Assembly (NCBI GenBank): GCA_013297885.1
Contig: JAAFIR010000026.1
Location: 1 to 64,000, forward strand
DNA from: Leptospirales bacterium
Lineage (GTDB): Bacteria > Spirochaetota > Leptospiria > Leptospirales > Leptospiraceae
DNA length: 64,000 nucleotides
Direction of reading: 5' to 3'
Shown here piece by piece: positions 1 to 64,000 of the stretch. A model generated the notes under the pieces. That model was given only the letters and a program-made list of their open reading frames with translations, was not told the DNA's origin and did no database searches. Made by a program: the position numbers and the translations under genes. The number at the start of each line of letters is the position of its first letter. Position 1 is the stretch's first letter.

Positions 1-65
1 AAATCTGGCTCTCTATTAGGGTCTCGTTTCTTCGTCCTTCCCATTTTTACTTCTTCCTCTATCAT
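1..65 (-). CDS. Partial basic ORF running off the window edge (transposase start?)
   Basis: An open frame starts at an ATG at 65 (or a second ATG at 44, preceded by a purine-rich GAGGAAG) and runs off the left edge. The visible 21 codons encode a charged, basic N-terminus containing MGRTKKRDPN. The lipoprotein gene next to it ends abruptly inside a repeat at 96, which would fit insertion of a mobile element here, and this could be the start of its transposase. Too little is visible to identify it; this is a suggestion only. Confidence 0.25.
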   Translation of the reverse strand, partial: MIEEEVKMGRTKKRDPNREPD

Positions 66-95
66 AATCTTTCGTCCTTTTAATAAGATTAAGAT

Positions 96-1652
96 TTAAC
101 AAAACACAATTTTATCGATAGTCCCATTTCCCACATAAGGATAAGTTAAATTACTCGGTGCAAATAGAGTAGCTGCAATATTTACAATTACATTTGTGCT
201 ACCAAATGAATTGCTTGCAGTGATTGTATAATTGGTTGCGACTTTTGCAGATGGTGTTCCTGAAATGGTGCAAGTAGTTGCATTGATGCTAAGTCCAGTT
301 GGTAAGCTTGGGTTCGCAGAACAGCTAGTTACCCCACCTAGAAAAGTTGGAGTGATGCTTTGTGCAGTTCCAACTGGCAAAACAACAGAGCTTCCAAATG
401 GATAGACCAAATTGCTTGGGGGAACATTATTGATTTGTAATTGAACTACAGTGTTGACTGATCCAGATCCATTAGTCGCTGTGATTGTGTAATTTGTGGC
501 TGAGCTAACTGAAGTTGGTGTTCCTGTTATTGCACAAGTTATGGAATTTAAAACAAGACCAGATGGTAAAGATGGACTCACAGTACAATTGGAAACAACT
601 CCTGTGATTGCTGGGGTTACAGAAACAGGACTTCCAATTGTATAAATAGTTGGGACACCAACAGAAAGTGGAAATGAAAAACCAGTTGGTGCAACTAAAG
701 GAGTTGCAATAGACACAAGAATTGAAGAGCTTCCATGTTGGTTGCTTGCTGTGATCGTATAAGCAGTGTTAGGTGAATCAACTGTTGGAGTTCCTGTGAT
801 AGCACAAGTTGTTTGGTTTAGAACAAGACCTTGAGGTAAGGAAGGATTTACATTACAAGAAGTAACTCCGCCAATAACTGATGGAGTGATATTTACAGTT
901 TGGTTTGTGTTGATGGTGGTGGAAGTTCCAAAGGGATAAGCCAAATTTTGTGGTGCTAAAGTGTTCACTCCAAAATTGATTACAATACTTGTGCTACCAA
1001 ATTGATTGGATGCAGTGATCGTATAATCAATGTTAGGTGATACTGTTGTGGGTGTTCCAGAAATTGCACAAGTGGTTGGATTTAGCACAAGTCCACTTGG
1101 TAAGCTTGGACTAATTCTACAAGAAGTGATGCTTCCTGAAAATGTTGGTGTGATAGTTCCAAAAGCTCCAGTTGTAAAAGTTTGGGTATTTCCCCCAGGG
1201 ATTGTTAAATTTGATGGGGGATTTGCTGTTGCAGAAAGTGTGACTTGGGCTGTGGTGCTTCCATGTTGGTTAGTGGCTGTGATTGTAAATGTAGTTTGTG
1301 GAAATGCTGATGTGGGAGTTCCAGTTATGGCACAAGTTGTAGGGTTCAAACTCAGTCCTTCAGGTAAGCTTGGACTAATTGTACAAGAAGTCACAGCTCC
1401 AGTAAATGTTGGGGAAATGCTCACTGCAGAGCCAACAGTTAAAACTGTAGAATTGCTACCAGAACTAGTTGTATATACTAAACTGCTAGGTGCAGGATTG
1501 GTTGGTTGTACCCCCCCCCCCGTATCATTTTTTTGTCCACCAAGTAAAGCTAGGGGATAAGCCATATTGATTTTATTGCCTTTTTTTGAACAATTCAAAC
1601 TTGTTAATAAAATAAAAACAAGTGGTATTAATTTTTTAAAATTGATTTTCAT
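96..1652 (-). CDS. Ig-like-repeat surface lipoprotein with a poly-G tract, probably truncated at its C-terminus
   Basis: This is a predicted outer-surface lipoprotein of 518 residues. The N-terminus is a signal peptide ending in the spirochaete-type lipobox SLNC (Cys21). Five tandem repeats of about 86 residues follow, each carrying the putative-Ig (He_PIG-like) signature SLPxGLxLNxTTCxIxGTP. The start is set at the second of two adjacent ATGs because it lies 6 nt from AGGAG (1659-1663), while the first lies only 3 nt away. A run of 11 G on the coding strand (C at 1511-1521) covers codons about 44-47, just after the signal region, so slippage would switch the protein off. A sixth repeat stops after about 20 residues (YPYVGNGTIDKIVFC), suggesting loss of the 3' end. 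Function is probably adhesion or surface display, inferred only from the fold. Confidence 0.85.
   Translation of the reverse strand: MKINFKKLIPLVFILLTSLNCSKKGNKINMAYPLALLGGQKNDTGGGVQPTNPAPSSLVYTTSSGSNSTVLTVGSAVSISPTFTGAVTSCTISPSLPEGLSLNPTTCAITGTPTSAFPQTTFTITATNQHGSTTAQVTLSATANPPSNLTIPGGNTQTFTTGAFGTITPTFSGSITSCRISPSLPSGLVLNPTTCAISGTPTTVSPNIDYTITASNQFGSTSIVINFGVNTLAPQNLAYPFGTSTTINTNQTVNITPSVIGGVTSCNVNPSLPQGLVLNQTTCAITGTPTVDSPNTAYTITASNQHGSSSILVSIATPLVAPTGFSFPLSVGVPTIYTIGSPVSVTPAITGVVSNCTVSPSLPSGLVLNSITCAITGTPTSVSSATNYTITATNGSGSVNTVVQLQINNVPPSNLVYPFGSSVVLPVGTAQSITPTFLGGVTSCSANPSLPTGLSINATTCTISGTPSAKVATNYTITASNSFGSTNVIVNIAATLFAPSNLTYPYVGNGTIDKIVFC
1511..1521 (-). repeat. Homopolymer G11 tract inside a lipoprotein gene
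   Basis: Eleven consecutive C on the plus strand (G on the coding strand) near the 5' end of the Ig-repeat lipoprotein gene, encoding a Gly run. In this AT-rich sequence such a tract is exceptional. Long G tracts in surface-protein genes are classic slipped-strand contingency sites. The gene is in frame at this length. Confidence 0.8.
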
Positions 1653-1788
1653 CATTTTCTCCTTTTCAGCATTTTGCTAAATTTTTCCTATTTAGAGTAT
1701 AATTACCCTAGTTAGGTCTAATTTTCGGATTATTGATTTTTTTTGTCAAGTAGAATTTTTATTTTTTAGACTGTGTGCTGGTTATAGA

Positions 1789-1832
1789 CAGTGGGCTGCA
1801 GCCCACTGGACAGCGGGTAGCTACCCGCTGTC
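1789..1832. repeat. Two abutting perfect palindromes
   Basis: Positions 1789-1808 form a perfect 20-bp palindrome (half site CAGTGGGCTG) and 1809-1832 a perfect 24-bp palindrome (half site GACAGCGGGTAG), with no gap between them. Both are GC-rich against an AT-rich background. They lie just downstream of the stop of the nuclease-like gene at 1857. The first shares the CAGTGGG word with short imperfect palindromes at 56428, 56662 and 60642. They could act as a terminator, but no T-run follows on either strand. Confidence 0.75.
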
Positions 1833-1856
1833 TCCAAGGGCTGCAGGAGAGCAAAG

Positions 1857-2408
1857 CTAAAAAGAAGTTGGCTTAAAATCTGTATCATTAACAATACTTG
1901 CAGAATTTCCAGTTGCTCGAATTGCAAAAAGACCATTTTTAATTGCATAATCTTTTGCGTCTGATTCAGTGCGAAGATAGGCAACTGCCCCATAAATTCT
2001 ATTTTCTTTGTATCTTGGAAAAATTGTTTTTATATTTTCTAATTTTTCTAAAAAAGTATTTACATGTTGGACTTTTAAAGTGGTTTTTACTTCTACAAAA
2101 ACAACTTCATCACCATTTATTGCAATTAAATCAATTTCAATTTCTTTATTATTATATCTTTTTTTTACTCTCTGCAAAGTTTCATTTACAGGAATTCCAC
2201 GAGCATTTAAAATTGGAACTAAATCACCTTCCACAAGTGATTCCATTAATTTTCCCCACTGCCCCACAAATAGATTTTCCAATTTTCTCAGCTTTCGATC
2301 AGTCTCTTGAAATTTTTTATCAGTTTCCTTAAATGATTCCTTTAGCTGCCTATCAGTCTCTTGAAACATAGCCCAAACTTTTTCAAATGTCAATCCAGTT
2401 GTTTCCAT
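1857..2408 (-). CDS. PD-(D/E)XK nuclease-like protein with N-terminal coiled coil (DUF3782-like)
   Basis: This 183-residue protein starts with a heptad-like coiled coil (repeated FQETDRQL / FKETDKKF units, residues about 12-45). A small alpha/beta domain follows, carrying EIDLIAING and then VVFVEVKTTL, which matches the D-x(n)-ExK core of PD-(D/E)XK nuclease folds and of DUF3782-type proteins. A clear AGGAG lies 6 nt before the ATG. Such proteins are common in cyanobacteria, spirochaetes and other accessory genomes; a nuclease role is plausible but unproven. It stands alone, with palindromes just beyond its stop codon. Confidence 0.75.
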   Translation of the reverse strand: METTGLTFEKVWAMFQETDRQLKESFKETDKKFQETDRKLRKLENLFVGQWGKLMESLVEGDLVPILNARGIPVNETLQRVKKRYNNKEIEIDLIAINGDEVVFVEVKTTLKVQHVNTFLEKLENIKTIFPRYKENRIYGAVAYLRTESDAKDYAIKNGLFAIRATGNSASIVNDTDFKPTSF

Positions 2409-2776
2409 AAAATTCTCCTTTTTGGTTTTAAGTTAAACTAGCATAATTCCTATTTTAAATTTAGACAAGAATTTTTTTTTAAAACCAAAACAGTGAACCA
2501 ATTTTTTTTGGATAAGTTCGCTTTTTTGTAAATTATTTTTATAACAATTTAGTGTAATCATTTGTCTGAAGTAATCGGCACTTCGATACTAAATTTTTGT
2601 TATTCAACAAAAATTTCACTCAGTGACCTAATCTTATTCTATAAGAAAAATTTAACAGTTACTCAGCCAACGAATTTTTCAGCAAACCAAAACAGAAAAA
2701 TCCGGTCACTGAGTGAAATTTATTTCAGTAGTATCGAAATAAATTTTGTATCGAAGTGACAAAGCTCAAATAGAAA
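2409..2776. other. Intergenic stretch dominated by an inverted-repeat element
   Basis: There is no convincing gene here. The only open frame, on the plus strand, is an accident of the repeat. The centre (2579-2758) is a nested inverted-repeat structure, described separately. The 5' part carries the leader of the nuclease-like gene. Confidence 0.6.
2579..2758. repeat. Nested inverted repeat (two facing copies of a GGTCACTGAG...TCGAAGTG unit)
   Basis: CACTTCGATAC at 2579-2589 faces GTATCGAAGTG at 2748-2758, and TTTCACTCAGTGACC at 2614-2628 faces GGTCACTGAGTGAAA at 2704-2718. Each half therefore looks like one unit running from GGTCACTGAG to TCGAAGTGAC with an AT-rich palindromic middle, and the two units point at each other across about 75 bp. 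Dispersed repeats with GGTCACTGAG/TCGAAGTGACC-like ends are widespread in bacterial genomes. The layout suggests a MITE-like pair, but no transposase is adjacent. Confidence 0.65.
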
Positions 2777-4585
2777 TTACTGCACGTTGCGGACAAGGAA
2801 CATGGAGCGGTTTGGTGAAGCAGGATTGGTTTGATTACCAAATGTACCATTTGTATCTGTAAAAGAGTACATGGTTTTGTTGGAATCAAATGCTATTGAA
2901 GATTTACAATCTTGAGCTGCGCAGGTACCAATAGAACCAGTAATACCCTGTAATTTTGTCCAATAAGTTGGTGGAGCTGTTACAGGCTGATTTCCATCTA
3001 TATCATATTTTGCCACAAACATATCTTCCTGACCTGAAATAATTCCACCTAAATTTCCACTCGTTTTTCCTGCGATAAAAATATTATTCGAGATTGAATC
3101 ATGCTCCACTGAGTTTACAACAGTAATCGCACCTGTGACCCCAAGACGTTTTGTCCATAATTTTGTTCCAATATTATTGAATTTTGTAATATAACCATCA
3201 GCTGTTCCTAAATTTCCAATCCCATCAACTGAACCTGTATGATTAGCATAACCTGAAACAAAAGACTCGCCTGTAGGTGTAGTTGTTACACCAAATGCAA
3301 ATGTAGTTATTGAAACAGGTATGAAAGCACAACCTATATAAGCCAGACTTGAATTAAATCTGAATAAAACTGGTCTCCAATAAGTTGGTGTTCCACTTCC
3401 ACAATAACTTGAAGCTCGACCAGCTCCAGCTACATAGACTTTTCCAGTAGAGTCAATAGCAACTCCATAACCATCTGTACCTAGAGATCCATTACCTGGA
3501 ACTATGCTTCCAGTGATACGATTACCTGTGGTAGGATCAAACTTTTGAAGAATAACTGCTGGATCGCTAGCACTTGTATGACTCATTCCATCTATTCCAT
3601 TATCATAAGTTGTACCACCACCTATAATATCACCATTGTTATCAATTACTACACCTGTATAATAATGTCGATGAGCTATTCCTGTGCAAGTTGTCCATTG
3701 TAAAGTTCCGTTAGAATTGAATTTAGCAATAAAACCTGCATATGGTGCTGATGTGACGCAACCATGAAAATTTCCAGCACCATGAAAACCAGCAATGTAA
3801 ATATTGCCTGTCATGTCAAAGACTAAACCATCAATTCCAGTTCCAGATCCTCCGGAAACTCCGATTACACTAGTCCAAATTCTTTTCCCATCTAGGTCAT
3901 ATTTACTTATGTAACCAGAACTATTTCCACCGGTACTAGGGATAATTTGACCGTCCATATTAGTATTTGTAGATCCAGCAATAACTAAACAATTACAACT
4001 TATATTATACTTCATACTGTTTATTCCCGCTTTTGTATCCCCACCATTCACACCATTTATCACTGTCCAAACATTTCCACCTCTACCTAATAATTGTAAA
4101 GTGATTGGAAAGTCTTTTGTGAATGTGCTGGTTATTGCTGTAATTGTAAAACTGGGAAAAGTATCGTTAGCCCCTGGTGGATTTGTGGGAGCTCCGGTAA
4201 TTGCACCTGTTTGAGGATTAAAAACTAATCCAGGAATTACTGTCGAAATATCTGGTGTGATGCTCCATGACTGAACTACTGCTCCTTGATTCATAGTTGG
4301 AGTAAAATTCACTTGGTTTCCTTGAAACACCTTGTAAGCACCTTGGGTGGCTCCTGTGTAGGAAAGAGTTGTCGGCAATGTGTTTACAGGCACAGGTGCT
4401 TGAGTTGGTGCAGGAACTACAGGAATAATTGGTGCTGGAGTTGTTGTCGAAGGAGGTATGAAAGGAATTGCAAGAAGGTTTGACAAGACTTGTGTACCTG
4501 GAGAATTAAAATCAAAAATAGATTTTTTTGGTTTTAAACATTGGATTTGAAAAAGAATCAAAAATACTATAAAATAAGCCTTCAT
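2777..4585 (-). CDS. Lipoprotein with Ig-like domain and beta-propeller (SBBP-type) repeats, copy 1
   Basis: This 602-residue predicted lipoprotein has a short hydrophobic signal ending at IQC, then CLKPKKSIFDFN, a Pro/Thr/Val-rich linker (residues about 45-75), a putative-Ig domain (LVFNPQTGAITGAP near residue 120) and a long C-terminal half of propeller repeats with the pattern KFNxxGTxxWT...GNIYIAG. SBBP-type repeats typically form surface beta-propellers. The start is the ATG at 4585; the longer upstream frame seen in its paralogue is broken here by a TAA. It is a tandem paralogue of the gene at 4951-6765, sharing the N-terminal 180 residues almost exactly. Ligand unknown. Confidence 0.85.
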   Translation of the reverse strand: MKAYFIVFLILFQIQCLKPKKSIFDFNSPGTQVLSNLLAIPFIPPSTTTPAPIIPVVPAPTQAPVPVNTLPTTLSYTGATQGAYKVFQGNQVNFTPTMNQGAVVQSWSITPDISTVIPGLVFNPQTGAITGAPTNPPGANDTFPSFTITAITSTFTKDFPITLQLLGRGGNVWTVINGVNGGDTKAGINSMKYNISCNCLVIAGSTNTNMDGQIIPSTGGNSSGYISKYDLDGKRIWTSVIGVSGGSGTGIDGLVFDMTGNIYIAGFHGAGNFHGCVTSAPYAGFIAKFNSNGTLQWTTCTGIAHRHYYTGVVIDNNGDIIGGGTTYDNGIDGMSHTSASDPAVILQKFDPTTGNRITGSIVPGNGSLGTDGYGVAIDSTGKVYVAGAGRASSYCGSGTPTYWRPVLFRFNSSLAYIGCAFIPVSITTFAFGVTTTPTGESFVSGYANHTGSVDGIGNLGTADGYITKFNNIGTKLWTKRLGVTGAITVVNSVEHDSISNNIFIAGKTSGNLGGIISGQEDMFVAKYDIDGNQPVTAPPTYWTKLQGITGSIGTCAAQDCKSSIAFDSNKTMYSFTDTNGTFGNQTNPASPNRSMFLVRNVQ

Positions 4586-4757
4586 ACATCTAATAACAAA
4601 TTTTTATTCAAATTTTTTCAAGCAAATTATTTTTTTTGCAATTTGATTTAGGTATTCTACACTAGTTATTCTAAATTATTCATTTGATTATTGAGTATTT
4701 TAAATGCTAGAATTTGATTTTTTTTAAGAAAAATTATTTCTGAATACTAGCGATTAT

Positions 4758-4928
4758 GCGAAAGAGATTGAAGCGGTGTCAAAATTTTGCAAATGCAAAA
4801 TTTTGACAAGAGGAGAAAGCTCGGTTTTTTTTCACCTTACTCAATTTGATTTGAATCAAATAGTATTTAATTTTATTATCTTCCTTATGAGAAAAAGAAA
4901 AGAGGATTAGGTGAAAAAAAATTCGCCC
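4758..4928 (+). repeat. Structured dispersed element, copy A
   Basis: Outer helix GCGAA (4758-4762) / TTCGC (4922-4926). The inner triplet GAG (in AGAGATTGAAG) pairs with CTC (in GAAAGCTCGG). Hairpin 1 is a perfect 14-bp stem around 4777-4808 (TGTCAAAATTTTGC with loop AAAT). Hairpin 2 begins TTTTTTTTCACCT and closes with AGGTGAAAAAAAA directly before the outer helix. It lies between the two paralogous lipoprotein genes, antisense to both. Confidence 0.8.
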
Positions 4929-4950
4929 TGATTCTTATAATAAATTTTAC

Positions 4951-6765
4951 TTATTGAACAAATCTAGTTAAGAACATTGAATTATTTGGTTTAGCTAAAT
5001 TTACTGTTGTGCCAATATCTCCATTTGTTGTTCCACTTGCATACAAAGTATTTTTTGTGTCAAAAGCTAAACCTGTTCCAGAAGTAGTTGAACCTGCAGA
5101 ACCAATGAGCTTTACCCAAATTAAATTTCCCGCATTATTATATTTTGCAATAAACATATCTTGAACACCTTTCAAAATTTCACCGTTTAGATTTGCATTA
5201 GTACTACCTGTTATATAATAAAAATCATCAGGTGAACGAACAATTGCATTTGCAACTGTCGATGTGTTGCCTGCCACGGCTAACTGTCTTTTCCAAAGCA
5301 AAGCACCATTATTTGCAAACTTGGCTATAAATGTATCTCGGAAAGATCCAGCAGATGAAATTTTAGGCAAGCCATCTAAATCTACTTCAGTGGATCCAGC
5401 AATATAAATATTGTTTGAAGGATCTGAGATCAATGCAGTACCAACATTATAACCATTTGCAGAAGCTGCTAAAGAATAACAATTTGTGTAAGCCATCGAA
5501 CTATTAAATTTATAAAGAACTATTGTGGTTCTTAATGCAACTGTTGCACAAGTTCCAGAAGATTTTGAAAATCCTACCACCCAAAGATTTCCAAGAGAAT
5601 CTCTTTCTACAGCACTACCCCCATTATGTCTGCTTGTAGTAATTGGACCGCCACTTCCAACTAGAGTTGGTGAGCCTTGCTGGGTTCCATTAGAATCAAA
5701 CTTCAACAATACAACTGCTGAATCTTGTCCTCCAGTATTCACCACACCATCAAACGGTGTATTTTTGACTGCACCAGTAGTATATATATTTCCAGAAGAG
5801 TCAGTTACATTTCCATTTGCACTAAGTTCTGACCCAGATTTAATTGTAGTCCAGAGTTTATTTCCATTACTATCAAATTTTGTAATTCCTAAACTTCCAT
5901 TATTGGCAACTGCTATTCCATCATAAGTCCCTGTCGCCATATTATTATTATCTGTTTGACCAGAAATAATTATATTTGCTGAGGAGTCGATACTAAGACC
6001 AGTTTGGTCAAACCAACCATTTGATCTAGGAACAATTTTTGTCCATAGCCTCACTCCATCTAAATTGTATTTAGTTGCATATGCTGAAGGAATCGATGGA
6101 AATGGATTTGCAACTCCATCCAAATTACCAGCAGTCTGCCCCCCAGCGTATAGGCTATTTGTGGCAGTATGAAAAAATAAAGAGCCGAGTCCACCACTAG
6201 TATTTTGTCCAACAACACCTGTGATCACAGTCCAAACATTCGCCCCAGTCCCTAACAATTCGATTACTATAGGAAAATTTTGAGTAAAAGTTGCAACTGT
6301 TGCTGTAATAGTAAATGCAGGATAAGTTGTGTTAGCCCCTGGCAGATTTGTGGGAGCTCCAGTGATTGCACCTGTTTGAGGATTAAAAACTAATCCAGGA
6401 ATTACATTCGAAATATCTGGTGTGATGCTCCAAGATTGAACTACTGCTCCTTGATTCATTGTTGGAGTAAAATTTACTTGGTTTCCTTGAAACACTTTGT
6501 AGGCACCTTGTGTGGCTCCTGTATAGGAAAGTGTTGTTGGCAATGTGTTCACAGGTGCAGGTGCTTGAGTTGGTGCTGGTGCTGGTGTCACAGGAGGAAT
6601 TGGTGTTGGGTTAGAAATAATTGCAGGTGGAAATAAAATTCCTGGAAGAGCTGAAGATAATAGATTTGTTTGGACTTGGTTTGAATTAAAATCAAAAATA
6701 GATTTTTTTGGTTTTAAACAATTCATTTGAATTATAACAAACAAAATTAAAATTAAAACCTTCAT
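4951..6765 (-). CDS. Lipoprotein with Ig-like domain and beta-propeller (SBBP-type) repeats, copy 2
   Basis: This paralogue of the gene at 2777-4585 has the same plan: lipobox ending QMNC, CLKPKKSIFDFN motif, Pro/Ala-rich linker, Ig-like domain (LVFNPQTGAITGAP), then propeller repeats (KFDSNGNKLWT, GNIYTTGA) to the end, about 604 residues. The open frame extends 12 codons further up to a TTG at 6801. The ATG at 6765 is preferred because it places the signal peptide at the N-terminus and the paralogue is broken upstream of the same point. The 5' leader is also conserved between the copies, so the duplication included regulatory sequence. The C-terminal propellers have diverged much more than the N-terminal half. 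Confidence 0.85.
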   Translation of the reverse strand: MKVLILILFVIIQMNCLKPKKSIFDFNSNQVQTNLLSSALPGILFPPAIISNPTPIPPVTPAPAPTQAPAPVNTLPTTLSYTGATQGAYKVFQGNQVNFTPTMNQGAVVQSWSITPDISNVIPGLVFNPQTGAITGAPTNLPGANTTYPAFTITATVATFTQNFPIVIELLGTGANVWTVITGVVGQNTSGGLGSLFFHTATNSLYAGGQTAGNLDGVANPFPSIPSAYATKYNLDGVRLWTKIVPRSNGWFDQTGLSIDSSANIIISGQTDNNNMATGTYDGIAVANNGSLGITKFDSNGNKLWTTIKSGSELSANGNVTDSSGNIYTTGAVKNTPFDGVVNTGGQDSAVVLLKFDSNGTQQGSPTLVGSGGPITTSRHNGGSAVERDSLGNLWVVGFSKSSGTCATVALRTTIVLYKFNSSMAYTNCYSLAASANGYNVGTALISDPSNNIYIAGSTEVDLDGLPKISSAGSFRDTFIAKFANNGALLWKRQLAVAGNTSTVANAIVRSPDDFYYITGSTNANLNGEILKGVQDMFIAKYNNAGNLIWVKLIGSAGSTTSGTGLAFDTKNTLYASGTTNGDIGTTVNLAKPNNSMFLTRFVQ

Positions 6766-6901
6766 ACATCCATTAACAAATTTTAATTCAAATTTTTTCA
6801 AGCAAATTATTTTTTTAAATCTAAGATACTATCGTAATCTGTGTTAAAATTTTATTAGAAGAGTTTAAGTTCTAAAAGTTGAATCATTTTTATTTCTAAA
6901 A

Positions 6902-7399
6902 CTAACTTTTGTAATTTGTAAAAGAAAAATCAAATTTTAATTCAGCAGATTTTAGTGCTTTTTGTGCATCTTGAAGATCATCTTTTTTCTTTCCAGTTAC
7001 ACGAACATATTCACCCATAATTGCAACTTGAACTTTGAGTTTTAAATCTTTAATGACTTTTACAATTTCTTTTGTGTGTTCTTTTTCAAGACCTTGTTGA
7101 ATTTTTACTTTCATTCTTGCAGCATTACCTGTTGCTGCTTCAATTTTGGATTCAAAATCAAATGCTCTCAGTCCAACACCTCTTTTTGCAAGTTTATTAA
7201 TTAATACATCAATCACTTGTTTAATTTTAATTTCGTTATCAGAAAAAATTACAATATGTTCTTCTTCGAGAGTGATATCTGATTTTGAACCTTTAAAATC
7301 AAATCGTGTATTAATTTCAGCCATTGCTTGAGAGATCGCATTTGCTAACTCAGATTTTTCTACTTTGGAAACTACATCAAATGAAGGGTCTTGTGCCAT
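6902..7399 (-). CDS. yajQ: YajQ family nucleotide-binding protein
   Basis: This small cytosolic protein (165 residues) matches YajQ/UPF0234 throughout: MAQDPSFDVVSKV at the N-terminus, NTRFDFKGS (residues about 33-41), KRGVG near the middle, and VRVTGKKKDDLQ followed by FDFSFTNY at the end. YajQ proteins bind nucleotides, and some members bind cyclic di-GMP as transcriptional co-regulators. The start is the ATG at 7399, giving the canonical MAQDPSFD; a TTG three codons upstream is less likely. The ribosome-binding site is weak. It stands alone, with a structured repeat upstream. Confidence 0.93.
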   Translation of the reverse strand: MAQDPSFDVVSKVEKSELANAISQAMAEINTRFDFKGSKSDITLEEEHIVIFSDNEIKIKQVIDVLINKLAKRGVGLRAFDFESKIEAATGNAARMKVKIQQGLEKEHTKEIVKVIKDLKLKVQVAIMGEYVRVTGKKKDDLQDAQKALKSAELKFDFSFTNYKS

Positions 7400-7456
7400 A
7401 ATTACCAAATTTCTAATTATTTAAAATTAGTAAATAGTTCTTCTTACATACGGAAT

Positions 7457-7551
7457 GGACAAATTTTTTTGCAAGCAAAAAAACCGGGCTTTCCTCTCTT
7501 GTAAAAAATTTGTATTCTCAAATTTTTTACACCGAGTCAATCCCTTTTGCT
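7457..7551 (-). repeat. Structured dispersed element, copy B
   Basis: Minus-strand copy. Outer helix GCAAA (5' end near 7550) with TTTGT (7463-7459), which includes a G-U pair. Inner GGG/CCC. Hairpin 1 is TGTAAAAAATTTG facing CAAATTTTTTACA. Hairpin 2 is the short TTTTTTTGC-TT-GCAAAAAAA. It lies between yajQ and the DUF6882-like gene, in the same direction as both. This is one of the most compact copies. Confidence 0.8.
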
Positions 7552-7603
7552 AGTATTGAAGAAACTTCTTGACAATGCAAATTAAAATGGTTATTAAAAA
7601 ATT

Positions 7604-8350
7604 TTATTTTTTTGTATTCATCGATTTAATTTCAAAATAACATTTTTCACAAATTAATTTTATTTTGATTAATTTTATAGATTCATCATTCCAACCATTA
7701 TGTTCTAATCTTATACTTTCACATTTATCACACCAAGCTTCAATATCATCATCATCTGATTTGAATTCCATATCTTCAAAAGTTTCAAACGATTCTACAA
7801 AGCCAATTTCTGAGTTTGAAATTAAATGTTCACAAACAAAAGCTCTTCTTGCTCTTTCATGTTTTTCACAATCTACAAATTTATTTTTTTCTTCATTTGC
7901 TTTTTCATTATCCAAAACTTCATAAATTATCATAAAAATAAATAAATTCTCTGTTTCGGGTCTATATGCTGCTAATCCATTTAATAATTCACAAGCTATA
8001 GAAGAAAATTCCCAACCAATATTTTTTGAACTTTCAAAATAAGCTTTTGTTAATTCGTCAAATCCATGTTTTATTCCAAATTCTTTAACTTCTTCTAGTT
8101 TGTTTTTCATTTTTTTTGGAGTGTCTTCTTTATCCCAAGACCACAACCAAGTATTTGTTGTTTTAGAAAATGTCCCAACTTGATAGTATCTGAAATTTAA
8201 TTCATCTTCTCCATTAGAAAAAGTTAATATTCCAGCAGGTTGATCATAAAACCATTTAGGATAAGAGTTAATGTTGTATTTTTTATAAAAAATTTCTTGT
8301 TTTAAATTTAATTTTTCAAAACAATTTTTTTTAAATTTATCATAATTCAT
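7604..8350 (-). CDS. DUF6882-like protein with C-terminal zinc-ribbon-like cysteines
   Basis: This cytosolic protein of 248 residues has no signal peptide. The N-terminal half (FSNGEDELNF, YQVGTFSKTTNTWLWSWD, residues about 45-75) resembles DUF6882 proteins, which share a Q-x-G-x-x-S-x-x-x-x-TWxWxW signature. The C-terminal part carries CDKC and CEKC pairs about 30 residues apart, suggesting one bound zinc, plus an acidic stretch (KSDDDDIEAW). No function is known for the family; members often occur near polymorphic-toxin or stress genes. It is monocistronic here, between yajQ and alaS. Confidence 0.65.
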   Translation of the reverse strand: MNYDKFKKNCFEKLNLKQEIFYKKYNINSYPKWFYDQPAGILTFSNGEDELNFRYYQVGTFSKTTNTWLWSWDKEDTPKKMKNKLEEVKEFGIKHGFDELTKAYFESSKNIGWEFSSIACELLNGLAAYRPETENLFIFMIIYEVLDNEKANEEKNKFVDCEKHERARRAFVCEHLISNSEIGFVESFETFEDMEFKSDDDDIEAWCDKCESIRLEHNGWNDESIKLIKIKLICEKCYFEIKSMNTKK

Positions 8351-8429
8351 GATTTCTAATTTTTTTTACTCTCGTCAAACGATATTACTATTGCTGGATG
8401 ATAGTAAAAAAAGGAATCGCCCAATAACC

Positions 8430-11150
8430 TCAACCAATCTTTTTTAACAAAGCAGTTTTAAAAGATTCAAGTTGTGATTTTTCAATGGAGCCTTGCACCA
8501 TATCTGGTTTGCCGCCACCTTTGAGACCAAGTTCTTTTGAAATATCTTGGAATATTTTTTTACAATCAATTCCATTTTCTAAACTAAATTTATTTGTCAT
8601 AAGTAAAATGGTAGTGTTTGATTCATTTTCGTTGAGAAATAAAATGAGCAATTTTTCAGAACGATTTTTTAACTGGTCAGCAAATTCTTTTAAAGAATCA
8701 ATTTTTTGGTTTTGAAAAGATTTTTCGATAAACTTCAGACCAGAAATAATTTTTGCTTCACCAAGAATTTTTTCTGCATCTGTAAAAAGTTTTTTGGATT
8801 CTTCTTGTTCTTTTTTCTTTTTTTCTTTAATTAAATTTTCTTGTTTTGATAAAAGTTCAGTTTCAATTTGTTTTTTTAAATTTCTAAAATAAATTACTGA
8901 CCCAGAGCCAAGTTCAAATTTTTCTTTGATTTCGGTTGGCTCTGGCAATTTGATTTTGATAAAATCTTTTGTGTCGCTAAAAAAATCTTTGGACTTCAAA
9001 TGATAGTCTTGGACTTTTCCAGATAAAATTTGAAATTCTTTTTGAATTGTTTCAATTACTTTTTCACCACAAACTGCTTCAATTCTTCTGTTTCCAGCAC
9101 CGGGACTAGATTCTTTTAAAATATAAAAATGGGACAAATCAGAAGTGTTTGCAACATGAGTTCCACCACAAAACTCTACTGAAAATTGATCCATGCTCAC
9201 AACCCGGACTTTGTCTCCGTACTTATCATCAAAAAAAGCCATTGCTCCAGTTTTTTTTGCATCTTCCAAATTTAAAACTTCCGTGTTCACTTTGACTTTT
9301 TTTTCTATTGCAGAATTTACTTCTTCTTCTACTTTTAAAATTTCATCTTCTTTCATTTGTTCTGGATGTGAAAAATCAAATCTCAAATATTCATCACTCA
9401 CAAGAGATGCTTTTTGGCTCACATGTTCTCCAAGAATTCTTCTTAATGCTCCATGAAGCAAATGAGTTCCAGAATGATGAAGAGTTAATAAACTTCTTTT
9501 GGAAGACTCAACTTCAGTTTCTACAGTTTCAGAAATTTGGAACTCACCTTTTAGTACTTCACCAATATGAATGATTACATCATTTTCTTTCCAAGTATCA
9601 TTTACTTTAAATAAAGAAGATTTTGTTTTAATAAACCCTGAGTCACCAATTTGACCACCTGATTCACCATAAAAAGATGTTTTATCTAAAATGATTACTG
9701 CTTTACTACCTTCAGAAATTTTTTCTTTTTTGGAATTTTCTTCGATTAAAAATAGAATTTTTCCATCATCGTTTAACTTTGTGTAACCGCTAAAAATTGT
9801 TGGTGAAACTTTTTCACCAAGTAAATTGATGTAGCTAGTTTTTTTTCCTTTCCAAGATTCACGAGAAAGAGTTCTATCTTTTTCTAATTCTTCTTCAAAA
9901 GTTTTTTCATCAAAACTAAATCCACGCTCTTCCAAAATTTCTTTTGTCATTTCTTTTGGAAATCCATAAGTTCCATAAAGCTGAAATGAATCTTTGCCCA
10001 TAAAAACTTTATGATCTTTATAAGATTTGATTTTTGATTCCAATACATCTAGTCCAAGTTCTAATGTGTTTAAAAATAATTCTTCTTCAGCTTTGATAAG
10101 TTTCACTACAAAATTTTCTTTTTCTTTTAGATTTGGATATTCAGTGGAATAAATCGAAACTACTTCAGGAATAATTTTGTATAAAAATGAAGTTTTGATT
10201 CCAATTTTACGTGCAAATAAAGAAGCTCTGCGAATAAGTCTTCTGATTACATAACCTCTTCCAGTTTTGTCGGGAATTACTCCATCTGAAATTGCAAATG
10301 TAATGGAACGAGAATGATCTGTTAAAACTCTAAAAGAAGATTTATTTTCGCTAGAATATTTTACTCCAGAAAGTTTTTCTACAAATTCGATAATACGTTT
10401 TAATTCATCAGTGTCATAAACTGAATCCACATTTTGTAAAAGGAGTGCAACTCTTTCAAGACCAGAGCCTGTATCAATTCCAGTTTGTTTTAATGGATGA
10501 AGAACACCATTTGTGTCTTGGTCAAATTGATTAAATACCAAATTCCAAAATTCTAAAAAGCGATCACAGTTACAACCTGGTTTGCAAGACTCTTTATTCC
10601 CGCAGCCTGCATAACCTTTATTAACCCCTCGATCTAAATACAATTCAGAACAAGGACCACAAGCTCCTGAGTCACCAGCTGGACCCCAAAAATTGTCGGC
10701 TTTGCCAAGTCGCACAATTCTTTCGCGTGGAATTCCTAAATTTGCCCAATATTCAATTGCTTCATCATCATCTAAAAAAACAGTGATCCAAATTTTTTCT
10801 TGTTCAAATTTTAGGAAGTTGACAGAAAAATCTAAAGCATATTCAATTGCCTCTTTTTTAAAATAATCACCAAAACTAAAATTTCCAAGCATTTCAAAAA
10901 ACGTACAATGCCTTTCTGTTTTGCCCACATTTTCTAAATCAGTTGTTCTTAAACATTTTTGAGAACTAGATGCACGACTAAATTTTAATTCTACAGCACC
11001 AGTAAAATAAGGTTTGAATTGAACCATTCCAGCAGTGGTGAATAATAATGTTGGGTCACCTGAAGGAATTAGGCTTGAGGAAGGAACAATTTCATGTCCT
11101 TTGGATTTAAAATATTCTAAGAATTGTTTTCTGATTTCACTAACTTTCAT
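8430..11150 (-). CDS. alaS: Alanyl-tRNA synthetase
   Basis: This full-length class IIc synthetase of 906 residues charges tRNA-Ala. The N-terminal aminoacylation core is clear (RKQFLEYFKSKGHEIVPSSS, FTTAGMVQFKPYF, RHCTFFEMLGNFSFGDYFK). The editing domain has the zinc/active-site residues H559-x3-H563 (in HHSGTHLLHG) and C661GGTH665. The C-terminal C-Ala region ends with the GGGKPDMVQGS glycine-rich signature. The gene overlaps recX by 11 bp, so translation is probably coupled. A cytosolic housekeeping gene with no irregularities. Confidence 0.98.
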   Translation of the reverse strand: MKVSEIRKQFLEYFKSKGHEIVPSSSLIPSGDPTLLFTTAGMVQFKPYFTGAVELKFSRASSSQKCLRTTDLENVGKTERHCTFFEMLGNFSFGDYFKKEAIEYALDFSVNFLKFEQEKIWITVFLDDDEAIEYWANLGIPRERIVRLGKADNFWGPAGDSGACGPCSELYLDRGVNKGYAGCGNKESCKPGCNCDRFLEFWNLVFNQFDQDTNGVLHPLKQTGIDTGSGLERVALLLQNVDSVYDTDELKRIIEFVEKLSGVKYSSENKSSFRVLTDHSRSITFAISDGVIPDKTGRGYVIRRLIRRASLFARKIGIKTSFLYKIIPEVVSIYSTEYPNLKEKENFVVKLIKAEEELFLNTLELGLDVLESKIKSYKDHKVFMGKDSFQLYGTYGFPKEMTKEILEERGFSFDEKTFEEELEKDRTLSRESWKGKKTSYINLLGEKVSPTIFSGYTKLNDDGKILFLIEENSKKEKISEGSKAVIILDKTSFYGESGGQIGDSGFIKTKSSLFKVNDTWKENDVIIHIGEVLKGEFQISETVETEVESSKRSLLTLHHSGTHLLHGALRRILGEHVSQKASLVSDEYLRFDFSHPEQMKEDEILKVEEEVNSAIEKKVKVNTEVLNLEDAKKTGAMAFFDDKYGDKVRVVSMDQFSVEFCGGTHVANTSDLSHFYILKESSPGAGNRRIEAVCGEKVIETIQKEFQILSGKVQDYHLKSKDFFSDTKDFIKIKLPEPTEIKEKFELGSGSVIYFRNLKKQIETELLSKQENLIKEKKKKEQEESKKLFTDAEKILGEAKIISGLKFIEKSFQNQKIDSLKEFADQLKNRSEKLLILFLNENESNTTILLMTNKFSLENGIDCKKIFQDISKELGLKGGGKPDMVQGSIEKSQLESFKTALLKKIG

Positions 11151-11586
11151 AATCTCTATCTATAATTGTAATTTCTAATTTTTTGAAAAGCAAAACTATT
11201 TCTTCTTCTCTAAATCCATTTTTTAAAAGATAAGAATAAGTTTTGATTGGTGTACTGATTTTAATTTTTTTTTGGATTAAGGTTTCTAATTTCTCTAGAA
11301 AAATTTCATCTCCAAAAATTTCAAATTTTTCTTTGATTAAATTTTCTTCATAACCTTTTTCGATTAAATGGAACTTGATTTTTTCTTTACTCCAATAGTC
11401 TTCAATTTTAAATTTGATATAATTTTCTAAGTATCTATCTTCGTTTAAAATATTTTGGCTTTGTAGCTTAGAAATAAAAAAAGCGGAATCAGAATCACTG
11501 ACACCGCTCTTTTTTAAATAATTTAGAACCTCTTTTAAGGTTCTATCTTTTTTAGTAAAAAATTTGAGTAGTTTTGAATACTCCAA
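11140..11586 (-). CDS. recX: RecX family regulator
   Basis: This 148-residue helical protein is of the RecX family, which binds RecA filaments and limits recombinase activity. It shows the repeated three-helix pattern typical of RecX (RTLKEVLNYLKKSGV...ILNEDRYLENYIKFK, then KEKIKFHLIEKGY and TYSYLLKNGFREEEI). The start is a TTG that abuts the rpsI stop codon (TAA-TTG); its own SD would lie inside rpsI. It overlaps alaS by 11 bp downstream. No recA lies in the window. Shorter than many RecX proteins but complete. Confidence 0.85.
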   Translation of the reverse strand: MEYSKLLKFFTKKDRTLKEVLNYLKKSGVSDSDSAFFISKLQSQNILNEDRYLENYIKFKIEDYWSKEKIKFHLIEKGYEENLIKEKFEIFGDEIFLEKLETLIQKKIKISTPIKTYSYLLKNGFREEEIVLLFKKLEITIIDRDYES

Positions 11587-11985
11587 TTAACGTTTAGAGA
11601 ACTGAGTTCCTCTTCTAGCTTTTCTTCTACCATATTTCTTTCTTTCCACCATTCTTGAATCTCTTGTGAGGAAACCTTCTTTTTTGAGAACAGCTCTATT
11701 TTCACCAGACTTTAAAGCAAGAGCTCTTGAAATAGCATGACGAATTGCATGAACTTGTCCGTTAATTCCACCACCAGTTACATTGATTTGGTAATCAAAT
11801 TTGCTATCAGCGTTAACTTTTGAAATTGGATCTAAAACAACTGAAACTTTTTGATCACCTGTTTTAATGTATTCTTTAATGTCTTTGTGATTGATGGTGA
11901 TTTTTCCAGTACCATCAGTAATTTTTAATCTAGCTACAGAAGTTTTTCTTCTACCTACTGTCCAAGTGCCTTTATCTTTTCCCAT
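11587..11985 (-). CDS. rpsI: 30S ribosomal protein S9
   Basis: The 132-residue protein is a typical S9: [12 protein letters not shown] at the N-terminus, the GGGINGQ motif and [14 protein letters not shown] in the middle, and the basic tail [18 protein letters not shown] that reaches toward the P site. It lies 9 bp downstream of rplM, the usual L13-S9 pairing, and continues directly into recX and alaS. Confidence 0.98.
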
Positions 11986-11994
11986 ATTGTCCTT

Positions 11995-12444
11995 CTATAA
12001 TTCTAATTTAACTGGTTTTTGTGCTGATAGATTGTGATTTGCATCAGCAAATACTCTGAGGTTTGTAAGCATAACATCACCAAGTTTGGTTTTTGGTAAC
12101 ATGCCTTTTACACCTTCTTTAACAATTCTAGTTGGATTTTCTTTAATCAAATCTTTAAAAGCAATTGAAGTGAGTCCACCTGGATGAAGTGAATGATGGT
12201 GATACATTTTTTGGTCTTTTTTTCTACCAGTAACTTGAACTTTTGCTGCATTTATAATAATGATATTGTCTCCACAATCTTGGTTCGGAGTGAAATTTGT
12301 TTTGTGTTTTCCTCTGAGTCGAGCTGCAACAACTGAGCATAAACGCCCAAGCGTTTTACCTTCAGCATCAACTACAAACCAAGCTTTTTTTACTTCTTCT
12401 TTTTTAAGAGAAGGTGTCTTGTGAATTTGAGATATAATAGACAT
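11995..12444 (-). CDS. rplM: 50S ribosomal protein L13
   Basis: This 149-residue L13 has the expected [33 protein letters not shown] and [10 protein letters not shown] segments. First gene of the rplM-rpsI-recX-alaS transcription unit; its promoter must lie in the 120-bp AT-rich gap shared with the divergent comEC. Confidence 0.98.
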
Positions 12445-12565
12445 GATATTACCTTTTAAGTCATATTTTTAGAGCTTGTATTGAATTCAAGAAAAAATCA
12501 ACATAAAAACGAACTTTTGAATAAAAAAAAGCTAATGAATATTACATCACTTGAAGACAATTAGT

Positions 12566-14548
12566 ATGAGCCAAACTTTTAAGTTCATTCCAAGAAGTTT
12601 ATTTAGCTACTTTTCACTAGGTAGTTTTTTATCCAATTCATTTTCTAAATTTTATCATTTTGGTTTTTTAGAAATATTTGGAATGATATTCATTTCTATT
12701 TTTATACCATTAAAAAAAATCCGTTTTTTATTTTTAGGAATTTTATTTTTTCAATCTTTTTTAATTTTTAAACTAGCATATTATTCCAAAAAAGAATTAC
12801 CTTTTACAGAAACAGATTTGGAACTTGTTCAAAAAAATAAAAAAGAATTGTACTTTGAAATTTCAAAAGAGATTCGTAAAGGATATTATATTTCCAAACT
12901 CAAAATTGAAAAATATGAAACTTCAGTTGTGATCAAATCCTATTCGATTGACTTAAAAAATTATACTTATTTTTGTAATTCAAGTCAAATTCAATTTACA
13001 AATGAAAAAAAAGAAATTAGAGAAGGAGAAGAACAAGCAGTAATTTTATTTCCAAAAGATTGTAAAAAAACAAAATTAGATTTGCAGAGAGAAAAATTTA
13101 AAGAAAAATTAATTAGCATATTAGAACAAAATGGATTTGATGGGGATGTGCTTGATGTTTCAATTGGACTTCTCCTTGGAGATTCAAGTTATTTAGATAA
13201 AGACTTAAAAGAAAAAATTAGAGAAGGAGGACTTCTTCATTTATTTGCTGCATCTGGACTTCATATTGGAATTTTAGTTGGATTTTTTTATTTTATTTGT
13301 AAAAGAATTTCTTTTTTAAATTATTATACTGAAAAAATTTTTCCAATTTTTGTTGGACTTTTATATTTAGTTTTTTTAAACTTTCCTGTATCTCTCGAAA
13401 GAGCATTTTTGTTTTTAGCAATTAGTTTTATTTCTTCAGTATTTTTTCGCAAATTAATTCCAATTGATTTGATTTTAAATTCTATTTTTTTTATTTCTAT
13501 AATTCATCACGAAGCTATATTTCAAATTGGATTTCAATTGTCTTATTCAGCTGTATTTGGAATTTTAATTTTAAAAGAATTTTTGGATGAAAATTTTTTT
13601 CTAAAATACAAAAACTTTTTTACTGAAAATTTTACAATTTCACTTTCAGCAATGATTGGAACTTATTTGGTTTTGATTTTTTATTTTCATTCGTTTAGTT
13701 TTGGTTCGATTATGATAAATTTTTTACTCGTGCCTTATGCTTCTTTTATTTTACCCATTTTATATTTGAGTTACCTAATAGAATTTTTTCATATTTTAGT
13801 TCCCATATTTATCTTCAAAAAATATTTTTGGTTAGCTTCAAAATTTTTAATCCAAAAACTAATTGATTTTTCTATCACTTTATCTGAAGAATTTTCCTAT
13901 TATTTAGAATTGGAAAAAACCCCAATGGAAGCTTATATCCATTTTTTTGTGCTTTTAGGGGTTTTAATTTTATTAAACTATATTTTGAAACTAGAACTAA
14001 AAAATTACAAACTTACTAAAAATTTATTTGTAGTAGTTTTTTCTTTTATTAGTTTGATTTCTTTTTTAGTTATAACTTATTTTTGTTTTGAAAAAAAATC
14101 TAACCAAGAATTAAAAAAAGTTTCTGCAAATTTTGATTATTATTTAGTCCGAGAAGAAAATAAAATTTATCTAGGTGGAACATGTAAATATTCAGAATAC
14201 AAAATCAAAAAATCTTTTCGATTCCAATTTTGTAAATCTGTGGATGAGTTTTATTACCAAACTGAAACTTGTAAAAAATTTGCTGAAATTTGTGAATCTC
14301 GTTCTGGGTTAAAATTCAACATCATTCAAATAGAAAAAAATTTTCCCAAAAAATTTAACGGATATTATTTTTACAACACTTCCAAAGATGATTTAAGCGA
14401 GCTTCAAAAAGAAACAAAAACAGAGAGTGGAAAAATTATTTTATTTTTTCCTTATAAATCAAAAGACAAAGTTAGTGATTGGGAAGAAAATAAAAATGTA
14501 CTTGGAATAAACAAAAATTGGAAATTCATAACATTTAATGAGCTTTGA
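12566..14548 (+). CDS. comEC: ComEC/Rec2-type DNA-uptake channel, without the metallo-beta-lactamase domain
   Basis: This polytopic membrane protein of about 660 residues is of the ComEC/Rec2 family, which forms the inner-membrane channel for single-stranded DNA uptake. The N-terminus has hydrophobic helices and a soluble DUF4131-like part. The Competence domain carries the hallmark LLHLFAASGLHIGIL at residues about 224-238, followed by many transmembrane segments to about residue 510. The C-terminal 150 residues are soluble but lack the HxHxDH motif of the usual MBL domain. The ATG at 12566 is used rather than a TTG 15 bp upstream. It overlaps rsmA by 11 bp, so the three downstream genes form an operon. 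Confidence 0.88.
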   Translation: MSQTFKFIPRSLFSYFSLGSFLSNSFSKFYHFGFLEIFGMIFISIFIPLKKIRFLFLGILFFQSFLIFKLAYYSKKELPFTETDLELVQKNKKELYFEISKEIRKGYYISKLKIEKYETSVVIKSYSIDLKNYTYFCNSSQIQFTNEKKEIREGEEQAVILFPKDCKKTKLDLQREKFKEKLISILEQNGFDGDVLDVSIGLLLGDSSYLDKDLKEKIREGGLLHLFAASGLHIGILVGFFYFICKRISFLNYYTEKIFPIFVGLLYLVFLNFPVSLERAFLFLAISFISSVFFRKLIPIDLILNSIFFISIIHHEAIFQIGFQLSYSAVFGILILKEFLDENFFLKYKNFFTENFTISLSAMIGTYLVLIFYFHSFSFGSIMINFLLVPYASFILPILYLSYLIEFFHILVPIFIFKKYFWLASKFLIQKLIDFSITLSEEFSYYLELEKTPMEAYIHFFVLLGVLILLNYILKLELKNYKLTKNLFVVVFSFISLISFLVITYFCFEKKSNQELKKVSANFDYYLVREENKIYLGGTCKYSEYKIKKSFRFQFCKSVDEFYYQTETCKKFAEICESRSGLKFNIIQIEKNFPKKFNGYYFYNTSKDDLSELQKETKTESGKIILFFPYKSKDKVSDWEENKNVLGINKNWKFITFNEL

Positions 14549-15368
14549 ATATGAATTTTACTCCGTTAGTAAAATTAAGGATTTTTTTAAACAGAATGAT
14601 GCGAACCCTAGAAAAAAATGGGGACAAAATTTTTTAATAGATCCAAATATTTTAAATTTTATACTAGATTCTATTCCAAAAGAAAAATTAGAAAAAGTGA
14701 ACACAGTTGCTGAAATTGGAGCTGGTCTTGGAGCATTAACATATAAATTAATCACATTAAATAAAAACCTTATACTATTTGAAATTGATCCAGTGTTAAT
14801 TGAAAACCTAAAACAAAAAAATCTTCCTTTAAAAATTCTAGAAGGAGATGTTTTAGAAAACCTAGAAAGTTTAAAAAACGAAAAATTAATTTTAGTTGGA
14901 AATTTGCCTTATTATATCAGCACAGATATAATTTTACTTGCACTAAAAAAATTACCACATCTCCAATTTGGAATTTTCATGTTACAAAAAGAATTTGCAT
15001 TTAGACTTTGTAAAGAAATTTCATCTCTTTCCATTTTTTCTCTTGCATTTGGTGAGTTTCATTATTTAAAAACGATTTCAGAAAATTGTTTTTTCCCAAA
15101 ACCAGAAGCAACATCGGCTCTTGTAAGTTTTATTCCAAATGAAATTAAATTTGAAGAAGAAAAAATTTTAAAATTTGAAAAGTTCACCAAGTCTATATTT
15201 TGGGGAAAAAGAAAAACCATTTCCAAATCTATTTCAGAATCCCCGTTTACAGACCAGAGTGAAAAAGAAATGTTTAATCATTTTTTAAAAGAAATTGATT
15301 TTCCAATTACCAAAAGACCAGAAGAATTAGACAAAAAAATTTATAAGGAACTACTTGAAAAAATATGA
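14538..15368 (+). CDS. rsmA: 16S rRNA dimethyladenosine transferase
   Basis: RsmA/KsgA dimethylates two adjacent adenines near the 3' end of 16S rRNA during small-subunit maturation, using S-adenosylmethionine. The 276-residue protein shows KKWGQNFLIDPNIL, SAM motif I AEIGAGLGALT, and the catalytic motif GNLPYYIS (residues about 120-127). It starts inside the end of comEC and its stop overlaps the next start by 4 bp (ATGA). Confidence 0.97.
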   Translation: MSFEYEFYSVSKIKDFFKQNDANPRKKWGQNFLIDPNILNFILDSIPKEKLEKVNTVAEIGAGLGALTYKLITLNKNLILFEIDPVLIENLKQKNLPLKILEGDVLENLESLKNEKLILVGNLPYYISTDIILLALKKLPHLQFGIFMLQKEFAFRLCKEISSLSIFSLAFGEFHYLKTISENCFFPKPEATSALVSFIPNEIKFEEEKILKFEKFTKSIFWGKRKTISKSISESPFTDQSEKEMFNHFLKEIDFPITKRPEELDKKIYKELLEKI

Positions 15369-16231
15369 TCCCAAAACCAAAATCAAAAAAATCCCAAGCA
15401 CTAATTGTAGAAGGTGGTGGAATGAAAGGAGCATTTGCTGGTGGAGCTCTTGCTGCAATGTGTAAGTACTATCCTCCCAAAAATTTTGATTTGATGCTTG
15501 GAGTTTCTGCTGGTTCTTGTTCACTTGCATATTACGCTACTGAAGATGAAAAAAAATTAATTTCCAAAAAATCAATTTTAAGTATTTGGAGAGATGAATT
15601 ACACAAAGATAAATTTATTTCGTTTAAAGAATTGATCAAATTAAAACGAATCATGAAACGTGAATACATTGTAGATGAAATTTTTAGAGAGAAGTATAAA
15701 ATTTTATTAGAAAAATTTAAACAAATTAATTTTTATATCACAGTATCCAATCTCAAAACACTTGTTCCAAATTATATCAAAGTCAACAGTGAAAATTTTT
15801 TTGAAGTGCTTCGCTCAGCAATTTCACTTCCAATCGCTACAAAAGGAATTCATTTTTTGGATGATTTGTTTTTATCTGATGGTGGAATTATGGATCCAAT
15901 TCCAATTAAAACTGTCATCCAGAAAGGTTACAAAGACATCACTTTAGTTTTAAATCACCCACGAGATTATTTTTCAAAACCCACTCACAAACTACTTAGT
16001 TATCTATCATTTCCAAAACTAAAACCAATTCGTGATTTTCTCACACATGAACATCATGTCAAATACAACGAAGCAAAAGAATTAATTTTAAATCCACCAA
16101 AAGATGTAAAAGTAAAAATCATCGATCCAAAAGAAGACATCGGTGCTTCAATGCTCACCACCAACAAAAAAAAATTAATTCGTCTAATTGAACATGGTTG
16201 GTCTGAGGCAGAAAAGATTTTTTCTAGGTGA
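15365..16231 (+). CDS. Patatin-like phospholipase
   Basis: This cytosolic patatin/RssA-type lipid acyl hydrolase has 288 residues. The catalytic dyad is visible: nucleophile Ser48 in GVSAGS and Asp172 in SDGGIMDP. The oxyanion-hole glycines are in VEGGGMKGAF (residues about 16-25). No signal peptide. Bacterial relatives hydrolyse phospholipids or acyl-CoA; the substrate here is unknown. It is the last gene of the comEC-rsmA-patatin unit. Confidence 0.92.
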   Translation: MIPKPKSKKSQALIVEGGGMKGAFAGGALAAMCKYYPPKNFDLMLGVSAGSCSLAYYATEDEKKLISKKSILSIWRDELHKDKFISFKELIKLKRIMKREYIVDEIFREKYKILLEKFKQINFYITVSNLKTLVPNYIKVNSENFFEVLRSAISLPIATKGIHFLDDLFLSDGGIMDPIPIKTVIQKGYKDITLVLNHPRDYFSKPTHKLLSYLSFPKLKPIRDFLTHEHHVKYNEAKELILNPPKDVKVKIIDPKEDIGASMLTTNKKKLIRLIEHGWSEAEKIFSR

Positions 16232-16312
16232 GTATTTTTTAACGATTAGAAATGTCGTTTTGTTATATAGTTTGATATGCCAGTTTCGTTCTCAGAAATA
16301 TCAAATAATATT

Positions 16313-16504
16313 TCACTCAAGTTCAGAGTCTTTTAGAGGCTCAAATTGAATACCATTGTCGCCTTCAATTGGTTCAAAATGAGTAATATCTCCATTGTAA
16401 ATTTCATATGGAATTTCATTTGGGAAAGCTTTACCAGTAAGTTTATTTAAGTCTTTATGTTTACATGTGCAACAATCAATATAATTGTCACTTAATACTA
16501 TCAT
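16313..16504 (-). CDS. Small Cys-rich protein, tandem duplicate 1
   Basis: A 63-residue protein with CxxCKH near the N-terminus, KAFPNEIPYEI in the middle and H-x-x-P-x-x-GDNGIQFEP at the end. The Cys pairs may bind a metal. Related short proteins with the C-x2-C-KH...CKAFP...GD-x-G-x-x-F pattern occur in many bacteria with no known function. A strong GGAGGT ribosome site precedes the ATG. It is a tandem duplicate of 16624-16815, leader included. The second half of the Cys pattern (the CK of CKAFP) is lost here and kept in the other copy. Confidence 0.7.
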   Translation of the reverse strand: MIVLSDNYIDCCTCKHKDLNKLTGKAFPNEIPYEIYNGDITHFEPIEGDNGIQFEPLKDSELE

Positions 16505-16623
16505 TCTAATTCTACCTCCGAAAATTCATTAAATATAATTTTGCTTTCTTGTTCAACTTTAATAGTTAAGTTTCATTTTTAGTTTTTTACAAAATGCATA
16601 TTTGAATAAAGATGATTTTTCGC

Positions 16624-16815
16624 TCAAACTTTCCATGGTTTTGGTTCTTCAATAGGCTCAAATTGAATACCATTGTCTCCCGGATATGGTTCAACATGAT
16701 CTATGTCGCCCACGAAAATCTCGTCAGGAATTTCAATTGGAAACGCTTTACATGTCGCCCCATTTAAATGTTTACATGAATCACAAGAAAAATCTATACC
16801 ATCAAAAGTAATCAT
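16624..16815 (-). CDS. Small Cys-rich protein, tandem duplicate 2
   Basis: This 63-residue paralogue of 16313-16504 keeps all three expected cysteine positions (CDSCKH and TCKAFP) and the GDNGIQFEP end. The leader, including the GGAGGT site and about 15 bp further upstream, is almost identical to that of the other copy, so the duplication carried its translation signals. Function unknown. The neighbourhood (fragments of other small genes) suggests an accessory, fast-changing locus. Confidence 0.72.
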   Translation of the reverse strand: MITFDGIDFSCDSCKHLNGATCKAFPIEIPDEIFVGDIDHVEPYPGDNGIQFEPIEEPKPWKV

Positions 16816-16917
16816 CTTATTTCTACCTCCGAAAATTCATTAAATTTATCTACTAATTTTTTTGAAACTAATTTACTGTCTCTATTTATTAAGACGAAAA
16901 TTTCTACAAGTTACTCT

Positions 16918-17104
16918 GAATCTTTTTCTTCAGAGTAAACACTAGTTATATATTCAGAAGAAATAAAACTTTTCATATTTTTATCTTACTGTTCTTTTTA
17001 GAGATTTAACAAACTTAATTTTGCCCAAATTCATGAACAACAGCTTCCTAGAAATTTTCTGCATTTAATCTTTTATCATTCAAGATCAAATTATAAGCAA
17101 CCAA
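16918..17104 (-). pseudogene. Possible remnant of a metallopeptidase-like gene
   Basis: Reading the minus strand downward from about 17104 gives LVAYNLILNDKRLNAENF, a stop, EAVVHEFGQN, a stop, and then a short Lys/Ser-rich tail. VVHEFGQN resembles the VVHExGH zinc-binding helix of small metallopeptidases, but the last His is Gln and three stops interrupt the frame. Its upstream end touches the remnant on the other strand at 17100-17239. Weak evidence; it may be a chance similarity. Confidence 0.25.
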
Positions 17105-17239
17105 TATTTTCCACTCCGACAAATTCCTGAATAAGGAACTGATGAGTATTTAAAATTAATTTCTATGATACAATGGATTGAAAAAAGAATTGTTAGGAGA
17201 GAAGCCCAAGCAATTATTTTAGCATTTAATGGTGAATAA
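17100..17239 (+). pseudogene. Remnant of a repeated accessory gene (module gene P, copy 1)
   Basis: The frame ending at the TAA at 17237-17239 reads YFPLRQIPE, an in-frame stop, GTDEYLKLISMIQWIEKR and ends AIILAFNGE. It matches position by position the C-terminal half of the remnant at 17492-17789 (YFPSRPIPEENTEEYFKL ... VVIAFEGE). Like that copy, it lies immediately upstream of a small membrane-protein ORF. It is a decayed member of a duplicated module. The family was not recognised. Confidence 0.6.
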
Positions 17240-17268
17240 AATTTCGTATATAATTATAAGAGGTTATT

Positions 17269-17502
17269 ATGAGTAAAGGAATTTTTAAAGATGGTAAGTA
17301 TGTTTTTGATAAAGAAAAACAACATGAGTTTAGTTATATTTACATCATACCTTTTATAGGAATTCCATTTTTGCCGATTTTGTTTTTTAGTTCTAGAGTT
17401 AGTATGTTTGGAAAGGCAGTTGCTTTTGTAATTCAAGCATGTGAAGTAATAATGATTCTTTGTATTCTGACTTTGTATTTAGGTTTTTGCAGTGGAAGGT
17501 AG
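17269..17502 (+). CDS. Small membrane protein (module gene M, copy 1)
   Basis: A 77-residue protein with a polar N-terminus (about 22 residues) and two hydrophobic helices (YIYIIPFIGIPFLPILFF and AFVIQACEVIMILCILTLYL). AGAGGT lies 6 nt before the ATG. It overlaps the possible GTG start (17492) of the gene-P remnant behind it. The P-M alternation is repeated downstream (17492-18129). No family recognised. Confidence 0.55.
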   Translation: MSKGIFKDGKYVFDKEKQHEFSYIYIIPFIGIPFLPILFFSSRVSMFGKAVAFVIQACEVIMILCILTLYLGFCSGR

Positions 17503-17789
17503 TGTATATGAATTAGGTGTTGTTGTTCAGCTGCTAGGAAGCTAATGGAGTTTGGTTATGTTTACAAGGAGGCTGAAGCAAAAAAGCTTTAGACCTTTAT
17601 AAAAATAATTTAAGAGATGGAAGTAATTTAGTTGTAGAAACGTTGTCACATCATTACTTTCCATCTCGTCCAATACCAGAAGAGAATACTGAAGAGTATT
17701 TTAAGCTTATTGCAATGATTGAGTTTATGGAAAGAAGAGTTATGATCCGAAATGCGAGATCTGTTGTGATTGCTTTTGAAGGGGAATAG
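17492..17789 (+). pseudogene. Frameshifted accessory gene (module gene P, copy 2)
   Basis: Starting from a GTG at 17492 the frame reads VEGSVYELGVVVQLLG and hits a stop. One base further along it continues LMEFGYVYKEAEAK, then breaks again at an A-run near 17585, and a third segment reads ALDLYKNNLRDGSNLVVETL ... EEYFKLIAMIEFMERRV ... VVIAFEGE to the TAG at 17787-17789. Two single-base losses therefore separate three conserved blocks of an originally roughly 100-residue protein. It shares its C-terminus with 17100-17239 and its N-terminus with 18010-18129. Function unknown. Confidence 0.6.
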
Positions 17790-18000
17790 AATGAATTTAA
17801 AACCTATGTGTTTTGGAATTGTTGGATTTATTTTTGCTGTGATTTTATTTTTTGCAATGATCGGTTCTTTGATTTTTGGTATATTTAATTTTGAAAAAGT
17901 TTATAAAACAAAAAGTAAAAGTCCTTTTTACTCTTTTTTATTTTTATGGATAGTTTTATGTTTTTTTGCTTTGGTTATTTATTTAGTAAAATCTTTTTGA
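17790..18000 (+). CDS. Small membrane protein (module gene M, copy 2)
   Basis: This open frame starts at the ATG at 17790, directly after the TAG of the gene-P remnant (an in-frame alternative lies at 17770), and encodes about 69 residues. Two long hydrophobic helices (FGIVGFIFAVILFFAMIGSL and SFLFLWIVLCFFALVIYLV) flank a Lys-rich loop (KVYKTKSKSP). It occupies the same place in the second module as the 77-residue protein in the first. The sequence similarity between the two M genes is weak; the equivalence is positional. Confidence 0.55.
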
Positions 18001-18009
18001 GGTGATATT

Positions 18010-18129
18010 TTGGAGTCTTTATATAATTTAGGGGTAATTGTTTCTTTAATTGATTTAGCTTCTAGAAAAATTGAAGACATCAACAATAAATTTGGAGAAT
18101 TTTTGGAGGCTACCTCCGAATCAATATAA
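18010..18129 (+). CDS. Short ORF matching the N-terminus of module gene P (copy 3)
   Basis: A 39-codon frame starting with TTG is preceded by GAGGTG at 5-nt spacing, immediately after the stop of the small membrane gene. Its start LESLYNLGVIVSLIDLASRK matches VEGSVYELGVVVQLLG of the remnant at 17492, and the following residues (IEDINNKFGEFLEATSESI) have no match. It is probably a truncated third copy of gene P, or a short intact relative. It overlaps the tail of the phosphatase gene on the other strand by 9 bp. Confidence 0.45.
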   Translation: MESLYNLGVIVSLIDLASRKIEDINNKFGEFLEATSESI

Positions 18130-18816
18130 TGTATTAAATTCTGTTTTAATAAAATGAATTAAAAATTTTTCTTGAAACGAATTAAGTTTCATTTTTTTTC
18201 TTTTTGAATTTATAAATTTAATTGAATCTTCAAAATTAGAATTTTTATTTTTTAATAAATAGATTAAAATAGCTACAAAAAAAGTTCTGCCATGACCTTC
18301 AGCACAATGGATTAAAGTTTTTGAATTTAGATGTTTTATTTCATTTAAAAATTGGATTAGTTTATTTTTATCTGGGACTGATCCATCAAGAATTGGAAAT
18401 GAAATATATTTTTTATTTTGAATGATTTTTAAATCTTCAGAAAATTCAGATGTTAAATCAATAACCGTATCGATGGATTCTGGTAAATCCTCAAAAAAAA
18501 CTTTTTTCCCAATATAAAAATTCTCTACAAAATGATTTATTTTTTCTTCAGAAGAAATTTTATAATGAAGATACCAAATTATATAATTTATAAAAAAATA
18601 GGGAAACATTAAAATATGTATTATGAAAGAATTTTTTCCATTCTTTTTTTTCATAAGCAATTTTGAGTCATTCAAAAAATAAATGATAGCAAGAAAAAAA
18701 TAATTACATGAAACCCAAATAATTAAAAGCCTTAAAAAATAATTAACTATATTGAGTTGAAAATAGAAAAATAAAATGGAAATTAAAATAAATAATAAAC
18801 TAAATCTAAAGTTCAT
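18121..18816 (-). CDS. Membrane-anchored dual-specificity (tyrosine) phosphatase
   Basis: This 231-residue protein has two or three hydrophobic segments in the first 85 residues and a C-terminal cysteine-phosphatase domain. The P-loop is HCAEGHGRT, with catalytic Cys171 and Arg177 (C-x5-R). Upstream lies ISFPILDGSVPD, which resembles the general-acid Asp loop of dual-specificity phosphatases. The catalytic domain should face the cytosol. Substrates could be phosphoproteins or phospholipids (PTPMT-like enzymes are also membrane-linked); the sequence does not decide. Monocistronic. Confidence 0.82.
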   Translation of the reverse strand: MNFRFSLLFILISILFFYFQLNIVNYFLRLLIIWVSCNYFFLAIIYFLNDSKLLMKKKNGKNSFIIHILMFPYFFINYIIWYLHYKISSEEKINHFVENFYIGKKVFFEDLPESIDTVIDLTSEFSEDLKIIQNKKYISFPILDGSVPDKNKLIQFLNEIKHLNSKTLIHCAEGHGRTFFVAILIYLLKNKNSNFEDSIKFINSKRKKMKLNSFQEKFLIHFIKTEFNTLY

Positions 18817-18941
18817 TTAAAATAAGATTTAATCTGAAACTAATTTTATCAAACTCAATTTTTTTATTAAATAGAATATTTTCATTTTAATAACTCTTCT
18901 TCGACTTGACTATTTATGTTATAAAAAGATTAAATAGAAAA

Positions 18942-19424
18942 ATGAATTTTGAAAATTATATTCTTGAAGCTATTAAACCAAATAAAGTTTTTGTGGAAGA
19001 TGCAGAATGTATTGATGAGGTTGAAGACTACAAATCAGTGCTAGATGAATTATTCTCTCTTACAAGGGATGAATTAAAACTACAATCATTTTCAGGTGAA
19101 GAAAATCTTGGTATCGAATTAAAACTTGTTCTAAATGAAGTAAAATATATAATCAATTTAGAATATGGACTTGGTTCTTTAGATAACATCAATTTGGTAA
19201 AAGGATTAAACAAAATTTTAAAATCTAAAAAATCCAAAAATAAATTTTATACATTTTGGTCTTCTGATTCATTTGGACAAGAAGTAGGTTTTTTTTATAC
19301 AGACCAAGTGATTGGAAAAAAAATAATCCAATTTGCAAAAAAGCACAATTTAAGTGTAGAAAATTTTATTGAGCAATACCAAATTTCTGATGGAAAAACT
19401 AAAATTGGTTATGAAGAAGAATAA
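18942..19424 (+). CDS. Hypothetical acidic cytosolic protein
   Basis: This protein of about 160 residues starts at MNFENYILEAIKP. An upstream TTG frame exists but would begin inside a likely TTGACT promoter box at 18906. It is acidic and mixed alpha/beta, with YGLGSLDNINLVKGLNKIL and FYTFWSSDSFGQEVGFFYTD among its more distinctive segments. No signal peptide, membrane segment or known motif. It resembles in general character the small immunity or SMI1/KNR4-type proteins found in accessory loci, but I do not recognise it. Confidence 0.6.
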   Translation: MNFENYILEAIKPNKVFVEDAECIDEVEDYKSVLDELFSLTRDELKLQSFSGEENLGIELKLVLNEVKYIINLEYGLGSLDNINLVKGLNKILKSKKSKNKFYTFWSSDSFGQEVGFFYTDQVIGKKIIQFAKKHNLSVENFIEQYQISDGKTKIGYEEE

Positions 19425-19589
19425 ATTATTAATGCATTAGCTATAAAAAATTATTTTACTAAAAAAAATAGTCTAGTGATGTCAAAATTAAATTCATCTC
19501 TAATTCTAAATAAATTAAAAAATACATTTTAGGGTGGAAGTAAAAATTTTCACTAGAACAAGCATTTTTATTTTATAGAACAAAGTTTT
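19425..19589. other. AT-rich intergenic sequence before element C
   Basis: No gene or clear signal was seen between the hypothetical gene and the structured element at 19590. The two genes on either side converge, and no terminator hairpin with a T-run is obvious. Confidence 0.4.
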
Positions 19590-19812
19590 GCGAAAGGGAT
19601 TGAAACGGGGTCTATAAATTTAATTTTTTAAAGAATTTTTCCTATTTAGTATGGAATTAGAAATTTATTGACCGAAGTTGAAAGCCCGGTTTTTCCCTTT
19701 GGAATTAAAAATGTTGAATTAAGAATTAAAAATGTAAATTTTTTAATTTACTTATAACATTCAAAATTCTTAATTCAGCATTCCACAGCCTAGCTGTGGG
19801 AAAAATTCGCCC
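19590..19812 (+). repeat. Structured dispersed element, copy C
   Basis: The longest copy. Outer helix GCGAA (19590-19594) / TTCGC (19806-19810), inner GGG/CCC (AGGGATTGAAACGG and GAAAGCCCGG). Hairpin 1 is closed by GGTCTATAAATTT and AAATTTATTGACC. Hairpin 2 is closed by TTTTTCCC and GGGAAAAA, with a further long internal arm of facing TTAAGAATT-type words. It sits between convergent genes. Confidence 0.78.
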
Positions 19813-19822
19813 TAAATTTTAA

Positions 19823-20893
19823 TTAAAATAAATTTTTTAAAACAGATTCGTTTTCTGAAATCCAGTTTTTAATTTCACTTACTATATCTCTTGGTTTCAT
19901 TTTGATTTCAAATCCAAATCTGGATTTTGCTTTTGAAGAATCTGAAACATAATAAGGAATATCTACATTTGCAGTTTCTGGATTTTTTGAAATGGAAATT
20001 TTTTGTCCAGTAACTTCTTCGCAAATTCCAGTATATTCTTTTAAACTAACTGAACCTTCTTCACCACCACCCAAATTAAAAATTTCAGAGTTCCATTCAT
20101 TTGATTTATTCATTTGTTTTATTATACAGTTGTATAAATCCAAAGGATGCATAATGTCTCTTACTTGTTTTCCTTCACCACCAAAACCAGTGAATGAAAG
20201 TGTACCTTGAAAATAATGTCTTGCAACCCAAAGGGTAAAAACTCCTTGGTCAGTTTTACCAAATTGACCTTTCCCTGCTATGACTCCGCAGCGATTAATG
20301 ATTGTTTTGTATCCAAAATTTTGAGAATATTCTTCTAAAAATAATTCTGAAGCTAGTTTTGTTGTTCCATATAAAGATCTAAAGCCAGATCCAATTGTGG
20401 GGAATTCTTCTGAAATTCCTTTTTTTGAAATACCGTTTAACTCTTGTTTATCGCTAACTTCAAGTCTAGTTTGATTTTCAATTAAGTTGATTTTTTTTAT
20501 TGCAGGAATAGAATATACTCTACTTGTTGATAAAAAAATCATACCACCAGATTTTTTCCTACCAAATTCAAGGCAATTTAAAGTCCCATTTAAGTTTGTA
20601 TCTAATAAATACTTTGGGGATTGTCCACCAGTTCCAGCATGAACACTCGGCTCAGCAGATGCTTCTAAAATAAAATCATAATTTTCATTTAAGTCCTCTA
20701 AATCAGAAAGATTTCTAATATCTCCATGAAAAAAATCAATACCTAATTTTTTAAATTCTGGTAAGTTAATCTCAGATCCTCTTCTTTTTAAATTGTCTAA
20801 AACATGAATTTGAAAATCTGGATTATTTTTTTTAAATAATTTTGCAAGTGAACTTCCAACAAATCCAGCACCACCAGTAATTAATAATTTCAT
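19823..20893 (-). CDS. NAD-dependent sugar-nucleotide epimerase (CDP-paratose 2-epimerase-like)
   Basis: This 356-residue extended short-chain dehydrogenase has the Rossmann motif ITGGAGFVGSSLA at residues 4-16 and the catalytic Y-x3-K in YGTTK (about 174-178). The segments AEPSVHAG, NRCGVIAGKGQFGKTDQG and FTGFGGEGKQVRDIMHP are characteristic of the CDP-paratose/CDP-tyvelose 2-epimerase branch rather than plain UDP-glucose epimerases. Such enzymes supply deoxyhexoses for O-antigen. No other nucleotide-sugar genes lie next to it, so the actual substrate is uncertain. Confidence 0.85.
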   Translation of the reverse strand: MKLLITGGAGFVGSSLAKLFKKNNPDFQIHVLDNLKRRGSEINLPEFKKLGIDFFHGDIRNLSDLEDLNENYDFILEASAEPSVHAGTGGQSPKYLLDTNLNGTLNCLEFGRKKSGGMIFLSTSRVYSIPAIKKINLIENQTRLEVSDKQELNGISKKGISEEFPTIGSGFRSLYGTTKLASELFLEEYSQNFGYKTIINRCGVIAGKGQFGKTDQGVFTLWVARHYFQGTLSFTGFGGEGKQVRDIMHPLDLYNCIIKQMNKSNEWNSEIFNLGGGEEGSVSLKEYTGICEEVTGQKISISKNPETANVDIPYYVSDSSKAKSRFGFEIKMKPRDIVSEIKNWISENESVLKNLF

Positions 20894-20911
20894 AAAAACC
20901 TCATTTAATTT

Positions 20912-22465
20912 TTATCCTACTTGAATTTTTAAACCATCATCAACAGCTCCCAATTGACCAGTTCCAGTATTTCCAGTTATTGAAACTAAAACTGTGAACA
21001 AACCAATTCTACCTGTAAACATCAACATTGCATATAAAACTTTTTCAATATCTGTAATTTGAGAAGTAAAACCTAAACTAAAACCAACAGTTCCATATGC
21101 AGAAATTACCTCAAAAATAATTTTTATCAATTGGTTATTTCTTGGATGTAACAAACTAAATAGAAATATCATAATTACTATTGTAGTTGTTGCTAAAAAA
21201 TAAAGTCTTATGCTCATTGCTACAGAATTTTTTGAAACTAATTGTCCATAAACAGTTACTTTACTTTGAGAATTGATTACATTACTTAAATATTTTACTA
21301 AAATTACAAATGTAGTAATTTTAATTCCACCAGCTGTTCCTTGAGGTCCACCACCAATAAACATTAAACTACAAATTACAATTGCAGTTGAATCATAAAT
21401 TCCAGACATATCAAAAGTGTTAAAACCTGCGGTTCTAGAACTTACAGAAGTTAAAACAGAGTTTATTAATTTAGAATAAAAATCTAATTTACCTAAAGTT
21501 TTTGGATTGTTGTATTCGATTGTATAGATAAATAAAAATCCTAAAAAAATCAATAATAAAGATCCAAATAAAATAATTGAAGTTTGAGCTCGATTTGATT
21601 CTCCACGTAATGATCGATTATAAGATTCAATTCTATATTCTGTCCAAATAGAAATTTTTGTGAGAAAAAAATAAATCGCTGAGGGTTCTTCTCCTTGTAT
21701 AGCTTTTCTCATTAAATGTGTCTCACACCATACTTCAAATTTTGAAGTAATTTCATTTAAGGTTTTAAGTAAAACTTTTTCAATAAAAATCATTACAGGA
21801 AATCCAATTCCACCAGCGATAATGAGAAAGATAATTACTGATTGAGAAGTGCCATCATTTATGATAAAACTCAAATCATCTGCAATTGAAAATCCTGCAT
21901 TATTAAATGCTGAAATTGAAGTAAAAATAGATAAAAAAAGTCTTGAATTTACTCCATTGGGCAATTGTTCAGGCAAAGTAAAATATAAACAGAATGCTCC
22001 AATTAATTCAATTGTAATTGAAATATTTAAAATAGATATTAAAATTCTAAATATACTAGGTTGTTCTAAAATATCTGATTTTTTTATTTCTTGTTTCATA
22101 TCTGAATCAATTACTTCATATAAAAAATCATGTAATTTAGTGTTTCTTGAAAGCCCTCTAATAACAAGAATACCTATTAGAACAGTAAATACAATTATCC
22201 CTAATCCACCAACTTGAATAAAAACTAATAAAAAAACTTGTCCATAAATTGAAAGGCTGCTTATAGATACTGGACTTAATCCTGTAACACAAAAAGATGA
22301 AGCGGATAAATAGAGCGAGTCAATATAACTTAGATTGCCTCCTTCTAAAAGATAAAGCAAAAATGAACCAGATAGAATTGCAAGACCAAAACTTACACTA
22401 ATTGCTCTTGCTACAGAAAGAGTTCTAAAAAAAAGAGAAAATTTTGAAAAAATGGGGAGCGGCAT
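20912..22465 (-). CDS. Potassium transporter subunit, TrkH/KtrB type
   Basis: This inner-membrane protein of 517 residues has the repeated helix-pore-helix design of the Trk/Ktr/HKT superfamily. Selectivity-filter-like segments are ASSFCVTGLSPVS, SISAFNNAGFS, SVSSRTAGFNT and ISAYGTVGFSLG, each with the conserved Gly. It should form the K+ (or Na+-coupled K+) channel and normally needs a cytosolic TrkA/KtrA regulator, which is not in this window. It is downstream of a tiny secreted-protein ORF and yceI and may share their transcript. Confidence 0.93.
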   Translation of the reverse strand: MPLPIFSKFSLFFRTLSVARAISVSFGLAILSGSFLLYLLEGGNLSYIDSLYLSASSFCVTGLSPVSISSLSIYGQVFLLVFIQVGGLGIIVFTVLIGILVIRGLSRNTKLHDFLYEVIDSDMKQEIKKSDILEQPSIFRILISILNISITIELIGAFCLYFTLPEQLPNGVNSRLFLSIFTSISAFNNAGFSIADDLSFIINDGTSQSVIIFLIIAGGIGFPVMIFIEKVLLKTLNEITSKFEVWCETHLMRKAIQGEEPSAIYFFLTKISIWTEYRIESYNRSLRGESNRAQTSIILFGSLLLIFLGFLFIYTIEYNNPKTLGKLDFYSKLINSVLTSVSSRTAGFNTFDMSGIYDSTAIVICSLMFIGGGPQGTAGGIKITTFVILVKYLSNVINSQSKVTVYGQLVSKNSVAMSIRLYFLATTTIVIMIFLFSLLHPRNNQLIKIIFEVISAYGTVGFSLGFTSQITDIEKVLYAMLMFTGRIGLFTVLVSITGNTGTGQLGAVDDGLKIQVG

Positions 22466-22470
22466 TTGTT

Positions 22471-22647
22471 TTAAGTATTTTCTTCTATTTCTTCATTTTC
22501 CTGTTCTTCTTCACTACTTTCTTCTTCTTCAAATTCATCATCTGAAAATTGAATTGTAAAATCACTTGGAGCATATCTAGAAAAAACTAAGTTAGGGAAA
22601 TAAATTAAACAAATTAAAAATAGAAATTTTAATTTCATAAACTTCAT
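22471..22647 (-). CDS. Tiny secreted acidic protein
   Basis: A short gene between yceI and the potassium transporter. The ATG at 22647 overlaps the yceI stop codon (TAATG), implying translational coupling; an in-frame ATG at 22638 is an alternative. The 58-residue product has a signal peptide (FLFLICLIYFPNLVFS) followed by YAPSDFTIQF and a tail that is almost all Glu/Asp/Ser. The mature peptide would be about 35 residues and very acidic. Family and function unknown; metal or cation binding is only a guess from composition. Confidence 0.55.
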   Translation of the reverse strand: MKFMKLKFLFLICLIYFPNLVFSRYAPSDFTIQFSDDEFEEEESSEEEQENEEIEENT

Positions 22648-23153
22648 TATTTTTTTGGAATTGAAACTGTAAATTCTAAAATAGCAATATCATTTATTGG
22701 ATTAATGCTTGAATCATAATTGATATCAAAATCTTTTCGATTAATTGCAATTTTACCTTTATAAACTTCCCAATTCTCAATTACTTGGACATCAGCGTCA
22801 AAAAAATAAGATTTAAGCTTATTTTTTAATTTTAGATTTCCATTTCCTTTTATCTTATTTTCAGAAACTTTAGAAATATTAAACAACTCAAAATAGGCTT
22901 TAGGAAAATTTTTAATATCAAAAAAATCTTCATTTTTTAAATGATTATCTCTCATAGAATTGTTGGAGTTAATACCCTTCAAATCAACTTCGATCTTAGC
23001 TATCCCTTCTTTGAAATCTAATATTTCAATCTTAGTCTTATCAAAACTTCCATTTATTAATCCGAATCTTGTATCAATAGAAAATTTTAGATTTATTTTA
23101 GGTTCAGAAGCTGAAAGTGTAAAACAAAATAAAAAAATTATGAATTTAAGCAT
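22647..23153 (-). CDS. YceI-like periplasmic protein
   Basis: This exported protein of 168 residues has a cleavable-looking signal (MLKFIIFLFCFTLSASE) and a YceI-type lipocalin-like beta-barrel: FSIDTRFGLINGSF, VDLKGINSNNSMRDNHLKNE (the typical T/D-x-RDxHL block), then FDIKNFPKAYFEL and IAINRKDFDINY. YceI proteins bind isoprenoid or other hydrophobic ligands in the periplasm. The ATG at 23153 is chosen, with GAAGG just upstream; a TTG frame extends 10 codons further. It is followed by the tiny acidic-protein gene. Confidence 0.88.
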   Translation of the reverse strand: MLKFIIFLFCFTLSASEPKINLKFSIDTRFGLINGSFDKTKIEILDFKEGIAKIEVDLKGINSNNSMRDNHLKNEDFFDIKNFPKAYFELFNISKVSENKIKGNGNLKLKNKLKSYFFDADVQVIENWEVYKGKIAINRKDFDINYDSSINPINDIAILEFTVSIPKK

Positions 23154-23316
23154 ATTGCCTTCTTTAAAATATCTTTGTTTCAATTTGTATTTTTGATTTC
23201 AAATAGCAAGTCCAATTTTAATTGAATTTAAATAATATAAGTTTTAAATTAATTTTGAAAAAATGATTGAATTAAATTTTAAATATATTATCCTTTGTTA
23301 TTAAAAGGAGTTTATA

Positions 23317-25050
23317 TTGAAGATTTTTTTTCTTTTTTTGTATTTATTTATTATAAATTGTAAAAAAGTAGTCCCAACAATTAAATTTTTTTTTCCATAT
23401 TTAAATTCTGATATTATTAAGAATATTGATCCCACAAATACTACAAATATAATCAATGGAAGTTTTTTAATATCCAATATTGATAGAAACACAAATGAAT
23501 TTGGAGTTGAAGCTAATTTTACAATTCAAATGTTAAAAGCACCCACTCAACCAGTTAAATTATGTTTAAAAAGTTCTGATACATTATCTGGTGGAACAAT
23601 TTCAATTTTAAATAAAGATACAGAATGTTCAAATGAGACGTTTATAGAATTTAATAATTCAAATTGGCAAGAAATTAAAAAAATTTTTGTAAAAGGAAGT
23701 AGAGGAACAGTTGGAGTTACAGGTAATACAAATTATCAAATCAGCTTTAAGATTATAACAAATGACTTGAGTTACAAAAATATCAATTTAAACACTGTTA
23801 ATATTATAAATGCAGATATTGATTTATCTTCTGAATATTTTGTTTTAATTCAACCAAATGGTTTAACTTCTGGTAGCTTGACTATAACTTTAAATTCAAA
23901 TACAAATTTAATAATTGAATCTAATTCACTAACTAGTTTTATTAATCCGCTCAGTGCTTCATCTACATATTCTGTTTCTATCAATACACAACCAACAGGA
24001 TTTAATTGTGCTTTTATCAGTAATCCTTTTGGGGTTTTAAATTCTCACACAACTATTTCTATTCAATGTATTCAAGGTAATTTGTTAAATGGAGGAATTT
24101 ATACAACTTCAGTCCTACCAACACTATCACAATCTTTTGCAGGAATGATTACAATTTCTGGTTCTATGCCTCCAACTGCAATTTCTTCAGATGTAGATGG
24201 TAATTCTTCAAATTCTAGATTTGATAATCCAATTGCAATTACTTCTGACGGTATCTTTATTTATGTTGCAGATTTGCTTAATAATAAAATTAAAAAAGTT
24301 AGAATTAGTAATGGTGAAGCCTCAACTCTCGCTTCAATTAATTTTCCTCACGGAGTAGCAACTGATGGAATTAATGTTTATGCTTCAACATATACTGATC
24401 ATAAAATAAAAAAAATAATAATTAGTACCGGAGTGGTTTCTGATTTTGCTGGTTCAGGTGTGGCTGGAGATTCAGATGGAGCTGCACTTAGTGCTGAGTT
24501 TAATCAACCAACTTATTTAACACTAGATCAAACAAATGTTTATGTATCCGATCGATTAAATTCTAAAATTAAAAAAATTAATATTTCAACTGGAATAGTT
24601 AGCACAATGATTTCAGGTTTAAATTTACCAAATGGAATTGCTGTTGATTCAGGATTTCTTTACATTGCTGATTCAGGTAATCATCAAATTCTTAGAGTAG
24701 ATATTTCAAATAATACTTCAACAATAATTGCAGGGTCTGGGTCTATTGGTGGAACAAATAATACAAATGGTTTATTGGCTACTTTTAATTTACCATATGG
24801 AATAACAATAGATGGAAGTTATATATATGTTTTAGAAGGAGGTAGTAAAAGATTTAGAAGAATTTTGAAAAACTCTCCAAATTCAGTTTCAACAATTATG
24901 AGTCAAAATGATGGTTATCAAGATGGAGTAATTAGTAACGCAAAATTTTGTGGAAATATTACGGATTGTAATACTTCAATCACCACTGACGGCTTATTTA
25001 TTTATTTTGCAGATAGATACAATCATTCGATAAGGAAATTCAATTACTAA
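23317..25050 (+). CDS. NHL-repeat beta-propeller lipoprotein
   Basis: This 577-residue predicted surface lipoprotein starts with TTG, supported by AAAGGAG 6 nt upstream (23304-23310). The signal peptide ends at IINC (Cys15). After a beta-rich N-terminal region with a Calx-beta-like look (SLKSSD...) and a linker module (SVSINTQPTGFNC, residues about 210-225), six NHL repeats form a C-terminal propeller (pattern DGxxIYVADxxNxKIKKxxISTG). Such propellers often bind proteins or glycans; ligand unknown. The same linker-plus-NHL design occurs in the gene at 53984-56332. Confidence 0.87.
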   Translation: MKIFFLFLYLFIINCKKVVPTIKFFFPYLNSDIIKNIDPTNTTNIINGSFLISNIDRNTNEFGVEANFTIQMLKAPTQPVKLCLKSSDTLSGGTISILNKDTECSNETFIEFNNSNWQEIKKIFVKGSRGTVGVTGNTNYQISFKIITNDLSYKNINLNTVNIINADIDLSSEYFVLIQPNGLTSGSLTITLNSNTNLIIESNSLTSFINPLSASSTYSVSINTQPTGFNCAFISNPFGVLNSHTTISIQCIQGNLLNGGIYTTSVLPTLSQSFAGMITISGSMPPTAISSDVDGNSSNSRFDNPIAITSDGIFIYVADLLNNKIKKVRISNGEASTLASINFPHGVATDGINVYASTYTDHKIKKIIISTGVVSDFAGSGVAGDSDGAALSAEFNQPTYLTLDQTNVYVSDRLNSKIKKINISTGIVSTMISGLNLPNGIAVDSGFLYIADSGNHQILRVDISNNTSTIIAGSGSIGGTNNTNGLLATFNLPYGITIDGSYIYVLEGGSKRFRRILKNSPNSVSTIMSQNDGYQDGVISNAKFCGNITDCNTSITTDGLFIYFADRYNHSIRKFNY

Positions 25051-25214
25051 GTTTGTTAATTTTTATTTATTAAAAATTTTATATACTACTACTTTCGCAT
25101 AATCATGATTAACTGGTTATATGACAAAAATCATATTCCTTAAGTTGAGGTAAAATGAAATTTTGCTTGAATATTTTTTAAAAGCAGAATTAAAATTTGT
25201 TTCGGAGAAAAAAT

Positions 25215-25526
25215 ATGGCATCTAAACCTAAAAAAATTACTGTTGCAGATTTGAATTCTATTGAAAAAAAATTGCAAAAAAAATCTGATGAATCAATTGG
25301 AAATTATATAATTAACGGTTACAGAATACAAATTAGCAAATACAACCAAAGCCCAACTGAAAGAATTAGGGCATTTGCAAAAAGAAGAAGAGAACAAGGT
25401 TTATGTGTTGCTTGTGGAGTAAAAGTTAAAAAATTAAATGAGAGAACAGGTTTGCCATATAAATATTGTGACTACCATCATGAATTAGCTTTAGAAAGCA
25501 GAAAAAGTAATGTTAAGCTAAAATAA
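25215..25526 (+). CDS. Small basic zinc-finger-like protein
   Basis: This 103-residue cytosolic protein starts at MASKPKK after a CGGAG site. It is Lys-rich, has a predicted helix with RIRAFAKRRREQG, and then CVACGVKV...YKYCDYHHE, a likely zinc site (C-x2-C-x(18-20)-C-x2-H). The layout suggests binding to nucleic acid or ribosomes, but I do not recognise a named family. A perfect terminator hairpin follows its stop codon. Confidence 0.72.
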   Translation: MASKPKKITVADLNSIEKKLQKKSDESIGNYIINGYRIQISKYNQSPTERIRAFAKRRREQGLCVACGVKVKKLNERTGLPYKYCDYHHELALESRKSNVKLK

Positions 25527-25550
25527 ATTTTGTTTATTAATTCTTTATGA

Positions 25551-25585
25551 AAAAGAAAGGTTTTAAAAAACCTTTCTTTTTTTTT
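25551..25585. terminator. Bidirectional Rho-independent terminator
   Basis: A perfect 14-bp stem (AAAAGAAAGGTTTT at 25551-25564 and AAAACCTTTCTTTT at 25567-25580, loop AA) is followed by a T-run on the plus strand and preceded by A's that serve the minus strand. It lies between the stop codons of two convergent genes and can terminate both. Confidence 0.88.
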
Positions 25586-25599
25586 GTTTAAAATTAAGT

Positions 25600-27861
25600 T
25601 TAGAACATCTTTTTATTTAAGAATTTAAAATATTCCATTTCAAAAGTATTTATCAAAAAAGTATAATATTTTACTAAACTTTGATCATATTTATTCTTTT
25701 CAGCTTGTTCTCTATAGTATTCAGACATTTGACCACGAAGTAATGGAGATTTAAAATCCTCTCTTGCAACAATGACTGAATTTTGTTTCCCTTTTGGAAC
25801 TAGATCATTTGGAATAGCAATAACAACAGCTGTGGTAACTAAAGAATATTCTATCGAAGAGGAAACTTTATTTAAATCAGATTCTTTTTTTAAAATAGGA
25901 ACATTCTTTTTAATTTCATCTAAATTATTTTGAATTTTTGAACGAAGTGAATTTATATCATAGAGCTTATCTTCGATTTTATTGTATTTTTTGGGAAATA
26001 CATATTGATTAGCAACTTTTGAAATTTGAGAAATTTTTTCTTCTAGTTTTTTTGGATCTTCATCTTCTGAGGTTTTATTTAATGGATTTTGAGAAAGAGA
26101 GACTACTGGATTTTGTTTAGTATCTTTATCTAGTTTTTCAGAATCTTTTTTTCTAAAATAAACTCCTACAAAAATTGATATTGCAGCACTAATTAATAAG
26201 CCAACAATAATTGTAGATAAAGAACCATCTGCAAATGCAATGATCAAGAAAAAAGCCATTAAAGCTACAAAAGAAATTGCACTAACAGGTAGATTAAATT
26301 TTCTTTGAAATAACTCTTTTTTTATTCTTTCTCTCTCTGTGCTTTCAATTGTATGAACATCAGAGGAGAGTTTGATTACATGATCGTCTTTTATATTCTG
26401 ATTTAGTTTTGGATTTTTTTGTAGTGATAATTCTTGATTTATTAGTTTCGCAAAAGCTAGTTGCTTTTTATATTCAGGACTAGTAGTTGCTAAGGAAGTT
26501 AGTTTATGAATTACACTTGCCATATAGCTTTGGTCAACAAAATAAACTATTTCTTTTGGATTCTCATCTACAGGAGTATGAAAACCAAAATTTGTAGTAA
26601 GATCTTTTTTTAATCTATCTGCATAAATTTTTTGTTTGTCTTCTTCACGGATTCCAGAAGTCTCTACTTCAGTTAAAAAATGAATTTGTGTTAAAGTAAG
26701 TTCATTTTTGGTATTTTCTGTAATTAAATTTGAAATTGATTTATTTAGTTTGTTGTAAATAGAAGAATACTTTCTATCAATCAAATTATCCATATCACCA
26801 AGAAATTTTTCTAAAAGTTGGATGGATTGTTTTGCTGTATTATTAAAAGATTTACTTAGTTCATTATTAATTTTATCATAAGGAAAAGAACTTACTAAAT
26901 CAATTAATTTTCTTACTTTTTCTCTACTTTGCTTTCTTCCATCTTTTGCCATTTCAACATTTTCTTTTTGAAATTCGTTAATTTTAAAACGAAATTCACT
27001 GAGTTTGGCTTCTTCACAAAGCTTTGGTAAATACATCAAAGCAAATTTTTCTAATCCATCAGTTTGTGCACGGTAGTGAGCAATTATTTCCGGTTGTCGT
27101 TGGTATGTCCCATCTTCTTTTAATTCAATTTCATCAATGATAATATGATATCCTGGTGCTATTTGTTCTAAAGAACCTTTTTCATTTCCATAATCTATAA
27201 AATCATCTACAAAATCTTTTAGTGCAAATCCATTAAAAGGTTTAAATCCCCTTCGAATTAAAATTCCTATTTCTGCTTCTAAGGATCCATTCATTGGATA
27301 AAGCCAATCTGCACCTGATTTATTTTTTTGGAATAAAAAATTTCCTGGGTGATTTTCATCAATTTCTTTTATTCTTTTGGCTCTACTGGATAAAATCATG
27401 TCAAGCATAGGTTTTGAATAATCAAAACAATTTTCACGATAATTTTTTACATTAATCTCATGTGTGTATTGAGGAGAAATCATTGCAATTTTTGAAATTA
27501 CTTTTGCACCATTTTTTATTAGGAATGGATAAAAATATGCCATTCGATCTCTTCCATTATTATCTATATCAGAAATTTGTCTTAAAGCTTGATCAACAGA
27601 TTGTCCTGTTTTAGCTTGTTCACTTAAATTACTATGTTTATGCAAATGATCTGTTAATTTATCAACAGTAATTAATTCAGTTGGATGTAGTGGTTTTGAT
27701 CCAGGTCTATCTTTACCTTTATGTCTCTCTCTAAGCTCATCCATAATCGCACGTGATGTTGCTGTTAGAGAATTCATAGATTGTGGTGTTCTAACCATAA
27801 CAGTTTTATCATTTATTTTGGAAACTGATGGTGCATCCATTGAGCTAGATTTTTCTGACAT
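25600..27861 (-). CDS. Large hypothetical protein with two central-to-C-terminal membrane helices
   Basis: This 753-residue protein has no signal peptide and a long soluble N-terminal region of about 500 residues with mixed helical segments. Two adjacent hydrophobic helices lie at residues about 520-567 (AISFVALMAFFLIIAFA and TIIVGLLISAAISIFVGVY). A Lys/Asp-rich, partly coiled stretch and a C-terminal soluble part end in KYYTFLINTFEMEYFKFL. No catalytic motif or named domain was recognised. It lies upstream of a convergent terminator and next to the anti-sigma/sigma pair, read in the same direction, so it may be co-regulated. Confidence 0.75.
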   Translation of the reverse strand: MSEKSSSMDAPSVSKINDKTVMVRTPQSMNSLTATSRAIMDELRERHKGKDRPGSKPLHPTELITVDKLTDHLHKHSNLSEQAKTGQSVDQALRQISDIDNNGRDRMAYFYPFLIKNGAKVISKIAMISPQYTHEINVKNYRENCFDYSKPMLDMILSSRAKRIKEIDENHPGNFLFQKNKSGADWLYPMNGSLEAEIGILIRRGFKPFNGFALKDFVDDFIDYGNEKGSLEQIAPGYHIIIDEIELKEDGTYQRQPEIIAHYRAQTDGLEKFALMYLPKLCEEAKLSEFRFKINEFQKENVEMAKDGRKQSREKVRKLIDLVSSFPYDKINNELSKSFNNTAKQSIQLLEKFLGDMDNLIDRKYSSIYNKLNKSISNLITENTKNELTLTQIHFLTEVETSGIREEDKQKIYADRLKKDLTTNFGFHTPVDENPKEIVYFVDQSYMASVIHKLTSLATTSPEYKKQLAFAKLINQELSLQKNPKLNQNIKDDHVIKLSSDVHTIESTERERIKKELFQRKFNLPVSAISFVALMAFFLIIAFADGSLSTIIVGLLISAAISIFVGVYFRKKDSEKLDKDTKQNPVVSLSQNPLNKTSEDEDPKKLEEKISQISKVANQYVFPKKYNKIEDKLYDINSLRSKIQNNLDEIKKNVPILKKESDLNKVSSSIEYSLVTTAVVIAIPNDLVPKGKQNSVIVAREDFKSPLLRGQMSEYYREQAEKNKYDQSLVKYYTFLINTFEMEYFKFLNKKMF

Positions 27862-27933
27862 ATCTTTCTATCTTTTTATAAGGATGAGTGAAATCAAGTA
27901 AATAATGCAGGAGTTACCTGCATTATATTGTTA

Positions 27934-28431
27934 TTAATACTCTAAAGAAGAATTTTTCAGAATTGTTCTTATTTCGTTTGCTTGATCAAGTTTTCCTTGA
28001 CTGAAATAATAAGATTCTAAATTTTTTAAAAATTTTACTTTATCGGGGTTTGATTTTAAATCATTGATTAAATCAACTTCCGAACCAGATTTACTGATTT
28101 GTTTTTCGTTTTGATCTGAACTGGTAAAATTGAAAAATACAAATAATACTAATGCTAAGCTAAGAGCTGCTGTAGCAAAAATAGGCAATTTGTAGGATTT
28201 TTTTTCAAAATTAAATTCATTAACTTCGTCAAATTTTTCATTTTCAAGACGATTCATTAACCTTAAATCAAAATCTTTTGAAAGTTGAATACTTTCCAAA
28301 TCTAATTTTCTATATTCTGAAACTGCACGAATAAGTTTAGATTCTAATAAGACATGTTCAGATTCGTCTTCCTTTGAAAAACTATCTATTTTAGTTTTAA
28401 ACCAATTAAGAATTTTGGATTTATGTACCAA
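27934..28431 (-). CDS. Probable membrane anti-sigma factor
   Basis: This 165-residue protein has an N-terminal cytosolic domain of about 80 residues, one transmembrane helix (LPIFATAALSLALVLFVFF) and a short extracytoplasmic tail ending in a TPR-like helix pair (LKNLESYYFSQGKLDQANEIRTIL). The gene overlaps the ECF sigma gene by 11 bp. That topology and coupling are typical of anti-sigma factors that hold an ECF sigma factor at the membrane, but no classic zinc anti-sigma HxxxCxxC motif is present, so the role is inferred from context. Confidence 0.65.
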   Translation of the reverse strand: MVHKSKILNWFKTKIDSFSKEDESEHVLLESKLIRAVSEYRKLDLESIQLSKDFDLRLMNRLENEKFDEVNEFNFEKKSYKLPIFATAALSLALVLFVFFNFTSSDQNEKQISKSGSEVDLINDLKSNPDKVKFLKNLESYYFSQGKLDQANEIRTILKNSSLEY

Positions 28432-28996
28432 TTTTTATTCCTCCTTTTTCATCTTGTATCATCAAATATTTGAGAAGGTCTTTAGCTTTAAATAGACGGC
28501 TTTTGACAGTCCCAACATTACAATTTAATAATGAAGCAATATCGGCATAAGACATTTCTTCAAAATATCTTAGCTCAATTACTTCTTTAAAGATTGGATC
28601 TAACTGATTGATCTTTTTTATTAGATAGCTTGATTCATCTGAAAGTTCTAATTTTTTTTCAAAACCAACACGTTCATCAATAAATTGATTTTCAGATTCT
28701 TCTAAAGGTTTTTCAGCCATTTTCTTTTTTCGAGCCAAAAAATCTTTAGATTTATTTATTACAATTCGATATAACCATGTGTAAACACCTGATTCAGCAC
28801 GAAACTTCATTATTGATTTATACCCGGCAATTACTGCTTCTTGAACAATGTCTTCAGCATCATCATCATCTTTTACCATTGATTTGGCTTTACGAAACAA
28901 GCGCTCCTTAAAAGGTCCAACTAGTTCCATATATGAATATTTATTACCTGCTCGAATTTTTTGTAAAAGTAGTTTCTCTTTCTCTCTTAAAGTCAT
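28421..28996 (-). CDS. ECF-type RNA polymerase sigma factor
   Basis: This 191-residue sigma-70-family factor has region 2 (DDDAEDIVQEAVIAGYKSIMKF ... TWLYRIVINKSKDFLARKKK, residues about 43-95) and region 4 (LDPIFKEVIELRYFEEMSYADIASLLNCNVGTVKSRLFKAKDLL, about 131-175), with the helix-turn-helix intact. No region 3 or extra C-terminal domain is present, as expected for the extracytoplasmic-function group. It is translationally coupled to the putative anti-sigma gene behind it. Confidence 0.94.
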   Translation of the reverse strand: MTLREKEKLLLQKIRAGNKYSYMELVGPFKERLFRKAKSMVKDDDDAEDIVQEAVIAGYKSIMKFRAESGVYTWLYRIVINKSKDFLARKKKMAEKPLEESENQFIDERVGFEKKLELSDESSYLIKKINQLDPIFKEVIELRYFEEMSYADIASLLNCNVGTVKSRLFKAKDLLKYLMIQDEKGGIKIGT

Positions 28997-29499
28997 TGCT
29001 TTTACCTTTTTAAAATAAGTTATAATATTCTCAAGAAGGTTTTTCTGTTTTTAAATTAAAAATTAATATGCGATGTTAAGCAAAATTAATTTCTTTTTAT
29101 GTTTTACGATGAATCTGTTTTGTAGAACTGATTTTTTTTTAATCTGAAAAAATTTTCTGAAATCGATAGAACTTTGAGTTATGAATAGTTATTGAGATTT
29201 TGATGAGTTTTTTTACTCAATAAGATTATTCGAAACAAAACAAGTTTTCCGAAGCAAAAAAAGTGAATCACAAACAGAAAAGTTTCTCAACAAAAGGCAA
29301 TTTTTCCTAACTCAGCAAAATCCCACAATACAAACATATCCTTCCAATTTAAAAAAGTTTTTGATTTTTACTTTTTTTTATGAAAAAAGTCTTCTATTAA
29401 AATTCCAATTCTGCACAACTATTTTGATTTAGTGAGGTACTTAAACAAAAAAAAGGTTTTAGATTATTGAAGTTTAAAAAGCGGATTTTTCATTTACAA
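28997..29499. other. Intergenic sequence between divergent sigma-factor and cstA genes
   Basis: About 500 bp without a supportable gene. It is very AT-rich and should contain the promoter of the sigma-factor operon. No hairpin, riboswitch or repeat stands out before the structured element that begins at 29500. Confidence 0.4.
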
Positions 29500-29684
29500 G
29501 CATTAGAGATTGAACAGGGTCAAAAAATTTTAAAACGAAAAATATAGAAGTAAAATTTTTCAAAACTTAAAATTCTAAAATAAAGAAATTTTTTGACCGA
29601 AGTGAAAGCTCGACTTTAGAGATTTAGTTTTTACTTTTGATTATTTATTAAAATTGATTCACTAAATCTCTAAAGGAATGCCCA
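29500..29684 (+). repeat. Structured dispersed element, copy D
   Basis: The outer helix is changed to GCATT (29500-29504) / AATGC (29678-29682), keeping full pairing. Inner GAG/CTC (AGAGATTGAAC and GAAAGCTCG). Hairpin 1 is closed by GGTCAAAAAATTT and AAATTTTTTGACC. Hairpin 2 is CTTTAGAGATTTAGT with ACTAAATCTCTAAAG. It ends in GCCC as the other copies do. It lies about 55 bp upstream of cstA, in the gap between divergent genes. Confidence 0.82.
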
Positions 29685-29737
29685 AAAAAATAATAAAAAA
29701 TCCTTGTGCCTTTTATTCTTTTTAATTCTTTAAATTT

Positions 29738-31585
29738 ATGATTCCTGCTTTAGTTGTTTTTTCTTGTTTAATTGTTTATTTGCTTGGTTATATTTTTTAT
29801 TCCAAATTTATTTCTGAAAAAATTTTTATGTTAAGAGGAAAAGAATTTATCACACCTGCACATGAATTTAATGATGGTGTCGATTATGTACCAACAAAAC
29901 CATCTGTACTTTTTGGTCATCATTATGCTTCAATAGCAGGACTTGCTCCAATTCTTGGACCTGCGGTAGCAGTGATTTGGGGTTGGCTACCAGCGATGGT
30001 TTGGGTTGTATTTGGAGGAATTTTTATGGGCTGTGTTCATGATTTTTCTGCTCTTGTAGTTTCGATTCGTCATAAAGGAAAATCAGTTGGTCAAGTAGCA
30101 GAAGATATTTTAGGAAAACGAGCAAGGTCATTATTTCATATTGTGATTTTTTTTCTAGTCTCACTTGCGATGGGAGTTTTTGTTTTAGTGATAGCAGGAC
30201 TTTATACTGCTCCTACAAATTCTCCAAAACCAAAAATTGTCGCTGAACAACAAGTAACCGTTAAAGAAGTTAAAGAAGGTCATGATTCTGGAGAATTAAA
30301 AAAACAAGAATCTAAAATAGAACTTCGTTCCAATTTTCCTGAATCAATTGTTCCAACAGTTTCACTAATGATTTTTGCTTTGATAGTTGGATATTTGCAC
30401 TATAAGAAAAATTTTTCATTATCAGTGTTGACAGTCTTAAGTTTTTTTCTAACACTAATCATAATTTATATTTCGATGCAGGATGATTTTATGAATTTTA
30501 TAGGTCTTGCAGATCCTTTAAGGTCACCTTCAACAGATACTTGGAAATTAATTTTATTAACCTATGCTTTTATTGCTTCTGTTACACCTGTTTGGTTATT
30601 ATTACAAAGCAGAGATTATATAAATTCTTTTTTACTGTATTTGGGAATTGGATTAATATACCTTGGATATTTTGTGGGAAGTATAAAAGGAACTTTTCCA
30701 AGTTTTAATGCTGAAGCATTTAGAACTGATGAAATTGGAATGGATATTTTACCATTTGTATTTATCACAATTGCTTGTGGTGCAATTTCTGGTTTTCATG
30801 CACTAGTTAGTTCAGGAACAACTGCAAAACAAATTGATGTTGAAAAAGATGCTAGGCTTATTGGTTATGGTGGTATGATTGGTGAATCATTACTTGGTCT
30901 CACAGCTGTAATTGCTTGCACAATTGGATTTAATTCCTCTGAAGACTGGAATTCCTACTATAAATCTTGGTCTGGATTACAAGGATTAAATGTTCAAGTT
31001 GGAGCATATATTTTTGGAACAAGCCGCTTTCTAAGTGAAATTGGAATTCCAGAAAAGTTGGGACAAGGTTTTATTGCCCTTATTGTAATTAGTTTTGCTT
31101 TAACATCACTTGATTCTGCGACTAGACTTTTGAGATACAATATTGAAGAAATTGTTCATTCGTTTAATTCTGATTTGGCGAATAAACTATTTGCAAATCG
31201 TTATTCTTCTTCAATTTTAGCATGTTGTTCAATTGCATTTTTTGCATTTCTAAAAATAAATGTAAATGGTCAAATGAAACCAGCAGGACTTGCTTTATGG
31301 AAAGTGTTTGGTACTACAAATCAACTTCTTGCAGGTCTTTCACTCCTTGTAAGTTTTATTTATTTATTAAAATCAAAAAAACCAACCCTACCAATTTTAA
31401 TTCCGATGTTGTTTGTTGTATTTGTAACACTATGGGCAATGGTTGGAAATTTTTTCGAGTTTACTTTTTCACAAAACCCAAATTATCTTCTTTCTGCTGT
31501 TGGGGGAATTTTAATTATTATAACTATTTGGTTATTAATTGAAGGAATTATTTGTTATAGAAAAATTAAAAATACAATTTTATAA
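29738..31585 (+). CDS. cstA: CstA family pyruvate/peptide transporter
   Basis: This multi-pass inner-membrane protein of 615 residues belongs to the carbon-starvation CstA family. The N-terminal hallmark is [30 protein letters not shown] (residues about 49-78), followed by [18 protein letters not shown] hydrophilic, Lys/Glu-rich loop of about 40 residues lies near residue 165-200. Later segments include [14 protein letters not shown] and the C-terminal [13 protein letters not shown]. coli CstA and BtsT import pyruvate, and peptide transport has also been proposed. It stands alone, downstream of structured element D. Confidence 0.93.
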
Positions 31586-31654
31586 CTGCGTTGTTATGGA
31601 GAGATAGAATTTTACCCAATTATTTAATATTTTGAATTGAAGATAAAATTTGAT

Positions 31655-31984
31655 TTATTTGTTAATTTGTATTAAATTTTCTAAATTGAAATGTTTGAGA
31701 TAATATTCAAAAATTTCGTTTGGGTAAAATGCTGCTAAGTTTCGATTTTCTTCTTTTAAATCTTTTGCAAAATTTAATAATAAGAATTGAAACTCTAAAG
31801 GAATTCTTTTTAATTTATCCAAAAAAATTCCAACATTTAATTTTGTTCCAACCAGAATTACCTCAAAAACACCTTTGGCTTCAACCAAAATTTCTTTGTC
31901 AAATTCTTCAAAAAGGCATTGTATTTTTAACAAACCATCTGAATCTTGTTGTAAATAAAAATATTGAAATTTTTTAGTTTCCAT
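31655..31984 (-). CDS. Small hypothetical protein divergent from epmA
   Basis: This roughly 109-residue cytosolic protein starts at METKKFQYFYLQQD. A GTG frame reaches 31996. It has an alternating beta pattern (ILVEAKGVFEVILVGTKLNVGIF) and a C-terminal helix-rich part (ENRNLAAFYPNEIFEYYLKHF). No motif recognised. Its ATG (31984-31982) overlaps the ATG of epmA on the other strand (31983-31985), so each gene's promoter must lie within the other gene, or one of the starts is wrong. Confidence 0.6.
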   Translation of the reverse strand: METKKFQYFYLQQDSDGLLKIQCLFEEFDKEILVEAKGVFEVILVGTKLNVGIFLDKLKRIPLEFQFLLLNFAKDLKEENRNLAAFYPNEIFEYYLKHFNLENLIQINK

Positions 31985-32918
31985 GAATAATCTCACTTTA
32001 GAAATTCTACAATCTCGCTCCCTATTTTTAAAATCAATCCGTTCTTTTTTTGAAACTAAAAATTTTTTGGAAATAGATACACCTTGTTTAAATGAAATTG
32101 CTGGGATGGAACCTTATCTGGATCCAATGAGAGTTTCTTCTCCTCATAAAATTCAAGAAGGATATTTAATCACTTCCCCCGAATATAGTTTAAAAAAAGT
32201 TTTATCTAAAGGAGTGGAAGCTTGTTATGAAATATCTCATTGTTTTCGTTCTGGAGAAAAAGGTGGACTTCATTCTCCAGAATTTTTGATGTTAGAGTTT
32301 TATAAAACTGGAATAGATGAAATGGAATTAATGGAAATTTGTATTGAACTGCTTTTTTTTCTACAAAAAAATTTTTTTAATTTTGGTTTTTCTAATTACA
32401 AAAAAATATCCATGAAAGATTTATTTTACACTCAAACAGGATATTCGTATTCTAGAGAAGATTTATTAAAAATTTTAGAAAAAGAATTTTCTATTAAAAA
32501 TTATAAAGATTATCGTTATGAAGATTTGTTTTTTTTAGTTTTTTTAAATTTTATAGAACCAAATTTTAAAAAAGAATTTTTATTTATTTATGATTATCCA
32601 AGAGAACTTTCTTCCTTAGCAAGAATTGAAAATGGAGTTTCCAAAAGATTCGAATTATATTTTGGAAGAGTTGAATTAGGAAATGCTTTTTTTGAATTAA
32701 ATGATTCTATTGAACAAAAAAAACGATTTTTAGAAGAACAAGCTTTGAGAAGAAATTTGAATAAAGAAATTTTTGAAATTGATACAAGTTTTTTAGAATC
32801 AGTTTCTAAACTTCCTAAATGTTCTGGAATTGCAATTGGTCTAGATAGATTGCTTATGGTAATTCTTGGAAAAAGCTCTTTAAGTGCAATTAGTCCATAT
32901 TTTCAAATTGAAGAATAA
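31983..32918 (+). CDS. epmA: Elongation factor P beta-lysine ligase (EpmA/PoxA/GenX)
   Basis: This 311-residue protein is a stand-alone class II lysyl-tRNA-synthetase-like core without the anticodon-binding domain. Motif 2 region reads CYEISHCFRSGEKGGLHSPEFLMLEFYKTG and motif 3 GIAIGLDRLLMVILG. EpmA attaches (R)-beta-lysine to a conserved Lys of elongation factor P, which relieves stalling at polyproline. No efp or epmB gene is in the window. Length and lack of an N-terminal OB-fold exclude LysS itself. Confidence 0.93.
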   Translation: MNNLTLEILQSRSLFLKSIRSFFETKNFLEIDTPCLNEIAGMEPYLDPMRVSSPHKIQEGYLITSPEYSLKKVLSKGVEACYEISHCFRSGEKGGLHSPEFLMLEFYKTGIDEMELMEICIELLFFLQKNFFNFGFSNYKKISMKDLFYTQTGYSYSREDLLKILEKEFSIKNYKDYRYEDLFFLVFLNFIEPNFKKEFLFIYDYPRELSSLARIENGVSKRFELYFGRVELGNAFFELNDSIEQKKRFLEEQALRRNLNKEIFEIDTSFLESVSKLPKCSGIAIGLDRLLMVILGKSSLSAISPYFQIEE

Positions 32919-32932
32919 TTTTTCCCAATTCA

Positions 32933-33061
32933 GGCGAAAACGATTGAAGTGGTATCAAAAAATTGTATATACAATTTTTTGATAGTAACTGAAAGCGTGA
33001 CGGCTTACTATCGTTTGAGAATAGTATCGCTAAACAATAGTATTTAGTAAGCCGATTCGCC
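32933..33061 (+). repeat. Structured dispersed element, copy E
   Basis: Outer helix GGCGAA (32933-32938) / TTCGCC (33056-33061). The inner triplet is ACG (AAACGATTGAAG) pairing with CGT (GAAAGCGTG). Hairpin 1 is a perfect TATCAAAAAATTGTAT-type inverted repeat. Hairpin 2 is closed by CGGCTTACTA and TAGTAAGCCG. It lies 15 bp after epmA, between convergent genes. Confidence 0.82.
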
Positions 33062-33145
33062 CCCACCTCACCCAATTTTTTATTAGTCGTTTAATTAGAA
33101 ACTTAATCTCCCTCTCCATTTTTAACAAAACTGAGAGGGAACTTA
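33062..33145. repeat. Degenerate CACCCAATTTT...CCCTCTC/GAGAGGG repeat
   Basis: CCTCACCCAATTTT followed by CCCTCTC (33110-33116) facing GAGAGGG (33133-33139) and GAACTTAATTTT. It has the same order of words as the two better preserved repeats at 56334 and 59856. The hairpin followed by T-rich sequence could also serve as a terminator for the convergent genes. Confidence 0.45.
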
Positions 33146-33168
33146 ATTTTAATTTTTGAACAACCTGG

Positions 33169-35250
33169 TTAGTACTCGATATTCAACTCTTTAATTCTTT
33201 TATCTAAAGTGTTTCTGTTGATGCCTAAAAATTTTGCAACACGGGTTTTAGTATAACGAAATTTTTTCAGGGCATATTGAATGAGTTTTGATTCGACTTC
33301 CCCTACCACAATTTCTAAAGCTTTACCATCAATGCTATCTAAATTATTAAATGAAATTAAATTTGAAGGTGAATCATCAAAATTTTCAGCAATATCTTTA
33401 ACTGTATTTACACCGAGCTTTTCAGTAATTTCAGAAAAATCAGTTTCATCAAGAGTAATGTTTTGGGTTAGCACAACAGCTCTTTCAATAATATTTTCTA
33501 GTTCACGAACATTACCAGGCCAAGTATAAGTGCAAAGAATTTTTTGAACTCCACGTGTGAATGCTTTTATATTTTTATCGTTTTCTTTAGAATATTTTTC
33601 AATAAAATGAAGTGCAAGAAGCGGTATGTCATCAGTTCTATCTCTAAGTGCTGGAGTGTGAACGTTAACAACATTAAGTCGGTAATATAAATCTGCTCTG
33701 AATTTTTTTTCAGCGATTTGTTCTTCTAAATTTGAATTAGTGGCTGCAAGAATTCTAATGTTGATTTTTTTTACTTTGGTTGAGCCAACTGCTTCAATTT
33801 CTCTTTCTTGTAATACTCTGAGAAGTTTAGATTGTAAATTCAAATCCATTTCACCTATTTCATCTAAAAAAATAGTTCCATTATCTGCTAGTTCAAATTT
33901 ACCTTTTTTATCTGCAATTGCTCCAGTAAATGAACCTTTTGTGTGACCAAATAATTCACTTTCTAAAAGACTTTCTGGAATTGCAGCACAATTAATTTTT
34001 ATAAATGGTTTACTTGCTCGATTAGAATTGTAATGAATTGCTGATGCTATCATTTCTTTTCCAGTTCCTGATTCACCAGTAATTAATACTGAAGCTTTTG
34101 AATCGGAAACCAATTTTATTTTTTCAAACAATTTTTCCATTGCACGAGAACGACCTATTATAGAACCAAATTTGTATTTATCTTGGAGTTCTCTTTTTAA
34201 AGAAATATTTTCGAGTGAAATTTGGCTTTTTGCATCATCAACAAATTCATGAATTTTAATTGCTTGTGAAATAAAAGAAGCTACAACTTGTAAAAAATCT
34301 AAATAAGTTTTAGTATCAGAATTTTTTTGGTGTACTAAAAATACTGATAACACTCCCATAACTTGTCCATCAGAAATAATAGGGGTAGAAAGAAGACTAA
34401 TATTTTTTGGATCATTTTTAAAATGTTTTAAATATCCAACTCTATTTAAAAATAATGGATCATCTGCTACTGAATGAATATAAGTTTGTTCACCAGCATC
34501 ATAAACTTTACCAATGATACCTTCTCCAAGTTGGTAAATCCCTTTTTCAATTTCTTCATTACTAATTCCAATTGCAGCTACTAATTTTAAATTTTGATTT
34601 ACAGTGTCATATAAAACTAAACTGCCCTTTTCAAGTTTTAAATTTTTTTCAATCAGTTCCATAATTGATTGAAATACTTCTTCCATATCAAGAGAAGAAG
34701 TAACTTTGTTTGCAATTTCAATTAGAACCTGCTGGATTTTATTTTTTTGTTCCAAGTTTCTAAAAGTTTGTAAATTTTTAAATATTAATGCAGCTTGATT
34801 TGCTAGAATTGAAACTGTTTTTAAATGTTCTTCTGTAAAAGTATTCATTCGATTTGAATCGAGTGAAATTACACCTATCACTACATCTTCCACAATCATG
34901 GGTACTGCCATTTCTGATTGAATTTCTTTTTTTATAGAAATATAATCTGAATTTTTTGAAACATCATTTACAATTAACCCTCTTGCTTCTGAAGCAACTA
35001 ATCCAGTAATACCTTGACCAATTTTTAATTTAACATCTTTTTTAATTTGTGGATTATGACCTCGATAAGTCACAATATCCAAAATTGAATCTTTATTATT
35101 TAAAAGCATTAATGAACCAGACTCAACTGAACAGAATTTAATAGAATGATCTAGAATCATTTCTAGAACTTGATCTGGGTCAAGAGTTGAGTTCATGGCT
35201 GTCATGATCTCTGAAATTGTTAAAAATGGATTTAGTGATTTATTAGACAT
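33169..35250 (-). CDS. Sigma-54-dependent activator with two GAF domains
   Basis: This 693-residue regulator has GAF domains at about 20-160 and 180-330, an AAA+ sigma-54 interaction domain with Walker A GESGTGKE (392-399), the sigma-54 contact loop GSFTGA (439-444; usually GAFTGA), Walker B-type [13 protein letters not shown] and the arginine-finger region, and a C-terminal Fis-type helix-turn-helix ([21 protein letters not shown]). No receiver domain is present, so the signal should be a small ligand or redox state sensed by the GAF domains. Divergent from the SpoIIE-phosphatase gene, which may share its signalling pathway. Targets unknown. Confidence 0.95.
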
Positions 35251-35360
35251 ACTGAATATACTTAAATCAATATGCTTAGATTATGGTCAAGTTATTTTGT
35301 TTTATTCTTATTATCTAAAAGGCTTGTAAAAGTAATCTTAGTAAGAAAATTGAAAATAGA

Positions 35361-37331
35361 ATGAATTGGTCACTAAAAAGAAAGCTAATACTAGGTTATT
35401 TTATACTTGGATTAGTTATTTCTATTTTTTCTAGTTTAAATATATATTTTAGTACTAAAGACAATTTTTTAGAAAATTTTAAAAAACATAAACTTTCCAT
35501 TTTGAATGTCACTTCCAAAATTATTGATGGAGATATACATAAAAAATTTAATTCCAAAAGAGCTGTTAAAACTCCAGAATTTAATTTATACTTTAAAAAA
35601 TTAAGAAGTATTTATATTTCAGAAAAAGAACTTCATTACTTTTATACAATAAACTATAATAAAATTGACAACGAATTTTATTATGTAATTGATCCTGTTG
35701 TTCGCCCAAATGATATTATATGGATTGAATCAGAATTTTTTTCGTTAGAAGCATTTTTAGACGAAAATAATGAATTGATAATTGATTATAATTCTTTAAA
35801 ACATACAAGAGATTTTGAATTTAATACAACATCCGGAAATAAAATTAATGTTCAATTTTTAAAAGAAAATAATCAAAGAGGAATTTTTATAAATGGAAAA
35901 AAAGTTTTTGAAGTTTCTATATTATCAAAAGAAGTATTAGTAGAAAATATTAAACTTTCAAGACAAGTAGAATTTATAAATACAAAAGTTCCAATTGAAG
36001 ATAAAAAAATTGACACTAGAGTGAGCATCAGTTTTAAAAGTGAAGTTGGTTCTGGAACTGGTGTAAGCTATATTGAAAATAAGGAATTAATTAATACACT
36101 TAGATTAGTAATAAATGAAAAAGATACTAGCCAAAAAATACTTTCTGATTTTAAAAAAAGTTCTTACGGAGATTTTTTAATAGGTTATGCTCCCATTTTA
36201 GATTCCGAAAAAGAAATTATAGGATTTGTAATTGTTGAAATTAATTCTAAAGATATTTTAGATTTTCAAAAAAGAACTATTCTTAATTCAATTTTTCTTT
36301 CAGTAGTCACTTTTGTAATTACTTTATTTATAGGATATTTTTTTGCTAAATACTTTACAAATCCTTTAGAAATTTTAATTAATGCAGTATCAGATATTTC
36401 AATTGGAAATTTAAAACCAATTAAAAAAATTAATTCAAATGACGAGTTTGGCAAACTTAGTGAAAATTTTAATTCTATGATTGATAATTTAAAAATTTCT
36501 TACGAAGTTCAATTTAATTTAATCGAAGAAATTTCTCAAATTAATGAAGGACTTGAAAAAAAAGTTGAAATAAGAACAAAACAAATTTTAGATCAAAATA
36601 TTGAAATTGAAAAACAAATTGAACTAGCAAAAAAAATTCAATTATCTCTTTTACCAGAAGAAACTTCAAATATTAAACAAGCAAATATTAGCTTTAGTTA
36701 TATTCCAATGATGAGTGTTGGAGGTGATCTTTTTGATTTCATTCTCAAAGAAGATAAATACTTATATTTATTTATATGTGATGTTTCAGGTCATGGTGTA
36801 CCTGCGGCATTTCTAGCAACAATGGTTAAAATGACTTTAGGTGATTGTTATGAAAAATTACTAGATCCAAAAGAATGTCTCGAAAAAATAAAAAAATCTT
36901 TAATTGGAAAACTAAGTGGTCATTTTATAACAGCTTCAATTTGTAAAATTGATATTGAAACAAAAACAATGAAATTTGCAAATGCTGGGCATTTACCAAT
37001 TTTTCGAGTAAAAAAAAATTCTGAAGTTGAATCAATTTCTGCAAAAGGTAAATTAATTACTGAAGTATTTCCTTTATCCTGTGAAGAAAAAACTTACCAA
37101 TTAAATACTGGGGATAAAATTATTCTTTATACTGATGGTATAACAGAAGCAAAAAATAAAAATAAAGATTTATTTGGAGAAGAGCAATTTATTTCTATTT
37201 TAAAAACCTATTATAATTTAAGTTCAAAAAAACTAACCGAACAAGTTTTTGAAAATTTAGTTTTATATACAGAAAACAAAAATGCTAATTTTGACGATGA
37301 TATAACACTTTTAATAGCTGAAATTAATTAA
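35361..37331 (+). CDS. Membrane sensor with HAMP and SpoIIE-type PP2C phosphatase domain
   Basis: This 656-residue protein has one transmembrane helix at residues about 8-30, an extracytoplasmic sensor region to about 310, a second helix (IFLSVVTFVITLFIGYFFAKY), a HAMP domain (about 335-390), a coiled coil, then a SpoIIE/RsbU phosphatase domain from about 430 (MMSVGGDLFDFI, FICDVSGHGVPAAF, IILYTDGITEAKNK, FDDDITLLI with metal-binding Asp residues). Such proteins usually dephosphorylate anti-anti-sigma factors in partner-switching systems. Its stop overlaps the convergent GAPDH-like gene by 4 bp. Confidence 0.94.
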   Translation: MNWSLKRKLILGYFILGLVISIFSSLNIYFSTKDNFLENFKKHKLSILNVTSKIIDGDIHKKFNSKRAVKTPEFNLYFKKLRSIYISEKELHYFYTINYNKIDNEFYYVIDPVVRPNDIIWIESEFFSLEAFLDENNELIIDYNSLKHTRDFEFNTTSGNKINVQFLKENNQRGIFINGKKVFEVSILSKEVLVENIKLSRQVEFINTKVPIEDKKIDTRVSISFKSEVGSGTGVSYIENKELINTLRLVINEKDTSQKILSDFKKSSYGDFLIGYAPILDSEKEIIGFVIVEINSKDILDFQKRTILNSIFLSVVTFVITLFIGYFFAKYFTNPLEILINAVSDISIGNLKPIKKINSNDEFGKLSENFNSMIDNLKISYEVQFNLIEEISQINEGLEKKVEIRTKQILDQNIEIEKQIELAKKIQLSLLPEETSNIKQANISFSYIPMMSVGGDLFDFILKEDKYLYLFICDVSGHGVPAAFLATMVKMTLGDCYEKLLDPKECLEKIKKSLIGKLSGHFITASICKIDIETKTMKFANAGHLPIFRVKKNSEVESISAKGKLITEVFPLSCEEKTYQLNTGDKIILYTDGITEAKNKNKDLFGEEQFISILKTYYNLSSKKLTEQVFENLVLYTENKNANFDDDITLLIAEIN

Positions 37332-38368
37332 ATTTCTTTTATTAAATATTTTTTTAGATTTTCAAGAATTTCTTTTTCATTACACAAATTTAATTTTAAA
37401 AATCCCAAAATTATACTCGAAAATATTACATTTGAGTCACCTGGTGTAGCGACAAAACCTCTTACAGTTTTTTCATCAACTTCAAGACAAGGAAGTATCC
37501 AAACTCCATGAGAAAAAATTCTACCTGTAAAACCTCTTTCTCTACCAGATGAAAAAATCATATTTGTTGAGTTTTGAAAACTGATTGAAGAAAAAAAATC
37601 TTTTTTAATTTCATTTTCTAATTTTTCTTTTAAAATAGAATTTTTTAATCTAGCATTAAAACGAATTACATGCATATAAGGTGAATTCACTGTTAAACTA
37701 GAAGAACTCATAGAAATTGTTTTTCCTATGCTAGAATAAATTTCTTCAATATATTTTACATGATGTGTTCCAGAACTATGATTTGGAATTTGAAATAAAG
37801 GTCCTGTAACATGAGGATCATTTTTTGCCATATCTGCATCTCGGCGAACTACAACAAAGTCAATATTTTCGATTTCAGAAAATCTTTCTAAGTTACGAAT
37901 AATACAAACCAAACTATGAGAATTACAAGTTCCAATATGTAAAAATTTATCTTCTGAATTTTCTAATATAGAAATATTTTCAGGATAAATAATTTGTTTT
38001 CCAAAATCATGCTCTGAACCTTGTGCAATAAAACAAATTGTTTTAGGAAAATTGATTTTATTGTATTCAGATTTTCTGCTGGATGCAACTCCAGAAGGTG
38101 AACAATCATAAACCAAATCAATTTCGGAATAAATTTTAATATCTACATAATTTTTAAATTGATTTTTCCATGAATTATTTTTTTCAGTAATAACTAAAAT
38201 CCCATTTTTTGAAATTAGTTCATTCAGTTGAAAAATATTTTGTTTAGAAATTTCGAAGGGTTCAAAATAAATTTCTAAATTTGTATATATTTTTTTTAGC
38301 TCTAATAAAATAGAAAGTAAAGGAAAACCAATTACTCCAACTCCTCTAACTAAAATTTTACTTTTCAT
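37328..38368 (-). CDS. Archaeal-type (type II) glyceraldehyde-3-phosphate dehydrogenase homologue
   Basis: This 346-residue protein matches the archaeal phosphorylating GAPDH family rather than bacterial GapA: the Rossmann start ILVRGVGVIGFPLLS, DCSPSGVAS, FIAQGSEHDFGK, the active-site segment GTCNSHSLV with Cys148, then VVVRRDADMAKNDPHVTGPL and the conserved HVKY...HVIRFNARL segment. The canonical SHHG after GPxx is replaced by NHSSGTHH. The enzyme would interconvert glyceraldehyde 3-phosphate and 1,3-bisphosphoglycerate with NAD(P). Divergence from core residues leaves open a different aldehyde substrate. No glycolytic neighbours. Confidence 0.75.
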   Translation of the reverse strand: MKSKILVRGVGVIGFPLLSILLELKKIYTNLEIYFEPFEISKQNIFQLNELISKNGILVITEKNNSWKNQFKNYVDIKIYSEIDLVYDCSPSGVASSRKSEYNKINFPKTICFIAQGSEHDFGKQIIYPENISILENSEDKFLHIGTCNSHSLVCIIRNLERFSEIENIDFVVVRRDADMAKNDPHVTGPLFQIPNHSSGTHHVKYIEEIYSSIGKTISMSSSSLTVNSPYMHVIRFNARLKNSILKEKLENEIKKDFFSSISFQNSTNMIFSSGRERGFTGRIFSHGVWILPCLEVDEKTVRGFVATPGDSNVIFSSIILGFLKLNLCNEKEILENLKKYLIKEI

Positions 38369-38398
38369 GAATCCATGAATTCATAAAAAGTAAATTAA

Positions 38399-38998
38399 TC
38401 AATTCAATACAAATCTTACAGGAATTGTAACTTTAACTGTAATTGGTTTGCCACTTAACATCGAAGGAGAAAATCTTTTTTTGCGATAAGTTTTTATTGC
38501 AGATTCAACAAGCCCACCACCTAAATTTTTTCCGATTGATTTAACTTGCAAAACCTCACCAGTATCAGCGATAATAACATCCAGAGTAATTGTACCTTCA
38601 ACACCTGAAGCTCTTGCTTCATCAGTATATTCAGCTTTTACAGAAGGATTTAAATCAATTGGCTCTGATGCTCCAGAAAGAATTGAATCTTGAGCTCCAG
38701 AAATTCTTGGATCCACTTTTTCTTCATTTTTTAATTTATCAGCAAGTTCCAAATCTCCATCATTTGGGGTATCTGGTGCATTTTCAGTAATTGAAACAGA
38801 TTCCACAAATGCAACTTCTTCAGCAAATTTATCCAAACTATTAAATTCAATCTCAGGTACAAACCAAAATACTAAAACTGAAACTTGTAAGAAAAAAGAT
38901 AAAGAAATTCCAACATTTAATCTATTTCTATCAATAAAACGATGAACAACTTCTCTTTTAGAACGCTTTTTTTGTTTAATTTCTTGTTCTGCTATCAT
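38399..38998 (-). CDS. tonB: TonB family energy-transducing protein
   Basis: This 199-residue inner-membrane protein has a basic N-terminus ([14 protein letters not shown]), one transmembrane anchor ([19 protein letters not shown]), an acidic linker and the C-terminal TonB domain ([24 protein letters not shown] ... [13 protein letters not shown] ... [10 protein letters not shown]). It carries proton-motive energy from ExbB-ExbD to outer-membrane receptors. It overlaps the upstream exbD by 4 bp. The linker is shorter and less Pro-rich than in E. coli TonB. Confidence 0.93.
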
Positions 38999-39426
38999 TT
39001 TGCCGCTTCACCTTTTATACCGCCACCCTGGGTAGTTTGTGTTACTAATGAAATTTTTAAGGCACCAGCTTCTTTTAACATATCAAAAACATTATCAACT
39101 TGGTTATAGGTTAAATCTTTATCAGCATGAACCAATACTTTTAAATCTGCTGTTGTTGTCAGTTTAGCTCTAATTTGATTAATAGCTTCAGGTAAAGGCA
39201 TTTTATTTGAATTGTAATAAACAGACTTGTCTTTATCAGCTGCTAAATATAAATTAGCAACTTTTTTATTTAATTGCTCACCACCCGGTACATCTGGTAA
39301 AGCAATTGGTAAATCTGGATCTGAATCAAGTACTGATGTTACCATAAAAAATACTAATAATAAAAAGGCAATATCAGCCATTGAACTTACTGGAATATTT
39401 GGAGCTGGTCTTTTTTTACGAATCAT
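38995..39426 (-). CDS. exbD: ExbD/TolR biopolymer transport protein, copy 2
   Basis: This 143-residue single-pass protein has the family signature near the N-terminus ([18 protein letters not shown]) with the conserved membrane Asp (in MADIAF) that handles protons, and a periplasmic domain. It is the second of two exbD genes here, overlapping both neighbours by 4 bp. Paired exbD genes may form a heteromeric ExbD dimer. Confidence 0.93.
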
Positions 39427-39842
39427 TTTGATTTCCTCACATTCACTTGTGTAAAACCTCTTAACTGCACAACAGAAAGTGCATCTAACATATTTCCATA
39501 AAGAGTTTCACCACTTGTAGAAATGATTGCAATTTTATTTTGCAATTCTGGAATTTCGATTTTGTCTAATTCCGTTCTAAATTCTTTTAATGATTTATAG
39601 TATTTAGTTCCAACAGCAGTGTTTCTTAAAGTAACAGAATCACCTTTTACATTTATTTCAAAAACATCAGTTCTCAAAACTTTTGTAGGTGGAACATTTT
39701 TTCTAGGTAGCTGAATGTTTAATCCTTCTTTGACAAAGAACACAGCAGTCACCATAAAAAATACTAATAGAAGAAAAGCTATATCAGACATAGATGCAGC
39801 TGAAATTTCTTCTAATTCAACTTTTTTCTTTAGTTTAACCAT
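39423..39842 (-). CDS. exbD: ExbD/TolR biopolymer transport protein, copy 1
   Basis: This 139-residue paralogue of the gene at 38995 has the same signature ([19 protein letters not shown]) with the proton-path Asp, followed by the periplasmic domain ([19 protein letters not shown]). It lies one base from exbB and overlaps exbD2 by 4 bp, forming a tight exbB-exbD-exbD-tonB operon. Confidence 0.93.
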
Positions 39843-39843
39843 T

Positions 39844-40686
39844 TTATTTTGTTAGTTTGCCTTTTTTCTTCAAAAGCTCTTTGTAAATTTTATTTGCAGC
39901 TTCTTCAACTTCAGTTGCAAAACCATTTACTTTTCCAGTTAAAAATTGGTAAAATGACATTGTTGGAATTGCTACAATCAAACCAGCAGCAGTTGTAATT
40001 AATGCTTCTTTGATACCACCAGCAACAACTTTTGCATTTACTTGGTCAGCGTTTGCAATTGCATCAAATGCGTTGATCATACCAGATACTGTTCCCAAAA
40101 ATCCAATTAATGGAGCAATAGTTGAAACTGATGCTAAGATAGTTAATCCTCTTTCAAGTAATACAATTACCTCAGATGCTTCACGTTCTACACCAGCAGT
40201 AAAAATTTCTGGATCATCACTAGATACATCATAACCATTTTGTAAAATATTTGCAATTCTTTGGTCTTTAGTTTCACCAACATAAGCAAGTGCACCTTCT
40301 AACCCTTTTTCTTCAATTCTATCTGAAAGAATTTGGTTATAACCTTTTCCAACTAGTTTTGTAGTGAAGAAAAAATACAATCTTTCAAATGCAACACCAA
40401 AACCAATAATTGATGAAAGTGCAAGAGGCCACATTGACCAACCACCAACTAAAAATAAATCAATAAGACCAGGGCTTTTTTTTGGAGGAGCTGGAGCTTT
40501 TTCTGTTTCAACTGGTGCAGCTATTGTTGCATCTTTTGCATCTTTAGAAACTTCAGCCGTTTTAGCTGGTTCAGCAGTTTTTGTTTCTTGAGATAATAAC
40601 GCTGGAGTAAGAATGTAGAGTAAAGTTAAGAACATTGCAGTAGTTGCTAATGTTTTGATATTTGCCTTATTTGGTGTGAGTTTCAT
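39844..40686 (-). CDS. exbB: ExbB/TolQ/MotA-type proton channel protein with a long N-terminal extension
   Basis: This 280-residue inner-membrane protein has three helices of the MotA/TolQ/ExbB family. The core includes [51 protein letters not shown] and [21 protein letters not shown]. It has an extra N-terminal hydrophobic segment ([16 protein letters not shown]) and an Ala/Pro/Lys/Thr-rich linker (residues about 33-70), giving a periplasmic extension seen in some TonB-system ExbB proteins. First gene of the operon. Confidence 0.93.
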
Positions 40687-40787
40687 TTCTGTACCTTTTA
40701 ATTGATATTTTAATTATAGAAACGAACTGTTACAGAATTATTACAAGGAAATTTTAGTTTAGTTAAAGAGTTCTATTTTCAATTTGT

Positions 40788-40902
40788 GCGAATTTTTGCT
40801 AACGCAAAAACCGGGCTTTTCACTACAATCTTTTGCAACAAAATTTTAATACCAAAACTTTTCACTAAATGCAAAAGGATTTCCGCTTCAATCCCGTTTC
40901 GC
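40788..40902 (-). repeat. Structured dispersed element, copy F
   Basis: Minus-strand copy. Outer helix GCGAA/TTCGC (40898-40902 and 40788-40792 on the plus strand), inner GGG/CCC within AACGGGATTGAAGCGG and GAAAAGCCCGG. Hairpin 1 is closed by ATCCTTTTGCA and TGCAAAAGATT. Hairpin 2 is TTTTTGC-GTTA-GCAAAAA. Only 95 bp separate it from copy G, which points the other way. Confidence 0.8.
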
Positions 40903-40997
40903 TAGTGTTGAAAAAAAATTTTACAAAAGAAAAATCTAGATTAAAAAATCAAAATGCAAAGTAAATTATTTTATTTTCGATAAGTTTACCAACATAA

Positions 40998-41131
40998 GCA
41001 AAAGGGATTGACTCGATGTCAAAAAATTGTGAATACAATTTTTTGACAAAAGAGGAAAGCCCGGTTTTTTTGTGACGTTGTTTATAGGCTAAGTAAACTA
41101 AAAAAAATTCACGGCACAAAAAAATTTGCCC
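40998..41131 (+). repeat. Structured dispersed element, copy G
   Basis: Outer helix GCAAA (40998-41002) / TTTGC (41125-41129), inner GGG/CCC. Hairpin 1 is a perfect TGTCAAAAAATTGT inverted repeat. Hairpin 2 is closed by TTTTTTTGTG and CACAAAAAAA. Together with copy F it fills the 508-bp gap between exbB and the M30 protease gene, in which no gene was seen. Confidence 0.8.
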
Positions 41132-41194
41132 ACTTTTTTTTAAATAAAAAAATGAGACAAAAAAAGCATTATGAATTATACTTACCTAAAAATT

Positions 41195-42748
41195 CTATTC
41201 TACTTCTTTACATCTGATAAAAGCTAAATTTCTTCTTAAATTTTCAAATCCATCAATTGACTTTAAATTTCTAGTGCTGGAATATCTTTCATAATATGAT
41301 CTTGGGCAAGAATCTGAAGAAATTAAATTTTCATTTTTAGTTTGAAATTGATCTAAAGTTTTTAAACTTGCTGTACTAACTATTCTATTAGTATCTATTC
41401 TTCCGTTAAAAATAATAAATTCTGGACCAAACGCAACTGGATTTCCATTCCAAATTTTTACAGCATCAGTATTATCAGGGGCAAGAGCAGAATTTTCACT
41501 CACTCGATAAAATATTGATGGATCCATTATAAAATTTGAACCTTTTACAATTCCAAATGCTGAAGCAAAATTGTGAATTTGATTTAAATTTGTTGGTAGC
41601 GGATACTGGGTGTTAAGCGTAGTTAAATTTCCTGCATTAGTAGTTCCAATAAATAATGTTGATGTAGCAGCTGGGTAACGAGCAGGATTAAATGCTTGGG
41701 ATAAAAAACTTGCATACAACCTCCTAAACATTCCAGATTGATCAGAAGTTAAGATTGTAGAATTAAATCTTGCTGCAGATTGAAATCCAGTCATTAAATT
41801 TGTAATAGTACTTCCTCTTACAGTTGTATTACCTTGAACAGTGTTTCGTAAAAAATTATTTCGTTCAGTTTCATTAATACCAGAAACATTATATAAGTAA
41901 GACATAAAAGTGTACACAGAAGCATAATTTCGAATTGAACCATTCCAAGTAAATAATGAAATACCTGTGTTACCATTTGTACAACTAGAATTTGGATCAC
42001 CACGAAAACATGACATTCTATTTACTTGTGGACCATATCCTGCTATATCTGAAGAAATTTCACTTGTTCCTTCGTTAATCCAAGTATCATCAAAAGTTAA
42101 ATTTTTATTTGTTATATCATTCAAAGTTCTAATTATTGTTGTAAAACCAAGTTCATATCTAAAACGAATTAAATGTTGTAATTCATGTGCAATTGTTCCA
42201 AGAAAAGGATCAGGTAAATTTGCAGATAAATCTCTTCTTCGAATATTAAGTAGGGTACTACCATCAATATAAATAATTTCTTTTTGATTTGATCTACCAA
42301 ATGAGTCATTAGGATCATCAGGTAAAAAATTAATTGGATCAAAAAAACCCCCAATTCCAAATCCAATATTATAAACTAAAATAATGACTTTTCTATTTCC
42401 ATCAACATCAGTTGGAGTCCCAATTGCACTAGTTACTCTTGGGTATATATTAGTATCAAATGCTGTTGCTACAGATGAATAAGTAAACCCAGAAAATTGC
42501 CTTTCCATATTAATACTTGATTCTTCATAAATATCAGCATTTGTTCCTGAGGCCACAAGCCGAAAACTCCTACAAACAGATTCATCCGTAAAAACATCTC
42601 TAACAAAAAAACCTGCACATGATGTGTTTCTTCTAGATAACAAAAGGGCGAGTAATATTGCTTGTGAATTATCTTTAGGCTTTTCTGGAACGAACGGTGG
42701 AAAACAATTTAAAATTATTAATGAAAGTAAAAGTATAACTTTTCTCAT
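41195..42748 (-). CDS. Lipoprotein metalloprotease, peptidase M30 (hyicolysin)-like
   Basis: This 517-residue surface or periplasmic lipoprotein has a signal ending at LNC, then a short linker carrying AILLALLLSRR. A zincin domain has the motif T-I-A-H-E-L-Q-H, with zinc ligands His188 and His192 and catalytic Glu189. The surrounding sequence (DSFGRSNQKEIIYIDG, WINEGTSEISSDIAGYG) matches the M30/hyicolysin group, in which an Asn-Glu-Gly-x-Ser/Ala segment follows the zinc helix. Likely role is degradation of external protein. Monocistronic, with repeats on one side. Confidence 0.83.
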   Translation of the reverse strand: MRKVILLLSLIILNCFPPFVPEKPKDNSQAILLALLLSRRNTSCAGFFVRDVFTDESVCRSFRLVASGTNADIYEESSINMERQFSGFTYSSVATAFDTNIYPRVTSAIGTPTDVDGNRKVIILVYNIGFGIGGFFDPINFLPDDPNDSFGRSNQKEIIYIDGSTLLNIRRRDLSANLPDPFLGTIAHELQHLIRFRYELGFTTIIRTLNDITNKNLTFDDTWINEGTSEISSDIAGYGPQVNRMSCFRGDPNSSCTNGNTGISLFTWNGSIRNYASVYTFMSYLYNVSGINETERNNFLRNTVQGNTTVRGSTITNLMTGFQSAARFNSTILTSDQSGMFRRLYASFLSQAFNPARYPAATSTLFIGTTNAGNLTTLNTQYPLPTNLNQIHNFASAFGIVKGSNFIMDPSIFYRVSENSALAPDNTDAVKIWNGNPVAFGPEFIIFNGRIDTNRIVSTASLKTLDQFQTKNENLISSDSCPRSYYERYSSTRNLKSIDGFENLRRNLAFIRCKEVE

Positions 42749-42809
42749 TTTTTGGATCCTTTAGTTTTTTTTTAAATCAAAACTAAAAGTTATTTTTGTA
42801 AAGTAAAAA

Positions 42810-43286
42810 TTATTCTTTGATTAATTTCTCAACTTTTTTTGAATCTAAATTAATTTCAGGTAAAGATTCAAGCTTCATTTCATCTATGGTATTTTGAAAA
42901 TCATTATTTTGGAATTCAATTGAAACAGTTTCTAATTTTTGAATTTCCCTTGCTAATTCAACTTTACGAACTTGAATTTCTTTAATTAAATCAACTTTAT
43001 TCTCAATGAGTTCTTCATTTGCCATGTCAAATAAAGGTTTTTCTTCGTAAAAAAATTCACCATTTAATAAACTCAAATTGGATTCATTTTGAAGAAGATT
43101 TAATTTAGTCTGTTCTCTAGTTAATTCAGATTGTAGATTACTTAATTTACCTTGAAGTAACAAATATTTTGAATTCATTTCTGCTGATATTTTAGGAGAA
43201 ACTGGATCTTTAGAAATCGTTCCAAGAACTCCATTATGATAATTTAAACTAGTTGATGACATCATTGAACTTATTTTTTGAATCAT
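42810..43286 (-). CDS. Hypothetical coiled-coil protein
   Basis: This 158-residue cytosolic protein has a Ser/Met-rich N-terminus and a long coiled coil (residues about 38-125; LLLQGKLSNLQSELTREQTKL and VDLIKEIQVRKVELAREIQKLE). No signal or membrane segment. A flagellar or cell-envelope scaffolding role would be possible, but nothing in the sequence shows it. It sits between the M30 protease and the histidine kinase in the same direction. Confidence 0.65.
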   Translation of the reverse strand: MIQKISSMMSSTSLNYHNGVLGTISKDPVSPKISAEMNSKYLLLQGKLSNLQSELTREQTKLNLLQNESNLSLLNGEFFYEEKPLFDMANEELIENKVDLIKEIQVRKVELAREIQKLETVSIEFQNNDFQNTIDEMKLESLPEINLDSKKVEKLIKE

Positions 43287-43364
43287 TTTATTTCTCCTTT
43301 AAAAGAAATTAACTAATACTATTATCGTGTATTTTAGACCAATATTAAGAATTTTAAAAAAAAA

Positions 43365-45686
43365 TTAACTAATTTTAAATAGATTATCAATAATAGTTAT
43401 CTTTTCAGGAATTTTAAGAGTAGAAATCTCATTTTTAAGTTCATTAGTAAAAAGATTTTCTTCTATAAAAACATAAACTTTTAACAAATTTTGATTTTTA
43501 TTTAAGAGTTTGGTTCCGAGATCTATTCCATTTCCACCAATTAAAAAATAATCGATTAAAACTATGTTAGGTGTAAAAATTTCAACTTGTTCAATGGCAG
43601 ATTGTGCAGAATCTTTTTCAATAAAATTAAAATTTGGTAGTTTTTTTTTCCAATCTTCTCTTTCTTTGGGATTATCATTCACCAATAAAATTGATTTTTT
43701 AAAATTTGGAAGCTGAACTATAAATTTTGTTCCTTTATTTAATTCAGATTCGGCTGTAAGTTTTCCATCCAGAGACTGAATCATTTCAAAACAAAATGGT
43801 AAACCAAAACCACTTCCTTTCTCTCCAAAAGTTCCAATTTCTGATTGATTTGTTTGAGAGTTAAATAAAGTATTTATTTTAGCAACACTCATTCCTTTAC
43901 CAAAATCTTGAACTTCTAAACTTAATTCTTGTTCTGATTCAAAAAAATTTATTAAGATTGAACTTCCTCCATGTGAAAACTTTAAAGCATTTCCTAAAAG
44001 ATTATTTAAAATAATTTGTAATAATTTGTAATCAGATGCAAATTCTTTTTCTTTTGGTATAAAGTTTTCTAACCTAATTTTTTTATCTTTAGCAGTTAAT
44101 TCAACTTTTTTAATTGTTTCTTCTACTTCTAAAAATAAATTTTTATTTTCATATAAAGGTAAAATTTTTCCAGTTTGTAGCCTAGCATAACTTAAAATTT
44201 CAGTAACCATTTTTAATAGTCGTTCTACATTTTGTTTTGAAAAATTTAACATTTCTTTATTTGATTCAACAGATACTTCTTCTTCCAATAAATATTCCAA
44301 TGTCATGCTAAGTGAAGAAAGTGGTGAACGAATATCATGTGACACCACAGAAAGAAATTTATCTTTTAATTTATTTGCTTCAGTAATTGCCTCAATTGCT
44401 TTTTGTAAAGAATCTGTTCTTTCCATCACTTTATTTTCAAGGAAGTCCTTAGCTTTTGCTAATTCATTAGATAAACTTTCAACAGTGTTAAATGCTTTTG
44501 AAAATCGAGCAGATAATAAAAATGCTTGAGAAAAAATAAATATAAAAAATCCATAATGACCAAAATAACCAGTTTGAATAACTTGATTTGTGTATAAAAT
44601 ATCATTTATGATAGTTATTGTAAAAAGTAAATTACCAATAATAAAAGTTTTTGCCCCACTTTCCTTTCCAATAATTGCAAATATTGTCAAATAAATCACA
44701 TAAATTACTGTTAATAAAATATTTAAGTTAATTAATATTTGAAACTTTGAGACAGAAGTTGTTGGAAAAAAAATAAATCCAAAAACTGTTATAAAACTTA
44801 TGATATAAATAAAATAATTTAAAAAAAGAATTTGTTTATTTTTAAAAATAGATAAGAAATAAAGACAAAAGAATAAATTTCCAAATGAAATAGTTAAAAA
44901 CTCAAGCCTGATTGAAATGAACCAATTTAAATTTGGTACTAAATCATAAAAAGAATATTCTCCTGTTAAAGAAGTTCTTAAAGAAATAATTAAACAAAAA
45001 ATTCCAAAATAAATTGCGAACTTATCTTGTTTTCTTAAAAAATACAATCCTATATGATAAATTCCCATTATAAACATACTTCCAATTAGAAAAAATTCAA
45101 GATAAGTTTTTCTGATTTTTTCTTTTAAAATGGAATTTATTTCACCTATTCTAATTGGATACCAAAACCCACCTTTGCTATGATGGTAATTTGAAACTTG
45201 AACGATAAACTCATATTCATTATTTGAAGACTTTTCAATAATAGTAGTAATTGGTAAATAATTTGGTTTTGAATACAATGAATTATTTCCTAAATTACCA
45301 ACTTCATAAACTAATTTTTTATTTACAAAAATTTTTCCATTTGTTCCAAATGTTAAATAGGTAATTGCAAGTGGTATATCTTTATCTAATTTTAATTTCA
45401 TATAAAAACTAGCTGAACCAAAACCACCTTCTCCAAGTTTATCTATTTTTTTTTGATCTGAATTCCATACAGCAGGAATATTAGCTATATCTGAAATGGA
45501 TTGAAATTTTTCTGTTTCAGAAAAAAATTCTCCCCAGATAACTTTCCAATTTCCACTCAAATCATAATTCTGATTCAGTATCATTTCTGAGGACAATTCA
45601 AGAAAACCATTTTCAACTTTATATTCTTTAACTTTTGAACATTTGGTAGAACAAAAAATCAAAAAAATTAAAAACAAGATTCTCAT
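43365..45686 (-). CDS. Hybrid histidine kinase with 7TMR-DISM sensor and C-terminal receiver
   Basis: This 773-residue protein starts with a signal-like segment (ILFLIFLIFCSTKC) that may be a lipobox. An extracytoplasmic jelly-roll-like domain of the 7TMR-DISM type (GNWKVIWGEFF, YPIRIGEI, residues about 45-190) follows, then seven transmembrane helices (about 195-390), a HisKA domain with the phospho-acceptor His450 in VSHDIRSPLSSL, an HATPase domain (NNLLGNALKFS, GSGFGLPFC) and a receiver with Asp712 (IVLIDYF). The ATG at 45686 is chosen over an upstream TTG. A partner regulator is not adjacent; the 7TMR-DISM domain suggests sensing of a small carbohydrate-like ligand. Confidence 0.9.
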   Translation of the reverse strand: MRILFLIFLIFCSTKCSKVKEYKVENGFLELSSEMILNQNYDLSGNWKVIWGEFFSETEKFQSISDIANIPAVWNSDQKKIDKLGEGGFGSASFYMKLKLDKDIPLAITYLTFGTNGKIFVNKKLVYEVGNLGNNSLYSKPNYLPITTIIEKSSNNEYEFIVQVSNYHHSKGGFWYPIRIGEINSILKEKIRKTYLEFFLIGSMFIMGIYHIGLYFLRKQDKFAIYFGIFCLIISLRTSLTGEYSFYDLVPNLNWFISIRLEFLTISFGNLFFCLYFLSIFKNKQILFLNYFIYIISFITVFGFIFFPTTSVSKFQILINLNILLTVIYVIYLTIFAIIGKESGAKTFIIGNLLFTITIINDILYTNQVIQTGYFGHYGFFIFIFSQAFLLSARFSKAFNTVESLSNELAKAKDFLENKVMERTDSLQKAIEAITEANKLKDKFLSVVSHDIRSPLSSLSMTLEYLLEEEVSVESNKEMLNFSKQNVERLLKMVTEILSYARLQTGKILPLYENKNLFLEVEETIKKVELTAKDKKIRLENFIPKEKEFASDYKLLQIILNNLLGNALKFSHGGSSILINFFESEQELSLEVQDFGKGMSVAKINTLFNSQTNQSEIGTFGEKGSGFGLPFCFEMIQSLDGKLTAESELNKGTKFIVQLPNFKKSILLVNDNPKEREDWKKKLPNFNFIEKDSAQSAIEQVEIFTPNIVLIDYFLIGGNGIDLGTKLLNKNQNLLKVYVFIEENLFTNELKNEISTLKIPEKITIIDNLFKIS

Positions 45687-45801
45687 TAACCTATGATTAT
45701 GACCCAAATTAAACTATGCAAGTTAAATATTTAATTTCAAAATAATTTCTTATATAATAAAAAATTCTTGGAATTCTAGGAACAAGAAAAAAGAATTACC
45801 C

Positions 45802-46863
45802 ATGGTCACAAAAAAAAAATCAATTTCTAAATCTATCCTTAAGTCAGTAAAAAACTTAAAAGAAAAAATTTCTCCGTCCAAAAAGCTTTCTCAAAAAAAC
45901 AAAATACTTCTTCCTAAAAAACACAAAGGGCTTGGGATAAATGTAGTTTTAAAACATAAAAAAGAATCTGAGATGCTTAAATATGTTGAATATTTAAAAG
46001 AACTTAGAGTAGAATGGGTCAGATTAGAGTTAAATTATTATGATATGCTAGATGATAAAATTATGGATTTTTTTGTTGAAGAGCTTTGTAAAGCAGATAT
46101 CAAAATTCTTGGATTATTAACAGGACTTGTTCCAGGAACTTTAGTGAATTGTTGGATCCCATCATTAAATTTTAAATGTCCACTTGATACAATTTTTGAT
46201 TATAAAGCTTATACAGAAAGACTATGTTTAAGATATAAAAATCAAATTAAAGATTGGGAAATTTGGAATGAACCAAACACACTTCGATTTTGGATTCATA
46301 ATCCTGAGCCATCAGAATATGTAAAATTAGTTTCTGAAACTTCTCCCATAATAAAAAAAATAAATTCACAAAATAAAACTTATTTTGGTGGACTAATGGG
46401 AGATGATATTCGGGTCATTGCACCTTTTCAAAGAATTAATTTTATAGAAGATTGTATAAAAATTGGAATTGATCCATTTATAGACGTTTACAATTTTCAT
46501 CCATATGATCCAATTTGTTATTTTTCAAAACAACCAAGTGAAGTTTATTTTCCAACAATCAAATCTGTAATTAATTCATTTCTAGGAAAATATTCTGATG
46601 TAAAAAAACCATTTATCATTTCTGAAATTGGAACTTGTCCTTTATGGTTAAAAATTTCTCAAACAGAAATTGGTGTACTTTACAAAGACATCTATTTGCA
46701 TTCTAGATCAAAGAATGTTGATTGTTACTTTTGGGTTTTAACAGATTTTAAAGGGCCAGAATATTCTAGATGGAATCCTGAAACTGCATTTGGTTTAATT
46801 GATTGGGAATTAAACCCAAAAGAAATGTACAAATCTTTTGTGACAGAGTTAAATAAATTGTAA
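45802..46863 (+). CDS. Glycoside hydrolase-like protein (GH5/GH39-type TIM barrel)
   Basis: This 353-residue protein has a basic N-terminus without a clear signal peptide and a (beta/alpha)8 domain. The acid/base Glu157 lies in DWEIWNEPN and the probable nucleophile Glu275 in FIISEIGTCPLW, the clan GH-A pattern. Other barrel pieces are VRLELNYYDML and FHPYDPI. It could trim its own glycans or act on host or environmental polysaccharide; the substrate cannot be read from the sequence, and the lack of an export signal is unexpected for a secreted hydrolase. Confidence 0.78.
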   Translation: MVTKKKSISKSILKSVKNLKEKISPSKKLSQKNKILLPKKHKGLGINVVLKHKKESEMLKYVEYLKELRVEWVRLELNYYDMLDDKIMDFFVEELCKADIKILGLLTGLVPGTLVNCWIPSLNFKCPLDTIFDYKAYTERLCLRYKNQIKDWEIWNEPNTLRFWIHNPEPSEYVKLVSETSPIIKKINSQNKTYFGGLMGDDIRVIAPFQRINFIEDCIKIGIDPFIDVYNFHPYDPICYFSKQPSEVYFPTIKSVINSFLGKYSDVKKPFIISEIGTCPLWLKISQTEIGVLYKDIYLHSRSKNVDCYFWVLTDFKGPEYSRWNPETAFGLIDWELNPKEMYKSFVTELNKL

Positions 46864-46916
46864 TTTCTTCTGAAAAAATTTTAGAATTAAAATTTTTTTT
46901 TAATAAGCGTTAAGGA

Positions 46917-47068
46917 TACGAAGCACAAGACCGAAGGTCGAAGGTCTTTGCTTGCAAAGACCGAAACGTAAGTGAAGTGCGGAAGTAGCCTGACCTTACT
47001 TTATTTTTTAAACACTATCATTTAATCTTAATTAAGTGAAGGGTTAAAAATAAAGAAAGGAAACGCCC
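46917..47068 (+). repeat. Structured dispersed element, copy H (divergent)
   Basis: The most divergent copy, yet the outer helix GCGTT (46917-46921) / AACGC (47062-47066) and the inner AGG (TTAAGGATACGAAGC) / CCT (GTAGCCTGACC) both keep pairing. The interior contains repeated GACCGAAGGTCGAAGGTC words that can fold several ways, and the second arm is TTACTTTATTTTT with AAAAATAAAGAAAG. It lies between convergent genes. Confidence 0.65.
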
Positions 47069-47090
47069 CAAAAATCAATCCAAGAAAATT

Positions 47091-48134
47091 TTATTTTAAT
47101 TTTTTTTCTAATTCAGAAATTCTTTTTCTTAGCTCTGGTAAATTTCTATGTATTGCTTGAGACTTTTGAAAATCTGAAAAAGGTTGTAATGGTGTTCCTG
47201 CATATACTCCTGACTCTTTAACATCATTTGAAACACCTGGACGAATTAACAAAATTACATCATCAGCAATTTCTAAATGATCCAACACACCACATTGTCC
47301 ACTAGTGATGACTCTGTTTCCTAGCTTGCTAGAACCAGCTACGATAAATCCTGCTGTTAAAGCACAATCTTCTCCAATTGTTACATTATGAGCTACATGA
47401 CAAAGGTTATCAAATTTAGTTCCTCGTTTAATCAATGTTATGTGGTAAGCTGCCCTATCAATACAACAATTTGCTCCAACATGAACATCATCCTCAATTA
47501 CAACAATACCAGTTTGTGGAATTCGATGATATTTTTTATCTGAGCTTAATGCAAAACCAAATCCTTCAGATCCAATTACTGTTCCCGATTTGATATAAAC
47601 TTTTTTTCCTAAAATACAATTGTAACCAATTACAACATTTGTATAAATTACAGAATCATCATCTATTTTTGCATTTGATTCGATAACAGAATTTGTTTGA
47701 ATAATCACTCTTTCACCAATTTCAACATTTTCTCCAATTACAACTTTTGGACCAATTACTACTGTGTCTGAAATTTTTGCACTTGGATGAATCAATGCAG
47801 ATGGATGACGTTTTCCCCACTCAGTTTGAAATAAATTTTTATCTGCATATTTTTGTTTAATTAAAGCATGAGTATGAGGGACATTTTTTGAAATAATAAT
47901 TCCAGGAATATGATAAGACTTAATTTCTTCATATAATTTGGAATTTGTGATAACAGCTGAAGGAAGATTTTTTTTTAACAAGTCCAAAAATTTTTTATTA
48001 TCTATAAAAACTAACGATCCCATTTTTCCAGTTTCTATAGAAGTGATGTTTGTAATTTCAGCATCTCCAACAAGTTGTTCAAAAAAGTTATTGGATTCAA
48101 ATTCTTTATAAATTTCGGAGAGCTTTATATTCAT
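47091..48134 (-). CDS. lpxD: UDP-3-O-(3-hydroxyacyl)glucosamine N-acyltransferase
   Basis: This 347-residue LpxD performs the third step of lipid A synthesis, adding an N-linked hydroxyacyl chain from acyl-ACP to UDP-3-O-acyl-glucosamine. The N-terminal uridine-binding domain (ITNITSIETGKMGSLVFIDNKKFL) is followed by the left-handed beta-helix of hexapeptide repeats (ISDTVVIGPKVVIGENVEIGE ... VHVGANCCIDRAAY) with the active-site region CHVAHNVTIGEDCAL. The C-terminal helix is KSQAIHRNLPELRKRISELEKKLK. Its presence shows a lipid A-bearing outer membrane. Confidence 0.95.
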   Translation of the reverse strand: MNIKLSEIYKEFESNNFFEQLVGDAEITNITSIETGKMGSLVFIDNKKFLDLLKKNLPSAVITNSKLYEEIKSYHIPGIIISKNVPHTHALIKQKYADKNLFQTEWGKRHPSALIHPSAKISDTVVIGPKVVIGENVEIGERVIIQTNSVIESNAKIDDDSVIYTNVVIGYNCILGKKVYIKSGTVIGSEGFGFALSSDKKYHRIPQTGIVVIEDDVHVGANCCIDRAAYHITLIKRGTKFDNLCHVAHNVTIGEDCALTAGFIVAGSSKLGNRVITSGQCGVLDHLEIADDVILLIRPGVSNDVKESGVYAGTPLQPFSDFQKSQAIHRNLPELRKRISELEKKLK

Positions 48135-48267
48135 TTATACAAAATAATAGTTTTAGTAACAACTTTCAAGTATATTTTTATGTTGTTATTTTGCAAATAT
48201 TGAATCTACTCTTTAAAATTAAAAAAGTCTTGAAATTTAACAGCTAATTTGGTTTTTTTTATCTTAG

Positions 48268-49083
48268 ATGAAATTTTTTATTCTATTATTTTTTTTGATA
48301 AGTAAACTTTTTTCCAATGATACAATTGAAAAAATATATGCTTTGGAATACGGTAAATCTGTTTATCCAACAGAACTTTTAAATTCAAAATCAAATGTTA
48401 AATCCCAAAATATACTTTGGTTATTTTATTATATTGAAACCAGAAAGAAAAAAATTTTAATAGATACTGGTTTTACAGATACAAGATATGTAAAAACATT
48501 TAATATTGAAAATTTTCAAAATCCAAAAGCTTTACTGGAATCAATTGGTGTTTCTCAAGAAGATATCACAGATATAATTTTAACTCATTCCCATTTTGAT
48601 CATATAGGTGGAGCACATCTTTTTCCAAACGCAAAAATTTTTATTCAAGGTTCAGAATTAGATTTTTTATATTCAAGAGAAATTAACCAAAAGTATGAAA
48701 AAGTTTTGAATTTAAGAAATTTTAGAAACTCAATTGAAAAGCTCGGACCAAATTTTTATTTTTCTGATTATTTAACAATTTATTTTTCTGGAGGACATAC
48801 AATTGGTTCTCAAGTAGTACATATAAAGTTTGATAACAAAGAGTATTATATAACCGGGGATGAATGTTATTTTGCAAACGAATGTCTTACAGGAATTGGA
48901 TTAAATCCCAAAGCTGCTTACAGTTTAGAAAAAAATAAAAATTTTATTTCTAAACTGAACAATTTATATTCAAAAAATCCAAAGCTTGAAGTATTAACAT
49001 TACATGACACAAATTTATTAATTCAGTATAAAAAAATTCAAAATAATGTCATCCAGATTTATACACGTGAGAGTAAAAAATGA
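48268..49083 (+). CDS. Exported metallo-beta-lactamase-fold hydrolase
   Basis: This 271-residue protein has a signal peptide (MKFFILLFFLISKLFS) and an MBL domain. The metal-binding motif is T-H-S-H-F-D-H, giving His107, His109, Asp111 and His112, followed by GGHTIGSQ and YITGDECYF. The GGxTxGSQ and length resemble the lactonase-like MBL branch (AHL lactonase type). It starts a three-gene unit with overlapping starts and stops (ATGA, GTGA). Substrate unknown; periplasmic location is predicted from the signal. Confidence 0.85.
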   Translation: MKFFILLFFLISKLFSNDTIEKIYALEYGKSVYPTELLNSKSNVKSQNILWLFYYIETRKKKILIDTGFTDTRYVKTFNIENFQNPKALLESIGVSQEDITDIILTHSHFDHIGGAHLFPNAKIFIQGSELDFLYSREINQKYEKVLNLRNFRNSIEKLGPNFYFSDYLTIYFSGGHTIGSQVVHIKFDNKEYYITGDECYFANECLTGIGLNPKAAYSLEKNKNFISKLNNLYSKNPKLEVLTLHDTNLLIQYKKIQNNVIQIYTRESKK

Positions 49084-50276
49084 AATTCTTATTTTTATTA
49101 ATTTTTCTAATTTCTTGTTCAGATGAAAAGAACACAAAAAAAAATATCAATGTCTCCAAAACTGAACCTTCAACTTATTTTGATGAAATAGCAGATCTCA
49201 TTTCAGCAAATAAAAATTCTACAAGTCCAAAATACGATTTAATAAAATCGAATCCTTTTTATAAAAATTTTGATTCAAATATCAATTCAAATTGGGATAA
49301 GATTGAAAATAATTACATCACCAAAGTAAAAAACTGGTCAGAAGAAAATCTAAAAGACAATTACAAAAAAAACACTGCACTTTATCCTTTAAGTGGTGCA
49401 GATTTTATAAATTTATTTCATCTTTCAAATGATTCAGATAAATACATTATGATTGGACTTGAAACTCCTGGATTTGTTGAAGACCCAAATAATTTTAAAC
49501 CAAATGAAATTTCCAATTCTTTAAATCTAATCAAACTTACTGTTGCTCAAATTGCACGTCAAAATTATTTTAGCACAAACTTGATGGAATATAAATTTAA
49601 AAACAAAATTTTTCCTGGAGTTGCCCCCATTTTAATGGTTTTTTTAAAAAGACTTGGTTTTAAAATTTATGATCTAGAAAGAATCAAAATTAATGAAGAA
49701 GGAAATTTAGTAAAAATTGGTGAGTCTGAAGTTCAGGACACACCTGAAGCACTTCAAGGAATTAGAATTTATTTTTATTCTGAAAAATCCCCTGAAAGAG
49801 TTAGAGAAATTGTTTTTTTAAAAATGTTCATCCAAGAATATTCAACTAATTTAGATAGACCAGAAGGAAAATTTTTTGATAAACAAAATCGTTTTAATAT
49901 CATAATGAAGTCTGCAATTTATTTAATGCATATGGAAAAATTTTCTGGTTTCTTAGAAAAAATTCTTTCCAAAACAGACAGAGTAGTTCAAGACGATTCA
50001 GGAATTCCTTTAAAATATTTTTCTAAAACAAACTGGAATATAAAAACTTTTGGAACCTATAAATCTAGAATTCCAATTAAATATGTTTTAAGAGAAGCAA
50101 AAATGTTTAAAACAGAAAAAGGAAATTTATCTTCTGAACAAAAGAATTTTACCCAAGACGAATTAATTAAAATTTTTGATGAACAAAAAAATCCTCTCGA
50201 TTTTAAATATGGTTATGGAGCTGGAGCAAAAAGATCCAATTTAATTTTACTACAAAGAGAAAAAAATAATCAGTGA
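49080..50276 (+). CDS. Hypothetical lipoprotein in MBL operon
   Basis: A 398-residue predicted lipoprotein: signal MKFLFLLIFLISC with Cys13, then a Lys/Asn/Ser-rich linker and a soluble domain of about 350 residues with no recognised signature. Conserved-looking pieces are YPLSGADFINLFHLSND, GAPILM-type hydrophobic segments, and a C-terminal FKYGYGAGAKRSNLILLQREK. It overlaps both neighbours by 4 bp, so it is co-translated with the MBL enzyme and the amidohydrolase-like protein. Its job is probably linked to theirs, but nothing indicates what. Confidence 0.7.
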   Translation: MKFLFLLIFLISCSDEKNTKKNINVSKTEPSTYFDEIADLISANKNSTSPKYDLIKSNPFYKNFDSNINSNWDKIENNYITKVKNWSEENLKDNYKKNTALYPLSGADFINLFHLSNDSDKYIMIGLETPGFVEDPNNFKPNEISNSLNLIKLTVAQIARQNYFSTNLMEYKFKNKIFPGVAPILMVFLKRLGFKIYDLERIKINEEGNLVKIGESEVQDTPEALQGIRIYFYSEKSPERVREIVFLKMFIQEYSTNLDRPEGKFFDKQNRFNIIMKSAIYLMHMEKFSGFLEKILSKTDRVVQDDSGIPLKYFSKTNWNIKTFGTYKSRIPIKYVLREAKMFKTEKGNLSSEQKNFTQDELIKIFDEQKNPLDFKYGYGAGAKRSNLILLQREKNNQ

Positions 50277-51457
50277 AATACATTTGTTTTTTTTTTAGTT
50301 TCATTTTATTTGCAGATTCAATAAAAAATGTTCGGTATTTAAAACCTGATTATAGTTTTAGTAAAAATTCTGAAATTTTTTTTGAGAAAGGTAAATTTTC
50401 CAAATTTGTAGAATCAAATTCTTCAAAAGTAGATTTTTATATTCTTCCAAGTTTTTGTGACGTCTATGCTACTATAGGAAATAACCAAATTTTTCCAATT
50501 GAATTAAAATTAGAATCATTTTTAAAATTTGGTTTTACCCATGTTCAGTTAGTGGCTGACAAAAAAGAAATTTTTAATAATAGAAAATCTAAATTACCCA
50601 TATTCAATTTTTCTGAAAAAAATTATTTGCCATCTTCACCAAATTTTTCAGATTCAAAATACAAAAACTATAACTTAATTTCTGATTATACAAATTTAGA
50701 ATTTTCTGATCAGAATTTAAATGAATTTTTTTATATTAATAATTCTGCTTATGAAATAAATTCTTCATTATTAAACTATTGGAATATTCAATTAAAAAAA
50801 ACTAATTCGATTTTAAGAATTCATACTTATTCAGATTCAGTTTCCATTATGGATGCATTAATTTCTGGAAATAGAATTTTAGTTCATCCAATCTCAATAA
50901 AACTAAAAAATCAAATCACAGTTGAACATTTAAATGAAATTCGTTATACTCCAATATTAAATGTATATCGCAATATGAGATTAGATAATTCTGAAAATTC
51001 TGAAGGTTTAGATGATTTAAATCTTTTTAACAAAAATAAATTTTTTGAAACAAAACTTTCTACAACATTCAGTGAAATTTTATCAAATAATTCTTATTCT
51101 GATTTACAGAAAATTGAAATGAAAAATGAATATAATACTTTTTTGGAATTCATTTTAGAAAAACCAGAAATTTTAGATAAAATTGAACTAGGATCAGGAA
51201 CTGGTCATCGTTTAAGTTTTGCTGGTTTAAGTGGAATCAAAGAATATTTAATTTTACAAAAACTTTTCCCAAAAAAGAAAAATTTATTAAAAATTCTCAC
51301 AACTAATTCTTGCTCTAGAGTATCCAAAACTTATAGAGGAAAAATAGAATTAAATGAAGAAGCAAATTTTTTATTATTAAAAGAAAATCCAATTTTGAAT
51401 CCTGAAATTCTTTTTCAAATCCAAGGATTATTCCATAATGGTATAAAAATATTCTAA
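50273..51457 (+). CDS. Degenerate amidohydrolase-like exported protein
   Basis: This 394-residue protein begins with GTG (GTGA overlap with the upstream stop) and has a short signal (YICFFFSFILFADS). The fold resembles amidohydrolases: an N-terminal strand region, then LPSFCDVYATIGNNQ where LPGFIDxHxH would normally stand, and a C-terminal GTGHRLSFAGLSGIKEYLIL ... ILTTNSCSRV ... GKIELNEEANFLLL typical of imidazolonepropionase-like enzymes. The metal-binding HxH is absent, so it may be catalytically dead or use different chemistry. Third gene of the MBL operon. Confidence 0.6.
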   Translation: MKYICFFFSFILFADSIKNVRYLKPDYSFSKNSEIFFEKGKFSKFVESNSSKVDFYILPSFCDVYATIGNNQIFPIELKLESFLKFGFTHVQLVADKKEIFNNRKSKLPIFNFSEKNYLPSSPNFSDSKYKNYNLISDYTNLEFSDQNLNEFFYINNSAYEINSSLLNYWNIQLKKTNSILRIHTYSDSVSIMDALISGNRILVHPISIKLKNQITVEHLNEIRYTPILNVYRNMRLDNSENSEGLDDLNLFNKNKFFETKLSTTFSEILSNNSYSDLQKIEMKNEYNTFLEFILEKPEILDKIELGSGTGHRLSFAGLSGIKEYLILQKLFPKKKNLLKILTTNSCSRVSKTYRGKIELNEEANFLLLKENPILNPEILFQIQGLFHNGIKIF

Positions 51458-51531
51458 TCTGTTTTTATTATTTATAAAAATTATTACTATTTTAATTTTT
51501 ATTTTAATTTATTTCCAAAATAAATTTCTAC

Positions 51532-51559
51532 TTGACAATATTTTTTTTGGAAATAAATT
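51532..51559 (+). promoter_or_regulatory. Promoter placed for a leaderless transcript
   Basis: TTGACA at 51532-51537, a 16-nt spacer and TAAATT at 51554-51559 give a promoter whose start point would fall at or beside the ATG at 51566. No Shine-Dalgarno sequence lies between the promoter and the ATG. This suggests leaderless translation of the lipoprotein gene, although another start codon further in cannot be excluded. Confidence 0.5.
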
Positions 51560-51565
51560 TCCTTT

Positions 51566-53695
51566 ATGGTGAAATTACTTTTTATTTTTATTTTAATCTT
51601 TTTCAATTGTAAACCATCTGTAAATCAATCAAATATTGAAACAGGTTTATTAGCTTTGAGATTAGCAGGAATTATTTCTAGTGATGTAAATATTACTGGA
51701 CAACTTAGAGCAACTGGTGTTTTGAAAAATGCTAAAGTTGAAATTGTTTCTATTCCAAGTTCTGGAAGTTGTAGCAATGATGATGGTTCAGCAAAAGGAA
51801 CTATTTTAGCAAAAGGTTTTTCAGATAACCAAGGAAAATATAATTTAACCTACAAAAGAACAAATCTTCCAGTTTGTGTATTAGTTACTCCAGAAGGCTC
51901 TTCTAGAGTAGAAACTTTTACAAAGACTGGTGGAAGAAGAGAATCTCCTTGGGCTGGAGGAAGTATGATGGCAATTTTACCAAATCAAAATTCCAATTCA
52001 GCATTTGCACAAAGAAGAACTGTAAATGTATCACCTTTTACCAGAATTTCTTCTAGAAGATTTTTTGCACTGAATGGGACAACTGGTTCAAACCAAAGAA
52101 GCATCAAAAAATTTTATTCAGGTTTAAAATTTTCAAATAATGATTCATCAAATTTAAAAAATAACACAAAATCAACACCAGAAGTAGTATTCACAAAAAA
52201 CACAACCTCAAATCTCTTAGACAAAGCAAACCAAGATGTTGAGAATTCTTTTTTTCCAAAATCTCCTGCTGATTTTGATTTATTAACAGCTGATCCAAAT
52301 TCTTCAAAATATCTTCTAAGACTTGGTGCAATTAATAATTTAGCTGATAAATTAGGTGGTCCAGCAGATGGAAATATTTCAGGCAACGATTTGGAAAAAG
52401 TAATCAATTTTATGGAAGAAGATTTTTCAGATGGAAAATTTGATGGAAAAAAAATTGACCCAATCACAAATACAGTTGTGGCAATGAATTCAGCTGATTT
52501 TGGTGGTGTAGTGACAAATGCTGCAGATGCTGATGATTTTTTAAACGATGAATTCCGAAGTGCTGTAAGTGAATTTGATCAAGATAATCCTTCCATTTCA
52601 GCTGAATCTGGTGATTTGATTTTTTGTGAGGAAGATTCGAATGATCCAAGTTGTTTATTTCAAATTTCAATTGTTCCAGGCTCCCCTCCACAAATTTTAG
52701 TTTTTAATGGTGATGGTGTTTTAATTAATTTGAACCAACAAGTTTTAAATTGCAGAGCTGATAGTGGTGGCTCAGATTTAGATTCTTGTAAAACTGCTTA
52801 TGTAATTATCAACGTTGGCGGAACCAATTTAACAATCCCTTCCACAATTAATATAACCGGTTCTGGTTATACAGTAATAAGGCAACCAGGTATTACCACC
52901 TTAACTCCAGGGAATTCCACTTTTTTTGAACTGGAATTTATTCCTCCTTCAACAGGTGCATTTAACAAACCAGTTTCTATAACAAGCAACGATACCCAAA
53001 AATCACCTTATACATTTACTTTACTCAGTAGTGGGGAAGATTTACATTTTAGTCGTGTCCTCTATTGGGATTTTAGTTTAGCTGATGGTGATACAGCAAC
53101 TGCGATATCGGATCGTGGCAGTACTAATGATTCTGATACTGCAAATGACATCAGTTTTATAGATGATTATGATGATGTCCCAGATGAAGCTGGATTTTTT
53201 GATAGAGCTTTTGGATCAAAAGCAATAGTTGATCCTATGAATTTTATTGGAAATCCAACTGGAAATTATACAATTTCAGCTATGATTTCCCCCATAAGTT
53301 TACCCACAAATAATTCTATGATTTATGGAATTATGGGAAAAGTTGGTCAATTTGGAATTTCAATTGTTCATGTTTCTGGTCAAAATTTTATTCGTTATAC
53401 AGTAACAACAAATGGTGGCACAGCTACTTTAAACCACCCAATAATCAATAATGATTATATTGGAAATTGGAACCAAATCACTGGAGTTTACAACAGTAGC
53501 CAAATACTATTGTATGTAAATGCTCAGTTAGTTGGACAAACAAATTTAACAGGAACAACTGTTTTAAATAACGAATTTAGAGTAGGGTTTGATAATGTTT
53601 CAACTACCAATGGCTTTGATGGTGGAATTGATAGAGTTAGAATATACAGTTCAGCATTTAACCAAAACCAAGTGGAAGCTTTATACTTTCCTTGA
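51566..53695 (+). CDS. Large surface lipoprotein with C-terminal LamG/concanavalin-like domain
   Basis: This 709-residue lipoprotein has a signal ending at FNC (Cys15), a lipid-anchor tail with TGLLALRLAG, an N-terminal carboxypeptidase-regulatory-like beta domain (GQLRATGVLKNAKVEI, residues about 45-120), a region resembling the N-terminal half of the next gene (VSPFTRISSRRFFAL), a middle choice-of-anchor-like segment (SKTAYVIINVGGTN ... FELEFIPPSTGAFNKPV), and a C-terminal laminin-G/concanavalin-like domain (DISFIDDYDD ... GGIDRVRIYSSAFNQNQVEAL). Likely exposed and glycan- or protein-binding. Promoter see 51532. Confidence 0.85.
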   Translation: MVKLLFIFILIFFNCKPSVNQSNIETGLLALRLAGIISSDVNITGQLRATGVLKNAKVEIVSIPSSGSCSNDDGSAKGTILAKGFSDNQGKYNLTYKRTNLPVCVLVTPEGSSRVETFTKTGGRRESPWAGGSMMAILPNQNSNSAFAQRRTVNVSPFTRISSRRFFALNGTTGSNQRSIKKFYSGLKFSNNDSSNLKNNTKSTPEVVFTKNTTSNLLDKANQDVENSFFPKSPADFDLLTADPNSSKYLLRLGAINNLADKLGGPADGNISGNDLEKVINFMEEDFSDGKFDGKKIDPITNTVVAMNSADFGGVVTNAADADDFLNDEFRSAVSEFDQDNPSISAESGDLIFCEEDSNDPSCLFQISIVPGSPPQILVFNGDGVLINLNQQVLNCRADSGGSDLDSCKTAYVIINVGGTNLTIPSTINITGSGYTVIRQPGITTLTPGNSTFFELEFIPPSTGAFNKPVSITSNDTQKSPYTFTLLSSGEDLHFSRVLYWDFSLADGDTATAISDRGSTNDSDTANDISFIDDYDDVPDEAGFFDRAFGSKAIVDPMNFIGNPTGNYTISAMISPISLPTNNSMIYGIMGKVGQFGISIVHVSGQNFIRYTVTTNGGTATLNHPIINNDYIGNWNQITGVYNSSQILLYVNAQLVGQTNLTGTTVLNNEFRVGFDNVSTTNGFDGGIDRVRIYSSAFNQNQVEALYFP

Positions 53696-53748
53696 TAATT
53701 TTTTTTAAAACTACAAAATTGTATTAACTTTTTTTAGTTCTTTTTTTT

Positions 53749-53838
53749 GCAAATTTTTGCTAAAGCAAAAACCGTGCTTTCAGTTCTGTCAAAAAATTTC
53801 ATTTGAAATTTTTTGACATCTGCTTCAATCACTTTTGC
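53749..53838 (-). repeat. Structured dispersed element, copy I
   Basis: Compact minus-strand copy (90 bp). Outer helix GCAAA (5' end at 53838) / TTTGC (53753-53749), inner GTG (AAGTGATTGAAG) / CAC (GAAAGCACGG). Hairpin 1 is a perfect TGTCAAAAAATTTC inverted repeat. Hairpin 2 is TTTTTGC-TTTA-GCAAAAA. It lies between two lipoprotein genes that read in the opposite direction to it. Confidence 0.82.
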
Positions 53839-53887
53839 ATTGTATTTAAAAACACAACCATAAAAAAAGATTTTAAGCAAAAATTTA

Positions 53888-53918
53888 TTGACAAACCAAA
53901 AAAAATTTAAGCTAAGAT
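53888..53918 (+). promoter_or_regulatory. Candidate promoter of the NHL lipoprotein gene
   Basis: TTGACA at 53888-53893 with TAAGAT at 53913-53918 (19-nt spacer), about 65 bp before the GTG start. The spacing is slightly long and the surroundings are AT-rich, so this is a moderate call. Confidence 0.35.
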
Positions 53919-53983
53919 ATTTTTATTGCTTTAAAGTAAATTTTTTATTCGTATAATTATTCTAAATAGTAGGTAAAAAAAAA

Positions 53984-56332
53984 GTGAAACAAAAAATTTT
54001 AATTCTATTCATCCTCTTAACCACTCTCCTTCAATGCAAAAAATCTAGTGATGATTCTTTTTTAGAAAGTTTATCATTACTTTTTTTAAGAAAAGACCGA
54101 GTCACAATTTCTGGTTCTGCTGTTAAAGGAATTATTAAACGTGCTGAGGTAAATATTCACAAAGTTAATTCAGATGGAACTTGTGATACAAATTCTTCTC
54201 TTGGTTCTGCATCTACTGACGAGAATGGTAATTATTCTGTTTTATACAATAAAACAAATGGGATTGTTTGTATTAGAGTTAAAGCTAGTGCAGATGGTTT
54301 CACCAAAATGTATGATGAAAAAACTAGAACAGATATTTCAATTTCTCCAAATTCCGATTTTAATTTAACCAATATTTTTTCTGAAGACAAATTAGTGGGT
54401 TCAGCACGTGGGAACAATTCTGTTTCTCCATTTTCAAGAATGGTTTCTAGAAGATTTGCAAATTTAATCGCTAGCTCAGGAGGAAGACAAACACCTCGTG
54501 AACTAAATCAACTTGCTAGTAGAGAAGTTGTTATCCGATTTGGTCTGAGTTCTGGACTTGCCTCTTCCAATACAAGAAATAATGAGCTATTAAAAAACAC
54601 AAGATCAACAAGTGTAAATGCAAATGATTTTCCTGAACTTCTAGATTTGAATTTAGATTTTAGCAATTTGAGAAATCCTTTAATCACAAAACAAATTGCA
54701 ATTCTTGCTGGATTTTCCCAACTTGCTAACCAAAATAGAACTGGCTCTACAGTAACTTCTTCTGACGTAGATTCAGTTATTGAAAGTTTTGCAAAAGATT
54801 TTGAAGATGGAATTTTTGATGGTAAAGATGGAAAAGGTGCAACTGTATTTATTGGAACAGGTGCAAGACAAATTCCACTTCCAGCAAATAGTGTTACTAA
54901 TCTTTTAACTCCAGCAATAACAACTTATTTTGCTGAAGGTGGAACTTTAAGTGTAGGCCAAAGTTCTACAACTAGTCCACCAACATCAGTAATTCCAATT
55001 GTCTCAGTTTCTACAATTAACCAAATTCAATTTTTAGATTCAGTTCAAATTCTTACTCCTGTAATTCAAACTACAACCCCTACTCCCACACCAACTCCCA
55101 CTTTTACAATTGGTGGAACAGTAACTGGTTTAACCACGTCCGGTCTAGTCCTACAGAATAATGTAGCAAACAATATATCGATAAGTTCCGGTTCCTCTAA
55201 TTTTGTATTCCCGACCGCAATCAATTCCGGCTCATCTTATTCAGTCAGCATTTTGACTCAGCCTGGTGGAAATATTCTCTGTCAAATCACGAACGGTACC
55301 GGAACTGCAACCGGAAATGTGACGAATATTGCTGTTGTTTGTGCGATTCCAATGATCGGAGGAACGATACAAAAACCTTTAAACCTGACCGGAGTTACAA
55401 CTATTTTTGCAGGCGGAATCGTAGGAGTGACTACAGGAGGAACGGTAGATGGATCCGGATCGACAGTCAGATTTAATATACCACATGCTATCGCTACCGA
55501 TGGTATTAATATGTACATCTCCCAAAATACTGCTAGTGGCGTAATTCGTAAGATTGTGATTGCGACCGGCGTAGTGTCTACGTTTGCAGGTCCCTTTGCA
55601 TCGCCGGCGGGCATAACAATGGATGATACAAATTTATATATTACGGAATATAGCCCACCTTGTGCAATTCGAAAAATTGATATAGCAACAGCAACACCAA
55701 CCTTAGTTGCAGGAGGCTCTCAGGGATTCTCGGATGCAACAGGAGCATCAGCTCAATTTAGTCAGCCTGAGGGGATCACCGTCAACGGACCAAATCTATA
55801 CGTAGCCGACGGGGCTAATCAGAGAATCCGCAAAATTGTGATCGCTACAGGCGCAGTGACTACCTTCGCAGGAAATGGTACGGGTTCTTCCGTCGATAAT
55901 GCTGTCGGCACATCGGCTACCTTTAGTGCTCCGAGTGCAGTAGTGAATGACGGAATAAACTTGTATGTTTCTGAAAGGAATGGCAATAAAATTCGTAGGA
56001 TAACTATCGGCGGATCGCAGACGGTTACTACCATTGCTGGCACCGGAGGCGGAGGAACTAACGATGGACCAGGAGCATCAGCCACTTTTTCCGGTATTTA
56101 TGGTATGACTACCGACGGATCTAATTTATACATAGCAGATACGAGTAATCAACGGATTCGTAAAATTGTCCTGGCAACCAATGTTGTCTCTACTCTTGCA
56201 GGTAGTATTTCTGGGGATATAGAAGATACAGGAAGCGCTGCACGATTTGCCAATCCAAGAGGACCAGTATCAGATGGGGTGAGTTTGTTTATTGCAGAAA
56301 TCGGCAATAATAAAATTAAGCGTATTCAATAA
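53984..56332 (+). CDS. NHL-repeat lipoprotein with compositionally foreign C-terminal half
   Basis: This 782-residue surface lipoprotein starts at GTG after TAGGTAAA. Its signal ends at LQC (Cys18). Residues about 35-380 resemble the gene before it (SGSAVKGIIKRAEVNI, SPFSRMVSRRF). From about residue 384 a linker module (GGTVTGLTTSGLVLQNN, SVSILTQPGGNILCQI) leads into six NHL repeats (IRKIVIATGVVSTFAG). DNA from about 55135 to the end is clearly richer in G+C and CG dinucleotides (55561-55620 is 35/60 GC, 54661-54720 is 19/60). It looks like a fusion of a native N-terminus to a propeller acquired from a higher-GC Leptospira-type relative. Confidence 0.87.
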   Translation: MKQKILILFILLTTLLQCKKSSDDSFLESLSLLFLRKDRVTISGSAVKGIIKRAEVNIHKVNSDGTCDTNSSLGSASTDENGNYSVLYNKTNGIVCIRVKASADGFTKMYDEKTRTDISISPNSDFNLTNIFSEDKLVGSARGNNSVSPFSRMVSRRFANLIASSGGRQTPRELNQLASREVVIRFGLSSGLASSNTRNNELLKNTRSTSVNANDFPELLDLNLDFSNLRNPLITKQIAILAGFSQLANQNRTGSTVTSSDVDSVIESFAKDFEDGIFDGKDGKGATVFIGTGARQIPLPANSVTNLLTPAITTYFAEGGTLSVGQSSTTSPPTSVIPIVSVSTINQIQFLDSVQILTPVIQTTTPTPTPTPTFTIGGTVTGLTTSGLVLQNNVANNISISSGSSNFVFPTAINSGSSYSVSILTQPGGNILCQITNGTGTATGNVTNIAVVCAIPMIGGTIQKPLNLTGVTTIFAGGIVGVTTGGTVDGSGSTVRFNIPHAIATDGINMYISQNTASGVIRKIVIATGVVSTFAGPFASPAGITMDDTNLYITEYSPPCAIRKIDIATATPTLVAGGSQGFSDATGASAQFSQPEGITVNGPNLYVADGANQRIRKIVIATGAVTTFAGNGTGSSVDNAVGTSATFSAPSAVVNDGINLYVSERNGNKIRRITIGGSQTVTTIAGTGGGGTNDGPGASATFSGIYGMTTDGSNLYIADTSNQRIRKIVLATNVVSTLAGSISGDIEDTGSAARFANPRGPVSDGVSLFIAEIGNNKIKRIQ

Positions 56333-56333
56333 T

Positions 56334-56434
56334 GACCGACCTAACCCAATTTTATATGTATTGCTGCGTTTGTTAGTAAAGACCCTTCCCTAAGAGGGAA
56401 GGGAACATGTGATGGTAATCGGATGTTCAGTGGG
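56334..56434 (+). repeat. Post-gene repeat R1, copy 1
   Basis: Begins 2 bases after the stop codon: GACCGACCTAACCCAATTTTAT ... GTTAGTAAAG, a hairpin CCCTTCCC (56383-56390) / GGGAAGGG (56396-56403), then GAACATGTGATGGTAATC and GTTCAGTGGG. A near-copy follows the lipoprotein at 59797. It could help end transcripts, although no T-run follows the hairpin. Confidence 0.75.
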
Positions 56435-56447
56435 TCCAAGTCCACTG
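56428..56447. repeat. Short CAGTGG palindrome, copy 1
   Basis: CAGTGG and CCACTG surround GTCCAAGT. Similar 20-bp units are at 56662-56681 and 60642-60661, and the perfect palindrome at 1789-1808 carries the same arms. A dispersed short palindrome family. Confidence 0.55.
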
Positions 56448-56463
56448 GATTAAAAAAATAAGG

Positions 56464-56654
56464 TTTTTCTAAACTAGCGATAGTGATTCAAAATGTCTCG
56501 AAGAGAGTCGTGAAACGACCGAAGCATTTTGAAGCACGGGTCAGTTTTAGAAGTTTTAATTTCTAGTTTTTGAAAAATAAAAATTTCTTCTAAAACTGAC
56601 ATCGCCCAAAAAAAAGTAGAAAATGTTCAGAGGATGCTTTATTGAGTTGTGTTC
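56464..56654 (+). repeat. Structured dispersed element, copy J, within a 190-bp direct repeat
   Basis: The structured core is 56477-56607: outer helix GCGAT (56477-56481) / ATCGC (56601-56605), inner GTG (TAGTGATTC) / CAC (GAAGCACGG). Hairpin 1 is replaced by a branched arm (CAAAATG / CATTTTG enclosing TCTCGAAGAGA and GTCGTGAAACGAC). Hairpin 2 is GTCAGTTTTAGAAG with CTTCTAAAACTGAC. The conserved direct-repeat region extends to 56654 and reappears almost unchanged at 60703-60883. Confidence 0.82.
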
Positions 56655-56661
56655 TAACGTC

Positions 56662-56681
56662 CAGTGGGTCAAAACCAACTG
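56662..56681. repeat. Short CAGTGG palindrome, copy 2
   Basis: CAGTGGGTC and ACCAACTG around a short AA-rich centre, one mismatch from perfect pairing. It follows element J directly, the same order (R1, J/K, palindrome) being partly repeated near 60640-60883. Confidence 0.5.
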
Positions 56682-56883
56682 CATCCAACTCAAAAAACAT
56701 TTGACAAACTATAAGGAAGGTGATTTAAAAATAGTAAGAATTTGTTTAAGAAGTCTGAACTTTTTATGTATCGATCCATTTTGATAAAAGATTTTAAACC
56801 AAAGCTTAATAGGCTAAGAATTAGCTTTTGTGAGAGGTTACTAAAAGAATCATTTTTCGGATAAAAAACAAAACATTTTTTTC

Positions 56884-56912
56884 TTGACAAAAAATTTATT
56901 TTATGTTTAGAT
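56884..56912 (+). promoter_or_regulatory. Promoter of the MNT/HEPN toxin-antitoxin pair
   Basis: TTGACA at 56884-56889, a 17-nt spacer and TTAGAT at 56907-56912, about 20 bp before the ATG of the nucleotidyltransferase. Near-consensus spacing and sequence. Confidence 0.6.
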
Positions 56913-56932
56913 TTTAATAACTTTTCAAACTG

Positions 56933-57235
56933 ATGAAGACAATTGATAAAAAATTAATTTTTGAAATTCTAAAAAATCATGAAAATAAAATAAAAATTTT
57001 TGGTGTACAAAAAATTGGACTTTTTGGCTCTTTTGCAAATGGTCTAGAAAATGAAAATTCTGATATTGATTTTTTAGTTGAATTTTACGAAAATCAAGTA
57101 ACCTATGACAATTATTTTGATTTGAAGTTTTTTTTAGAAAAAATTTTTCAAAGAAAAATTGATTTAGTCACTTCAAAAAGTATAAAAATTCCACTTAGAG
57201 AATCTATATTAAAATCAGTAGTGTATGTCTCGTGA
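56933..57235 (+). CDS. mntA: MNT-type nucleotidyltransferase antitoxin
   Basis: This 100-residue minimal nucleotidyltransferase has the signature GLFGSFANG (Gly32-Ser33) and SDIDFLVEF, with catalytic Asp44 and Asp46. In HEPN/MNT toxin-antitoxin systems such enzymes add AMP to a Tyr next to the HEPN active site and so neutralise the RNase toxin. It overlaps the HEPN gene by 11 bp, the usual arrangement, and has its own good promoter. Confidence 0.9.
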   Translation: MKTIDKKLIFEILKNHENKIKIFGVQKIGLFGSFANGLENENSDIDFLVEFYENQVTYDNYFDLKFFLEKIFQRKIDLVTSKSIKIPLRESILKSVVYVS

Positions 57236-57569
57236 AATTAAAATTTTTATTTTAGATATTCTTTCCTCAATTAAAGAAATTGAAATTTTTACTTTTGAGA
57301 TTAAAAATCTTGAAGCTTATTCAATTGATTATAAAACCAAAAGAGCGGTTGAAAGAAATTTAGAAATTATTGGCGAGGCTGTAAAAAATATTCCTGATAA
57401 TATAAAAAATGAATTTTTTGAAGTTGAATGGAAAAAAATTTCAGGATTAAGAGATATGTTAGCTCATGCATATTTTAACATCGAAGATGAAATTATTTGG
57501 GATGCTGTTAAGTTAAAAATTCCAGAGCTAAAAATAATTTGTGAAAAAATTTTAACAAAAATAAGTTAA
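57225..57569 (+). CDS. hepT: HEPN-domain RNase toxin
   Basis: This 114-residue HEPN protein (DUF86/HepT type) is the probable toxin partner of the upstream MNT protein. The RNase motif R-x4-H is RDMLAH, with Arg76 and His81, followed by the YFNI segment whose Tyr (in HAYF) is the known AMPylation site in characterised HepT proteins. ERNLEIIGEAVKNIP fits the family helix. Complete and probably active. Confidence 0.9.
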   Translation: MSREIKIFILDILSSIKEIEIFTFEIKNLEAYSIDYKTKRAVERNLEIIGEAVKNIPDNIKNEFFEVEWKKISGLRDMLAHAYFNIEDEIIWDAVKLKIPELKIICEKILTKIS

Positions 57570-57601
57570 GAATTTAATATTTGAAGCACACCAAAAAAAA
57601 C

Positions 57602-57635
57602 TTGACAAACTACTAGGAGGGGGGGGGAATACTGT
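57602..57635 (+). promoter_or_regulatory. Promoter with a G9 tract in its spacer
   Basis: TTGACA (57602-57607) is followed by AACTACTAGGA and nine G's (57619-57627). The nearest -10-like words are AATACT (57628-57633, spacer 20) and TACTGT (57630-57635, spacer 22). Spacing is longer than the optimal 17, so loss of G's by slippage would raise promoter strength. A related but G-poor sequence (TTGACAAACTATAAGGAAGG) occurs at about 56701. Confidence 0.55.
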
Positions 57636-57664
57636 AGTAGAAATAAATTTTTAGGAAATTGTAA

Positions 57665-58432
57665 GTGAAAAAAATAATTGTATTAGTCCTTCTATATAGT
57701 TTAACAAATTGTGGAGACACAAAAATTTTAAAACCATTTAGAGTTCAGTATGCTAAATTTGATAGCATGGGAAATTTACCAACTACTCTCGCAACACCAA
57801 ACCAAGTATGTGAAACTTTACTTGTAAAAAGATTTTATAATCTCCTTTTTTATTTGCCCTTAAATCAATATTCTCCTGAAGAATTAGAAAAAATTCATTC
57901 CTCTAGTTCTATCAAATTTAGAACAGTTTTTAGACCTCTAGATTTATTTTTAACATTTATTGGATTTTTAACTTCAGTAACTGTGAATACTGTAGAAATA
58001 GACTCTTGTGCAAAACAACTTCAGTCCAAAACTGTAAATGCCAAACATGTTGAGGAATACATAGAAGCTCCCATACTTTCTGGTTATTCCAACTATAGAA
58101 AAAATATTTCAAAATCAGGTGCAAAACAATTTTACATTTCATTTATTCCAAAACAAGTTAATTGGACAAATGGCGAAGAAACTAAATTTGAAAATTTTGC
58201 AAATATTTATAAAACAAAATATTCTAGTTTTAAAATATTTTTATTATCTCATTCCGATGAAATAGATTATAAAATTTCTTCTGAAAGATTAAAAAAAGTA
58301 AAAGAGAATTTAGTAAAAAAAGGAATTAGCAAAGATTTAATTTTTTCTGCAATCGACATTGGAACCATCACAAGCGAAATAGATAAAAAAAATAAAGTAA
58401 CCCAGAGAGTAGATATACTCATTTTGGATTAG
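57665..58432 (+). CDS. OmpA-like lipoprotein under a phase-variable-looking promoter
   Basis: This 255-residue protein starts at GTG after AGGAAATTGTAA. Its signal ends at LTNC (Cys16). The middle has a hydrophobic segment (LDLFLTFIGFLTSVTVNTV). The C-terminal about 110 residues form an OmpA/MotB-like peptidoglycan-binding domain: FYISFIPKQVNW, FKIFLLSHSDEIDYKISSERLKKVKENLVKKGI and QRVDILIL. The usual Asp and Arg that grip diaminopimelate are only partly visible (SHSDE, SERLK). Likely tethers the outer membrane to the cell wall. Followed 9 bp later by another lipoprotein. Confidence 0.78.
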   Translation: MKKIIVLVLLYSLTNCGDTKILKPFRVQYAKFDSMGNLPTTLATPNQVCETLLVKRFYNLLFYLPLNQYSPEELEKIHSSSSIKFRTVFRPLDLFLTFIGFLTSVTVNTVEIDSCAKQLQSKTVNAKHVEEYIEAPILSGYSNYRKNISKSGAKQFYISFIPKQVNWTNGEETKFENFANIYKTKYSSFKIFLLSHSDEIDYKISSERLKKVKENLVKKGISKDLIFSAIDIGTITSEIDKKNKVTQRVDILILD

Positions 58433-58441
58433 GAGAAAAAT

Positions 58442-59797
58442 ATGTTTAGAAAAATTTGTTTTTTGTTTATAGGATTATTCATTTTTGAAACTTGCGGATT
58501 TGTGATGCTCAGCCAAAATAACGAAAAGAAAAGTTCAATTCCCTATCCTTTGGCATTACTTGGTGTGAGACAAAGTGGTAGTGGTGGAAATAGTGGAAAT
58601 TCTGGTGGTGCAAATGGTGGTGGTGGAACAGTTCAAACTGGAACTGGTGTTGGGACAGGAACTGGTTCAGGAGCAGCGACTGGCACTGGGACTCCACCTG
58701 TTGCACCTAGTGGGCTAAATTATGCTAACAGTCCTTTTTCATTTTTACAAGGCTCAGCTATTACCACTTTAACACCAACAATAAATGGAACAGTTACTAG
58801 CTGTAGTTCAATTCCAGCATTACCAACAGGTTTAACCTTAAACAATACTACTTGTGCAATTAGTGGAACACCCACAACATGGCAAGCTGCTACAAGTCAT
58901 ACAATCACTGCAACAAACTCTGGAGGAAATATCACAGCAAATCTAAATATTCAAGTAACATCAGATGGTTCAACATGGACAGCAAGAACCTTACCTAGTT
59001 CACAAAATTGGTCTTCAGTTACTTTTGGAAATGGAATTTTTTTAGCTGTCTCATCAGGCAGTAATGTTGCTGCAACTTCATCAAACGGAACTACTTGGAC
59101 GGCAAGAACTTTACCTAGTTCTCAGCAATGGAGTTCAGTGACATTTGGAAATGGGATATTTGTTTCAGTTGCGACCTCAAGTAATGTTGCAGCTACATCT
59201 CCAGATGGGATTAATTGGACTTCACGTACTTTACCAAGTGTCTCAGGTTGGCGCACTGTCGGTTATGGGAACGGGATTTTCGTTTCTTTAGGAGGTGGGG
59301 CTGTAGCAAGTTCACAAGATAGTATTATATGGACATCTGGAACTAATGGTTGCCCGATGATGGCTGGTAATTGCTCCGAATCGGTAGTATACGGTAACGG
59401 AGTTTTTGTGGGCATTGGTAATGGTGGGATATCATCTTCTGATGGTTCAAATTGGACATTCCTCACAACACCAATCTCAGGTATGTTTGGGGTTGCATTC
59501 GGGAACGGTACTTTTGTAGCAATGGATACACACACAGGTTCAGCAACATCGATGGATGGGATTAATTGGGTATCTGGAACAAACGTATTAGCTGGTCAGG
59601 ATAATCTTGCTTTTGGTAACGGTATTTTTCTCTCAGTTATTAGAAATACAAATACAGCAATATCTTCACCGGATGCTGTTACTTGGACTACTCGAACCTT
59701 ACCAAGTAATTCAGAATGGAGTTCAGTTGCATATGGGAATGGAAGGTTTGTTACTATTGCTCGTGGACCTAGCAATATTGCAGCAAGTTCCCCTTAA
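58442..59797 (+). CDS. Ig-like and WxxRTLPS-repeat lipoprotein
   Basis: This 451-residue lipoprotein has a signal ending at FETC (Cys20), a YPLALLGVRQ segment close to the YPLALLGGQK of the gene at 96, a Gly/Thr-rich linker (residues about 36-85), one putative-Ig domain (SIPALPTGLTLNNTTCAISGTP) and then about seven repeats of some 40 residues with the pattern WTxRTLPSxxxWxSVxFGNGIFV...TSxDG. These resemble Ycf48/BNR-like propeller blades. It is downstream of the OmpA-like lipoprotein and followed by repeat R1 copy 2. Surface binding role likely, ligand unknown. Confidence 0.84.
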   Translation: MFRKICFLFIGLFIFETCGFVMLSQNNEKKSSIPYPLALLGVRQSGSGGNSGNSGGANGGGGTVQTGTGVGTGTGSGAATGTGTPPVAPSGLNYANSPFSFLQGSAITTLTPTINGTVTSCSSIPALPTGLTLNNTTCAISGTPTTWQAATSHTITATNSGGNITANLNIQVTSDGSTWTARTLPSSQNWSSVTFGNGIFLAVSSGSNVAATSSNGTTWTARTLPSSQQWSSVTFGNGIFVSVATSSNVAATSPDGINWTSRTLPSVSGWRTVGYGNGIFVSLGGGAVASSQDSIIWTSGTNGCPMMAGNCSESVVYGNGVFVGIGNGGISSSDGSNWTFLTTPISGMFGVAFGNGTFVAMDTHTGSATSMDGINWVSGTNVLAGQDNLAFGNGIFLSVIRNTNTAISSPDAVTWTTRTLPSNSEWSSVAYGNGRFVTIARGPSNIAASSP

Positions 59798-59855
59798 AAA
59801 TTTAATTTAACTTTTTGATACAAGAGTTACTTTGTCTCGAGATAACAATTATATA

Positions 59856-59957
59856 ACCGACCTAACCCAATTTTATTTGGATTGTGGTGTTGGGTAGTAA
59901 AGTCCCTTCCCTGGGAAGGGAAGGGAACTTTTGATAGTAATCATATGTTCGGTGGGC
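59856..59957 (+). repeat. Post-gene repeat R1, copy 2
   Basis: ACCGACCTAACCCAATTTTAT ... GTTGGGTAGTAAAG, hairpin CCCTTCCC / GGGAAGGG and GTTCGGTGGG, matching 56334-56434 along its length. Between 59798 and 60098 nothing else was seen apart from a TTTGAAATCAAG-rich tail and the ribosome site of the next (broken) gene. Confidence 0.72.
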
Positions 59958-60098
59958 TGGGACCTATTGCCTGGCTAGACCAGATACATCAATGACTAAG
60001 TTTAATTTTCTTTTTTCTTTTAGGAAAGGGGCGTTTTTGAAATCAAGTTTTTTATTGATTTTTTTTTATTTTAACAGAATCTAGCTCGTGAGGAATTT

Positions 60099-60367
60099 AT
60101 GCCAGCAAAATCTATGTCTATGGAATCATTATATATATGTATTTTTATGATAATAAAAAACATAAATTACCGCATATTCATGTTCAATACCAAGATGAAG
60201 AAATTATACTTTCGATTCCTGATGGAAATATTTTGAAGGAAATCTAAAGCCAAAATAAATTAAAATTAGTTTATACTTGGTTAGAAATTCACCAAGAAGA
60301 GTTGATTGCAAATTGGAATTTAGCTGTAAAAGGGGAAAAGGTTTTTAATATAGAACCTTTAAAATAA
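60099..60367 (+). pseudogene. DUF4160 gene, frameshifted and with a stop codon
   Basis: An ATG at 60099, with GAGGA just upstream, opens MPAKSMS. One base is then missing, after which the DUF4160 body continues (YGIIIYMYFYDNKKHKLPHI, HVQYQDEEIILSIPDG), meets a TAA and resumes as LKLVYTWLEIHQEELIANW to 60367. DUF4160 proteins pair with DUF2442 proteins in toxin-antitoxin-like operons. The frame breaks suggest loss of function, unless sequencing errors caused both. Confidence 0.72.
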
Positions 60368-60368
60368 A

Positions 60369-60614
60369 ATGAACCCAAAAGTTATAAAAGCTAGAGCTAT
60401 AGGTAAATCTTTTTTATATTTAAAATTTACATCTGGAGAATCTGGATTATTTGATGTTAAAAACTATTGGAATAGCAGTTTTTTTAGTGAACTGCAAGAG
60501 AATGGTTATTTTAAAAAAGTTCAAGTTTGGAATGGGACTGTTAAATGGCCAAACGAACAAGACTTTGCACCAGAAACTTTATATTTAGAATCAAAAAAAA
60601 ACATTAGATATTAA
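60369..60614 (+). CDS. DUF2442 protein
   Basis: This 81-residue protein of the DUF2442 family (VIKARAIGKSFLYLKFTSGESGLFDVKNYW ... VKWPNEQDFAPETLYLES) starts one base after the stop of the broken DUF4160 gene. DUF2442 and DUF4160 usually occur together and are thought to form a toxin-antitoxin-type or DNA-binding pair. Here only this partner is intact. Confidence 0.85.
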   Translation: MNPKVIKARAIGKSFLYLKFTSGESGLFDVKNYWNSSFFSELQENGYFKKVQVWNGTVKWPNEQDFAPETLYLESKKNIRY

Positions 60615-60641
60615 CCTCTGCTCAACTAGTTCAGTGAAGTC

Positions 60642-60661
60642 CAGTTGGTCAAGACCCACTG
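60642..60661. repeat. Short CAGTGG palindrome, copy 3
   Basis: CAGTTGGTC and GACCCACTG around AA, following the DUF2442 gene by about 28 bp. A further CAACCCACTG word is at 60681-60690. Same family as 56428 and 56662. Confidence 0.55.
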
Positions 60662-60702
60662 TCTGGCATGATGGGTGTCACAACCCACTGAATTTTTCTA
60701 AA

Positions 60703-60883
60703 CTAGCGATAGTGATTCAAAATGTCTCGAAGAGAGTCGTGAAACGACCGAAGCATTTTGAAGCACGGGTCAGTTTTAGAAGTTTTAATTTCTAATTTTT
60801 GAAAAATAAAAATTTGCTTCTAAAACTGACATCGCCCAAAAAAAATAGGAAATTTTCAGAGGATGATTTATTGGGTTGTGTTC
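60703..60883 (+). repeat. Structured dispersed element, copy K, second member of the 190-bp direct repeat
   Basis: Core 60716-60837: outer helix GCGAT/ATCGC, inner GTG/CAC, with sequence nearly identical to copy J including the branched arm and the GTCAGTTTTAGAAG hairpin. The match to 56464-56654 continues through TTCAGAGGATG and GTTGTGTTC. The two copies are in the same orientation 4.2 kb apart. Confidence 0.82.
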
Positions 60884-60916
60884 AGTTGGGCTGGGATCCA
60901 ATGAACGAATTTGTGT

Positions 60917-62362
60917 TTAAGGTCCAGATACACAACGAATTTGATTCCCACCACCTTTTCCACTTAAAGGAATTGCACCAGCAGCAAAACCAATTAACCA
61001 GCCATTTGCGGCATTCCCATTTAAAGTAGTGGAAGACCAATAATTTGGTCCAGCACCAGTATTTGGAAAAATGGAAGTGTTAATAGTTGGTGAAGTAGCA
61101 ACACTCACATCTAGGATGCTATATAGTTCATTTATATTTGGGAGTCTCCAAGATCTACTTGCCAAATTTAATCCATTACAATAAGTTAAAGCTAATATCC
61201 AGCCTCCAGATCCGGCACTAGGAGTACCACTACAACTAGCATCATTTGTTAGAAGGCGACTGCATTTTTGCCAAACGAGACCAGTCAATTTATCTTGAAT
61301 GGTTCCATCTTGGTTATCAACAAAATTAGATGAAATATCTTTTTGTTGTCCAGAAACACAACGAGTCAAAGGAGTGCTTGTATTTTTTGCAACTGTTGAC
61401 GATCCAACACCATTTGTAAAATCAATAGTGTATGCGTTTGTTGGAGTAGCAACAACAGTTGTTGAGCTCCAAAAACTGACTCCTATTGCACCTGGAAAAA
61501 AAGAAGTATCTATCGCTGGGTTTAATGTACCATAATGGATTAATGTTTGAAGTTCAAAATACTTTGGCAATCTCCAAGTCCTTCCAGCAAAATTTAAAGA
61601 AGAACAAGCAGATATTGCTGTGGGGTAGTCTGTATTTGACGCTCCACCAATATTACAAAGTCCTCCACTTAATCCAAGAGGACATTGAAGCCAAGTCAAT
61701 CCAGTTTTATTGTCTGTTATAGTTTCATTCCCATTATTCACATAAGTTCCACCCGATCCAGATTGAAAAGCTCCATCCACTCCTGTTCCAGAACAAGCAA
61801 CTGGATTGCTAGCATCATAACAAAGAGATTGTCCAGTTTTTAATGGAAGATAAGAATATTCCGCTGTTGCAACTGCACTGTCAGTCATTCCAGATTTAGT
61901 AGCAATTGCTTTAAAAGTGAGACCTGCTATTGCCCAAAGATGAATCACAGCAGAAGGATTGTACAAAGTGGAAGAAGATGTGGGAGTTGTTCCATTTATT
62001 GTAAAATAAATATTTGCTCCTGGTGTTGAAGTGGTAATTGTTAGATACTGTGGAGTATTATAATTTCCGGAAGTTGGACTAAAAACTGGTGTTGCAACAG
62101 TACTAACACCTGTTCCAGTGGCAGTGCCTGTCCCAGTTGCCATTCCAGTAGTTGTTCCAGTTCCACCTCCTGTGCCAATTCCAGTTGAATTACCAGCTGA
62201 ATTTCTAGCGTTAAAAAAACAATAAGCAGAATTGTCTTGTCTAGCTAATCTTAAAAGCACTTCAAATTTAAATGCTTCTGATTTGTAATCACAAAATTTA
62301 TTTTTATTAAACTGCGGAACGCAAAAAAATAGTAGTGGGAAAGTTAAGTAAAAAAATTTCAT
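60917..62362 (-). CDS. DUF1566 (Lcl) lipoprotein with chitobiase-C-like domain
   Basis: This 481-residue lipoprotein begins with a hydrophobic signal (FFYLTFPLLFFCVPQF) and a likely lipid Cys at FC or FCDYK. A Gly/Thr-rich linker (residues about 58-90) is followed by a chitobiase/beta-hexosaminidase C-terminal-like domain (VFSPTSGNYNTPQYLTI, GANIYFTINGTTP), then two DUF1566/Lcl domains, each with the pattern DNKTGLTWxxC...WRLPxxxEL...FWSST...RCVSG. Lcl-type domains bind glycans or collagen-like surfaces. Typical of Leptospira-group surface proteins. It faces element K. Confidence 0.86.
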   Translation of the reverse strand: MKFFYLTFPLLFFCVPQFNKNKFCDYKSEAFKFEVLLRLARQDNSAYCFFNARNSAGNSTGIGTGGGTGTTTGMATGTGTATGTGVSTVATPVFSPTSGNYNTPQYLTITTSTPGANIYFTINGTTPTSSSTLYNPSAVIHLWAIAGLTFKAIATKSGMTDSAVATAEYSYLPLKTGQSLCYDASNPVACSGTGVDGAFQSGSGGTYVNNGNETITDNKTGLTWLQCPLGLSGGLCNIGGASNTDYPTAISACSSLNFAGRTWRLPKYFELQTLIHYGTLNPAIDTSFFPGAIGVSFWSSTTVVATPTNAYTIDFTNGVGSSTVAKNTSTPLTRCVSGQQKDISSNFVDNQDGTIQDKLTGLVWQKCSRLLTNDASCSGTPSAGSGGWILALTYCNGLNLASRSWRLPNINELYSILDVSVATSPTINTSIFPNTGAGPNYWSSTTLNGNAANGWLIGFAAGAIPLSGKGGGNQIRCVSGP

Positions 62363-62698
62363 AATTAAACTTTATAACAAAGAATGATTATAATACAATA
62401 CAATTTTTTATTATATCTAAGCATATTTTTTTTGGTTGTCTAATTTTGTATATCTCCTAAAGGATTTTAGAGAGCAGAGTTTTAAATTACGGGTTAGTTT
62501 TAGAAGTTTTAATTTCTAATTTAAATTTTTTAACAAATATCTCTCTCTAGAAAGAACAAAAAAAACTTGATTCTAAAAACTTGAATTTATACCAATTTAC
62601 TGTGATAAAGTAATTTTTGATTCGATAAAGAGTATGTCCCGATTCACTTTTTTTTTGAATTGCTTTAATTTATATAAAACGGTATAAGTCTAAATTAT
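62363..62698. other. Intergenic stretch with a degenerate element copy (L)
   Basis: No gene. Positions about 62471-62530 (ATTACGGGTTAGTTTTAGAAG, then TTTTAATTTCTAAT) match the central part of elements J and K but lack the outer helix, so this is a decayed copy. The remainder should hold the divergent promoters of the DUF1566 lipoprotein and the radical SAM gene. Confidence 0.5.
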
Positions 62699-64000
62699 AT
62701 GGCTACTATTGATTTAAAAAATCCCAAATCTAGACAAATTTCTACAATTTCATTACTCGAAAAAATGGAACGTCATTACAAATCGATTCCAATGGAAGCA
62801 ATTTTAAAACAAGATGTTTTGAGACTTGGAATTAATTTTTCTCCTGAGTCACTTTTATCTGGAGATTTTAAAGCCAAAGATTATTTTATATTTTCATTTG
62901 ACCACATTCCTGTTGCAGATTTAAAATCTGGAGTTCAATACAAAACTCCCGAAGAAATCAAAATTTCTGGGGGACATTTTAATTTAGATCCTACAGTAAT
63001 TTCCACACGCAATAATCCAAGTTCACCTTATCTTGTAAAATTAATTGAAAACAAACCTCATTTGGTACTCGACGAAATTGATCTCGGCGTTTTAGAATTT
63101 CCTCCAATTCCATCTTGGTATTCACACAAAACAAAATCAGGTAAATTGCCAGGAGAAATTGCACCAGTTATTGAATGGGGATATTTAATTTATCTCACTG
63201 TATTTCGAAATTGCCAATACTTTGGTAAAGATGAAGAATGTGCTTACTGTGACATCAATCATAATTATAGACAACAAAAAAATAACGGTCGTCCCTACAC
63301 AGGTGTAAAAGACATTGAAGATATTTTAGAAGTATTTTCTTGGATTGATGCAGAAGACAAAATAGCAAAAGTGTACACCATTACTGGTGGTTCAGTGCTG
63401 ACAAATTTAAAGAAAAAAAATGAAGTTGATTTTTATTTAGAATACCCAACTGAAATTGAAAAAAAATTTCCCGGTCGCTTTATGGGAAAATTAGTAGCAC
63501 AAGCTTTTGAAAAAGAAGACTGCAAAAAATTTTCTGATGCAGGTATAAAAGTTTATCATCCAAATTATGAAGTTTGGGACAAAGAACTTTTCAAAAAAAT
63601 CTGTCCGGGCAAAGAAGCTTGGATTGGAAGAGATACTTGGATTCGAAGAGTTGTGGATTCAGCAGAAGTATTTGGTCCGTCTTATGTGATTCCAAATTTT
63701 GTAGGGGGGGTAGAGCTTTCTGAGCCATATGGTTTTAAAACTGTTAAAGAAGCAATCGACTCTACTTCAGAGGGTTTAGAATTTTTTATGTCCAAAGGTA
63801 TCATGCCTCGATTCACTGCTTGGTGTCCAGAACCATACACAACACTTGGCACACAAGCTGGTCCACCACTTGAATATTTTTGTGAGCTTCTCACTTCATG
63901 GAAAAATATTTTTGAAAAATACAATTTACCAACTCCTCCCGGTTATGGTGAGCCCGGTGTTGGCAAAGCTGTATTTTCTGTAAGTGCATTTATGGATGTG
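62699..64000 (+). CDS. Radical SAM protein (partial at window end)
   Basis: The ATG at 62699 opens a frame that stays open for 434 codons to the window end. An unusual iron-sulphur ligand set C172-x8-C181-x2-C184 (FRNCQYFGKDEECAYCDIN) replaces the standard C-x3-C-x2-C. The core TIM-barrel continues with IAKVYTITGGSVL (GGE-like strand), VYHPNYEVW and IPNFVGGVELS. A run of seven G's (63704-63710) is in frame in VGGVE. The family includes spirochaete and cyanobacterial enzymes of unknown substrate. No ribosome site is obvious before the ATG. Confidence 0.82.
   Translation, partial: MATIDLKNPKSRQISTISLLEKMERHYKSIPMEAILKQDVLRLGINFSPESLLSGDFKAKDYFIFSFDHIPVADLKSGVQYKTPEEIKISGGHFNLDPTVISTRNNPSSPYLVKLIENKPHLVLDEIDLGVLEFPPIPSWYSHKTKSGKLPGEIAPVIEWGYLIYLTVFRNCQYFGKDEECAYCDINHNYRQQKNNGRPYTGVKDIEDILEVFSWIDAEDKIAKVYTITGGSVLTNLKKKNEVDFYLEYPTEIEKKFPGRFMGKLVAQAFEKEDCKKFSDAGIKVYHPNYEVWDKELFKKICPGKEAWIGRDTWIRRVVDSAEVFGPSYVIPNFVGGVELSEPYGFKTVKEAIDSTSEGLEFFMSKGIMPRFTAWCPEPYTTLGTQAGPPLEYFCELLTSWKNIFEKYNLPTPPGYGEPGVGKAVFSVSAFMDV

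Follow-up and report, generated by a model that had tools for sequence, protein, structure and literature searches.

Mosaic genes for surface proteins arise by partial (intragenic) horizontal transfer. The gene that we describe here, at positions 53984-56332 of a 64,000-nucleotide stretch of the genome of a Leptospirales bacterium (hereafter the window), resembles such genes in its sharp internal change of composition, in the different relatives of its two halves and in a boundary that falls in a domain linker. It departs from the usual mosaic genes, in which a donor allele is identified and homologous segments occur on both sides, in that a whole folded domain appears to have been replaced and the donor lies outside the sampled genomes.

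Polymorphic toxins offer another comparison. As outlined in PMC3482391, they have a constant N-terminus and a C-terminal tip that is swapped by recombination with stand-alone cassettes. The lipoprotein family of the window gene parallels this outline in its constant N-half and its varied C-terminal modules, which also occur in stand-alone genes. It differs from the outline in that the N-half is a lipoprotein and the modules are propellers, Lcl_C and Ig-like domains, and none of the Pfam domains in these modules (NHL, Lactonase, Lcl_C, He_PIG and CHB_HEX) is a toxin domain. By these domains the family does not qualify as a polymorphic toxin, which pairs a C-terminal toxin domain with a neighbouring immunity gene.

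The closest individual proteins are NHL lipoproteins of Leptospiraceae such as C535 of the congener G003, which likewise carries a lipobox-like N-terminus, a beta-sandwich repeat and, behind it, an NHL propeller of the six-bladed type. That protein is short (439 amino acids) and stand-alone, whereas the propeller described here is joined to a family-specific stalk of 360 residues. The type of event that we propose is already known, and the window gene is a clean example of that process. The scale on which this lipoprotein family exchanges its C-terminal modules was not found described: literature searches, at the level of search results, returned no recognisable account of the family or of the exchange.

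Layout of the gene and its surroundings

The gene is a single entry in the list of open reading frames (ORFs), and its features are collected together with those of its relatives in the table below. By-eye reading of the N-terminus gives a signal peptide and a lipobox-like site at Cys18; Cys18-Lys19 is invariant in all six aligned family members, the N-terminus is hydrophobic, and a lipobox is predicted on this basis. The sole Pfam domain in the gene is the NHL repeat (PF01436), which scores 34.8 bits against a gathering cut-off of 20.

Features of the window gene, of its 3' flank and of related genes (positions refer to the window unless a locus is named)
Feature	Position	Strand	Description
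Lipoprotein gene, probably chimeric	53984..56332	+	782 aa; GTG start; C-module NHL
Native N-half, putative exported lipoprotein stalk	53984..55060	+	Residues 1-359; no Pfam domain
Junction interval	55061..55136	+	Likelihood interval; covers the Pro/Thr linker and the strand (IGGTVTG) with which the probably imported module begins
C-half, probably imported	55133..56332	+	Delimited by composition, codons, AF2 and Foldseek
REP-like element with hairpin	56339..56411	+	6 nt after the stop codon of the gene
Multicopy palindromic intergenic repeat	56464..56654	+	96% identical to 60693-60883
Flanking block of four genes	56933..59902	+	Duplicated at C39, 90% and 80% DNA identity
Family member C4			C-module Lactonase-like propeller, just below Pfam cut-off
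Family member C39	L023 4591-7032		C-module He_PIG + NHL
Family member C49	L024 3400-5658		C-module CHB_HEX + two Lcl_C
Family member C55	L025 2918-5124		C-module He_PIG + Gly-rich
Family member in congener G002			C-module three He_PIG

Downstream of the gene lies a REP-like element whose type also occurs behind the paralogues C39 and C49 and behind gene 58442-59797 (copy at 59860-59933). Three of the five own-genome family members (the window gene, C39 and C49) carry the element 0-48 nt after their stop codons, and its 18-base core has only three exact matches in 4.6 Mb, in these same three places; the core pattern was built from those three copies, and the next best matches carry two mismatches. 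Genome-wide there are 53 copies at E<=0.001, and three congeners have 1, 6 and 17 weaker copies; these counts favour the own genome, whose copies served to train the model. Most of the ten best copies stand behind genes for exported or modular proteins; seven of these ten were training copies and the genome has 53 copies in all, so the link to modular genes is a lead only. Given these genomic copies and those in congeners, the element may be a passive repeat. Rfam returned nothing above its gathering score on the 3' flank, and an integron attC site, weighed by eye by its core sites, was dropped as an identity for the element.

The palindromic repeat that follows has about 30 matches in the genome, and the flank folds with a z of -5.5. 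By-eye names for the genes of the four-gene block are an MNT-like nucleotidyltransferase, a HEPN-like protein, an OmpA-like lipoprotein and a repeat protein, and the C39 copy of this block, too, lies behind a gene of this lipoprotein family. Elsewhere in the window, on the minus strand at 40805-40907, there is a match to the Rfam Flavo-1 RNA above gathering score in what is a spirochaete genome.

An abrupt change of composition within the gene

A sequence-only reading of the window had placed a change of composition near position 55135, with hand counts of 19 G+C in 60 nucleotides at 54661-54720 and 35 in 60 at 55561-55620 and with CG dinucleotides frequent thereafter. These counts are exact, and the change is borne out by four-fold-degenerate sites. 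Between residues 1-383 and residues 384-782, GC rises from 0.330 to 0.449, four-fold-site GC from 0.112 to 0.373, the CpG observed/expected ratio from 0.29 to 1.15 and the number of CG dinucleotides from 9 to 69. Background four-fold GC has a mean of 0.124 and a standard deviation of 0.048 (308 ORFs), and the CG count of 1.2-kb stretches of the window outside the region never exceeds 28.

Four-fold sites place the best single change point at residue 384 (nucleotide 55133), with an LLR of 19.95, where 1000 shuffles reach at most 9.28; positions within 1.92 log units span residues 360-385, or nucleotides 55061-55136. The best further split within the C-half gains an LLR of only 1.4. The same scan over a sample of 198 ORFs with 300 or more codons, drawn from stretches of this genome, placed the gene first, with a runner-up at 8.11, and the maximum among 74 ORFs from three congeners was 8.95. 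The discontinuity in composition and codon usage within this gene therefore exceeds the range of the sampled own-genome ORFs (n=198). The switch had been proposed to coincide with the end of the part that resembles the preceding gene, which does not hold: that similarity (31% identity) ends near residue 282, and the closer paralogues place the family boundary at about residue 355.

A predicted complete propeller behind the linker

An AlphaFold2 (AF2) model of the C-half, run with an alignment of eight sequences, reached a pLDDT of 89.8. The model begins with a beta-sandwich of some 80 residues (376-455), which is followed by a propeller (about 470-782) of six four-stranded blades, counted by eye from the DSSP strand list; the last blade is completed by a strand that comes from the start. 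The C-half is thus predicted to form a closed propeller of four-stranded blades. Foldseek matched the model to chains titled NHL (e.g. 6g7w and 6xg7) with E-values below 1e-10. Together, the six-blade model and these matches indicate that the import would have comprised one complete folding unit behind the Pro/Thr linker. The corresponding model of the N-half was poor (pLDDT 46) and unusable. The beta-sandwich module itself (55109-55348) has no Pfam name, and modules of this type often stand in tandem in proteins of congeners.

Different nearest relatives of the two halves

Relatives of the N-half occur in only 6 of 198 genomes of the phylum, and the own genome holds the closest. The N-half is 70% identical to C4, 44% to its G002 homologue, 43% to that of G001, 42% to own C49, 41% to own C39 and, over part of its length, 52% to own C55. 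A tree groups it with C4 (support 100/99), its synonymous codons fit the own genome best of 25 genomes, and a search of genome_contigs gave no confirmed match. By these comparisons, the N-half is native.

Relatives of the C-half are found more widely, in 78 of the 198 phylum genomes and 23 of 30 genomes of the order. The closest full-length match is the stand-alone G003 lipoprotein, whose public record is a Leptospiraceae MAG; identity is 43-45%, and the gene has a four-fold GC of 0.326 and a CpG ratio of 1.06. Synonymous codons of the C-half fit G003, G002 and G001 best, in that order, and the own genome comes 18th among the 25; apart from that of the own genome, the codon tables are built on little sequence (2-53 kb of ORFs), and a few NHL genes contribute to those of G001-G003, one of them being the homologue in G003. 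The two halves thus differ in codon usage when compared separately, and they do not have the same closest relatives in the same order, since C4 leads for one and G003 for the other.

This incongruence is accompanied by a C-half tree that is itself star-like, does not resolve and names no donor. An own-genome gene, C13, is 41% identical to the C-half over its full length, nearly as much as the G003 protein. At the DNA level, a search of the 198 phylum genomes found no full-length match except in the own genome; all others were short and local. Among plasmids and phages there were only weak, remote propeller homologues, viral_contigs gave no match, and the eight loci found in genome_contigs were led by the G003 record. 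No donor above about 45% identity was found in the order genomes, the phylum genomes or genome_contigs. Given this ceiling and the star-like tree, the donor most probably lies outside the sampled genomes. Because no close donor was found, the tree is a star and C13 is a near-equal match, it is chiefly composition and codon usage, and not phylogeny, that justify the term foreign. On that footing, the recombination with a higher-GC Leptospira-type gene that the sequence-only reading favoured is largely supported, and the search for the donor itself ended at about 45% identity.

A lipoprotein family with variable C-terminal modules

Five own-genome members (the window gene, C4, C39, C49 and C55) have related N-halves and different C-terminal modules. 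The paralogues have residues 1-355 in common, and their C-terminal modules are unrelated. The point at which DNA similarity stops is almost the same from one pair to another: 55046 for the window gene and C4, and residue 355 for C39 and C49. Up to that residue, C39 and C49 share 645 nt without a difference, and beyond it they are unrelated, which argues that the exchange of C-terminal modules at about residue 355 has been both recent and repeated. From these alignments, the family appears to keep exchanging its second halves behind a constant N-half. C55 is split by a frameshift near residue 250, either as a pseudogene or through a sequencing error.

No composition jump comparable to that of the window gene was found in the other family members tested, and the window gene is therefore the one case in which the module apparently came from outside. 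The shift had been presented as an isolated case; the gene belongs, however, to a family whose C-terminal modules have been exchanged repeatedly.

Origin of the C-half and alternative explanations

We conclude, with a probability of roughly 0.85, that the gene is a mosaic of a native lipoprotein N-half and an NHL-encoding 3' part from a higher-GC Leptospiraceae relative. In a native gene for an outer-membrane-type lipoprotein, the original C-terminal module would have given way to the 3' part of an NHL-propeller gene, brought in by recombination within the DNA that encodes the linker. The donor may have belonged to a related lineage of the Leptospiraceae whose GC, at about 35-37%, is higher and resembles that of the congeners. 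Homologous recombination in the N-half or the linker would be the simplest 5' event. From its position, the REP-like element would mark the 3' limit of the import, and it may have served as a second, 3' homology arm.

The composition could instead follow the type of domain, if repeat-rich Gly/Thr/Ala/Pro propellers have a high GC in whatever genome they occur. Raw GC is indeed high in further exported repeat genes of the window, and re-encoding the C-half 1000 times with native codons already yields a GC of 0.375 (maximum 0.393) against the observed 0.449. Amino-acid make-up nevertheless accounts for only part of the rise: the re-encodings gave a four-fold GC of 0.116 (maximum 0.184) against 0.373 and 20 CG dinucleotides (maximum 35) against 69, and none of the 1000 came up to the real C-half in four-fold GC, total GC or CG count. 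Native four-fold GC values of 0.07-0.15 are found in six further genes of NHL type in this genome (C13, C37, C26a, C26b, C28b and window 23317-25050); the last is the lipoprotein whose ordinary composition had already been taken to mean that domain type does not explain the shift, a view with which the four-fold sites and the re-encodings agree. Raw GC alone would mislead, since the repeat-rich exported gene 58442-59797 has a raw GC of 0.41 and a four-fold GC of 0.17. The domain-type explanation is refuted by these tests, and we consider it very improbable. High expression with codon selection was also rejected: the ribosomal protein genes at 11587-12444, named by eye, have a four-fold GC of 0.09-0.12.

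An origin of the C-half elsewhere in this genome, in a prophage, plasmid or island of higher GC and with no direct import from another lineage, seems unlikely. Other stretches of high four-fold GC do exist, at the end of contig C28 (an Lcl_C gene with four-fold GC 0.318 and CpG 0.93) and in ORFs of L134 and L137, yet the assembly holds no second DNA-level copy of the C-half, only a 68-nt match, and such islands are probably foreign themselves, so this route would differ from direct import only in its number of steps. The least likely reading is an assembly chimera that joins two organisms inside the gene. The genome is a draft in 72 contigs; however, the frame is open across the join, and the join lies at a domain boundary that the paralogues use. 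The 3' flank, moreover, holds a repeat of the own-genome type followed by the block duplicated at C39, which places the chimera in native surroundings and speaks against a faulty join. As a separate observation, the last 6 kb of C28 (L030 5114-6406 and neighbours) have a four-fold GC of 0.23-0.32 and contain Lcl_C genes and two small four-helix-like genes; this stretch is probably a second import.

Implications for surface proteins

If the mosaic origin is correct, the window gene is an unusually clean snapshot of how a bacterium gains a surface-type domain: an anchor that was already present received an entire folded propeller in a single event, and the codons have not yet adapted. The constant N-half would supply export and lipid anchoring and the C-half an exposed binding surface, so that one recombination could re-tool surface ligand specificity and leave the anchor untouched. 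More speculatively, and in our estimate with the odds well against it, this lineage of the Leptospiraceae may possess a cassette-exchange system for surface lipoproteins with the stalk as 5' arm and the REP-like repeat as 3' arm, through which propeller, Ig-like and Lcl_C modules are swapped among paralogues and with other species. Such a system, if real, would bring variety to surface binding in the way that polymorphic toxins vary their tips. Because the exchange between C39 and C49 is recent, a few more strains could allow a direct measurement of how fast, and by what mechanism, relatives of Leptospira shuffle their surface domains.
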